Part shown: one piece after another, positions 1 through 37,443 of the stretch
Numbering within the stretch: position 1 is the stretch's first letter
How the letters are laid out: each line of letters begins with the position of its first letter
Assembly: GCA_001783145.1 (NCBI GenBank)
Contig: MFQT01000016.1
Location: 67,796-105,238, forward strand
Source of the DNA: Candidatus Magasanikbacteria bacterium RIFOXYB2_FULL_38_10
GTDB taxonomy: Bacteria; Patescibacteriota; Patescibacteriia; Magasanikbacterales; UBA10003
DNA length: 37,443 bases
Direction: 5' to 3'
Translations under genes and position numbers: made by a program
Notes under the pieces: model-generated
Database searches by the model: none
Seen by the model: only the letters and a program-made list of their open reading frames with translations
What the model was told of the DNA's origin: nothing

Positions 1-387
1 TTAAAAATGAAATCCATCATTAATGAAGTTAGAATGATTGAACGCGGTGAAACAGTAGGATACAACGGAACTTTTGTGGCCCAAAAACAAACTAAAATCG
101 CCACGGTGCCGGTTGGCTATTTTGAAGGAGTAGATCGCCGCTTGGCCAATCAGGGATTTTTTTTAATCAATGGAAAACCCTCGCCTCTGGTGGGAAAAAT
201 TAGTATGAACATTTCCACTTGTGATATTAGTGAGATTAAAGAGGCTATCGTAGGTATGAGTGTAAATATTATCAGCGATAAAACAGCCGACCCTAATTCT
301 CTAGAAAATATAGCCAAAATCTGTGGAACTATTCCTTACGAAATTTTAGTACATCTGCCTTCTCATCTGCGGCGGGTCGTAACTTGA
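1..387 (+). CDS. alr: Alanine racemase, C-terminal part (cut by the window edge)
   Basis: This is the C-terminal beta-barrel domain of alanine racemase, the PLP enzyme that makes D-alanine for peptidoglycan. The reading frame is open to base 1, so the ATG at 7 is probably internal and the N-terminal PLP barrel lies outside the window. Family motifs are visible: VGYNGTF near the start, the block ATVPVGYFEGVDRRL, and VGKISMN followed by CDIS, which belongs to the region with the substrate-contacting Met. The final stretch (PYEILVHLPSHLRRV) matches the usual C-terminal end, so the 3' end looks complete. It converges with the minus-strand gene ending at 422. Identification is confident; the full length cannot be judged. 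Confidence 0.88.
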   Translation, partial: LKMKSIINEVRMIERGETVGYNGTFVAQKQTKIATVPVGYFEGVDRRLANQGFFLINGKPSPLVGKISMNISTCDISEIKEAIVGMSVNIISDKTADPNSLENIAKICGTIPYEILVHLPSHLRRVVT

Positions 388-421
388 CTTTTTAGCAAAA
401 ATCAAACTCAAAAATCACCTA

Positions 422-1687
422 CTAAAACAACTTCTTCTGCCTTTCTTTTTTCTCCTCGGGACTAAAAATTGTCACCTCCCCATATTCTCCATCAAATCCC
501 GGTTTGATTTTCAATTTTTTTTCTCGTACGCGCCTAATACCCTCCACAATTTCCGGCAAAGTTATTTTGGCAAGTTCTTCATAAGATAAGTTCAACAAAA
601 CATTCAATTCGTCCCCACCCTTGATAATCAAATTACCAAATTCCGCCTGCACAGCGCGGCTGGTGCGTGATTTTATCCCCAATGCCTCGCCAATAATTTT
701 ATCAAGTTCCACTAAACTTACATACGGCACAGCGTTTTCCGGCACAAAACCTTCTTCTCTGTCCGCCAATTCTTCCACCCTATTTAAAACGCCAATTGTC
801 AGCGGCCGCCGACAAACCGGACACAAATTTTTATTTTTCACCGACTCCTTAGGGGTTAAACTAACTCCGCAAGAGCGGTGCCCATCATAATGGTACATTC
901 CTTCTTCCGGATAAAACTCAATGGTTTGCAAAAACTTTCCGCCCTCTTGAGGAGATTTTTTTTCTTTGATAATGCTAAAAAATTCGTCATAGCTGGTTTT
1001 AGCAATATCCAAATCAAACACATTGGCTTCACGACCCAAATTGGGCAAACTGTGCGCATCAGAATTAGAAATCAAAGTAATTTTATCCAAAGCAGAAAGA
1101 CGCCAATTCATAGCGGGATCACTGGAGAGCCCTGTTTCAATGGCAAAAATTTCCGGCGTGAGTTCTTCAAAACATTCCTCCAAAGAATCAAAACCGGATT
1201 TAGAACCAAACACGGAAAACCACGGCGTCCAAGCGTGCGCCGGAATCATTACCGCGCGCCCATCAATTTCTTTAATAATTTTTAAAATTTCTTTAGCAGA
1301 CAGGCCTAAAATCGGCCTACCGTCGGATTTTAAATTCTTGCCGCGGCCTGTAAGTTCGGCATTAAATTTTTCTACATCAATAATTTTTGGAAAAAACAAA
1401 CACAAATGCACACGCCGCGTTTTACCACCTTGTGAATAAATGGCCGAAACTTCTGTGCCTAAAATAAATCTCACTCCGTTATCACCAGTGCGCAATTTTA
1501 AAAAGCCATTGCCAATCTCTTCTAATTTTTCTTGAATATCTTTAAACCAAACAGGGTGCGTAAAATCACCGGTCGCTATTAAATTAAGGCCTTTAATGCG
1601 GCACCATTTGGCAATATTTTCCAAAGTTAATTCCGGCGAGCAAGCGCGCGAATAACGGGAATGAATGTGAAGATCAGCAATCAACAT
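422..1687 (-). CDS. EndoQ-like PHP-domain endonuclease
   Basis: A 421-residue PHP-superfamily metallo-hydrolase. The N-terminus has the PHP metal motif (DLHIHS, His7 and His9), then GDFTHP near residue 40, PAHAW near 150 and SDAH near 210. From about residue 266 there is a zinc-ribbon-like cluster (His266, His270, Cys273, Cys289, Cys292), followed by a segment reading GVLNRVEELADRE. That order, PHP domain then Cys/His cluster then an ELADR-type tail, is characteristic of the endonuclease Q family, which nicks DNA 5' of deaminated bases such as uracil and hypoxanthine. Annotation pipelines often mislabel this family as a UvrD helicase. It follows the cupin gene by 5 nt and is probably co-transcribed with it. 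A DNA-repair role is inferred from the family. Confidence 0.7.
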   Translation of the reverse strand: MLIADLHIHSRYSRACSPELTLENIAKWCRIKGLNLIATGDFTHPVWFKDIQEKLEEIGNGFLKLRTGDNGVRFILGTEVSAIYSQGGKTRRVHLCLFFPKIIDVEKFNAELTGRGKNLKSDGRPILGLSAKEILKIIKEIDGRAVMIPAHAWTPWFSVFGSKSGFDSLEECFEELTPEIFAIETGLSSDPAMNWRLSALDKITLISNSDAHSLPNLGREANVFDLDIAKTSYDEFFSIIKEKKSPQEGGKFLQTIEFYPEEGMYHYDGHRSCGVSLTPKESVKNKNLCPVCRRPLTIGVLNRVEELADREEGFVPENAVPYVSLVELDKIIGEALGIKSRTSRAVQAEFGNLIIKGGDELNVLLNLSYEELAKITLPEIVEGIRRVREKKLKIKPGFDGEYGEVTIFSPEEKKERQKKLF

Positions 1688-1692
1688 AAAAA

Positions 1693-2100
1693 TTATTTAG
1701 TTCCAACTAAACTTAAAAATTCTTGATAATCCTCCACATAGTCGCTTCTGTCCGGATTATAATTAGTGGAAGAAAGCGCAAGCAGAATAGCATCAGAGGA
1801 AAAATCTTTAAAATGATGCCAAACCAAAGATGAAACATACACAGCGGACAAAGGTCCAGCCATTTTTATCTCTTCCAAACCATTACCCTTATCAATGATT
1901 GCGGTGGCTGTGCCTTGGAGTAGAATAAAAAATTCCTTTTCCACTTTATGACAATGGGCGCCGGTTTTGTCAGTTGGATCAGTTAAATAATAAACGCGCT
2001 TCACTTCAAAATCAAGATAATTTTTTAACTCTAAGGGGTGCATTTTAAAGTTGGGAGTGACAATTTCTTTTAGTTGAAAACTTTTAAATTTTTCAGTCAT
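1693..2100 (-). CDS. FdtA/QdtA-type sugar 3,4-ketoisomerase (WxcM-like cupin)
   Basis: A 135-residue single-domain cupin. The segment RVYYLTDP then GAHCHK carries the metal/substrate histidines found in dTDP-4-dehydro-6-deoxyglucose 3,4-ketoisomerases (FdtA/QdtA/WxcM C-terminal family), and the C-terminal DYVEDYQEFL is a family hallmark. Such enzymes move the keto group on a dTDP-sugar on the way to amino or deoxy sugars for surface polysaccharides. It sits 5 nt upstream of the EndoQ-like gene. The neighbouring gene at 2195-2908 resembles another NDP-sugar enzyme, which supports the sugar role, but a terminator at 2155-2178 separates the two transcripts. Substrate specificity cannot be read from the sequence. 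Confidence 0.75.
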   Translation of the reverse strand: MTEKFKSFQLKEIVTPNFKMHPLELKNYLDFEVKRVYYLTDPTDKTGAHCHKVEKEFFILLQGTATAIIDKGNGLEEIKMAGPLSAVYVSSLVWHHFKDFSSDAILLALSSTNYNPDRSDYVEDYQEFLSLVGTK

Positions 2101-2144
2101 ATAATGATATTGATTTATAAAGTCAGTCTATCAAAATGGCGCTT

Positions 2145-2178
2145 AAAAAACAAACCCTCGCCAAGTTAATGACGAGGG
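2145..2178 (-). terminator. Intrinsic terminator after the 2,3-dehydratase-like gene
   Basis: On the minus strand a CCCTCG/CGAGGG stem with a 12-nt loop is followed by TTTGTTTTTT. It lies between the stop at 2195 and the next gene start at 2100, so it closes the upstream gene as a single-gene transcript. Confidence 0.75.
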
Positions 2179-2194
2179 ATTAAAAACAAATAAA

Positions 2195-2908
2195 TTAGAA
2201 GCGAGCAAAGAGCAAAAGTGATTGCACCAAGTAGTTACTGAGTTCGCCTTTGGCAAAAGCCGAGTTTATTTCGCTGGGATAAAACCAGCGCTCCTGCGGA
2301 AGAAGAGGATTTAGGTCCCCTTCCTTAACAATAAGCCTGCCCAAACGGACACTCTTGCCAAAATAGCGGCCACCATCTTGGGGTTGTGTCACCCAACGAA
2401 TAAGAGGGTTGTTGCTGTACTTGTTGGCGTGCATAGTTACTAACTCCGCCCGAGGCGGCAACTTGCCACCGTGTGCTTGAGAAAGATTGGCAACGGAAGT
2501 CTGCAATGGTGTGCCAATAAGCACATGTTTCTTGGAATCCGGCGCGTGCACTCCGGGCGCGTTATAAGTAGCCGGATTGCCCGGTTCTATGCGCGCGGCG
2601 AGCAAAACCCGTTGAACATGACCAAAAGAATTTACTTCCACCGGCACGACCACCACGCCGTCTTCACTGCCATCCACTCCGTACTCTTTGAGCAGGGGTT
2701 GTCCCCAGCCTGGCACTTCACGGCCAGCGGTCCGCACTTCTACTCCTTCTAAGCCAAAAAACTTGCCATCAGCACGAGCAAAAGTGGTGCCATCAAAGCC
2801 CCAACCTCCGCCTAAAGAATCCAGGCGCGTATTAGGCAAAACCACCATTTGTGATCTTTCCCTCTGCCTCGCTAACCATCTCCACCAGGTTTCCGCCGGC
2901 ATGTGCAT
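2195..2908 (-). CDS. NDP-hexose 2,3-dehydratase-like protein, single-domain form
   Basis: About 237 residues from the ATG at 2908. Recognisable family signs are a WWRWLARQR start, GWGFD, GKFFGLEGVEV, a W.QPL block, AARIEPGN in the middle, and an SQAHGGKLPPRAEL-type block. These match one repeat of the NDP-hexose 2,3-dehydratase family (EvaA-like), which starts 2-deoxygenation of nucleotide sugars. Known members carry two tandem copies (about 450 residues), while this has one. The start is chosen at 2908 because GGGAG lies about 6 nt upstream. The longer frame from a TTG at 2986 begins inside the -35 box. The gene is G+C-richer than its neighbours and forms its own unit with promoter and terminator. 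Enzymatic activity is uncertain for a single-domain form. Confidence 0.58.
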   Translation of the reverse strand: MHMPAETWWRWLARQRERSQMVVLPNTRLDSLGGGWGFDGTTFARADGKFFGLEGVEVRTAGREVPGWGQPLLKEYGVDGSEDGVVVVPVEVNSFGHVQRVLLAARIEPGNPATYNAPGVHAPDSKKHVLIGTPLQTSVANLSQAHGGKLPPRAELVTMHANKYSNNPLIRWVTQPQDGGRYFGKSVRLGRLIVKEGDLNPLLPQERWFYPSEINSAFAKGELSNYLVQSLLLFARF

Positions 2909-2957
2909 GATCCGCTCCCAAAAAAGTTTTAAAAAACATCGCCTTAACGATGCTTTT

Positions 2958-2986
2958 AACCTATCAATTTTTATGCTTTTTGTCAA
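2958..2986 (-). promoter_or_regulatory. Promoter of the 2,3-dehydratase-like gene
   Basis: TTGACA at 2986-2981, a 17-nt spacer and TAGGTT at 2963-2958. The expected start is near 2951, downstream of the TTG at 2986, which excludes that TTG as a translation start. The promoter overlaps the last codons of the rdgB remnant. Confidence 0.72.
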
Positions 2987-3131
2987 CCGGCTTTTCCAAA
3001 AATTCTTTTAACTTTCTAAAAGCCATTCCGCGGTGGCTCAAAGAATTTTTTTGTTCATCAGACAACTGAGCAAAAATTTTGGTAAATTCTTTGGGTATAA
3101 AAATTAAAACCCTAAAATTTCGCCTATTGGT
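2964..3131 (-). pseudogene. rdgB: rdgB/HAM1 (XTP/dITP diphosphatase) C-terminal remnant
   Basis: The minus-strand frame ending with TGA at 2964 encodes about 45 residues reading FIPKEFTKIFAQLS, then EQKNSLSHRGMAFRKLKEFL. This is the conserved C-terminal end of the RdgB/HAM1 family, which removes ITP and XTP from the nucleotide pool; the SHRG-type segment is a family hallmark. Upstream, in the same frame, a stop is met inside the end of yvcK (3132-3134) and there is no suitable start codon, so the N-terminal three quarters, including the catalytic part, is missing. It looks like the leftover of a deletion joining yvcK to the tail of rdgB. A sequencing deletion is the alternative. Confidence 0.72.
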
Positions 3132-4054
3132 TTAACCAATTTTTCCCAATCCATACCAGCCTCATTGGGGGCGTACAAATCGGCAAAAATCACCGGATAT
3201 TTTTTTTGCCATTCTCCCGCATCCACTTCCACCGGTTCCCAATTTTTAGCGGCAAAATGCTCCGCGTTGGATTTAATCTTGGCGTCATGGGCGATAATAA
3301 AATCAACCGGCCGCGATAAATATTTATGAATTTCTCCAATGTAATCGGAAACTCTGAATCCACAAGTTTCCCCGGTTTCCCGATTAGCCACATTAGGAAT
3401 GAAAACTATTTTAGCAGAAGATTTAAAAAGCGCTTCTTGAATTCCTCCCACCAATAAACCGGGAATAATGCTGGTATACAAATCGCCCGATCCCAAAAAA
3501 ACATAATCAGCTTGCAAAATTGCTTCATTAGCTTCCGGAGTAATTGCAGCTGCTGGTTCCAGCCATAATTTTTCTTTTTTAATTTTGCAATTAAAAGCAG
3601 GTATGTCAATGTTGTTTTCACCAGTAATAATTTCTCCGTTTTCCAACTCGGCGCAAAGATTGACCAAATCTAAAGTGACCGGCAAAACCCGTCCTTCAAT
3701 TTTTAAAATTTCCGAAAATCCTTCTATGGCCTTTAACCAACTGCCGCTTTGCTGATACAAAAAAGTTAAAAGCAAATTGCCGGCGTTGTGGTCTTGCAAT
3801 TCTCCTTGGGAAAAACGATTTTTGTAAAAAATATGACGCAAATCCAAATAGGGATAAGAAGAGAGAGCCAAAATAACCCGCAGAATATCACCCACGGGCA
3901 AGATATTGAATTTCTCGCGCAGACGACCGGAAGAACCACCCGAGTCTGTGACGGAAACCACCGAGGTTATTTGTATATGAGGCAAAAATTTTTTTAAGGC
4001 GCGCAAGGTGACCGACTGTCCATTGCCGCCGCCAATGGTGACAATTTTAAGCAT
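3104..4054 (-). CDS. yvcK: YvcK/CofD-family gluconeogenesis factor
   Basis: A 316-residue member of the YvcK family (2-phospho-L-lactate transferase/CofD fold). It begins with the nucleotide-binding GGGNGQ motif, followed by SVTDSGGSSGRLR, and contains NAGNLLL and FIPNVANRETGET blocks typical of YvcK. In Firmicutes this UDP-sugar-binding protein controls carbon flow into cell-wall precursors and affects GlmS activity. Here it lies 10 nt downstream of glmS in the same operon, which supports a shared role in peptidoglycan precursor supply. Length is normal for the family. Its 3' end touches the rdgB remnant. Confidence 0.88.
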   Translation of the reverse strand: MLKIVTIGGGNGQSVTLRALKKFLPHIQITSVVSVTDSGGSSGRLREKFNILPVGDILRVILALSSYPYLDLRHIFYKNRFSQGELQDHNAGNLLLTFLYQQSGSWLKAIEGFSEILKIEGRVLPVTLDLVNLCAELENGEIITGENNIDIPAFNCKIKKEKLWLEPAAAITPEANEAILQADYVFLGSGDLYTSIIPGLLVGGIQEALFKSSAKIVFIPNVANRETGETCGFRVSDYIGEIHKYLSRPVDFIIAHDAKIKSNAEHFAAKNWEPVEVDAGEWQKKYPVIFADLYAPNEAGMDWEKLVKPIGEILGF

Positions 4055-4064
4055 ATGATTTATT

Positions 4065-5915
4065 CTACTCCACTGTCACACTTTTAGCCAAATTGCGCGG
4101 GCGATCTACGTCTTTGCCACGGGAGACCGCCATATGATAGGCAAAAAGCTGCAAAGGCAAAACTGTTAAAAGAGGCGAAAGCATCTCGCTGGATTTGGGA
4201 ACGTAAATAATATCTTCTGCTAATTTTTTAATTTCTTCGTCGCCCTCGGTAGCAATCAAAATCAACTTACCGCGCCGTGCTTTTATTTCCTCTATATTAC
4301 TAATCATTTTTTCATACAAACTATCACGCGTAGCAATGGCCACCACCGGACAATTATCATCTATTAAAGCAATGGAACCGTGTTTTAATTCACCGGCCGG
4401 CAAACCTTCGGCGTGCACATAAGAAATTTCCTTTAATTTTAAAGCCCCTTCCAAAGCAATGGGGTAATTTATGCCGCGGGCAATAAAATAAAAATCTTCA
4501 AAATTTTTGTATTTCTCGGCAAGGGATTTGATTAAATCATTTTGTTGCAAAATTGCTTGCATTTTTTCCGGCACTTCCAAAATATTTTTAATAATAAGCT
4601 TGCCTGTAGCCAAGGGCAAATGAGTTAAGCGCCCCAGTTGCAAAGCCAAGACCATTAAAATAGCTATCTGATTGGTAAAGGCCTTGGTGGAAGCCACAGA
4701 TAATTCCGGACCGGCGTGAATATAGACGCCGCGGCCGGCTTCCCTGGCAATCGTGGAGCCAACCACGTTTACCAAGCCCATCACTTGGGAGCCTTTGCGC
4801 TGCGCTTCTCTTAAAGCCGCTACTGTATCGGCAGTCTCACCGGATTGGCTCACGCAAATGGTTAAAGTATTGTCTTCTACTACCGGGTCGCGATATCTAA
4901 ATTCCGAAGCCACTTCTACATCAGTAGGAATCCAAGCAACATGTTCTAAAACATATTTACCAATTAGTCCCGCGTGATAAGCACTGCCGCAAGCAATAAT
5001 TTTGATTTTTTTAATCTGTCGAAATTCTTCGTCAGTAAAACGCATGCCGCCCAAATGAGCCACGCCATCATTTGGCACCAGGCGACCGGCCAAAGCATCT
5101 TTAAAAGTATTGGGCTGATCAAAAATTTCTTTAAGCATAAAATGAGCAAAGCCGCCTTTTTGCGCCTGCTCCTCGTTCCATTCAATCTGTTCGGGCGTGC
5201 GTTCAATTTTTTCATCTTTCAAATTAAAAATCTGAAAACCCTCCGGAGTTAATTCCAAAATCTCGCCATCTTCTAAATAAATGACTTTTTTGGTGTAGGA
5301 AAGAAGCGGCGAGGCATCCGAAGCAATTACATAAGCTTCATCCGCTACACCCAAAACCAAAGGGCTGCCTTGGCGCGCGCAAAAAATTTTATTGGGTTCA
5401 TCCAAAGAAACTACGGCTATTCCGTAAGTGCCTACCACCATTTGCAAAGCCTTAATTAAAGAAGCGCGTAAATCTTTTTTTTCTGATTGGTTATAAAAAT
5501 GTTCTATCAAATGGGCCAAAACTTCGGTATCAGTTTCGGAAATAAATCTATGATCTTTTAAAAAATTCTCCCTCAGGTCGCGGTAATTTTCTATAATGCC
5601 ATTATGCACCAAAATAATCCGACCTGTGCAATCGCTATGCGGATGCGTATTATTTTCTGTCACGCCACCATGCGTGGCCCAGCGTGTATGGGCAATACCC
5701 AATGTACCAATAAATTCCCGGCTTTTTAGTTTCTCCGTCAAAGCATCAATTTTACCCACCGATTTTTCTATAAGAGCCGCACTGGTTGAATCAACTACAG
5801 CCAAACCGGCGCTATCGTAGCCGCGATATTCTAAACGCCTAAGACCATTAACTAAAATAGGAGCTAAATTTTTAGCTCCCCCTTCTTTAACAATGTAACC
5901 GATAATGCCGCACAT
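4065..5915 (-). CDS. glmS: Glutamine--fructose-6-phosphate aminotransferase (isomerizing)
   Basis: GlmS makes glucosamine-6-phosphate from fructose-6-phosphate and glutamine, the entry step to UDP-GlcNAc. The start is placed at 5915, giving M-C-G-I-I-G-Y so that Cys becomes the N-terminal nucleophile after Met removal; a frame three codons longer would bury it. About 616 residues: an N-terminal class II glutaminase domain (HTRWATHGG, HNGIIENY), two SIS isomerase domains (CGSAYHAG, SQSGETADT) and the C-terminal RPRNLAKSVTVE tail. It follows the 2-oxoacid oxidoreductase gamma-subunit gene by 11 nt and precedes yvcK by 10 nt, so it is in a single operon. No glmS ribozyme is possible in such a short gap. 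Confidence 0.96.
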   Translation of the reverse strand: MCGIIGYIVKEGGAKNLAPILVNGLRRLEYRGYDSAGLAVVDSTSAALIEKSVGKIDALTEKLKSREFIGTLGIAHTRWATHGGVTENNTHPHSDCTGRIILVHNGIIENYRDLRENFLKDHRFISETDTEVLAHLIEHFYNQSEKKDLRASLIKALQMVVGTYGIAVVSLDEPNKIFCARQGSPLVLGVADEAYVIASDASPLLSYTKKVIYLEDGEILELTPEGFQIFNLKDEKIERTPEQIEWNEEQAQKGGFAHFMLKEIFDQPNTFKDALAGRLVPNDGVAHLGGMRFTDEEFRQIKKIKIIACGSAYHAGLIGKYVLEHVAWIPTDVEVASEFRYRDPVVEDNTLTICVSQSGETADTVAALREAQRKGSQVMGLVNVVGSTIAREAGRGVYIHAGPELSVASTKAFTNQIAILMVLALQLGRLTHLPLATGKLIIKNILEVPEKMQAILQQNDLIKSLAEKYKNFEDFYFIARGINYPIALEGALKLKEISYVHAEGLPAGELKHGSIALIDDNCPVVAIATRDSLYEKMISNIEEIKARRGKLILIATEGDEEIKKLAEDIIYVPKSSEMLSPLLTVLPLQLFAYHMAVSRGKDVDRPRNLAKSVTVE

Positions 5916-5926
5916 AAAAAACAAAA

Positions 5927-6418
5927 TTATAAAACATAATTAACTCCCACCTCAAACGCCTTCTTGTTTTCCTCCCAATTAGCCTTCAGGCCTAATTTTT
6001 CTTTTAATAATCTTCCAACTTCCTCAATTTCTAAAATTTTCTTTTCTTGAAGTCGCCTAGCCAGCCAACCTAAGGCGAAAATGTTTAAACTTTTTTCTGC
6101 CAAATTTTTCTCCTTCAACAATCCATCAAAATTTTTATAATCCCCTATTTGGGTTTGGGAATTTTGATATTTTTGAATCCTTTCTCTGGCTTGTTCTGAC
6201 AAAACTACCATTATATCGGCAAAGGAAAATTTAGGGTAAGCAATTTTTTTATCACTAATTTGAATATAGCCCAGGGAAACCCCGCCACGCTGTTCCAAAC
6301 CGTAATTGGGAATAAAACTAACCTGCCAATCTTGATTAAAAGAGGCTTTAACAATAATATCAGCTATAGTTTGTATGCCTTGCCCACCATCGCCGGCCAG
6401 CAGAATTTTTAAAAGCAT
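5927..6418 (-). CDS. korC: 2-oxoacid:ferredoxin oxidoreductase, gamma subunit
   Basis: A 163-residue protein starting LLKILLAGDGGQGIQ, the family glycine motif, followed by YGLEQRGGVS, typical of the gamma subunit of pyruvate/2-oxoglutarate:ferredoxin oxidoreductases. The complex cleaves a 2-oxoacid with CoA and passes electrons to ferredoxin. It lies directly after the beta-subunit gene with a 6-nt gap. No gene for a separate 4Fe-4S delta subunit is present in this operon. Whether the substrate is 2-oxoglutarate, pyruvate or another oxoacid cannot be decided from the sequence; the symbol follows the three-subunit Kor type. Confidence 0.85.
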   Translation of the reverse strand: MLLKILLAGDGGQGIQTIADIIVKASFNQDWQVSFIPNYGLEQRGGVSLGYIQISDKKIAYPKFSFADIMVVLSEQARERIQKYQNSQTQIGDYKNFDGLLKEKNLAEKSLNIFALGWLARRLQEKKILEIEEVGRLLKEKLGLKANWEENKKAFEVGVNYVL

Positions 6419-6424
6419 AATAAA

Positions 6425-7099
6425 TTAAAACTCACCCAGTTTATAAATCTTCTTCAAATTTTCCAAATAATCAAAAGTGGCCTTGCCTGTAGTTTTCCAA
6501 TTAGTGGGACAAAAAGACAAAATTTCCACCAAAGAAAAATGTCCGGCTTGTTGCGCGGCCAAAGCCTTGGCCAGAGCCGCAAAAATACCTTGGGAATCAT
6601 TGGCGGCGGTTCTGGCCAGATAAGCTCCGGATTTAATAATATTTTTTAAAATTTCCGGACCATAGAAAGGCTCTTCACAAGAACCCAAAGGATGGGTATC
6701 GGTTTTTTGCCCGCAAACAGTGGTGGGGGCGGTTTGTCCGCCAGTCATAGCATAGACCGTATTATTCACCACAATCACAGTGACCGCTTCATCGCGCCTA
6801 GCGGCGTAAAACAAACTTTGCCAGCCAATGGCATAAGCCCCGCCATCACCAACCACCGCCAGACTCACTGAATCTTTTTTAGCGCGTTTATACCCAAGCA
6901 TGGTGGGCACAACACGGCCATGATGCGTCTGAAAAGTATTGATCGGCAAGTAATTCCAACCCAAAAGAGAGCAACCAATGTCTAAACCCAAAACTGCTTT
7001 GTCTTGTAAATTTTTGGCAACCAAAGCCTGATTCAAAATCATTAGAATCACCGGATATCCGCAACCGGGACAAAATTTGGCCGGATTTTCTTGAGTCAT
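6425..7099 (-). CDS. korB: 2-oxoacid:ferredoxin oxidoreductase, beta subunit (TPP-binding)
   Basis: A 224-residue TPP-binding subunit. Visible motifs are FCPGCGYP near the N-terminus, DIGCSLLGW, and the TPP/Mg2+ motif GDGGAYAIG followed by VVNNTVYAMTGGQ. Its short length and lack of ferredoxin-type cysteine clusters fit the KorB type. The beta subunit holds the cofactor at the interface with the alpha subunit encoded just upstream (62-nt gap). Together with the alpha and gamma genes this gives a complete catalytic ABC set placed between the UDP-GlcNAc pathway genes glmU and glmS. Confidence 0.9.
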   Translation of the reverse strand: MTQENPAKFCPGCGYPVILMILNQALVAKNLQDKAVLGLDIGCSLLGWNYLPINTFQTHHGRVVPTMLGYKRAKKDSVSLAVVGDGGAYAIGWQSLFYAARRDEAVTVIVVNNTVYAMTGGQTAPTTVCGQKTDTHPLGSCEEPFYGPEILKNIIKSGAYLARTAANDSQGIFAALAKALAAQQAGHFSLVEILSFCPTNWKTTGKATFDYLENLKKIYKLGEF

Positions 7100-7161
7100 A
7101 ACAAAGGGGTTCTAAACACAAATTCTTCGGTCGCTCAAGCTCCCTTAGAATAAGATAAAAA

Positions 7162-8175
7162 TTATTTAAAATACTCTACAATTTTTTCTGCCTCAATTCC
7201 TAAAGCCGGATATTGCAAATACTCCACCGGCGTGGAAATTTCCGGCGCCATTTCGGCTCGCACAATTTGCGCCAGCTGTCCCAAACTAGATTCCACAATC
7301 ACTATTTTTTTCACCCGCCCGGCTATTTTATCAAACTCTTTATTAGCAAAGGGACGCAAAGTAATTGGCCTAAATAGGCCAACCTTCAGACCGTTTTTTC
7401 TTAATTCATCTATTGCCTCTTTAGCGGCCGCGCCTACAATACCGTGCGCCACAATTAAAATTTCCGTTTCTTCTGTTTGATAATTTTCCCAACGTACTAC
7501 TTCATTTTTATTTTTTTCAAAATCGGCCTTGCTTCTCAACACCTCTTCATTTAATTCTTCCTCAAAAGTATAAATATTGCGCCAATGTTTTTTTTCTCCT
7601 TCTTTTACCAAAGGATAACTTTCCACATTTTCCATTTTCTTGTCTATTGCCAAAACTCCGCGGCTTTTTAATAAATAGCCATCGGTTAAAACAATAGTTG
7701 GGTATTGATATTTCCAAGCCGCATTAAAAGCTTCACGAGTAAGGGAATACAATTCTTCAATGGTAGCGGGGGAATAAACCAAACGCAAACCCTCGCCGTT
7801 GCCGCCAAAACAAGCTAAAGTCACTTCCTGTTGAGAGTAAATCACTGTTCCAGAGGATGGACCGCCGCGCTGGCCGATAATAGCCACAAAGGGAAGGCGC
7901 ATACCCTCGGCCATGCTTAAGGCGTCTTGCATCAAAATATGACCCGGTCCAGAAGTGGCCGTAAAGGCTTTTTGCCCGGCAATTAAACCTCCGCAAACTC
8001 CAAAACCCGCCGCAATTTCATCTTCGGTTTGCAAATATTCGCCGCCTTTTTTAATCCAGGTGGTAAAAACCTCGGTCACCGGCGTAATGGGATAACCAAA
8101 CATCATTTTAGCTCCGGCATCAAAACAAGCCTCTGTTACTGCCTCAAAACCCGTAGCTAATTTTTTATTGGTCAT
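7162..8175 (-). CDS. korA: 2-oxoacid:ferredoxin oxidoreductase, alpha subunit
   Basis: A 337-residue alpha subunit. The N-terminal region contains FGYPITPVTE, then TEDEIAAGFG with the conserved Glu that contacts the TPP pyrimidine ring, and TATSGPGHILMQ, all standard for this family. The C-terminal part (VAHGIVGAAAKEAI, GLFRPITLRPF) matches the transketolase-C-like domain. It starts the three-gene kor set and lies 89 nt after the glmU-like gene, with an imperfect hairpin in the gap. It likely provides a reduced-ferredoxin or acyl-CoA link in a reduced fermentative metabolism (inference). Confidence 0.9.
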   Translation of the reverse strand: MTNKKLATGFEAVTEACFDAGAKMMFGYPITPVTEVFTTWIKKGGEYLQTEDEIAAGFGVCGGLIAGQKAFTATSGPGHILMQDALSMAEGMRLPFVAIIGQRGGPSSGTVIYSQQEVTLACFGGNGEGLRLVYSPATIEELYSLTREAFNAAWKYQYPTIVLTDGYLLKSRGVLAIDKKMENVESYPLVKEGEKKHWRNIYTFEEELNEEVLRSKADFEKNKNEVVRWENYQTEETEILIVAHGIVGAAAKEAIDELRKNGLKVGLFRPITLRPFANKEFDKIAGRVKKIVIVESSLGQLAQIVRAEMAPEISTPVEYLQYPALGIEAEKIVEYFK

Positions 8176-8200
8176 AAAATTTTATATTTGCTAACGAGCC

Positions 8201-8230
8201 CCCCAGGTGCAAGCTTGTTTGCATCTGGGG
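8201..8230 (-). promoter_or_regulatory. Hairpin between the glmU-like gene and korA
   Basis: A 12-bp inverted repeat (CCCCAGATGCAA paired with TTGCACCTGGGG, one G.T pair) with a 6-nt loop. No T-run follows it on either strand, so it is not a standard terminator. It may be an mRNA-stabilising or processing stem between the two parts of the operon. Confidence 0.45.
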
Positions 8231-8264
8231 CGAGCGACGCAATGCACAAGTGCTGTTATGGCGC

Positions 8265-9023
8265 TTATATCTTCTCCGCCGTTTCCAAATGTTCCTTGGT
8301 ATTTATCCCCACGGCCTCGCGCGGGTCAATATCCACTGAAGATAATTTTTGCCCTTCCAAAAAAGCCAGCCCCACCAAATCGGTTAAATAATATTCTTCT
8401 TGGGCATTATTGTTTTTTAGCAAACGTAATTTTTCCCAGAGCCAGCTCGCCTCAAAACAAAAAACTGCCGGGTTTAATTCTTTAATCTGCAATTCTTCTG
8501 GACCGGCATCTTTTTTTTCAACAATTTTGATAATGTGATTTTCTTCCCCGCCGCGAATAATTCTGCCATAATCAAACAAATTTAACCGCCAATCATTAAA
8601 ATCTTCCACCGTAGCGGTCATTAAAGTTAACTTATTGCCTCTTTCCAAGTGTTTTTTCAATAATTTTTCTATTGATTCAGTTTTGATAAAAGGCATATCG
8701 CCATACAAAACCACAATATGCTTAGCCTGATCTCGCAAAACTTCTTCCGCCGCTGCCACAGCATGTCCGGTGCCCAAACGTTCTTTTTGAACTACATAAT
8801 CGGCCCTTTCGCCCAAAAAATTCTGCACAGATGGATCCTCATTGCAAACCACTACTACCGGTTTCTGGGGCAAACCTAATTTTTCCACCGTGCCTACCAC
8901 GTAATCTATAAGCGGCCGCCCCTTCAAAAAATGCATCACTTTTAATTTGTCACTCTGCATCCTTTTCCCCTTGCCGGCGGCCAAAATTACAAAACCCACC
9001 TCTTTAAAAATTTCTTCAACCAT
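8265..9023 (-). CDS. GlmU-type UDP-GlcNAc pyrophosphorylase domain (standalone)
   Basis: A 252-residue nucleotidyltransferase matching the N-terminal half of GlmU: LAAGKGKRM (phosphate/metal loop), the block QKERLGTGHAV, YGDMPF with the metal-binding Asp, and a late EEYYLTDLV segment. It joins UTP to GlcNAc-1-phosphate. The C-terminal left-handed beta-helix acetyltransferase of bifunctional GlmU (about 456 residues) is absent, so the acetyl step must be done elsewhere or is missing. It starts one nucleotide after the upstream HAD-like gene ends. With glmS and yvcK in the same operon, a role in UDP-GlcNAc synthesis is likely. Confidence 0.82.
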   Translation of the reverse strand: MVEEIFKEVGFVILAAGKGKRMQSDKLKVMHFLKGRPLIDYVVGTVEKLGLPQKPVVVVCNEDPSVQNFLGERADYVVQKERLGTGHAVAAAEEVLRDQAKHIVVLYGDMPFIKTESIEKLLKKHLERGNKLTLMTATVEDFNDWRLNLFDYGRIIRGGEENHIIKIVEKKDAGPEELQIKELNPAVFCFEASWLWEKLRLLKNNNAQEEYYLTDLVGLAFLEGQKLSSVDIDPREAVGINTKEHLETAEKI

Positions 9024-9024
9024 A

Positions 9025-9681
9025 CTAGTAGCTGGTGGCTTGAATAATAGTTAGATAGTCTTGCATCTCATCAAAATTTTCAAAATTCAAAAACCCGGTT
9101 TCGCGATAATGAGCCAAGGGCACATCACTGCGTCTTTTAATTATGGGGGTAATAAAAGGAAAGACTTTATTCACTTTTACCATCTCTTCCAATTTATGTG
9201 AAAGCCAATAAATCTTTTGGCTGGGATCCAATTTTAATTCTTCGGCAATCTGCACTCGATCTTTATCGGAAGAATGAACACGAGAAAAATAATCGCTAAT
9301 ACCACAGTGTTCCACTTTTTCTTTCTGATAATCTTTTTCACCATGCAAAATCAAGGTCATTGGCACGTTAAGGCTAAGCATGCGGCTTAAAAATTTCTTG
9401 GCATCGGGAAACAAAAACTCGCCGGCTCTTTGACCAACTTCATTAATTTTATTTAGAGCCTCCTCCACCGAACAATTTAAATTAACTTTTAAAAATTCAA
9501 CATGTTTGCGAGGATTATAAGAAGCACGACCGCCTTCGCCAAAACGCGCCAAAGGATAGGTGCGCCAAAAAATTTGCTGGGGCACACCGCATTTTTCCAT
9601 AGTGGAGGCCCACTCATATTTTATTTGGGCCGTGTTAAATAAAGTATGATCAAAATCTATTAAAAGATTACTGATAGGCAT
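9025..9681 (-). CDS. HAD-superfamily hydrolase-like protein
   Basis: A 218-residue protein opening with LLIDFDHTLF, which is HAD motif I with the nucleophile and acid/base aspartates. A SSDKDRVQIAEEL segment could supply the motif III lysine. The usual motif IV acidic pair is not evident; the matching place reads IYWLSHKLEEMV. Metal binding may therefore be altered and activity is uncertain. It is the first gene of the operon that continues into glmU, kor, glmS and yvcK, and is almost in contact with the next gene. Substrate unknown. Confidence 0.65.
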   Translation of the reverse strand: MPISNLLIDFDHTLFNTAQIKYEWASTMEKCGVPQQIFWRTYPLARFGEGGRASYNPRKHVEFLKVNLNCSVEEALNKINEVGQRAGEFLFPDAKKFLSRMLSLNVPMTLILHGEKDYQKEKVEHCGISDYFSRVHSSDKDRVQIAEELKLDPSQKIYWLSHKLEEMVKVNKVFPFITPIIKRRSDVPLAHYRETGFLNFENFDEMQDYLTIIQATSY

Positions 9682-9703
9682 ATTAAAACAAGTTTGTTAT
9701 AAT

Positions 9704-9731
9704 AATCTAACACATAGGGCCAATTTGTCAA
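9704..9731 (-). promoter_or_regulatory. Promoter of the HAD-glmU-kor-glmS-yvcK operon
   Basis: TTGACA at 9731-9726, a 16-nt spacer and TAGATT at 9709-9704, about 20 nt before the ATG at 9681. No other clear promoter is seen down to the yvcK gene. Confidence 0.6.
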
Positions 9732-9755
9732 CCTCTTGGCTTATTTTAGCCAAAA

Positions 9756-9784
9756 TTGACAGGTGAACCAAAAAACTATACACT
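9756..9784 (+). promoter_or_regulatory. Promoter of the phosphofructokinase gene
   Basis: TTGACA at 9756-9761, a 17-nt spacer and TACACT at 9779-9784. The expected start (about 9791) is only a few bases before the ATG at 9795, so the mRNA would be nearly leaderless, in keeping with the lack of a Shine-Dalgarno sequence. Confidence 0.7.
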
Positions 9785-9794
9785 ATTTTAAACT

Positions 9795-10961
9795 ATGCAA
9801 AAAACTATTTTAATTTTAACCGGCGGTGGACTATCCCCGGTCTTCAACAGTCTTATCTATGGGGTTATTACCGAAGCGCAAAAGAAAAACTGGAAAGTTT
9901 TAGGAGGTTTGTTTGGCTGGGCTTCCCTTTTAGATAATGGCCAAATAATTGATTTTACTTCTTTAAACGCGGAAACAATTAAAGATATTGGCGGAGATTT
10001 TTTGCGTTCCAGCCGCACCAATCCTTTAAAAGTACCCAACGGCTTGGAACAAGTAAGCGAAAATTTAAAAAAAAATAAAATAGACGGAGTGATAGTTATC
10101 GGCGGAGATGACACCCTCGCCGCCGCCTCTCTTTTAGCCAAGGAAAAACATTTGCCCATTGTGGCCATACCCAAAACCATAGATAACGACATTTCCGAAA
10201 CTTATTGGACACCGGGCTATCCCACCGCTTCTTGGTTTTTGGCCGATTATGTCAGGCGCATTAAAATTCACGCCGCCTACACCCTTTCCCGCCTGTTTAT
10301 AATTGAAGTGCCCGGTTTTAAAAGCGGCTGGATAGCGGCCAGTTCTGCTTTTGGCAAGGCCGATATAATTTTACCACCGGAAAAAGTAATCAACTGCCGC
10401 GCGGTTGTTGAAGCTATTTCTAAGGCTTATACCGCCAACGGCAACTATGCTACTGTAGTTATCTCCCAATACGCCAGGTTTGATGAGGCTATCGCCGGCA
10501 CCACAGACAATCAATTTGATCAATACAACACCATGCGCCGCGCTTTTATTGGTTTTTCCTTTACTGATTTTCTTAAAAAAGAATTAAAAATGGATATAAG
10601 AAATTTACACCCGGCCAATTATTTGGAAGTCTTAGACCCCATAGAAATAGATAAAAATTTATCAATTAAATTGGGCACTCACGCCGTAGAATTGATTGAA
10701 AAAGAACAATTTGATTCGGCTGTTTGTCTTAAAAGAGAAGATGAAAATGCAAATGAAATAAATGTAAAAGAAATCCCGTTGGAAGATATGGCCGGAAAGG
10801 GACGCTACAAATTTTTAGATGAGGAAATGTTTGATTTTGACAATTTTAAAGTCAAACAAAAATTTCTTGATTACTTGGGACCTGTTTTTCCCAATTATCC
10901 GGAAGAAAAAATAAAAAAATATCTGGCTTTGCAAAAAGAAGTTATACAAAAAATAATTTAA
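9795..10961 (+). CDS. 6-phosphofructokinase, probably PPi-dependent type
   Basis: A 388-residue PFK-family enzyme that would phosphorylate fructose-6-phosphate. The N-terminal TGGG motif, SSRTNP near residue 72, GGDDT at 103-107 and PKTIDND at 126-132 are clear. The second Asp of GGDD and the Lys of PKTIDND are the residues known to mark pyrophosphate rather than ATP use, where ATP enzymes have Gly at both sites. Other sites diverge: the usual EVMGR reads EVPGF (171-175), and the late GY.QRGG-type sugar-binding motif is replaced by a HPANYL-type segment. Phosphate-donor preference is a good inference; sugar specificity is less sure. The gene is monocistronic between two minus-strand units. 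Confidence 0.83.
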   Translation: MQKTILILTGGGLSPVFNSLIYGVITEAQKKNWKVLGGLFGWASLLDNGQIIDFTSLNAETIKDIGGDFLRSSRTNPLKVPNGLEQVSENLKKNKIDGVIVIGGDDTLAAASLLAKEKHLPIVAIPKTIDNDISETYWTPGYPTASWFLADYVRRIKIHAAYTLSRLFIIEVPGFKSGWIAASSAFGKADIILPPEKVINCRAVVEAISKAYTANGNYATVVISQYARFDEAIAGTTDNQFDQYNTMRRAFIGFSFTDFLKKELKMDIRNLHPANYLEVLDPIEIDKNLSIKLGTHAVELIEKEQFDSAVCLKREDENANEINVKEIPLEDMAGKGRYKFLDEEMFDFDNFKVKQKFLDYLGPVFPNYPEEKIKKYLALQKEVIQKII

Positions 10962-11010
10962 CAGCAACTTCTTCCCAGTCTTATTTAAGCTCAAAAATCA
11001 ATATAAAAAC

Positions 11011-11041
11011 AAAAAATGCTCCGTTTTGAACGGGGCATTTT
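11011..11041 (-). terminator. Bidirectional terminator between pfk and the rRNA unit
   Basis: An 11-bp stem (AAAATGCCCCG against CGGAGCATTTT, one mismatch) with a 7-nt loop. On the minus strand it is followed by TTTTTTG and more T, placing it right after the 5S gene. On the plus strand it is followed by TTTTG and CTTT, so it may also end the pfk transcript. Confidence 0.72.
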
Positions 11042-11052
11042 GCTTTGGAAAC

Positions 11053-11182
11053 ACAACCCCCGGCACTTGCCTACTTTTGCAGGACCGGGTTGGGTCCAAC
11101 TATCATCAGCGCCAGAGTGCTTAACTTCCGTGTTCGGAATGAGAACGGGTGTGACCACTCCGCTTAAAGCACCGAGGGTTGT
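11053..11182 (-). rRNA. rrf: 5S ribosomal RNA
   Basis: The minus strand contains the conserved 5S core with ATTCCGAACACGGAAGTTAAG and GGAGTGGTCACACCCG. The ends form the terminal helix (ACAACCCTCGGTGCTT with AAGTGCCGGGGGTTGT), which extends beyond normal length by a further 7 bp and probably serves as a maturation stem. It lies about 70 nt after the 23S end. Ends are approximate. Confidence 0.92.
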
Positions 11183-11200
11183 GTTTCCAAATTGGTGATA

Positions 11201-11255
11201 AAAGTCTTAATCTTAAAAAGTAAAAATCGCAATCAAAATCTGCAAAAAGACAGAG
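11201..11255 (-). promoter_or_regulatory. Pre-23S processing stem, 3' strand
   Basis: The 23S 3' flank is complementary over about 45 nt, with interruptions, to the 5' flank at 15045-15090. Shared blocks include GTCTTAA, TTAAAAAG and GTAAAAATYGCAA. This is the layout of an RNase III processing stem that brings both ends of 23S together; an rnc gene is also in this window. Confidence 0.7.
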
Positions 11256-11655
11256 AAGAGAACGATCAATTAGTATTCCTCGGCTTAAACCCTTGCGGGC
11301 CTTACACCTGGAACCTATCAACCCACTCGTCTAGTGGGGATCTATGAAATTTAATCTTGAAGACGGCTTCCCGCTTATATGCTTTCAGCGGTTATCCGTA
11401 CCAAACATGGCTACTCGGCACTGCAATTGGTATCACAACCGATAAACCAGAGGTTTGTTCATCCCGGTCCTCTCGTACTAGGGATGAGCCTTCTCAAATT
11501 TCCGCGCCCGTGGTAGATAGGAGACCGACAATTTGTTATTTCCTTTTTTAAAAGGAAGCAAAAACATTTCTGATTTGCTCTCTAATTCTCACTAGAGTTC
11601 GGACTATATCTTATTCTTTATAAAAAGAATTCTAGCATATAGTCTCTGAGGATTC

Positions 11656-12168
11656 TTATTTCTTCAATAATTTTTCTTTCTTTACCATCCTATATTTTCC
11701 ATTACCATTCATTTTATATGACAAATTGATAATCTTTCGGATACCTATGTTTTTTAAATGTTCTTTTTTAAACATCATCCAAACTATTTGAGAAAAAATT
11801 TTGAAACTTTCTTTTTTCTTTGATAACAAAGAATATTTTTCAAAGAAAGGTATAATTTTTTCTCTCAAATCTTGATTATTTCTGACCACATAAACTAAAG
11901 TATCATCTTTAGGATTGGTTCTATGATTAACTTTGATATAACCGCAATTAAAATATTTTTTTATTGCCTCCAAAGTTATGGAACGAAGTTGGCTTTGATT
12001 AACATGAAATTCCGGGATTATTTTAATCCCCTGTTTCATTAATTTATCTTCATATATTGCTACATGAAAAGTGCCTTCTCCTTCTACAAACCCGGTAATA
12101 TACCAAGGATTAACTGAAGAGATAAGTCTTTCCTGCTGATTGTCTGCACTCAACACATTTTTACTCAT
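11656..12168 (-). CDS. LAGLIDADG homing endonuclease (intron-encoded)
   Basis: A 170-residue protein with a single LAGLIDADG-type motif, WYITGFVEGEGTF at residues 22-34, followed by typical LAGLIDADG_1 features (FHVNQSQLRSITLEAIKKYF, a VYVVRNNQDL segment and FEKYSLLSKKKESF). One motif per chain implies action as a homodimer at a pseudo-palindromic site, here expected to be the intronless 23S junction around GTCGCGAGACAG. It is placed in the P6 region of the group I intron. The start at 12168 is preceded by an extended -10 element only about 10 bases away. AT-rich composition is typical of such invasive genes. Confidence 0.92.
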   Translation of the reverse strand: MSKNVLSADNQQERLISSVNPWYITGFVEGEGTFHVAIYEDKLMKQGIKIIPEFHVNQSQLRSITLEAIKKYFNCGYIKVNHRTNPKDDTLVYVVRNNQDLREKIIPFFEKYSLLSKKKESFKIFSQIVWMMFKKEHLKNIGIRKIINLSYKMNGNGKYRMVKKEKLLKK

Positions 12169-12177
12169 AGCATTTTA

Positions 12178-12186
12178 ATTATACCA
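12178..12186 (-). promoter_or_regulatory. Extended -10 promoter for the homing-endonuclease gene
   Basis: TGGTATAAT (an extended -10, TGnTATAAT) on the minus strand. The expected start is near 12171, 2-4 nt before the ATG at 12168. The nuclease could therefore be expressed as a leaderless mRNA independent of rRNA transcription. No good -35 is seen, as is usual with extended -10 elements. Confidence 0.5.
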
Positions 12187-12328
12187 AAAGTAGTGTGAGA
12201 TTTACCAGTCTCATAAATAATTTCTCCAAATTTATTTATAAGTTGCTGCACAGAGTTTCCAGCATTTAGCTAGATTTATAGACAGCACGGTTATTAGCTA
12301 ATTTAAGCTAAATTTTTCTACTGTCTCG

Positions 12329-12363
<35 letters not shown>

Positions 12364-12394
12364 TGGCGAACAGCCAAACCATTGGGAGCTTCTT

Positions 12395-12435
<41 letters not shown>

Positions 12436-13786
12436 AGGTCGTCGATATGGACTCTTGGACCTGATCAGCCTGTTATCCCCGGAGTAGCTTTTATTCGTTG
12501 AGCTTCGACCATCCTATATTGGATCGTCGGATCACTATGTTCCCCTTTCGGGACTGCGCGTCTTGTAGGACTTGCAGTAAAGCAAGCTTGTGCCATTACA
12601 CGTCCAGCTCCGTTTCCATTGGAGCTAAGCTTACCTTTGTAAACGCCTCCGTTACATTTTAGGAGGCCACCGCCCCAGTCAAACTACCCACCAGATACTG
12701 TCCCTCCCCTAGGATAACTAAGGGTGGTTAGAATTAAAAATACCTAAGGGTGGTGTCTCATCGGCGCACCATATTGCTATGGCGCTCCCACCTACACTGA
12801 ACATAGAAATTTTTAATCCAATACCAAGTTGTAGTAAAGCTTCACGGGGTCTTTTCGTCTAACCACGGGTAGGAGGCATCTTCACCTCCCTTGCAATTTC
12901 GCCGAGTCCCTCGTTGAGAGAGTTCTCAAGTCGTTATGCCATTCGTGCGCGTCGTAACTCACACGACAAGGTATTTCGCTACCTTAGGACGATTATAGTT
13001 ATCGCCGGCGTTCATCAGCGCTTCAGTTCAGAGCTGCCCCCGTATTGCTACGGGATGACCCCTCCCCTTAACGTTCTGACACTGGCCAGGCATCAGCCCC
13101 TATACATTGCCTTGCGGCTTAGCAGAGACCTGTGTTTTTGTTAAACAGTCGCTTGAGATCGTTTGCTGCGGCTCCAACAAATTGGAGCAATGCTTATTCC
13201 GAAGTTACGCATGCTTTTTTGCAGAGTTCCTTAACGAGGGTTCTCTCGTACACCTTGGCACACTTACGCCCACCCACCTGTGTCGGTTTACGGTACGGAT
13301 TTCATATTCTTAACGCCTGGCACCTTTTCTCGACACAACTTTGACCCAAATTGAATCCACCTTGCGGCTTCATCTCTACCTTGCGGTACGCGTATAACCA
13401 AAACGCGCTTGCATCGCGGTCATGTGTCAGTGCATAGCAAAAATATGAAAGTGGCCGAATATTAACGGCCTCTTCCATCGGCTACCCTGCCTCGGAAGGC
13501 AGACTCACCTTAGGATCGACTAACCCTGGGACGATTTGCGTTGCCCAGGAAACCTTGGGTTTACGGTGCTCTGGGTTTTCACCAGAGTTTGTGCTACTTA
13601 TGCCAACATTCTCTCTTCCTGACGCTCCACCGGCCCTCACGGGTCCGACTTCACTGCGACAGGAATGCTCCTCTACCAATCCTCATTAATAAATTAATGA
13701 AAATTCCCTATCTTCGGTACTACGTTTAGCCCCGGTACATTTTCAGTGCAGAACAACTTGACCAGTGAGCTGTTACGCTTTCTTTA

Positions 13787-13824
<38 letters not shown>

Positions 13825-14402
13825 AGTCGTTCCACCGCTTTTTACACTTAACGTAGATTTAGGGACCTTAGATGAGGGTCTAGGCTGTTCCCTTTTTGTC
13901 CACTGGAGCTTAGCCCCCAGAGACTGACTCCTGGAATGTTAATTCTTGGCCTTCGGAGTTTGGTTGAAACAAGGCGGATTGCTCCGCCACGTCTCATTCA
14001 GTGCTCTACAACCAAGAGGAACTTCCAAGGCTAGCCCTAAAGCTATTTCGAGGAGAACCAGCTATCACCGAATTCGATTAGAATTTCTCTCCTAACCACA
14101 ACTCATCCCCTAGTGTTGCACAGCTAGTGGGTTCGGTCCTCCCCCTGTCTTTCGACAGGGTTCAACCTGGTCATGGTTTGATCATCCGGCTTCGGGTCTT
14201 ATATGTGCGACAAACGCGCTATTAACGCTCGCTTTCACTGCGCCTATGGACCGTAAGTCCTTAAGCAAGCCGCACACAATAAACTCGTTGGCTCATTCTT
14301 CAATAGGAATGCCGTGACTCTGACACACTTGCGTGTATCTAGAGCTCCGACTCTTTGTAAGCGTATGGTTTCAGATACTATTTCATCGCCCTCACCGGGC
14401 TG

Positions 14403-14439
<37 letters not shown>

Positions 14440-15044
14440 ATCATTAGAAGTATTTAGTCTTGGGCCAATAGTCGGCCCGGATTCTTACCAGATTTCACGA
14501 GTCTGGTAGTACTTGTGAACAACCAAAGCAGAGTAACAATTTATTTCACATACGGGATTATCACCCTCTATGATTCTTCATTCCAGAAGATTCTGTTATA
14601 AATTGTTCTTTTTTCTCTACCTGTTTTTATAGGAAAACAATTTGATTGCCACGCAACACCTTATAGAGTACAGCCCTATAGCCCCAAACAATTCACGTAA
14701 TTTCAATTTGCATCAAAACTCGCCTAACCGTTTGACTCATATGAGGTTTAGACTTCTCCCCTTTCGCTCGCCACTACTTAGGGAATATATGACCTATTTC
14801 TTTTCCACTGGCTACTGAGATGTTTCACTTCGCCAGGTACACCCCGCACCTTGCGGTGCGGTCTCTCGGTTCAACGCCAAGAGGGGTTGCCCCATTCAGA
14901 GATCTCCGGATCAAAGGTTGCTTGCCACCTCCCCGAAGCTTATCGCAGGCTGCTACGTCTTTCATCGTCTTCTAATGTCAAGGCATCCACACATACGCTC
15001 TTACGCTCTTCTCCATCTTTATGGAGATTTTTTATCTTTATTAA

Positions 15045-15090
15045 CTCTTTGCAAAAATTGCAATTTTTACCCTTTTTAATTTAAGACCTT
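15045..15090 (-). promoter_or_regulatory. Pre-23S processing stem, 5' strand
   Basis: The 5' flank of 23S, complementary to 11201-11255 as described there. A competing local hairpin (TCTCCAT/ATGGAGA) lies between it and the mature 5' end. Confidence 0.7.
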
Positions 15091-15092
15091 GT

Positions 15093-15127
15093 AGATCTGT
15101 ATCTAACAGATCTAATTAAATTGTCAA
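15093..15127 (-). promoter_or_regulatory. Promoter of the 23S-5S unit with a palindrome over the -10
   Basis: TTGACA at 15127-15122, a 16-nt spacer and TAGATA at 15105-15100 preceded by TGT (extended -10). An 8-bp perfect inverted repeat, AGATCTGT/ACAGATCT (15093-15113), brackets the -10, with the -10 lying mostly in its 5-nt centre. This could be an operator or an RNA hairpin at the 5' end. The predicted start (about 15093) keeps the whole processing stem in the transcript. Confidence 0.55.
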
Positions 15128-15217
15128 AGTTCTCTTTTCCTTTCAACCATTGTATTCATTCTCCCTAACGTTTCTTTTCAAATCTTTTGAAAGGAAGCGT
15201 GAAAGAAAATTGGCATT

Positions 15218-15240
15218 AAAAAAACCGCTTTTCCAGCGGT
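15218..15240 (-). terminator. Terminator of the candidate ncRNA
   Basis: An ACCGCT/AGCGGT stem with a 5-nt loop followed by a run of T on the minus strand. Confidence 0.82.
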
Positions 15241-15412
15241 CATGCAACAATAAGAGGGAGTCATGATCCGCTTGGAGAATTAAGTGCTAAAGTTTTTACC
15301 ATATTTTTGGTGGAAACTCGGCAGAGGTCCAAACGGATTTGCTAGCCCGACGCTTTTTTTGCGCCGCACTTTTAACAGCCAACCCGCTGTACATGACTAA
15401 TATTTTTAATGT
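15218..15412 (-). ncRNA. Candidate structured non-coding RNA of about 195 nt
   Basis: A complete small transcription unit: a perfect consensus promoter just upstream, no coding frame of note, and a strong intrinsic terminator at its end. The RNA can fold with AGTCATG near its 5' end pairing with CATGACT near its 3' end, an inner AAGTGC/GCACTT pair, and local hairpins ACAGC/GCTGT, GGCGC/GCGTC, TCGG/CCGA and TCC/GGA. I do not recognise SRP, RNase P, tmRNA or a known riboswitch; its size would suit 6S RNA but the branched fold does not clearly match. It lies upstream of the 23S promoter, so it could also be read as an attenuated rRNA leader. Confidence 0.55.
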
Positions 15413-15418
15413 GATAGT

Positions 15419-15447
15419 ATTATAGACTAAACCAAAAAGCTTGTCAA
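15419..15447 (-). promoter_or_regulatory. Consensus promoter of the candidate ncRNA
   Basis: A perfect TTGACA (15447-15442), 17-nt spacer and TATAAT (15424-15419). The expected start is the A near 15412. It is one of the strongest promoters in the window, yet no protein gene follows it. Confidence 0.85.
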
Positions 15448-15534
15448 GAGCTGGTGGGGATAATTTGTGGATAGAACAATTTTAGGCTTATTTTACAGTA
15501 ATTTTACCTAACAAAAAAAGAAAAAGAGCGCAAA

Positions 15535-15550
15535 AGTTAATTCACGCTCT
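15535..15550 (-). terminator. Terminator of the PilZ gene
   Basis: An AGAGCG/CGCTCT stem at the two ends of a region that continues on the minus strand as TTTTTCTTTTTTT. It lies 17 nt after the stop of the PilZ-domain gene. Confidence 0.68.
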
Positions 15551-15566
15551 ACGTTCTAGTTAAAAA

Positions 15567-16280
15567 CTACAGCTGGCTCTTGGGCAAACAAAAATCACTA
15601 ATGGCTTCTTTCAAAGCAGGGGAAAGACCTCCAAGTTTGATGCCAAACCGTTTAGTCCCCTTTTCCGAAGATTCCGTTTCACGAACCACTATGCCTTTCA
15701 CATCAACATTTCGCCCACCATTGGGAGGAATGAAACTCAAACCTACGGCCTCCCCAATTTGCAACATAGTTTCTGTTTGCAAAAGCAAGCCGGCAGGCTC
15801 GATGTTGACGGAAAAACCAAACAAACCCTTGGGAACACTCTCGGATAGCCGTTTAAACTGCACCAAAGTCTTGTAATAGGTACGCTCGGGGATCCCGATC
15901 AACCGCCGAGTCATCAGAGCCAAGGTTTTATGATTAAAGGGTTCGTGAATAATTCTAGCTCTGTCCGTAGGCGGCAATTCCATAATTCCTAGTTGTGAAA
16001 CCAGGAAGATGAAACGCAAATCCGGCCATTTGATAATTAGTCTTTCCAGTTTTTTAACATCAAAGGCCAACTTGGTTCCATCCTCATTCCGAGTGACGCC
16101 ATCAACTATCACTAAGACGACACCTGGTACTTTGGCAATGATTTCATCTGCTTCCTCAATCGACATGGCGGGAAAAGAAAGCATTCTCCGGCGATTTACA
16201 AAGCTCTTAAGCGGGGGAGGGGGCTCAAAGAAATCAGACCTTACACCAAGCAAAACGGCGTTCTTTGCATCGTTTACCAT
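15567..16280 (-). CDS. PilZ-domain protein with receiver-like N-terminus
   Basis: A 237-residue protein. Residues 1 to about 130 resemble a response-regulator receiver fold (VVLVIVDGV, then FIFLVSQLGIME and HEPFNHKTLALMTRRL), but no convincing phosphoacceptor set is seen. The C-terminal part carries a PilZ-like segment, GFSVNIEPAGLLLQTE, followed by VGLSFIPP and RFGIKLGGLSP. PilZ domains bind c-di-GMP or act in type IV pilus assembly; the usual RxxxR loop is not clear here, so nucleotide binding is doubtful. The start is supported by AAGGGAG 8 nt upstream. The gene is monocistronic with its own promoter and terminator and is G+C-richer than its housekeeping neighbours. Confidence 0.6.
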   Translation of the reverse strand: MVNDAKNAVLLGVRSDFFEPPPPLKSFVNRRRMLSFPAMSIEEADEIIAKVPGVVLVIVDGVTRNEDGTKLAFDVKKLERLIIKWPDLRFIFLVSQLGIMELPPTDRARIIHEPFNHKTLALMTRRLIGIPERTYYKTLVQFKRLSESVPKGLFGFSVNIEPAGLLLQTETMLQIGEAVGLSFIPPNGGRNVDVKGIVVRETESSEKGTKRFGIKLGGLSPALKEAISDFCLPKSQL

Positions 16281-16333
16281 TTTTATTCTCCCTTGCAGGC
16301 TTTAAGCCTATTATTTGTTTAAGATCTATTTTA

Positions 16334-16362
16334 GGTTTATCAAAAATAAACATTTTTGTCAA
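16334..16362 (-). promoter_or_regulatory. Promoter of the PilZ gene
   Basis: TTGACA at 16362-16357, a 17-nt spacer and TAAACC at 16339-16334. The -10 is weak but the position is right for the gene starting at 16280. Confidence 0.5.
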
Positions 16363-16410
16363 CCACTCACCTGTTTTCACCTATTCCTTTTTACAAAAAA
16401 TCGTAGCCAA

Positions 16411-16443
16411 AAACAAAAATCATCGTTTAAAAACGATGATTTT
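16411..16443 (-). terminator. Terminator after tRNA-Lys
   Basis: A long stem, AAAATCATCGTT against AAACGATGATTTT, begins at the last base of the tRNA and is followed by TTTTGTTTTT on the minus strand. It probably ends the rpmF-nusB-rnc-tRNA transcript. Confidence 0.8.
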
Positions 16444-16519
16444 GGTGCGCCGCCTGGGATTCGAACCCAGGACCTTACGCTTAAGAGGCGTTTGCTCTAA
16501 CCAGCTGAGCTAGCGGCGC
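16443..16519 (-). tRNA. tRNA-Lys (anticodon CTT)
   Basis: A full cloverleaf: acceptor GCGCCGC/GCGGCGC, D arm GCTC...GAGC, anticodon loop CTCTTAA giving CTT, T arm CCTGG-GTTCGAAT-CCCAGG. The 3' CCA is encoded in the DNA. The top pair of the anticodon stem appears mismatched (A.A). Confidence 0.95.
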
Positions 16520-16528
16520 ATTTTCCAA

Positions 16529-16600
16529 TGCCCCCGGCAGGAATCGAACCCACATCAACAGCTTCGAAGGCTGCTGTCCTATCCATTGGACGACGGGGGC
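16529..16600 (-). tRNA. tRNA-Arg (anticodon TCG)
   Basis: A cloverleaf with acceptor GCCCCCG/CGGGGGC, D arm GTCC...GGAC, anticodon stem GCAGC/GCTGT and loop CTTCGAA giving TCG. The T arm has GTTCGATTC. CCA is not encoded, unlike the neighbouring tRNA-Lys, from which it is separated by 9 nt. Confidence 0.94.
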
Positions 16601-16625
16601 TCTCTTCCACCTGCCCACTGTCTTT

Positions 16626-17315
16626 CTACCAACCTTTAACTTTTATCGCTTCTTTGGCCGCTTCGGTTTGCGCCTCTTGCTTAGAGGTCCCCTCTCCTAG
16701 CGCCACTTCTTCTTTTTCCAAATACACCGCCACAGTAAAATTTTTAGCGTGATCCGGTCCTTCTTCTTTTAAAACTTTATAATTTGGTGTAACCCCAAAT
16801 TTTTCCTGAGCCAATTCCTGAAAATGGCTTTTAGGATCAATGTATAATTGGTTTTCCAAAATTGTATCTAAATGTATTATAATAAAATGATGAATAAAGT
16901 TTTTTACTTCATCCCAGCCTCTATCCTGATAAATAGCTCCGATTACCGCTTCTATGGCATTGGCCAAAATATACTGTCTGGCCTTAGTATCCTTATCTTT
17001 AGATTCGCCGCGGCTAAGATATAAAAAATCTTCAATACCCAAATCTTTAGCAATACCGGAAAGCATTTTAGCATTAACTAAACTGGCGCGCCAATTAGTT
17101 AATTCACCTTCGGGATTATCAAAATTGTTATAAAGAAATTCCGTCACTACCAATTCCAACACCGCATCACCTAAAAATTCTAATCTTTCATTATGCCCCG
17201 AGGCAAAGTCCGGATGTTCATTTAAATAAGAACGATGCACCACGGCTTGGCGCAAAATTTCTTTATTTTTAAAAGTCACTTTAATATTTTTTTCTAGCAA
17301 TTCTAATTCTTTCAT
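16626..17315 (-). CDS. rnc: Ribonuclease III
   Basis: A 229-residue RNase III. The catalytic domain shows the signature NERLEFLGD at residues 42-50 and the second acidic motif ILANAIEA with Glu122. The C-terminal double-stranded-RNA-binding domain starts around residue 158 (PKSHFQELAQEKFG) and ends with GEGTSKQEAQTEAAKEA. It cleaves double-stranded RNA, including rRNA precursors; the window contains an apparent target, the 23S flanking stem, and another possible one, the pnp leader hairpin. It follows nusB by 5 nt in the rpmF-nusB-rnc operon, with two tRNA genes downstream. Confidence 0.95.
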   Translation of the reverse strand: MKELELLEKNIKVTFKNKEILRQAVVHRSYLNEHPDFASGHNERLEFLGDAVLELVVTEFLYNNFDNPEGELTNWRASLVNAKMLSGIAKDLGIEDFLYLSRGESKDKDTKARQYILANAIEAVIGAIYQDRGWDEVKNFIHHFIIIHLDTILENQLYIDPKSHFQELAQEKFGVTPNYKVLKEEGPDHAKNFTVAVYLEKEEVALGEGTSKQEAQTEAAKEAIKVKGW

Positions 17316-17320
17316 AAAAA

Positions 17321-17818
17321 TTATTCTTTCTTTTCCTTCGTGACATTATCTTCTTCTTCCTTTTTTTCTCTCTTTTCTGTATCAATCTTTTTTAATTCCC
17401 CGGTTTTTTCCATATCCCTATAAATTGCACCTAGCACACCATTAACAAATTTACCCGAAGCATTACCCCCAAAAGTTTTTGCCAATTCAATTGCTTCATT
17501 AATGGCCACTTTGGAAGGAATTTCTTCTACAAATTTAAGTTCATAAATTCCCAAACGTAAAATGTTTCTATCCACCAAAGTAATTTGCCCAATAGGCCAT
17601 TCGGGTGCGTATTTTTCTATGAGTTTATCCACCTCCTTCACTTTTTTAATAACACCTCTTACCAAATCAAAAGTAAAACCCTTATCATCAAAATCAGGGG
17701 CAAATTCTTTAAGATTGAAAAAAACCAATTCTTCCAATCCTTTTTTATTTTGTCCGGCAAAATCCCATTGATAAAGGGATTGCATGGCAATGGAACGAGC
17801 CAAATGTCTATTAGACAT
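17321..17818 (-). CDS. nusB: Transcription antitermination factor NusB
   Basis: A 165-residue NusB. The N-terminus [19 protein letters not shown] and the C-terminal [24 protein letters not shown] are family hallmarks. NusB binds boxA RNA with NusE (S10) to help RNA polymerase through rRNA genes. A charged Lys/Glu-rich tail of about 25 residues extends beyond the usual end. It lies between rpmF and rnc in one operon, a grouping that unites rRNA synthesis and processing. Confidence 0.93.
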
Positions 17819-17854
17819 ACAAAGAACAATTTAATTTTCTAACTCTAAAGTCGG

Positions 17855-18028
17855 TTATTTTGTTTTGATAGTTTTGCCACGATAGGTACCGCAAAAAGAG
17901 CAAGCATAATGTGGCTTGGCCGGCTTTTTGCATTTGGGGCAGACAGTTAACTGTTTTGGTTTAATAGCAAAATGCGCGGCGCGGCGACGCTTATCAGATG
18001 AAGTACGACGATGCCCAGGTAAACCCAT
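17855..18028 (-). CDS. rpmF: 50S ribosomal protein L32
   Basis: A 57-residue protein starting MGLPGHRRTSSDKRRRAAH, with two zinc-binding CxxC pairs (CPKCKK and CSFCG) and a basic C-terminus. This is the zinc-ribbon form of bL32. It is the first gene of the operon with nusB and rnc, 36 nt upstream of nusB. A perfect promoter lies about 50 nt before it. Confidence 0.95.
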   Translation of the reverse strand: MGLPGHRRTSSDKRRRAAHFAIKPKQLTVCPKCKKPAKPHYACSFCGTYRGKTIKTK

Positions 18029-18077
18029 ATAATTTTATATTATTATTGTACCTAAATTATTGATTCAATTAAAGATG

Positions 18078-18106
18078 ATTATACTCCAAAACAGTTTTTT
18101 TGTCAA
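18078..18106 (-). promoter_or_regulatory. Consensus promoter of rpmF-nusB-rnc
   Basis: TTGACA at 18106-18101, a 17-nt spacer and TATAAT at 18083-18078, a perfect match, about 50 nt upstream of rpmF. Confidence 0.85.
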
Positions 18107-18200
18107 CTTTAGCCATAACTTCACCTATCCTAATAATAATTTAAAGGGGGACTCCAAAGGATTGACAAAATCCCCAAAAAATAATAAAACAAGGGTGGGC

Positions 18201-18228
18201 TTGACAAATTTAATCATCTTGTTATATA
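18201..18228 (+). promoter_or_regulatory. Promoter of the J-domain operon
   Basis: TTGACA at 18201-18206, a 16-nt spacer and TATATA at 18223-18228. A second TTGACA occurs at 18162-18167 with a weaker -10 (TAAAAC) 17 nt later, so two starts are possible. Confidence 0.62.
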
Positions 18229-18270
18229 GTAAAAGGTCCCTTAAAATGGGATAAAAGGAGGAATTTATAA

Positions 18271-18567
18271 ATGAAGGAGGATTTTGATCCTTACAAGACT
18301 TTAGGTGTGTCGGAAACATCTGGTGACGATGATGTCAAACGGGCATTCCGGGGATTGGCCGCCCATTGCCATCCGGATTTGTATCCTGGTGATCCCACCA
18401 AAGAAGAAGACTACAAGCAACTGGTTGAAGCCTACCAAATGGTGGACACCAAAGAGAAACGACGCCAACTTAGAGAAAAAGCCAAAGCCTCCTTGGGGCA
18501 AGGCGCCTCGGGAGCAGTTACGAGTTACCTAGCCAGAAGGCTGGGGCTAAAAGAAGGAGATCGATGA
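18271..18567 (+). CDS. Short J-domain (DnaJ-like) protein
   Basis: A 98-residue protein consisting of little more than a J domain: DPYKTLGVSETSGDDDVKRAFR, then the HPD motif (residues 34-36, in HCHPDLYPGD) that stimulates Hsp70 ATPase, and YKQLVEAYQMV. Zinc-finger and substrate-binding domains of full DnaJ are absent, so it probably recruits DnaK to a particular partner. A strong AAAGGAGG site precedes the ATG. It overlaps the next gene by 4 nt (ATGA). The three genes of this operon are G+C-richer than the surrounding core genes. Confidence 0.85.
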   Translation: MKEDFDPYKTLGVSETSGDDDVKRAFRGLAAHCHPDLYPGDPTKEEDYKQLVEAYQMVDTKEKRRQLREKAKASLGQGASGAVTSYLARRLGLKEGDR

Positions 18568-19058
18568 TGGAGGGAAACATGACCTGGGACAAAATGTTTG
18601 ATGAAGCACAATCTGTTCTTCATGAGATGCGGCATATTCCCGATGGCGGAGAAGGTTTCACTTTTGAAGAAGCCCTGAATGAAGCCAGGAGTCTGGCCCA
18701 GGGCTACCTGAAAAGCGGCTGGGCATTTCTCAAGGAATTGTCCATTCCGGACATGGCCGCCATCTTTGCCTCCTTGGGAGGAGAAGACTTCACCATCAGC
18801 AAAGAGGGTTTATATGAACTGTCCCGTAAGGTTGATGATGGGGTTGACGATGATACCTTCAACGTCCTGCTGGAGGAGTTGGATGATTGGATCAAGACGG
18901 GCACCAATGTCCGCCAGCTGTTCATAGACGCTTTCCAGGCCGGTTTGGAAAATCAGTTGCGACTTGTCAAGGCACTTTGCCTGGCAGCCAAGTTGAAGAA
19001 AAACAAGCGGGAATCAAGAGCAACAATGTCCAAGAGGAGAAAGTCACATGCAAGCTAA
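18564..19058 (+). CDS. Hypothetical protein of the J-domain operon (164 aa)
   Basis: Not recognised. The protein is acidic in its first 125 residues and mostly helical in appearance (FEEALNEARSLAQGYL, ELSRKVDDGVDDD), then ends in a strongly basic tail (KLKKNKRESRATMSKRRKS). No signal peptide or membrane segment. It is coupled to the J-domain gene through a 4-nt overlap. A second ATG at 18579, with GGAGGG just in front, is an alternative start that would shorten it by five residues. It overlaps the next gene by 11 nt. Tight coupling suggests it works with the J-domain protein, perhaps as client or adaptor (inference). Confidence 0.72.
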   Translation: MMEGNMTWDKMFDEAQSVLHEMRHIPDGGEGFTFEEALNEARSLAQGYLKSGWAFLKELSIPDMAAIFASLGGEDFTISKEGLYELSRKVDDGVDDDTFNVLLEELDDWIKTGTNVRQLFIDAFQAGLENQLRLVKALCLAAKLKKNKRESRATMSKRRKSHAS

Positions 19059-19728
19059 TATCCAACCCATCGAAGAGGCCCAAAAGGCCATCAACCTGGC
19101 TCTCACGGGAGCAGGAACTCCAGAGGAGGCGGCCAAAAGCCTTTTGGCTCTGCCCCAAAAGGCTCGCTCACTGGTACTGCGTCAAGTTTATGACGCTTCT
19201 CTGGCAGGAGTTGATCCGAGTTCGGCCTCTGACAAGGCCATGGAGCAGGGCCGTAAAATCGGTCGCGTGATTGAATCTCTGCCCCTAACAGATTGCCATC
19301 TTGTCATTACTGACATGATTGAAAACGGCGACACGGAGTTGGTACTGGCCATTGTCCGTGGCAATGCCGCTGACAGTTCGGCTGTGGCTGAAAGGCTCAC
19401 GGCAGAACTTGTAGCCGAGTTGTATGTAAAGGACACCAAGACCAATCTTCTGGACGGACATCCCTCGGCCACCAGGCTCTTATACCTCACCTGGACTCTC
19501 ATCATGGAATCTTCCGGTCGCGGAATTCTGGAGTTCTTCAGCAACGACACTTCTTATCCTGTCCAGTTGCCCGACGGGCAATATCATCTTGATCGCAACG
19601 ATATCCTGCGGCCTATCAAGCTTTTGGCCCGGGGTGGAGACGAGGAGGCATCCTCTCTTCTCTTTAATCTTGAGCAAAAGATTGAAAATTACTTGGCTGA
19701 TCGGGAAGCCGAGACTTATTTTAAGTAA
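19048..19728 (+). CDS. Hypothetical protein of the J-domain operon (226 aa)
   Basis: Not recognised. A soluble, alanine- and leucine-rich, probably all-helical protein with repeats of short helices (EEAAKSLLALPQKARSLVL, AVAERLTAELVAELYV). No transmembrane segment or catalytic motif is visible. The start is supported by GAGGAGAAA a few nucleotides upstream, and it overlaps the preceding gene by 11 nt in another frame. It ends the three-gene operon, followed by a strong terminator. Possible helical-repeat scaffold; function unknown. Confidence 0.72.
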   Translation: MQANIQPIEEAQKAINLALTGAGTPEEAAKSLLALPQKARSLVLRQVYDASLAGVDPSSASDKAMEQGRKIGRVIESLPLTDCHLVITDMIENGDTELVLAIVRGNAADSSAVAERLTAELVAELYVKDTKTNLLDGHPSATRLLYLTWTLIMESSGRGILEFFSNDTSYPVQLPDGQYHLDRNDILRPIKLLARGGDEEASSLLFNLEQKIENYLADREAETYFK

Positions 19729-19752
19729 GTGACTCTTTGAAAAAGTAACACC

Positions 19753-19791
19753 GGGCGGTAGCTGTATTAACTTACATCTGCCGCCCTTTTC
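19753..19791 (+). terminator. Terminator of the J-domain operon
   Basis: A GGGCGGTAG/CTGCCGCCC stem (one G.T pair) with a loop of about 16 nt, followed by TTTTCTTCT. Confidence 0.8.
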
Positions 19792-19908
19792 TTCTAAGGA
19801 CTTGACCAGACTGTCTAAAGAGGCGTTCTGAATCCGCCGGTTGACGGACGAAAAATCTATTTTTTGGACAATCTGAACAGATCCTTTAACCAACCCTAGG
19901 AGGGGACC

Positions 19909-21432
19909 ATGAGCGAGTTAGTCATAAGGCCCCAAGAAGGGGCACAGTTCCTTGACAAAGTCATACAACATGGTATTGAAAACGAAACTCTATCTAAAGA
20001 GCGCCGCGAAAAAATCCAACAAGAAATAGCTATCCTGTATCCAAGCTTGTGCCACTTTTTGAAAATCAATCCTTTGGATATTGGAAATTCTCTGGAAGCC
20101 GTGGAAATTCTTTTTTCTTTTCTTTCCGTAGCTGTGGAAAAAAAGAGCCAAGGAAATACAACCTTGGCCGTAGAAATATTAAACCAAGAAAAAACAACCT
20201 CTTTGATTGCCGAAATCATGGAGGAAATTAAAAAAACTGCCACCCAAATTGGTGAAGTAGCGGCGGCGGTTAAAAGAGCTATCACCTCTTTTGGCTATAG
20301 TGTAGAGATCATTCCTGTCAGCACCAACCATCCGGCAGCCAGAGAACTCTTGCTTTTTCAAACAGAGCAAGTGGCCACCGGTTTGCAAAAAAGAAAAATA
20401 AATAAAAGACCTAACTTGTCCAATGTTATAAAAAAAATTAAAACTTTAGCCGACCTTAACACTTGGAAGGCAATGGTAGATGATCTTTATTTAGAATGGC
20501 AAGTAAGCCGGTCTTTTTTACCCTGGACCCAACTTAAAAAGGAAGGAAACTTGGAATACGGCGACTCTTTTGGAGGCCACCATCTGGTCTGGACTTCGGA
20601 AACTCTGCTCATGACTATGGCCGCCTCCTTTGTCTGCGGGGGGAGCAATGTAGCTGTTGGAAGAACAATTCGTGACAAGCGCGTCAATCGCAGTCACGAA
20701 CTTACCATGACCACAATTTTGCCATCCCACATATTAAATTATGTAGAAAGCTCCTTAAGGGTTTCTCGCGGCGCGTACTTTGCCGAAACCAGTACCAACT
20801 GCTTCCTAGATTATCTGGACACGGCAAATCTTCCTTTTAAACCCAATGAAATTGAACGGCGTAAGCTAGAAGAGATGTGGCATAAAGCCTTGGAGATAAT
20901 TCTGCATCCGCCGACAGTCAAAGGCAAACAGCGACCGCTGGGCTTTTGGTTAACTAACATCCACTTGGATGTAGATAAAAGTAGCTTGGAACAGATTATC
21001 TTTGGCTCTGAGAGAAAGCAGGCTAAAAAAATGCCTGCCCCTGTTACTTCGCGCCAAAGCTACGCCCACAGGTTGATGGAAGCTATTGCCAAATCAGCCT
21101 CACCAGCTACTATTTCCAGATTTCTGGCCAAGGTCAGCTGGACGGAAGCGATGGAAACAGACGAAGCGGAATCTTTGATCCTAGTTTTGGATCCGGACCA
21201 AATCTTATCTTCTATGCCTCTTTTGCCAGAACTGATAGACGAGCTTTGCCTTCACTGGCAGACGGAAACTGGAGAAAGAAACTGGCGGTCTCCAGACAAA
21301 GAAGCTATGGTAAAAAGAGTTGCCCAAGGCGGCTCCAGTAACTTTTGGCAGCGTTTACGCCAAGAGACCATTATTACCTTGATTGCTAACGGACCGCAGT
21401 ACGAAAAAATCATTTTAGAAAAAACTTCCTAA
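19909..21432 (+). CDS. Hypothetical protein, 507 aa
   Basis: Not recognised. A soluble protein with an amphipathic N-terminal half (residues 1-140, including coiled-coil-like EIMEEIKKTATQIGEVAAAV) and a C-terminal half holding a conserved-looking block around residues 222-245 (GGHHLVWTSETLLMT and FVCGGSN). No signal peptide, membrane segment or known catalytic motif. The ribosome site AGGAGGGG lies 4-5 nt before the ATG. It is a single-gene unit closed by a strong terminator, placed between the J-domain operon and rpsO. No convincing promoter was found in the 180 nt upstream. It could be a large accessory protein of lineage-restricted type. Confidence 0.72.
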   Translation: MSELVIRPQEGAQFLDKVIQHGIENETLSKERREKIQQEIAILYPSLCHFLKINPLDIGNSLEAVEILFSFLSVAVEKKSQGNTTLAVEILNQEKTTSLIAEIMEEIKKTATQIGEVAAAVKRAITSFGYSVEIIPVSTNHPAARELLLFQTEQVATGLQKRKINKRPNLSNVIKKIKTLADLNTWKAMVDDLYLEWQVSRSFLPWTQLKKEGNLEYGDSFGGHHLVWTSETLLMTMAASFVCGGSNVAVGRTIRDKRVNRSHELTMTTILPSHILNYVESSLRVSRGAYFAETSTNCFLDYLDTANLPFKPNEIERRKLEEMWHKALEIILHPPTVKGKQRPLGFWLTNIHLDVDKSSLEQIIFGSERKQAKKMPAPVTSRQSYAHRLMEAIAKSASPATISRFLAKVSWTEAMETDEAESLILVLDPDQILSSMPLLPELIDELCLHWQTETGERNWRSPDKEAMVKRVAQGGSSNFWQRLRQETIITLIANGPQYEKIILEKTS

Positions 21433-21433
21433 C

Positions 21434-21464
21434 GCCATCGGATTTAACCCCGATGGCTTTTTTA
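21434..21464 (+). terminator. Terminator after the 507-aa gene
   Basis: A perfect GCCATCGG/CCGATGGC stem with an 8-nt loop followed by TTTTTTTA. Confidence 0.85.
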
Positions 21465-21493
21465 TATTTTTCCCCTTTAGTAAGCCCAAAAAC

Positions 21494-21522
21494 TTGACAA
21501 AATTACCTCTTGGTGCTATAAT
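21494..21522 (+). promoter_or_regulatory. Consensus promoter of the rpsO operon
   Basis: TTGACA, a 17-nt spacer and TATAAT, a perfect match, giving a 5' leader of about 90 nt before rpsO. Confidence 0.87.
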
Positions 21523-21538
21523 ATTTTTATTAAAACAT

Positions 21539-21593
21539 TCCCTAATAAAGGGATCCGAACCCGGCAATCCTCCACAAGGAGGCAGGCGTTGCC
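21539..21593 (+). promoter_or_regulatory. rpsO leader hairpins (possible S15 autoregulatory site)
   Basis: Two stems in the leader: TCCCT/AGGGA (21539-21553), and an outer GGCAA/TTGCC (21563-21593) enclosing CCTCC-ACAA-GGAGG. S15 is known in several phyla to bind a folded leader of its own mRNA. The fold here is compatible with that, though a match to a known class could not be shown. Confidence 0.45.
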
Positions 21594-21621
21594 GCGGCTT
21601 GGTAAATTTAATGCCTAATCT

Positions 21622-21951
21622 ATGTTAGACAAAAAAGCAAAGCTACGCATCATTGAAAAGTATAAAACTCACGAAAATGATACCGGCTCTACCGAGGTGC
21701 AAATCGCCATTCTTACAGAGGAAATCGCTGAACTTTCTAAACACTTAAAAGATCACCGCAAAGACAATTCGTCTCGTCGCGGCTTGCTTCGCAAAGTTAA
21801 TGAAAGACGCAGACTGTTAAAATATCTCTCCCGCGAAAATCCCAAAAGCTACAACGAAATCATCGTCAAATTAAAATTAAAAAAAGCGGCTGTGGAGGAA
21901 AAACCCATAGAAGAAGACATAGAAATTCCGGCCGCAGAAACAGCAAAATAA
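21622..21951 (+). CDS. rpsO: 30S ribosomal protein S15
   Basis: A 109-residue uS15. The core has HENDTGSTEVQIAILTEEI, HLKDHRKDNSSRRGLLR and RRRLLKYLSRENPKSY, all highly conserved. The usual protein has about 89 residues; here a roughly 20-residue acidic, Ala/Glu-rich tail is added. S15 organises the 16S central domain. It heads the rpsO-NYN-pnp cluster; the rpsO-pnp pairing is widespread in bacteria. No good Shine-Dalgarno lies in front of the ATG; the nearest GGAGG is inside the leader hairpin. Confidence 0.96.
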   Translation: MLDKKAKLRIIEKYKTHENDTGSTEVQIAILTEEIAELSKHLKDHRKDNSSRRGLLRKVNERRRLLKYLSRENPKSYNEIIVKLKLKKAAVEEKPIEEDIEIPAAETAK

Positions 21952-21960
21952 TTTCCTCAA

Positions 21961-21983
21961 GGCGCGTTTTTACGCGTCTTTTG
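21961..21983 (+). terminator. Hairpin after rpsO (weak terminator or attenuator)
   Basis: A GGCGCG/CGCGTC stem (one G.T pair) around a TTTTTA loop followed by TTTT. Short T-run, so probably only partial termination before the NYN gene. Confidence 0.55.
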
Positions 21984-22004
21984 GCTTAATGTGAGCCTAA
22001 AAAT

Positions 22005-22550
22005 ATGATAAAACATCCAGATCAGCGCGTTGGCATCTTTATTGATGTGCAAAATCTTTATTACAGCGCTAAAAACTTATTTAATGCCAAAGTTAATTTT
22101 GGCGAAATTGTTAAAGCCGGCGTGGATAATCGCAAACTCATTCGCGCCATCGCTTACGTGGTTAAAACCCCCACCGGTGAAGAAAAACCATTTTTTGCCG
22201 CGCTAACCAATTTGGGAATTGAAACTAAAGAAAGAGATTTGCAGATATTTTTTGGCGGAGCAAAAAAAGCTGATTGGGACGTGGGCATCACCGTGGATAT
22301 GATTCGTCTTTCTCCAAGTTTGGATGCTTTAATTTTAGTTTCCGGCGACGGAGATTACCAGCAGTTAGTCACCTATCTGCAAAACCAGGGCAAGCAAGTA
22401 GAAGTTTTAGCTTTTAAAGAAACCACTTCTTCCAAACTGATAGAAACGGCTGATGGATTTTTAGATTTATCCGCTGATAAAAAAAGATTTTTAATCATGG
22501 ATAGAGTGCCGGAGAAAAAAAGAACTTTTAAAAGTTTTAAAAAAAGTTAA
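22005..22550 (+). CDS. NYN-domain (LabA/DUF88-type, PIN-like) nuclease
   Basis: A 181-residue NYN domain. Acidic active-site positions are visible: FIDVQN (Asp14, Asn17), KKADWDVGITVDM and VSGDGDY near residue 113. The fold belongs to the PIN/NYN nuclease group, many of which cut RNA. It lies between rpsO and pnp, so an RNA-processing or decay role beside PNPase is likely by context. The C-terminus is basic (KKRTFKSFKKS), suitable for nucleic-acid binding. RNA cleavage is inferred from the family. Confidence 0.82.
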   Translation: MIKHPDQRVGIFIDVQNLYYSAKNLFNAKVNFGEIVKAGVDNRKLIRAIAYVVKTPTGEEKPFFAALTNLGIETKERDLQIFFGGAKKADWDVGITVDMIRLSPSLDALILVSGDGDYQQLVTYLQNQGKQVEVLAFKETTSSKLIETADGFLDLSADKKRFLIMDRVPEKKRTFKSFKKS

Positions 22551-22569
22551 AAATTAATTAATTCGCTGA

Positions 22570-22609
22570 TCCAAAGACACAGAGACCTTTTAGGTCTTCA
22601 GCCTTTGGA
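22570..22609 (+). promoter_or_regulatory. pnp leader stem-loop
   Basis: A two-part hairpin: outer TCCAAAG/CTTTGGA (22570-22576, 22603-22609), inner AGACC/GGTCT (22583-22597) with an internal loop between them. In E. coli, RNase III cuts a pnp leader hairpin and PNPase then represses its own mRNA. The position and shape here suggest a similar scheme, but this is an inference. Confidence 0.55.
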
Positions 22610-22658
22610 CCAGTTAACGGGTAGTTGCCAAAAAAATGCGGCGGCGCCCAAAAATTTT

Positions 22659-24920
22659 ATGGTCCAAAAATTCTCAAAAACTTGGGGAGGCAAAGATCTT
22701 ACCCTAGAGGTTGGTAAATTCACCAATCAAACCAACGGTTCCTGCACCGTGCAATATGGGGACACCGTTGTTTTAGCTACCGCCGTAATGAGCCAGAAAC
22801 CGCGCGAAGGCGTAGACTACTTCCCTTTGATGGTGGAATTTGAAGAGCGTTTGTACGCCGCCGGCATTATTAAAGGTTCTCGTTTTATCAAACGTGAAGG
22901 CCGCGCTTCTGACGAGGCTGTTTTATCCGGCCGTATGATTGATAGAGCCATTCGCCCTCTCTTTAATGAAACCATGCGCAACGAAGTACAGGTAGTAGTG
23001 ACAATCCTATCTTTTGACGGAGAAAACGATCCGGATGTTTTAGGTTTAATCGCCGCTTCCGGTGCTTTAGCTATGTCCAACATTCCTTGGAAAGGCCCTA
23101 TCGGCGGCATCCGCGTTGGACAAATTGAAGGCGAGTGGGTTTTAAACCCCACTTACGAAGCGCGTCAAAAAAGCACTTTAGATATAGTAGTGGCCGGCAC
23201 GCCGGAAAAAGTAATAATGCTAGAAGCTGGTGCCAATGAAGTGCCGGAAGAAACCATTTTAGAGGCTATTTCTTTTGGCCAAAAACATTTGCGCGATATT
23301 ATGGATTTGATTAAAGAAGCACAGACCAAGGTAGGTAAAGAAAAAATTGTTTTAGCTCAAGATATGGACGTGAGCGAAGAAACAACTCCTAATGATGAGA
23401 ACCAACTACTGGATTCGGCCAGAACTTTCATTGCCCAAAATGTAGCTCATTACTTTTTTGCCAAAGAATTAAAAGTCAAAGCCGAAAGATTAGAAGCTTT
23501 TGCCAGCCTGGCCAAAGACTTGGAAAATCATTTACAAGAACAAAACATTGGCAAGGATAGACGCAAATTTATTTTTGATAATTATAAATTATTGGTAGAA
23601 GAATTCATCACCGCAAGAATTATTAAAGAAGGCAAACGCGTGGACGGCCGTGCCTTAATAGAAATTCGTTCGCTTACCTCTGAAGTGGCGGTACTGCCTC
23701 GCACTCACGGCTCGGCTTTGTTCTCTCGCGGTGAGACGCAGATATTAAGTGCGGTTACTTTAGGTTCGCCGGCCGCCGTGCAAACATTGGAAGGCGTGGA
23801 AGGCACTTCTAAAAAACGCTATATGCATCATTATAACTTCCCTCCTTTTAGCGTAGGCGAAGTTGGTCCGATGCGCGGACCCGGCCGCCGTGAAATTGGT
23901 CACGGCGCTTTGGCTGAAAAAGCCTTACTTCCGGTTCTTCCCACCAAAGAAGAATTCCCTTACACTATCCGCGTAGTTTCCGAAGTCTTGGGATCCAACG
24001 GATCTTCTTCCATGGGTTCCACCTGCGGCTCATCCCTTTCCTTAATGGATGCCGGAGTTCCTATCAAACGCCACGTGGCCGGCATTGCTATGGGCTTGGC
24101 TTCTGATTTTAATGAAGGCGGTTACAATTACAAAATTTTAACCGACTTACAAGACTTAGAAGACGGCAAAGGCGGTATGGATTTTAAAGTAGCCGGCACT
24201 ACCGAAGGCATTACTGCTATTCAATTAGACACCAAAACCGCAGGCTTAAATTCCGACTTGGTTAAAGAAACTGTAATGCGCGCCCGTGAAGCCAGAATGC
24301 AAATATTGGAAATCATGAACGCGGCCATCCCCGCTCCTCGCACCGAACTATCTCCTTTTGCTCCGCGCATTATTGCCTTTAAAATTGATGTTGACAAAAT
24401 TCGCGAAGTCATTGGTCCCGGCGGCAAAGTCATCAATGGAATTATTGAAGCTACCGGAGTAGAAATTGATATTGAACAAGACGGTACGGTTTCTATTACC
24501 GCGGTAAATAAAGAAGCCTTGGAAAAAGCCGAACAAATGGTAAAAGACATTATACGAGTACCTGTGGCCGGTGAAATTTTTGAAGGCAAAGTGACTCGCC
24601 TAATGGATTTTGGCGCCTTTGTGGAAGTTTTACCAGGCAAAGAAGGTTTGGTACATATTTCGGAAATGGCTTGGAGTCGCACAGAAAAAGTAGAAGATGC
24701 GGTGAAGGTTGGTGATATAGTAAAAGTAAAAGTAAAAGAAATTGATGATATGGGCCGATTGAATTTGACCATGAAGGAATTGCTACCTAAGCCAGAAGAC
24801 TACGAAGAGCGTGCACCAAGTTTTGACAGGCCGCGTACTTCTCGCCCACCTCGCCGTGATGACTCACGTGGCGGCCGTGGCGGACACAGTAGCCATGGCG
24901 GTCATGGACCAAGAAGATAG
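22659..24920 (+). CDS. pnp: Polyribonucleotide nucleotidyltransferase (PNPase)
   Basis: PNPase degrades RNA 3' to 5' with phosphate. The start is set at the ATG at 22659 (MVQKFSKTWGG); an upstream TTG at 22605 lies inside the leader hairpin. About 753 residues: first RNase PH domain (GDTVVLATAVMS, FPLMVEFEERLYAAG), helical linker, second RNase PH domain (LPRTHGSALFSRGETQ, GEVGPMRGPGRREIGHGALAE, SDFNEGGYNYKILTDLQD), KH domain (IREVIGPGGKVINGI) and S1 domain (GKVTRLMDFGAFVEVLPGKEGLVHISE). The tail of about 35 residues is rich in Arg, Gly and His. Third gene of the rpsO cluster. Confidence 0.97.
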   Translation: MVQKFSKTWGGKDLTLEVGKFTNQTNGSCTVQYGDTVVLATAVMSQKPREGVDYFPLMVEFEERLYAAGIIKGSRFIKREGRASDEAVLSGRMIDRAIRPLFNETMRNEVQVVVTILSFDGENDPDVLGLIAASGALAMSNIPWKGPIGGIRVGQIEGEWVLNPTYEARQKSTLDIVVAGTPEKVIMLEAGANEVPEETILEAISFGQKHLRDIMDLIKEAQTKVGKEKIVLAQDMDVSEETTPNDENQLLDSARTFIAQNVAHYFFAKELKVKAERLEAFASLAKDLENHLQEQNIGKDRRKFIFDNYKLLVEEFITARIIKEGKRVDGRALIEIRSLTSEVAVLPRTHGSALFSRGETQILSAVTLGSPAAVQTLEGVEGTSKKRYMHHYNFPPFSVGEVGPMRGPGRREIGHGALAEKALLPVLPTKEEFPYTIRVVSEVLGSNGSSSMGSTCGSSLSLMDAGVPIKRHVAGIAMGLASDFNEGGYNYKILTDLQDLEDGKGGMDFKVAGTTEGITAIQLDTKTAGLNSDLVKETVMRAREARMQILEIMNAAIPAPRTELSPFAPRIIAFKIDVDKIREVIGPGGKVINGIIEATGVEIDIEQDGTVSITAVNKEALEKAEQMVKDIIRVPVAGEIFEGKVTRLMDFGAFVEVLPGKEGLVHISEMAWSRTEKVEDAVKVGDIVKVKVKEIDDMGRLNLTMKELLPKPEDYEERAPSFDRPRTSRPPRRDDSRGGRGGHSSHGGHGPRR

Positions 24921-24929
24921 TTGACTGTC

Positions 24930-24994
24930 TTTCCCAACTTGATTGGGAAACCAGAAATTATTAAAGCCGCTTTTTTACACAAGAGCGGCTTTTG
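24930..24994 (+). terminator. Terminator after pnp
   Basis: Two stems: TTTCCCAA/TTGGGAAA (24930-24950) without a T-run, then AAAGCCGC/GCGGCTTT (24963-24992) ending in TTTTG. The second is the likely intrinsic terminator. Confidence 0.78.
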
Positions 24995-25000
24995 TATTAA

Positions 25001-25029
25001 AAAACCCGCCGGAGTTAACCTAGGCGGGG
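25001..25029 (-). terminator. Terminator after the DGR-like target gene
   Basis: A CCGCC/GGCGG stem with a loop of about 12 nt followed by a run of T on the minus strand, 20 nt after the stop at 25050. In known DGRs a hairpin just after the variable region helps target recognition, so it may have a double role (speculative). Confidence 0.7.
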
Positions 25030-25049
25030 GGAGGGGGTTCAAAGACTAA

Positions 25050-25964
25050 TTAAAGAACTGCCAGAACGCGGAAAGCGATGCTGTCGTTGTGGCTGTTGTG
25101 CCAGTTGTCGTCAACATCTGCCAGTCCACCGTCCTCACGGCTGCCCACAACCACACGATTGTCGAAGTCGTAAAGATTCTCAGTCCACTCCCAGGAACTG
25201 GTAGAGCCAAAATCAGGGAGGTTTTCTTTACGGTTGGCGTTGAGCCAGAGGAAGAGATTACCCAGGAAGTTCCACTCTTCTGCCGTAGGCAGACGGGTGG
25301 AGTGTTTGGGAAGGCCGGTGATCTTGGCGATCTTAGTCAGAAAACCATCTTCGTTGTATAAATCATCCCAACTTACGGCGAAACGCTTAACCAACTTTAG
25401 AGCCTGAGCCAGGGTGTCATTAGTATAACCAACTGGGTCATCCCAGCTAGGCTTGGGGATGGTCTCTATTACCACCCAACGGCCAAGCAAAGGCTTGCTC
25501 TCAATGCTAGAAACGGTCAGAAGCTTGCCCCAATCCGGCTTGATGAAGCTTTCAGGGTACTCAGCTTCCGTGATAGCTGGGATATAAAACAGGCGCAAAC
25601 CATACTTCTTCAAAGATTTTTTCTGTCTAGAAGTAAGAGCAGGGGGCAGAGGGACCTCGCACTGAATGCCCATGGTGAAGTAGACGCCTTGCATCCAATA
25701 ACATAGAGCCTGTCTAAAATCAGAACTACTTATTCTTCCCATCGCACTATAAATATCTTCCATATGGGAGGAATTTCCTAAAACTTCCGCCGTACCTAAA
25801 AGCTCCATTGCCTGACTTACCAGGTATCTTTTTGACTCACGCCATAAAGCAGGATTTCGGAGGAATTCCCTTAAATCCTGAGCAAATTGCTCGGGGTCTT
25901 GTCCTCGATTTAACCTCACACTCACTTCTTCCATCAAGGCCAGCACCTCTTGTGCACTCAGCAT
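25050..25964 (-). CDS. CLec/FGE-like protein, candidate DGR variable target
   Basis: About 304 residues from the ATG at 25964, which has GGAGGGG in front; a TTG at 25982 would give six more but lies within the ribosome site. Residues 1-150 are not recognised. The C-terminal part looks like the formylglycine-generating-enzyme/C-type-lectin fold: RLPTAEEWNFLGNLF, then STSSWEWTENLY, and a final SIAFRVLAVL in the place of the usual IGFR end. Between WTENLY and IAFR the residues are mostly D, N, H and S, coded almost only by GAC, AAC, CAC and AGC. This is what adenine-specific mutagenesis of AAC codons gives. Such proteins are surface or ligand-binding receptors in DGR systems. No reverse transcriptase or template repeat is in the window. 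Confidence 0.68.
   Translation of the reverse strand: MLSAQEVLALMEEVSVRLNRGQDPEQFAQDLREFLRNPALWRESKRYLVSQAMELLGTAEVLGNSSHMEDIYSAMGRISSSDFRQALCYWMQGVYFTMGIQCEVPLPPALTSRQKKSLKKYGLRLFYIPAITEAEYPESFIKPDWGKLLTVSSIESKPLLGRWVVIETIPKPSWDDPVGYTNDTLAQALKLVKRFAVSWDDLYNEDGFLTKIAKITGLPKHSTRLPTAEEWNFLGNLFLWLNANRKENLPDFGSTSSWEWTENLYDFDNRVVVGSREDGGLADVDDNWHNSHNDSIAFRVLAVL
25077..25172 (-). repeat. Candidate DGR variable region (VR)
   Basis: The last codons of the gene. In one run of 13 codons (25080-25118) ten are GAC, AAC, CAC or AGC and one is GAT, interrupted only by GTT and TGG. All could come from AAC/AAT template codons by changes at A alone. A template repeat should lie elsewhere in the genome. Confidence 0.55.
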
Positions 25965-26160
25965 AACACCCCCCTCCGCCAACAGCCCACAACTTGCCGC
26001 AACTCTGCTTTCTTAAAGCAAAACCTTGGTAAGTTCTTTAGCTTAATTGGCAAAGAACAACCTGTCTACCGGACAGGCACGGTATTGCCACTTGGCAATT
26101 TAGTTAACCTTACTAAAAAACTCTGAAAAAATCAATAATCACCACAAAACACTACTTTCC
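25965..26160 (-). promoter_or_regulatory. Hairpin-rich leader upstream of the DGR-like target gene
   Basis: Gene-free stretch. Read on the minus strand it holds four stems in a row: ATTGCCA/TGGCAAT with a 2-nt loop, CCTGTC/GACAGG, GTTCTTT/AAAGAAC and TGCTTT/AAAGCA. A possible promoter is TTGATT (26135-26130), 17 nt, TAAGGT. It is either a structured 5' leader or a small RNA; no known riboswitch is recognised. Confidence 0.4.
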
Positions 26161-26186
26161 GTTTGTATAGACTAGTGTATACAAAC
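26161..26186. promoter_or_regulatory. Palindromic operator-like site 1
   Basis: A 26-bp near-perfect palindrome: arms GTTTGTATA and TATACAAAC around a GACTAGTG centre. It lies upstream of the minus-strand target gene and of the plus-strand promoter at 26376. Two related sites are at 26274 and 27381. Confidence 0.6.
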
Positions 26187-26235
26187 CGAACCGACGAGAT
26201 ATTAACCAATAAATCCACTTTTAAGCTAACCGCCC

Positions 26236-26272
26236 TGTGGATAACTTGCTCATAAACCCTACTTTATCCCCA
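26236..26272. other. DnaA-box-like pair
   Basis: TGTGGATAA at 26236-26244 is a perfect DnaA box (TTATCCACA) on the minus strand. TTATCCCCA at 26264-26272 differs by one base on the plus strand. A very AT-rich tract follows at 26300-26360. Two boxes alone are weak evidence for a replication origin. Confidence 0.35.
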
Positions 26273-26273
26273 G

Positions 26274-26299
26274 ATTTGTATAGATTAGTGTAGACAAAT
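26274..26299. promoter_or_regulatory. Palindromic operator-like site 2
   Basis: A degenerate copy of site 1: ATTTGTATA, GATTAGTG centre, TAGACAAAT. It lies 113 bp from site 1 and about 77 bp before the -35 at 26376. Confidence 0.55.
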
Positions 26300-26375
26300 T
26301 TTTCAAGATTTTTTTATTTTTAAAACGTTTTCTTTTGTAAATTTAAATAAAATTTTTACTTTTGCACCTTGCTTG

Positions 26376-26404
26376 TTGACAAAACCATAAAAAAGGGGTA
26401 TAAT
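26376..26404 (+). promoter_or_regulatory. Consensus promoter upstream of the 320-nt RNA region
   Basis: TTGACA, a 17-nt spacer and TATAAT, a perfect match. The expected start is about 26411, some 395 nt before the next annotated gene (superoxide dismutase). Confidence 0.87.
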
Positions 26405-26410
26405 TATTAT

Positions 26411-26732
26411 ATAAGTAGTTAGAAATAGTTCTTTGGACAATTAAAAGACGTGTGCATGAGCGTTACTGCATACATCTTTGCTTCTTTCACTCTCTTGTTT
26501 GCCCATTTTGGGGTAAACAACGGCTTTAAGCCACGATTATGAATGATTTTTGAACTGGCATAAGCCAAAAGTAGGGTCTAAGAAGAGCAACCCAGTCCTG
26601 GGATTAGGATATTTGTTTGGCCGATTTATCGGCCGCTCAAGTTCCCCCACAGGATTTTAGGGGCTACTTGCCTTCAAATAAACAAATAATTGGGCTTTAA
26701 GTATGCCCCTTTTGGCGTTTTAAGGGTTTTTT
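26411..26732 (+). ncRNA. Candidate structured RNA of about 320 nt (ncRNA or sod leader)
   Basis: A transcript from the consensus promoter to the terminator at 26707-26732. It can form at least seven local hairpins: GTGTGCA/TGCATAC, GTTTGCCC/GGGTAAAC, TGGC/GCCA, CCCAG/CTGGG, GGCCGAT/ATCGGCC, CAAGT+CCCC/GGGG+ACTTG and GGGC/GCCC. GGCTTTAAG occurs twice (26522 and 26692). tmRNA, RNase P, SRP and 6S hallmarks were looked for and not found. A 28-codon frame (26456-26542) with a hydrophobic peptide is inside but has no ribosome site. It is either an independent structured RNA or a long attenuating leader of superoxide dismutase. Confidence 0.55.
26707..26732 (+). terminator. Terminator of the 320-nt RNA region
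   Basis: A CCCTT/AAGGG stem with a 10-nt loop followed by TTTTTT, 75 nt before the sod start. Confidence 0.7.
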
Positions 26733-26806
26733 CTATTTTTAAAAAGATCTTTTTATTGGTAAAATTACTTATAGTTTAGTCTTTTAAAAATTAACCAATA
26801 TTTTTT

Positions 26807-27385
26807 ATGTTTGAACCTAAAAACTTTGAATCCTTACTGGGGACACCAGGATTTAGCGATATTTTACTTAAAAATCACTTTACCCTGTATCAGGGCTACA
26901 ACACCAATACAAATAAAATACTGGAAGAATTAGCTCTATTGTCTCAAAGCCAAAAAACAAACACGCCCGAATTTGCCGAGCTAAAACGCCGATTTGGCTG
27001 GGAATTTAATGGACTGCGCCTGCACGAGCTTTATTTTGATAATCTTAAAAATGGTGAATCTAATTTTTCAGCCAATTCTGCCTTAAACCAAAAAATAGTT
27101 GCTGAATTTGGGGACTTTTCAAGCTGGGAAAAGGATTTTAAGACCACTGGCGCCATGCGTGGTATTGGCTGGGTAATTTTGTACCAAGATCCAGTTTCCG
27201 ACCATCTTTTTAACACTTGGGTCAACGAACATGACACGGGACATCTTGCTGGTGCCAACCCTTTATTGGTAATGGATGTATTTGAACATGCTTTTATGTT
27301 GGATTACGGCCTTAAACGCGCTGATTATATTGAAGCATTTTTTAAAGCTATTGATTGGGAAACAGCAGAAAAAAGATTAGACTAG
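26807..27385 (+). CDS. Superoxide dismutase, Fe/Mn family (divergent)
   Basis: A 192-residue member of the Fe/Mn superoxide dismutase family, converting superoxide to oxygen and peroxide. Metal-ligand motifs are recognisable although divergent: the His in LLKNHFTLYQGY, NGLRLHELYFDNL for the second His, and MDVFEHAFMLDYG in place of DVWEHAYYLDY for the last Asp/His pair. GAMRGIGWVILY matches the GSGW block. No strong Shine-Dalgarno precedes the ATG; an ATTGGT/ACCAAT stem sits just upstream. The long RNA region with its terminator in front suggests transcriptional control. Fe or Mn preference cannot be told. Confidence 0.85.
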   Translation: MFEPKNFESLLGTPGFSDILLKNHFTLYQGYNTNTNKILEELALLSQSQKTNTPEFAELKRRFGWEFNGLRLHELYFDNLKNGESNFSANSALNQKIVAEFGDFSSWEKDFKTTGAMRGIGWVILYQDPVSDHLFNTWVNEHDTGHLAGANPLLVMDVFEHAFMLDYGLKRADYIEAFFKAIDWETAEKRLD

Positions 27386-27396
27386 TCTATACAAAC
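27371..27396. promoter_or_regulatory. Palindromic operator-like half-site 3
   Basis: ACTAGTCTATACAAAC matches the right half of the 26-bp palindrome at 26161 exactly, apart from one base in the centre; the left half is lost. It overlaps the sod stop codon and lies about 75 bp before the -35 of the next gene. Confidence 0.45.
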
Positions 27397-27468
27397 AAAC
27401 CAAAAATTAAAAATCGCCTTTGGGATTAGCCTTATAAGGACGGTAACCAAAATTTAATTGTCAATATA

Positions 27469-27497
27469 TTGACTTCTCCATCCCGTTGTTTTATAAT
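27469..27497 (+). promoter_or_regulatory. Promoter of the DksA/TraR-like gene
   Basis: TTGACT, a 17-nt spacer and TATAAT, about 30 nt before the ATG at 27527. Confidence 0.75.
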
Positions 27498-27526
27498 TAG
27501 TGCATAATTTAGCTCAAGTTAAAGTT

Positions 27527-27898
27527 ATGGACAAAAAAACACTAAAAAATTTTGAAGGCCTGCTTCTTAAAGAAAAAAAGAGATTAGAAAACGAGTTGGC
27601 CAGATTCACCAAACGCAACATTCACAATGCGGAAGATTTTGATGCCAAATTTCCTCAATATGGAGACGAGGAAGATGAAAACATTCAAGAGGTTTCCACC
27701 TATTCGGATTATTTAGCCCTGGAAAAAACTGTGGAAAAAGATCTGCAGGATGTTAACAGCGCTTTAAAAAAAGTTAAAGATGGCACTTACGGCATTTGCA
27801 AATATTGCGGGAAACCAATTCCCGAAAAAAGATTGTTGGCCAGACCATCTTCCACCTCTTGCGTTTCCTGTAAAAAACTTTTGACTCAAGAAGTTTAA
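27527..27898 (+). CDS. TraR/DksA-family zinc-finger protein
   Basis: A 123-residue protein from the ATG at 27527; an in-frame GTG at 27500 lies at or before the expected transcription start. It has a coiled-coil N-terminal half (TLKNFEGLLLKEKKRLENEL) and a C-terminal zinc finger with two Cys pairs, CKYCGKPIPEKR then CVSCK. This is the DksA/TraR layout, whose members enter the RNA polymerase secondary channel and change promoter activity, often with ppGpp. The acidic coiled-coil tip of DksA is not clearly preserved, so its exact effect is open. A CTTGCTTT/AAAGCAAG stem follows the stop. Confidence 0.82.
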   Translation: MDKKTLKNFEGLLLKEKKRLENELARFTKRNIHNAEDFDAKFPQYGDEEDENIQEVSTYSDYLALEKTVEKDLQDVNSALKKVKDGTYGICKYCGKPIPEKRLLARPSSTSCVSCKKLLTQEV

Positions 27899-27999
27899 CT
27901 TGCTTTTTACCAAATCTTTACCTAGAAAGCAAGGGGCTAATACGTTATAATACAAAGGCCGGTTATCTGATGCGCCATAACGGATAGAACCCTATCTTG

Positions 28000-28419
28000 A
28001 TGAAAAAATATTTTTATTTAATTTTCCTTTTTCTAGCTGACATTATTTTAAAACAAATTGCTCTACGCGATGCGGAGGGTTTTTTTATTATTCCCAGAAT
28101 CTTTGCTTTTTATTTTTTTAAAAACTCCGCTTTGGCTTTTAGTATTAAATTTCCCCAATCAGTCATCGTTATTTTTTCTATTTTAATTTTAATGGGATTG
28201 CTGTTTTTTGTTTGGCAAAAACCCTGCTTCTTTTTTCCAATTACATTAATTATCCTGGGCGCCATCAGTAATCTTTTTGACAGAATTTCTTACGGTTATG
28301 TGGTAGATTATTTTTATCTCTTTCCCGTCTCCTATTTTAATCTGGCCGATTTGTTAATTTTTAGCGGCCTAATTTTACTTATCATTAAACTATACCGGCA
28401 TAAGCAAAAGAAAATTTAA
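28000..28419 (+). CDS. lspA: Lipoprotein signal peptidase (signal peptidase II)
   Basis: A 139-residue membrane protein with four predicted transmembrane helices. The catalytic aspartates are in VVDY (Asp103) and FNLAD (Asp117), and the conserved block GAISNLFDRISYG precedes the first. It cleaves signal peptides of lipoproteins after lipid attachment. The start is placed at the ATG at 28000 rather than the TTG three bases earlier. TATAAT at 27946-27951 may be its -10, but the -35 is weak. It ends 6 nt before comM. Confidence 0.9.
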   Translation: MKKYFYLIFLFLADIILKQIALRDAEGFFIIPRIFAFYFFKNSALAFSIKFPQSVIVIFSILILMGLLFFVWQKPCFFFPITLIILGAISNLFDRISYGYVVDYFYLFPVSYFNLADLLIFSGLILLIIKLYRHKQKKI

Positions 28420-28425
28420 GGAGGT

Positions 28426-29949
28426 ATGCTTTCACGCGTTAGATCCGTGGCCCTTACCGGCCTTAAATGTTCCTTGATAGAGGTGGAAACCGATTTATCC
28501 GGCGGTTTCCCTTCTTTTAATATTGTGGGCCTGCCCGATACCTCTGTACAAGAAGCCAAAGAAAGAATTCGCGCGGCCATTAAAAATTCCGTACTGGTTT
28601 TTCCCTCCACGCAAAAAATTACCGTCAATTTGGCGCCGGCCGACATACCCAAAGAAGGGCCGCGTTATGATTTGCCCATGGCTGTTTCTATTGCCCTGGG
28701 GCATTTAGGCAAAGATTTAAATTATAAAGATTCTGTTTTTATCGGCGAATTGGCACTGGACGGTACCTTGCGCAAGGTTAACGGTGTTTTACCAATTGCC
28801 ATTTTTATGAAAGAAGCGGGCTTGAAAAAATTATTTTTGCCGGAAGAAAATACTGCCGAAGCCAGGTTGATTGAAGGCCTGGAAATTGTGCCGGTAAAAA
28901 ATTTAGGACAATTAATTAAACATCTTTTAGAAGAAGAAAAAATTACTGCTTTAAACAGTCAAGATTTTTCTAATTATAACCGAGAAACTATTTGGCCGGG
29001 ATTAGATATGAACAATGTCAAAGGCCAAAATTTTGCCAAACGAGCTTTGGAAATTGCGGCTTCCGGCGGCCACAACATTTTGCTTTCCGGGCCGCCGGGT
29101 TCTGGCAAAACACTGCTGGCTAAAACTTTAATAACGATTTTGCCCCGAATGGATTTGGCCGAAGCTTTGGAGGCCACCAAAATTTACTCTGTAGCCGGAT
29201 TACTCACGCCGCAAAAACCGCTGATTGTGGAAAGGCCGTTTAGGAGCCCGCACCACACGGCTTCGGGAACAGCTTTGGTGGGCGGAGGAAAAATTCCGCG
29301 ACCCGGAGAAATTACTTTAGCTCACCGCGGCGTTTTATTTTTAGATGAATTTCCCGAATTCTCCCGCCAGGTTTTAGAAAATCTGCGCCAGCCTTTAGAA
29401 GATGGAACAATTACAGTTTCTCGCGCCAGCGGCACTTGCGTTTTTCCCGCCCGTTTTATGCTGGTAGCCGCGCAGAATCCTTGCCCTTGCGGTTACTTTG
29501 GCGATAACGAAAAAATTTGTTCCTGCACGCCACTACAGATTCATAAGTATCAAAAAAAGATTTCCGGACCGCTCTTAGACCGGATAGATCTGCACGTGGA
29601 AGTACCCAGATTAAAATTTTCCGAGTTAGAAAGCGAATCAGAGGCAGAATTATCAACCCAAATTAGAGAACGAGTGGAAAAAGCCCGTCAGATACAAGCC
29701 CAAAGACTTGCCAATACAAAAAATTTTACCAATGCCGAAATGGGCAGTGAAGAAATAAAAAAGTTTTGCCCTTTGGGAGAAAAAGAAAAAGATATTTTGC
29801 GTTTAGCCGTTACTAATTGGCATCTTTCACCACGCGCTTATTATCGCGTGATAAAAGTAGGCAGGACTATTGCCGATTTGGCGAATTCGCAACAAATCAA
29901 AACTGAACACTTGGCCGAGGCTTTGCAATATAGAATGAAAGCTGAATAA
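28426..29949 (+). CDS. comM: YifB/ComM-family Mg-chelatase-like AAA+ ATPase
   Basis: A 507-residue ComM-type protein: an N-terminal Lon-protease-S5-like fold (MLSRVRSVALTGLKC, FNIVGLPDTSVQEAKERI), a Mg-chelatase AAA+ domain with Walker A GPPGSGKT at 222-229 and Walker B GVLFLDEF, and a C-terminal domain with a CPCGYFGD...CSC cluster and LSPRAYYRVIKVGRTIADL. ComM is a hexameric branch-migration helicase that helps integrate DNA during natural transformation. That suits a lineage thought to take up DNA. The GGAGG is only 1 nt from the ATG, an unusually tight spacing, though the N-terminal sequence agrees with this start. Confidence 0.92.
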   Translation: MLSRVRSVALTGLKCSLIEVETDLSGGFPSFNIVGLPDTSVQEAKERIRAAIKNSVLVFPSTQKITVNLAPADIPKEGPRYDLPMAVSIALGHLGKDLNYKDSVFIGELALDGTLRKVNGVLPIAIFMKEAGLKKLFLPEENTAEARLIEGLEIVPVKNLGQLIKHLLEEEKITALNSQDFSNYNRETIWPGLDMNNVKGQNFAKRALEIAASGGHNILLSGPPGSGKTLLAKTLITILPRMDLAEALEATKIYSVAGLLTPQKPLIVERPFRSPHHTASGTALVGGGKIPRPGEITLAHRGVLFLDEFPEFSRQVLENLRQPLEDGTITVSRASGTCVFPARFMLVAAQNPCPCGYFGDNEKICSCTPLQIHKYQKKISGPLLDRIDLHVEVPRLKFSELESESEAELSTQIRERVEKARQIQAQRLANTKNFTNAEMGSEEIKKFCPLGEKEKDILRLAVTNWHLSPRAYYRVIKVGRTIADLANSQQIKTEHLAEALQYRMKAE

Positions 29950-29995
29950 AAAAAGAACCGCCTTGTCAATGATTCAATACTTTTTGGCTGTACGA

Positions 29996-31285
29996 TTACT
30001 TCACATACAAAAATGGATTAACCCTGACACCTCCCACAATTACCTCAAAATGCAAATGAGGACCGGTAGAGCGACCGGTGGAACCGCTTAAAGCAATAAC
30101 ATCGCCTTTACGCACGTCTTCCCCGGCAGAAACAAACAATTTGCTATTATGCCCATAGCGGGTTTTAATACCATTGCCGTGATTGATCAAAATCATATAG
30201 CCATAACCGCCGGTATTCCAACCGGATTTTTCTATCACACCGTCATCAGAAGCGTAAATTGGGGTACCAATAGAAATACCAATGTCAATGCCATTATGGC
30301 GCCAACTGAAATATTGAGTAATGCGACGCGCGGTAGTGGGCCACAGCATGCCGGAACCGGCTCCGCGCAAAGATGAAGGCTTGGCAGTAGAAGTTTGCGC
30401 CGGTTGGGAAGCCGGCTTGAAAAACACAGGAGCGGCAGGTAATCGGCCTTCGGGAATGATTATTTTTTCACCCACAGGCAAAGATCCTTCGCCCAAAGCG
30501 TTAAAATCTAAAATCTTTTGTCCATCAACTTTGTAAGTAGCGGCAATTTTTTGAATGGTGTCGCCTTTTTTAATTGTATGACTGACTCCGGAAACGGGCA
30601 AAATAGTTAAGACATCCCCCGGCCTGATTATGCTTCGTGAATTCAATTTATTTTCCGCATAAATTGTTTCAGCGCTAATTTGAAATCTTTGAGCAATACT
30701 GGGAATATTATCACCTGACTGCACAACATATTTAACAATTTCTCTGCGGCTTCCTTCTAAACTCACTCCGGGTAAAATAGGTGAAGAATAAACACCACTC
30801 AAATTTTGATTAAACCCAATAATTTCGCTGGTCGGCGCAATAGTCTCTTGCCCCAAGGCCAATCCGGAACTAAGACCTGCTTTTTGTTGAAAGGTAACAG
30901 TGGGAATATTCACATTTAATTCTTCCTCCAAAAAATCCCCTTCCTCGCCCGGCCCCAAAGATTGAAACAACAAACTCTCGCGACCGCCAATATATTTGTT
31001 AGTGCCATAAGTTTGACTTTCACTGGCCACCAAAAACAAACTTAAAAATAAAATCAAAGCGTAAAAAACTTTTTTATTAAAAAATAATTGCAGATAATAA
31101 CCGCCTTTTAGATAGTAACGCAAGTATAATTTATAAAAAGGAAAAATGAGAATCTTGGCCAAACCTTTACCCAATTTTTCCAAAAAAACTTTAAAAATAA
31201 AAATAAAAAAAGAGATCAGGCCGCGCTTAACGACCATGAGCCCTTTGTACATTTGGAGCAAAATTTTAAGCTTAAATTTGGACAT
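29996..31285 (-). CDS. LysM-domain M23 peptidase (envelope murein hydrolase)
   Basis: About 429 residues from the ATG at 31285; an in-frame TTG eight codons earlier is less likely. The basic N-terminal region is followed by a membrane segment near residues 70-85 (KVFYALILFLSLFLV), then two LysM domains (VVQSGDNIPSIAQRFQIS and TIKKGDTIQKIAATYKVD) that bind peptidoglycan, a Pro/Ser/Thr linker and a C-terminal M23 zinc peptidase domain. The metal motifs are HNGIDIG and HLHFEV, with RYGHNSKLFV between them. It should cut cross-links in the cell wall during growth or division. It is anchored by the N-terminus with the catalytic part outside. Confidence 0.9.
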   Translation of the reverse strand: MSKFKLKILLQMYKGLMVVKRGLISFFIFIFKVFLEKLGKGLAKILIFPFYKLYLRYYLKGGYYLQLFFNKKVFYALILFLSLFLVASESQTYGTNKYIGGRESLLFQSLGPGEEGDFLEEELNVNIPTVTFQQKAGLSSGLALGQETIAPTSEIIGFNQNLSGVYSSPILPGVSLEGSRREIVKYVVQSGDNIPSIAQRFQISAETIYAENKLNSRSIIRPGDVLTILPVSGVSHTIKKGDTIQKIAATYKVDGQKILDFNALGEGSLPVGEKIIIPEGRLPAAPVFFKPASQPAQTSTAKPSSLRGAGSGMLWPTTARRITQYFSWRHNGIDIGISIGTPIYASDDGVIEKSGWNTGGYGYMILINHGNGIKTRYGHNSKLFVSAGEDVRKGDVIALSGSTGRSTGPHLHFEVIVGGVRVNPFLYVK

Positions 31286-31329
31286 GGTTGATAGGATAAA
31301 GAATATCAAAAATAGGACCTTTTGGCAAT

Positions 31330-31385
31330 AAAAAAACCGGCAACCTACGAGAAACAGCAGTTAAGCTATTATTCAAGGTTGCCGG
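31330..31385 (-). terminator. Terminator of the AAA+ operon
   Basis: A perfect 10-bp stem, CCGGCAACCT/AGGTTGCCGG, with a loop of about 29 nt, followed by TTTTTTT on the minus strand, 22 nt after the secreted-protein stop. Confidence 0.75.
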
Positions 31386-31406
31386 GTGTTGTTTAAGAAA
31401 CTTAGG

Positions 31407-32051
31407 TTAGAAGTTGGCCGAAAGACCAAGGAGGCCGCGGGCCTTATGGACATAACCCGCCAGGCCCTCCTGATCCACCGGCGTGTAATTCAGCCAGAGG
31501 GTCAGCGGCACTCCTAGCGCCGCGAAGCTGAACTCCGCGTAAGGGCCAAAGCCGATGAAGCGGCGCATCCGCAGGCCGGCGCCAAGCCAGGAAGAGGGAT
31601 TGAGCTTTCCCACGACGTCATACCAGACGCCCGCCTTGTCTCCCTGAAAAACGGCGTTGTTCAACTCCACCGCGCCAGAGAGGGAGTAGATATCCCATCC
31701 CAGCCACAACCAGGTGGAGTAGCGAGCCTGAAGCTTGCCCGTGAGACCCTGCTCGGCACCCACGTACAGACCTATCAAAAACCAGTCCACCGGCTTGTAG
31801 TTGGGGCCGATGTAACCCTGCGCCCACGCGTCGGTCACCAGAAAGAACCCCTGCAGACCCCAACCGCCCTGGAAGTTGTGGATGAGCGCAACATCCAGGA
31901 TGGGCACCGGACGATCAGCGTCCTTGTCCAGCTGCACTTGGGTCTCCAGGAATCCGGTGGTCGTGGCACCCTTCGCCTCGGCCGCCTTGGCAAGGGTGGA
32001 GAAGTAACCGAACACCACTGCCGCAACCAGCACTCTGATGAATGTGCTCAT
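31407..32051 (-). CDS. Secreted, possibly beta-barrel protein
   Basis: A 214-residue protein from the ATG at 32051, preceded by AGGAGG at good spacing; the open frame upstream to 32159 is only leader. Residues 1 to about 22 form a signal peptide ending in AKA-AEA, a good signal-peptidase I site. The mature part has many aromatic residues and alternating patterns ending in F or Y (GWGLQGFFLV, WFLIGLYVGAE, WLWLGWDIYSL), as in small outer-membrane barrels, and ends in LSANF, i.e. with a terminal Phe. It is markedly G+C-rich. CPR cells are thought to lack an outer membrane, so a barrel here would be notable; a secreted beta-rich surface protein is the other option. Confidence 0.6.
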   Translation of the reverse strand: MSTFIRVLVAAVVFGYFSTLAKAAEAKGATTTGFLETQVQLDKDADRPVPILDVALIHNFQGGWGLQGFFLVTDAWAQGYIGPNYKPVDWFLIGLYVGAEQGLTGKLQARYSTWLWLGWDIYSLSGAVELNNAVFQGDKAGVWYDVVGKLNPSSWLGAGLRMRRFIGFGPYAEFSFAALGVPLTLWLNYTPVDQEGLAGYVHKARGLLGLSANF

Positions 32052-32119
32052 GAAAACCTCCTGTCCTGATGTTGGGATTCCCATTCCGAAGATCTTTCTC
32101 CGGATGGGAAATTGCACCA

Positions 32120-32302
32120 TTACTGCTGCCGGGGCCCCTTGGGGAAGAGCTGCCTCCACAAGTACGGGATGGCGAAGTAGAGGATGATCGCGATCCCGAT
32201 GACGGGGGCGATCATCTCCAACACGTTGATGATGAAGGACACGGCCAGCACCAGGAGCACCATTGCGACCACGATGAACAGAACCAACGTCTTCCTGTCC
32301 AT
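32120..32302 (-). CDS. Small membrane protein (60 aa)
   Basis: Residues 6-26 (LVLFIVVAMVLLVLAVSFII) and about 30-48 (MIAPVIGIAIILYFAIPYL) form two transmembrane helices, followed by a basic tail (RQLFPKGPRQQ). A good ribosome site (TAGGAGGG) precedes the ATG. It lies 51 nt after the AAA+ gene and 68 nt before the secreted-protein gene, so it is probably the middle gene of one operon. Family not recognised. It could tether the ATPase to the membrane (speculation). Confidence 0.66.
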   Translation of the reverse strand: MDRKTLVLFIVVAMVLLVLAVSFIINVLEMIAPVIGIAIILYFAIPYLWRQLFPKGPRQQ

Positions 32303-32353
32303 GAAACCCTCCTACTTGATTTCTTTAGATGCCAGGCCACGCGCCTCTGCCAT

Positions 32354-34150
32354 CTAACCTCGTCCCTGTCGAAGTTTTTCGACACTAACCACCTCTTTCT
32401 GGAAATCGTGGACAAACTCCTTGAGGTCATCAACGAAATCCAAATCGCGGGTTTGATTCTGCACAATATCAATCGCAGAGACCAAGTCCTCCTTGGTAAG
32501 ACCACTCACAAACTTCTCTGCCTCATCATCCTTGACCCCAGCTGCGTTCATCTTAGCGATGTCACGCCGCAGGGCCAAAGCTGTCGCCACCTTCACGACA
32601 TTCGCGATCATACCACCGTTTAGAATATCCTTCAAGGTGAAGTTGACAACAGTGGTATCACGCTTACGAATCTCGTAAAGTATGCGCGCAGCAGAGAAAA
32701 TCTCCGTGCTACCAAGTTCGGCCAAGCCTTCCACGATCAAGCCCTCTGCCAGACGCATGTGCTTGAAATTCAGCCGGAAGATTTCCTTGGTGGACGCAGG
32801 CGTAGGACGCGTCACCTTGATCTTGAGGTCAATGCGTTCACCACGCACAACCGCACTATCAAGCAGATCCGGACGATTGGTTGCCAGAATTACCACGGCT
32901 CCCGAATCTTCCAGACCGTCCATTTCGTTTAAGAACGCGGGCACAACTGTGCGCCCCACGTCAGAACTCACTCCGGAATCACGCTTGGAAAGAAGTGCCT
33001 CAGCTTCATCAATGAAGATGACAGCCGGATAGCCGTGAGTAGCCATGTGCTTGCGTGCGCGATCAAAGATCTGCCGCACATTGGCTTCGGCCACACCCAC
33101 GAACTTTTCCAACACTTCCGGTCCCTTGATGTAGATAAAGCCTTCAGAGGCCTTATCGCCACCATAGATGTCAGAGAGAGCCGTCGCCACGGCCTTACCA
33201 AGAAGAGTCTTGCCACAGCCCGGAGGCCCAAACAGCAAAATCCCCTTGACTCTCTTCTGTCCATAAAGACCAAACAGATGAGGAAAGCGATGTGGCAATT
33301 CCACTGTCTCAATCATCTGCTGTTTGGCTTCTTCCAGACCACCGATGTCGCTCCATTTTATCCCAAGCTTCACGCCCAGGGAGAAGCGATCATCATCCTT
33401 ACCCAAGTTGTTGATAACAACCACGCCGGAAGCATCCAGTACCACCCGATCGCCCTTGGTCAGTTCTTTTCCAAACCGGCCATTAAAGACGATCTTGACA
33501 GTGTTACGATATTCCACTTCCGAAGTAGTCTCATCAATCACTCGCCGTATCAAGGCGATGTCGCCGGCCATTTGCAGAACGGCCCTGCCAACGACGTTAA
33601 GTGTTTTCATATTCAACGTGACTGTTTCACCAGGCGTAACTTCCAGATCCTTAGGCAGAACCATTTCCAACACGCGCCCTTCAAAAACAACCACGGCGAT
33701 GGTGACTTTTTCCATTTCCACCTTGGCATCACCACTTTGAACTTTTGCCTTGGTATCCTTAGAAGACGAAGACAGAGTTTCAAAGGTTTTCCGATGCTCA
33801 CTGGGAGAATCATTGATAACACCCTTACCATCAAGCTGACTGATGACATTACCTTCTTTGGTAAAACCAACAATCACGATGGTCTCGGCATTGACGATTT
33901 CAAAGCTTACGAGGCTTGGCCGCTTTAAGCGACAGACATCACCAATGTGAAATTCTTCTAGTGATTCACGCTTGGCGTCTCTTAGAACTTTCTCCCCTGT
34001 GATAGAGAGAAAGAAATCGCCAAAACCTCCACGTTGTAGAGCAGAAGAGATGTCTGTTTCAATAACTTCCGGGATTAAACCCTTAGGCTGTTCTCTCTCA
34101 AAAGTTGCAATGACAGTCCCATAAGCAACTGGGGAATTCTCTGAAGACAT
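32354..34150 (-). CDS. ARC/Mpa-like AAA+ ATPase
   Basis: About 598 residues from the ATG at 34150 with GGGAGG upstream; the in-frame GTG at 34156 overlaps the ribosome site. An N-terminal region of about 260 residues includes OB-like beta-rich parts (KGDRVVLDASGVVVINNLG) as in proteasomal ATPases. The AAA+ domain has Walker A GPPGCGKT, KGPEVLEKFVG, Walker B VIFIDEAEALL and the block SGVSSDVGRTVVPAFLNEMDG, which is characteristic of ARC/Mpa ATPases. The C-terminus ends KLRQGRG and lacks the GQYL or HbYX motif that docks on the 20S proteasome, and no proteasome gene is nearby. It probably unfolds or remodels proteins without a proteasome. First gene of an operon with a membrane and a secreted protein. 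Confidence 0.8.
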   Translation of the reverse strand: MSSENSPVAYGTVIATFEREQPKGLIPEVIETDISSALQRGGFGDFFLSITGEKVLRDAKRESLEEFHIGDVCRLKRPSLVSFEIVNAETIVIVGFTKEGNVISQLDGKGVINDSPSEHRKTFETLSSSSKDTKAKVQSGDAKVEMEKVTIAVVVFEGRVLEMVLPKDLEVTPGETVTLNMKTLNVVGRAVLQMAGDIALIRRVIDETTSEVEYRNTVKIVFNGRFGKELTKGDRVVLDASGVVVINNLGKDDDRFSLGVKLGIKWSDIGGLEEAKQQMIETVELPHRFPHLFGLYGQKRVKGILLFGPPGCGKTLLGKAVATALSDIYGGDKASEGFIYIKGPEVLEKFVGVAEANVRQIFDRARKHMATHGYPAVIFIDEAEALLSKRDSGVSSDVGRTVVPAFLNEMDGLEDSGAVVILATNRPDLLDSAVVRGERIDLKIKVTRPTPASTKEIFRLNFKHMRLAEGLIVEGLAELGSTEIFSAARILYEIRKRDTTVVNFTLKDILNGGMIANVVKVATALALRRDIAKMNAAGVKDDEAEKFVSGLTKEDLVSAIDIVQNQTRDLDFVDDLKEFVHDFQKEVVSVEKLRQGRG

Positions 34151-34222
34151 GAGCACCTCCCTTATTTTACTTGCATCATTTCAATTTAAAAGAGCTTGCC
34201 TGCTTATTTTACAGGACTGGCT

Positions 34223-34251
34223 ACTTTACCACTTTTAGTCTTTTTTGTCAA
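34223..34251 (-). promoter_or_regulatory. Promoter of the AAA+ operon
   Basis: TTGACA at 34251-34246, a 17-nt spacer and TAAAGT at 34228-34223, about 75 nt before the ATG. Confidence 0.72.
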
Positions 34252-34287
34252 GGTCTTAAAATGAGCTTAAATTAGCTTTAAAAAATA

Positions 34288-34318
34288 TAAAAAAAGACTC
34301 TCCTATTACAGAGAGTCT
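34288..34318 (-). terminator. Terminator of the ABC-transporter unit
   Basis: AGACTCTC/GAGAGTCT, a perfect 8-bp stem with an 8-nt loop, followed by TTTTTTT on the minus strand. It separates the transporter unit from the AAA+ operon. Confidence 0.85.
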
Positions 34319-34337
34319 ATTAAGGTTGGTTAAAGAA

Positions 34338-35240
34338 CTAATTGGGCACGGCCGCTGACGGCATCACGACTGTCGGAGCGACAACCGATTGCGGTGGCTG
34401 TACCAAAGGCGGAAGCGACCCTACCTCAAAGAGTGATTGTTCCACCATCTGGACAAGTTCCACAAACCTCTTGTCCATACGGATTTCACGACCTCTTGGA
34501 GAGGGTAAATCCACCTTGATGTGTTGCACAATGCGTCCGGGATTAGGTGCCATGATGTAGATATCATCAGCAAGGAACACCGCCTCCTGGATATCATGGG
34601 TCACCAGAAGAATGGTGGACTTAAGCTTCTCCCTCAACCTGGACACAGTGAGCTGGGCCAGGAAACGAGTGTTCACGTCCAAGGCTTGATGCGGCTCGTC
34701 CATGAGCAAGAGCTCTGGATTAGAGACTAGCGCACGGGCCAGAGCGACGCGCTGAAGCTGTCCGCCGGACAAAATCGGATGTTGCGCAAACTTGCGCCAC
34801 TGATCTTCCAAACCCACGGTCCTAAGCATCTCCATTGCTGCCGCGCGCTGCTCCTTAGGGGTACCCATGCCCTTGATTTCCAAAGGTAGTGTCACATTCT
34901 CCAAGACAGTGCGCCAAGGCAACGAAGAATAGGTCTGGAATACCATAGGAACAGATCCTTCGAGCGGCTTTCCATGCAACAACACCTCACCCTTGGTCGG
35001 CTTTTGCAAACCAGCGATGTAGCGCAGAAGAGTGGACTTTCCGCATCCGGATGTTCCCATAAGAACTGTGAAATGTCCCCGCTCGGCGTGCCCTTCCACC
35101 AAAAGATTTAAATCCTTAATGATGTAATGGGCTCCGCCATCGTAAGTCTGGGAGATATTCACCAGGCTCACGACATCGGGCAAAGTGGAATCGTTTTCAA
35201 ACCTGATTCCGGCATTGTTCCGATCTTCAGAGGCTGTCAT
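34338..35240 (-). CDS. ABC transporter ATP-binding protein (nitrate/taurine type)
   Basis: A 300-residue ATPase of the SsuB/TauB/NrtD type. Walker A is GTSGCGKS (62-69), Q-loop FQ at 101-102, signature LSGGQ at 157-161, Walker B LLLMDEP (177-183) and the switch histidine in LLVTHD. The segment after Walker B reads DEPHQALD where DEPFGALD is usual. Residues after about 270 form an extra Pro/Val-rich tail. GGGAGG precedes the ATG. It powers the permease encoded 3 nt upstream. The imported substrate is unknown. Confidence 0.9.
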   Translation of the reverse strand: MTASEDRNNAGIRFENDSTLPDVVSLVNISQTYDGGAHYIIKDLNLLVEGHAERGHFTVLMGTSGCGKSTLLRYIAGLQKPTKGEVLLHGKPLEGSVPMVFQTYSSLPWRTVLENVTLPLEIKGMGTPKEQRAAAMEMLRTVGLEDQWRKFAQHPILSGGQLQRVALARALVSNPELLLMDEPHQALDVNTRFLAQLTVSRLREKLKSTILLVTHDIQEAVFLADDIYIMAPNPGRIVQHIKVDLPSPRGREIRMDKRFVELVQMVEQSLFEVGSLPPLVQPPQSVVAPTVVMPSAAVPN

Positions 35241-35243
35241 GAA

Positions 35244-36047
35244 TTACCTCCCATGCTCTTTGTTGGCATACTTGTAAGCAAAGAGGGTTTTATCCAGATA
35301 AAGCTGAACTTTGTCCAAAAGGAAACCAATCAGGATAATGATGATGACCAGACCAAAGAGCTTGTCCACACGAGATTGTCGTGCAGCCAAATAAGACAAA
35401 GCTCCCAGTCCTCCGCCATACATGTCTGACATTTCCGCGGCCACGATGTAAGTCCAGGAAATAGCACCCAGGTTAATAATGTCGTCAAACGAACGAGACA
35501 CCACGGCCGGCAAAAAGACGTACCACACACTCTGCCACTTGGTAGCTCCGAGCGTAGTAACGGTTTGAACATATACGTCCTCTACCTCACGTACACGCTG
35601 CAACACAGCTGGCAAAAGATAAAGGAAGATGGATGTAGCCAGGAACTGAATCTTCATGAAATCACCCAGCTTGAACCAAGCGATGAAGAGACCAATCAAA
35701 ATGGTCAAGGGCAGAAAACGAATGACCACAATGAATCGCTTGCACAGAGCGCGCAAGTACTTGTTAAGGCCAATAGCCAAACCCAGAGGCAGCCCCAAAA
35801 TCACTGCTTCAAGCAAACCCAAGACATTGACCTTCAAGGACTGCACGGCATTGGCAATAAGGGCATCTTGGGAGTTCATCTCTATGATAGCCCTCCCTAC
35901 CTTTAAGGGCGAAGGAAGGATACCCACGGGTATCCATTCCATTTCAGTGATAAGCGTCCACAATCCAATGATTGCGGAGAAGCCTATCAGCTCTACTAGT
36001 AGAGCGTTCCTCTGTGGCAATTCCTCGCGCAGATCATATGAGGCCAT
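35244..36047 (-). CDS. ABC transporter permease (nitrate/taurine type)
   Basis: A 267-residue inner-membrane permease with about six transmembrane helices. The EAA-like loop is in the middle-C-terminal part (ATKWQSVWYVFLPAVVSRSFDDIINLGAISW region), as in SsuC/TauC/NrtB proteins. The start is at the ATG at 36047; a GTG three bases earlier is possible, and AAAGGAGG lies 6-9 nt upstream. Tightly coupled to the ATPase gene (3 nt). A terminator-like hairpin separates it from the upstream binding-protein gene, which may lower its expression relative to that protein. Confidence 0.88.
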   Translation of the reverse strand: MASYDLREELPQRNALLVELIGFSAIIGLWTLITEMEWIPVGILPSPLKVGRAIIEMNSQDALIANAVQSLKVNVLGLLEAVILGLPLGLAIGLNKYLRALCKRFIVVIRFLPLTILIGLFIAWFKLGDFMKIQFLATSIFLYLLPAVLQRVREVEDVYVQTVTTLGATKWQSVWYVFLPAVVSRSFDDIINLGAISWTYIVAAEMSDMYGGGLGALSYLAARQSRVDKLFGLVIIIILIGFLLDKVQLYLDKTLFAYKYANKEHGR

Positions 36048-36076
36048 CACTTGCCTCCTTTCGATGTTAAGAGGTG

Positions 36077-36112
36077 AAAAAAAATGGGGAGGCAGGACGA
36101 TCCCGCCTCCCC
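36077..36112 (-). terminator. Terminator-like hairpin between binding protein and permease
   Basis: GGGGAGGC/GCCTCCCC with an 11-nt loop, then ATTTTTTTT on the minus strand. It probably gives partial termination, so more binding protein than permease would be made, as is common in importer operons. Confidence 0.78.
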
Positions 36113-36137
36113 GGTTGATGTGGCCGTTAAGCCGTCA

Positions 36138-37443
36138 TCAGTTCTCCAGGAACTTGAACGTGGTGCGCCGGTTCTTGGCGCGACAATCCTCGGACGCGTT
36201 GGTCTCGCAACCCACCACCGGCTTGTCGGGGCCGTTGCCCACGATGATGAAGCGGTTGGGGTCCAGACCCAGCTTGACGACCAGGTAGTTGGCGCCGGAA
36301 CGTGCGCGATCATACGACAGCTTCTGGTTCACCTCCCGCGAACCCTTGCTGTCCGTGTTGCCCTCGATCAGGATGCGCGTTTTTCCGAACTCCTTGGAAC
36401 GGTTGATGAAGAACGCATCGATGGCCTCCTTGCCCCCGTCCGTCAAGTCGGCGGAGTTGAAGGCGAAGTTGACCGTGAGGTCCAGGGACGAGAACGCCGG
36501 AGCCTTGGCGTCTTCGGGCTTGGGAGGCGCGAAGCGCGGGGTCTCCTCGGGGGCGTTCTCCGGCGGACCGGCGAGCTCCGTGCACGACGCCACGAAGGAC
36601 GTGTCCACGATGTTGCGCCAGAGCGGGATGTTGTCGGGCGCCAGGCCGATCTGGTTGAAGAGGCGGTGCATCTTGTTGTACACCTCCTCGCCGCGCACGG
36701 CACCGGGCGACGTCTTGAGGCCGAAGAACAGCAGGTTGTCACCGTAGGTGGTGATGCGCGCGTTCTCGATCATGCGAGTGGCCGAGGCCACGTCGTTCAG
36801 GTTGAAACCCGCGCTGATGATCTGCGCCGCCTGCGTCTTGGCCGTCGGCACGGCATTGATCTCGCCCGCCGCCTTGAGCCATCCGCAAGTAAACTTCCTG
36901 AAGGCCGCGTTCTTCGCGACAAGCACATCCTGCTTGGCCAGGAAGACGTCGGCGATGGCCTTGTTGGCCTTCTTGGTGTTGACCAGCACCTTGGTGCCGA
37001 GCACGTTCTTCACGCAGTCCTCGTCATCCGGGGCCCAGACCATTGCCGCATCCGCGGCGCCGGCCTTGTAGCGGCTGGCCGCCTCGATGCCGTTGTCCAC
37101 GCCCACCACCTGGATGTCCGTGTAGGAAAGGTTGCAGGTGGCCAAGGTCAGCAGGAGGAGGGTGTGGCTCGGCGTACCGATGGCCACCGCCACCTTCTTG
37201 CCCTTGAGGTCGCAGACCGAGTTGATCCCGGCCTTCACCACCATGGCGTCGCCGCCCTCGCTCCAGTCGGTCTGGATGAACTGCTTGGCACCAAGCGCCG
37301 CGAGCTCCGTGATCTCCGTCGGCAGCGAGTCGGTGGTGGCCAGGCCAAGCACGTCGCACTCGCCAGCCTTCCACGCGTCGCGCATGGCCTTGAAGTCGTC
37401 GATGACCTTGAAGCCCACGATCACGCCGTCCTTGTAAAAGCGG
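36138..37443 (-). CDS. ABC substrate-binding protein fused to OmpA-like domain (partial)
   Basis: The frame is open to the right edge (reading RFYKDG before the first internal GTG at 37424), so the N-terminus and any signal peptide are outside. The first 260 visible residues resemble NMT1/SsuA-type periplasmic binding proteins (LKGKKVAVAIGTPSHTLL, AADAAMVWAPDDEDCVKN). A Pro/Glu-rich linker leads into an OmpA_C domain of about 120 residues: NFAFNSADL, IEGNTDSKGSREVNQKL, SYDRARSGANYL and a final KNRRTTF. The Asp in NTDSKG and the Arg in YDRAR are the peptidoglycan-contact residues of the family. Extra cysteines (VGCE and DCRAK) may form a disulfide. The fusion would fix the receptor to the wall. 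G+C is very high compared with the left part of the window. Confidence 0.85.
   Translation of the reverse strand, partial: RFYKDGVIVGFKVIDDFKAMRDAWKAGECDVLGLATTDSLPTEITELAALGAKQFIQTDWSEGGDAMVVKAGINSVCDLKGKKVAVAIGTPSHTLLLLTLATCNLSYTDIQVVGVDNGIEAASRYKAGAADAAMVWAPDDEDCVKNVLGTKVLVNTKKANKAIADVFLAKQDVLVAKNAAFRKFTCGWLKAAGEINAVPTAKTQAAQIISAGFNLNDVASATRMIENARITTYGDNLLFFGLKTSPGAVRGEEVYNKMHRLFNQIGLAPDNIPLWRNIVDTSFVASCTELAGPPENAPEETPRFAPPKPEDAKAPAFSSLDLTVNFAFNSADLTDGGKEAIDAFFINRSKEFGKTRILIEGNTDSKGSREVNQKLSYDRARSGANYLVVKLGLDPNRFIIVGNGPDKPVVGCETNASEDCRAKNRRTTFKFLEN

Follow-up and report, generated by a model that had tools for sequence, protein, structure and literature searches.

The C-terminal end of a gene for a 310-aa protein raises the question of whether it is the variable region (VR) of a diversity-generating retroelement (DGR) and, if so, whether it is still being rewritten in its host. 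The gene, referred to here as the target-type gene, lies in a window of 37,443 nucleotides (C16:67796-105238), the whole stretch of DNA that was analysed, in a genome of 854 kb and 20 contigs. The protein carries no Pfam family and, when searched alone, it matched nothing among genome contigs, viral contigs, phages and PDB sequences. Its C-terminal end is WEWTENLYDFDNRVVVGSREDGGLADVDDNWHNSHNDSIAFRVLAVL, and a 13-codon run within it reads GAT GTT GAC GAC AAC TGG CAC AAC AGC CAC AAC GAC AGC. The sequence-only reading had counted ten GAC, AAC, CAC or AGC codons and one GAT in this run, and the count was reproduced exactly; the WEWTENLY and IAFR blocks said to flank it were found at residues 264-271 and 302-305. 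The run is far beyond chance, and nothing else in the gene or the window is as dense in AAY-derivable codons: no 13-codon stretch of the gene that is clear of the run holds more than 4 such codons, the other genes of the window hold at most 5 per 13 codons, and none of 20,000 codon shuffles of the gene equalled the value of the run. Of the D/N/H codons, 10 of 12 in the VR have C in third position, compared with 10 of 26 elsewhere in the gene (Fisher p 0.012). Coordinates are collected in Table 1.

Table 1. Features of the target-type gene and of the DGR loci in its host genome
Feature	Coordinates	Strand	Remarks
Target-type gene	25050..25982	minus	310 aa; TTG start at 25982 or ATG at 25964
C-terminal domain	25053..25670	minus	residues 105-310; pLDDT mostly >90
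VR	25050..25175	minus	residues 270 to stop; extent follows the 126-bp template/VR pair of the relative L110
Hypervariable core	25074..25163	minus	residues 274-303
13-codon run	25080..25118	minus	codons/residues 289-301
Conserved 3' framework IAFRVLAVL	25053..25079	minus	TTC invariant in 12/12 relatives
Hairpin and T-run after stop codon	24999..25028	minus	CCCGCC...GGCGGG, then six T
C11 DGR locus (L001)			template-like repeat, bAvd (PF22296, E 3.3e-11), 192-aa RT fragment (PF00078)
C4 DGR locus (L034)			second template-like repeat, bAvd (PF22296), RT fragment of about 130 aa
Simple-sequence tracts in host genome	L001:2027-2038 (C11); L034:1129-1138 (C4)		

Several other genes were observed in the window. 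A LAGLIDADG endonuclease gene (PF00961; 11656-12168, minus strand) lies between the 23S (12278-15014) and 5S (11058-11176) rRNA genes. An NMT1-like and OmpA fusion gene (36138-37424), with 64% GC and 92% GC3, differs in composition from the rest of the window and stands beside ABC transporter genes. An NDP-hexose 2,3-dehydratase family gene (PF03559) occupies 2195-2986.

AlphaFold2 predicted a confident domain (mean pLDDT 85), at the C-terminal end of which the VR clearly lies. Foldseek returned weak matches, nearly all of them to C-type-lectin folds of the FGE/sulfoxide-synthase type, with TvpA (2y3c), a DGR protein, among them; the best E of 0.011 and TM scores of 0.25-0.33 support the fold class only and no close relationship. 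The CLec/FGE-fold label given earlier remains a plausible candidate by these weak matches. By the Foldseek search, the target domain would share its general fold class with TvpA and the formylglycine-generating enzymes; the scores are weak, there is no Pfam match, and a catalytic function is not implied.

Within the VR, half or more of the homologous templates have an AAY codon opposite each of residues 281, 284, 291, 292, 293, 297, 299 and 301, and in the target-type gene these eight core columns read AGC GAC GAC GAC AAC AGC AAC AGC. At the template-AAY columns, every codon of the gene is at most one adenine change from AAC, and the gene aligns gap-free to six templates from the wider set of DGR pairs that share its VR type. 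The 3' framework occupies the position expected for a putative IMH. The GC-stem hairpin noted earlier just after the stop codon is real (-13.4 kcal/mol, z -0.76); it is not among the listings of a consensus terminator scan. Its form is that of an intrinsic terminator, and it was rejected as a special DGR element.

Of 381 genomes in the class, 21 had a match to the VR-domain HMM. Members of the target-type gene's full-length family occur in ten genomes, its own included, and further members in named records, mostly of Candidatus Uhrbacteria; the distribution of the family across the class (Patescibacteria) is patchy. In three relatives homologous over the domain, namely L110, L116 and L117 (= L074), a template repeat (TR) lies downstream of the VR at a distance of about 420-450 bp, and the mismatches fall at TR adenines in 10 of 12, 15 of 16 and 14 of 15 cases, respectively (39/43 together). 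An ungapped adenine-weighted scan of relatives found TR/VR pairs, and the ten wider DGR pairs of the same VR type have 139 of 145 mismatches at TR adenines. L110 has a best-segment identity of 55% to the target-type protein, and its TR encodes GGLADVNNDWRDNRNDNISFRVLAVL-stop, as compared with GGLADVDDNWHNSHNDSIAFRVLAVL-stop in the target-type gene; adenine enrichment of the gene against this template is modest because the sequences have diverged. No TR was detected near the other family members; the contigs of some (L113, L118) end near the VR, and hence the absence of a TR is not proved for each member.

Compared base by base with each of ten distant templates, the target-type gene shows no significant adenine enrichment (p at least 0.18), as their divergence leads one to expect, and a column test over 13 members was used in place of such comparisons. 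In these members, all TR-less as detected and with the target-type gene included, column variability tracks the adenine count of the three family templates (entropy against adenine count, Spearman 0.81, p 1.4e-10, 41 columns; p values are nominal, as the sequences are related). In a codon alignment of 12 members, differences at codon positions 1/2/3 amount to 0.73/0.58/0.41 in the AAY columns, 0.10/0.08/0.50 in the framework and 0.44/0.37/0.61 in the rest of the domain. Change in the template-AAY columns therefore falls mostly at positions 1 and 2, the opposite of what the framework and the remaining domain show. Compared with other variable columns, those of the VR have fewer third-position changes (p 8e-5) and more third-position pyrimidines (p 2.3e-6). 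On this comparison of columns, the VR of the target-type gene is a DGR variable region by descent. The proposal of a DGR-type VR on a CLec/FGE-like scaffold is upheld by the column match and by the adenine-specific flanking templates of homologues, in which the codons at these sites are clearly variable and not conserved.

The template itself was sought in the host genome. Neither blastn with the VR nor the VR-domain HMM found a fitting template there, and an adenine-tolerant 45-base pattern (at most 3 mismatches) matched only the target-type gene itself. A cognate TR differing at adenines, present in three family members, is thus lacking for this gene in the assembled genome. As noted earlier, neither a reverse transcriptase (RT) nor a template is present in the window; the same genome does hold two DGR loci, each with a template, a bAvd gene and a truncated RT (Table 1). 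Both RTs end before GxPIGN and YADD, the motifs carrying catalysis in complete relatives, so that the genome contains two RT fragments and no intact RT with the catalytic motif; the bAvd frame at C4 is also broken as assembled. The RT fragment at L001:1432-2010 adjoins a signal peptidase gene, and that at L034:about 1153-1551 adjoins the gene for ribosomal protein S12.

The C4 template (L034:636-744) differs from a VR on another contig, C19 (L105:1501-1610), at 12 positions over 109 bp, all 12 at template adenines. The C19 VR ends a 525-aa gene that is distinct from the target-type gene. This adenine-only pair points to a DGR that acted recently in the host lineage and of which template and target now lie on different contigs. 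Remote targeting does occur in the host genome, but for the C19 gene and not for the target-type gene. The suggestion that a remote element acting in trans serves the VR was not borne out, given the misfit by blastn and adenine-tolerant pattern and the truncation of both RTs. The absence of a template from the genome had been named as evidence against a DGR, and such an absence does hold for the genome as assembled.

The reading that we prefer, with a probability of about 0.7, is that the gene encodes a binding protein whose VR is an orphan, most likely frozen and evolving as an ordinary gene. The C-terminal loop of its C-type-lectin/FGE-like domain would be the DGR variable region, and the ancestral loop would have been rewritten by mutagenic retrohoming, in which template-repeat RNA was copied by an Avd-dependent RT with errors at adenines and the resulting cDNA replaced the VR. 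The VR would now remain at its last variant; it is read as an orphan, and probably frozen, because no fitting template was found and the RTs are truncated. We infer that the target-type gene itself was rewritten in the past, that its VR is inactive at present and that its protein binds a ligand. Against this reading stands the fact that, its own template lacking, adenine-specific change is not directly demonstrable for the gene. Furthermore, the clean C4/C19 pair implies a recently working RT, which fits poorly with long-dead machinery.

An unlikely alternative, though the strongest of them, is that the VR is still rewritten, with a template and an intact RT hidden in assembly gaps or coming and going in strains or mobile elements. 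The genome is a draft with both DGR loci near contig ends, so that a third locus could be missing; the C4/C19 pair speaks for recent activity, and the DGRs of relatives do have templates that fit such targets. A contig from the IMG/VR viral collection (L120:6001-8741) likewise holds a related target in an intact cassette with a TR, a bAvd-like gene and an RT of 365 aa, where 14 of 14 TR mismatches fall at adenines. However, the host genome is rated 100% complete, its three template searches were negative, and most relatives are likewise without a detected fitting template. G091, a genome of two contigs, carries two genes of the family and gave no match to RVT_1, and neither did G138. The RT-adjacent templates of nine genomes were rejected as donors for the orphan VRs of the family, none fitting except the local one of G430. 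At L020:1483-2997 (G082), a target of the same VR type adjoins bAvd and RT genes, and the scan found no template there.

It is very improbable that the protein is simply an ordinary one of FGE/CLec fold, whose polar D/N/S/H loop has at no time been a target of a DGR. Loops are often rich in D, N and S, and no template for the gene was found, but close homologues have adenine-specific TR/VR pairs, and variability is concentrated in the template-adenine columns, where the third codon position varies less than usual. That the C11 or C4 template serves the gene can be dismissed: the two repeats are of template type and stand beside bAvd genes, but neither aligns with the VR by blastn or an adenine-tolerant ungapped scan, and that of C4 fits the C19 gene.

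A CPR-restricted DGR clade 2 has been described in Patescibacteria/CPR (Roux et al. 2021, PMC8144416). The cassettes of these bacteria, with a C-terminal CLec-type VR target, an adenine-specific TR, bAvd and RT, are matched in the relatives studied here, and their targets, like this family, are without recognisable N-terminal domains. The target-type gene differs from them in having neither a fitting template nor an intact RT, and most targets seen in its family stand alone. Orphan VRs as such are not new: partial DGRs with a target gene, VR and cis elements and without an RT were reported in Nanoarchaeota, as fossils or remotely diversified (PMC4372165). The target-type gene resembles these in being a VR gene without an RT; unlike them, a single family here recurs in template-less form, as detected, across several genomes, and three of its members keep an adjacent TR. 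With respect to the BPP-1 system (mtd/avd/TR/brt), in which 18 of 22 TR/VR1 mismatches fall at A, tblastn shows homology between brt and the RT of a relative (E 4e-42), whereas bAvd is divergent to RT and TR in the patescibacterial loci.

In 33 of 38 distinct RT-bearing loci, the stretch scanned has a poly-G or (GA)n tract on the RT strand, placed either at the start of bAvd or ahead of the core motif of the RT. No such tract occurs in six phage RT loci, that of BPP-1 among them. Of 30 G/C runs of at least 8, 29 lie in two intervals (80 and 120 bp, with 24 and 5 runs) that were set after the data had been seen, and one lies in the remainder of 138 kb; on the RT strand, every one of the 29 is a run of G. 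The first interval is the start of the divergent bAvd gene, and for 13 of the 14 tract-bearing bAvd genes there is a tract length, no more than two units off, that puts an upstream ATG in frame; as assembled, only 4 are in frame, tract lengths being those of the assemblies. The bAvd gene of contig C11 is in frame with its tract at C12; that of contig C4, with a tract of C10, is out of frame, and a C11 tract would open it. The second interval precedes GxPIGN, which is out of frame in L100, L101, L110 and L116. We lean towards the view that patescibacterial DGRs, including both host loci, are phase-variable, the frame of the slippage-prone tract switching adenine hypermutation on and off and leaving targets long frozen. 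Full-text literature searches, the coverage of which misses key papers, returned no report of phase-variable DGRs.

Testing variability against the adenines of the templates of relatives makes the DGR signature recognisable in a target that lacks a template, and the present results indicate that, in Patescibacteria, DGR targets frequently persist beyond their template or lie apart from it. If phase variation is confirmed, orphan VRs with clear adenine signatures would be accounted for by targets that stay frozen over long spans or once the writer is lost. If the tracts switch bAvd or RT, such regulation of a programmed mutator could be tested directly by measuring the length of the tracts together with the diversity of VRs across the same metagenomes.
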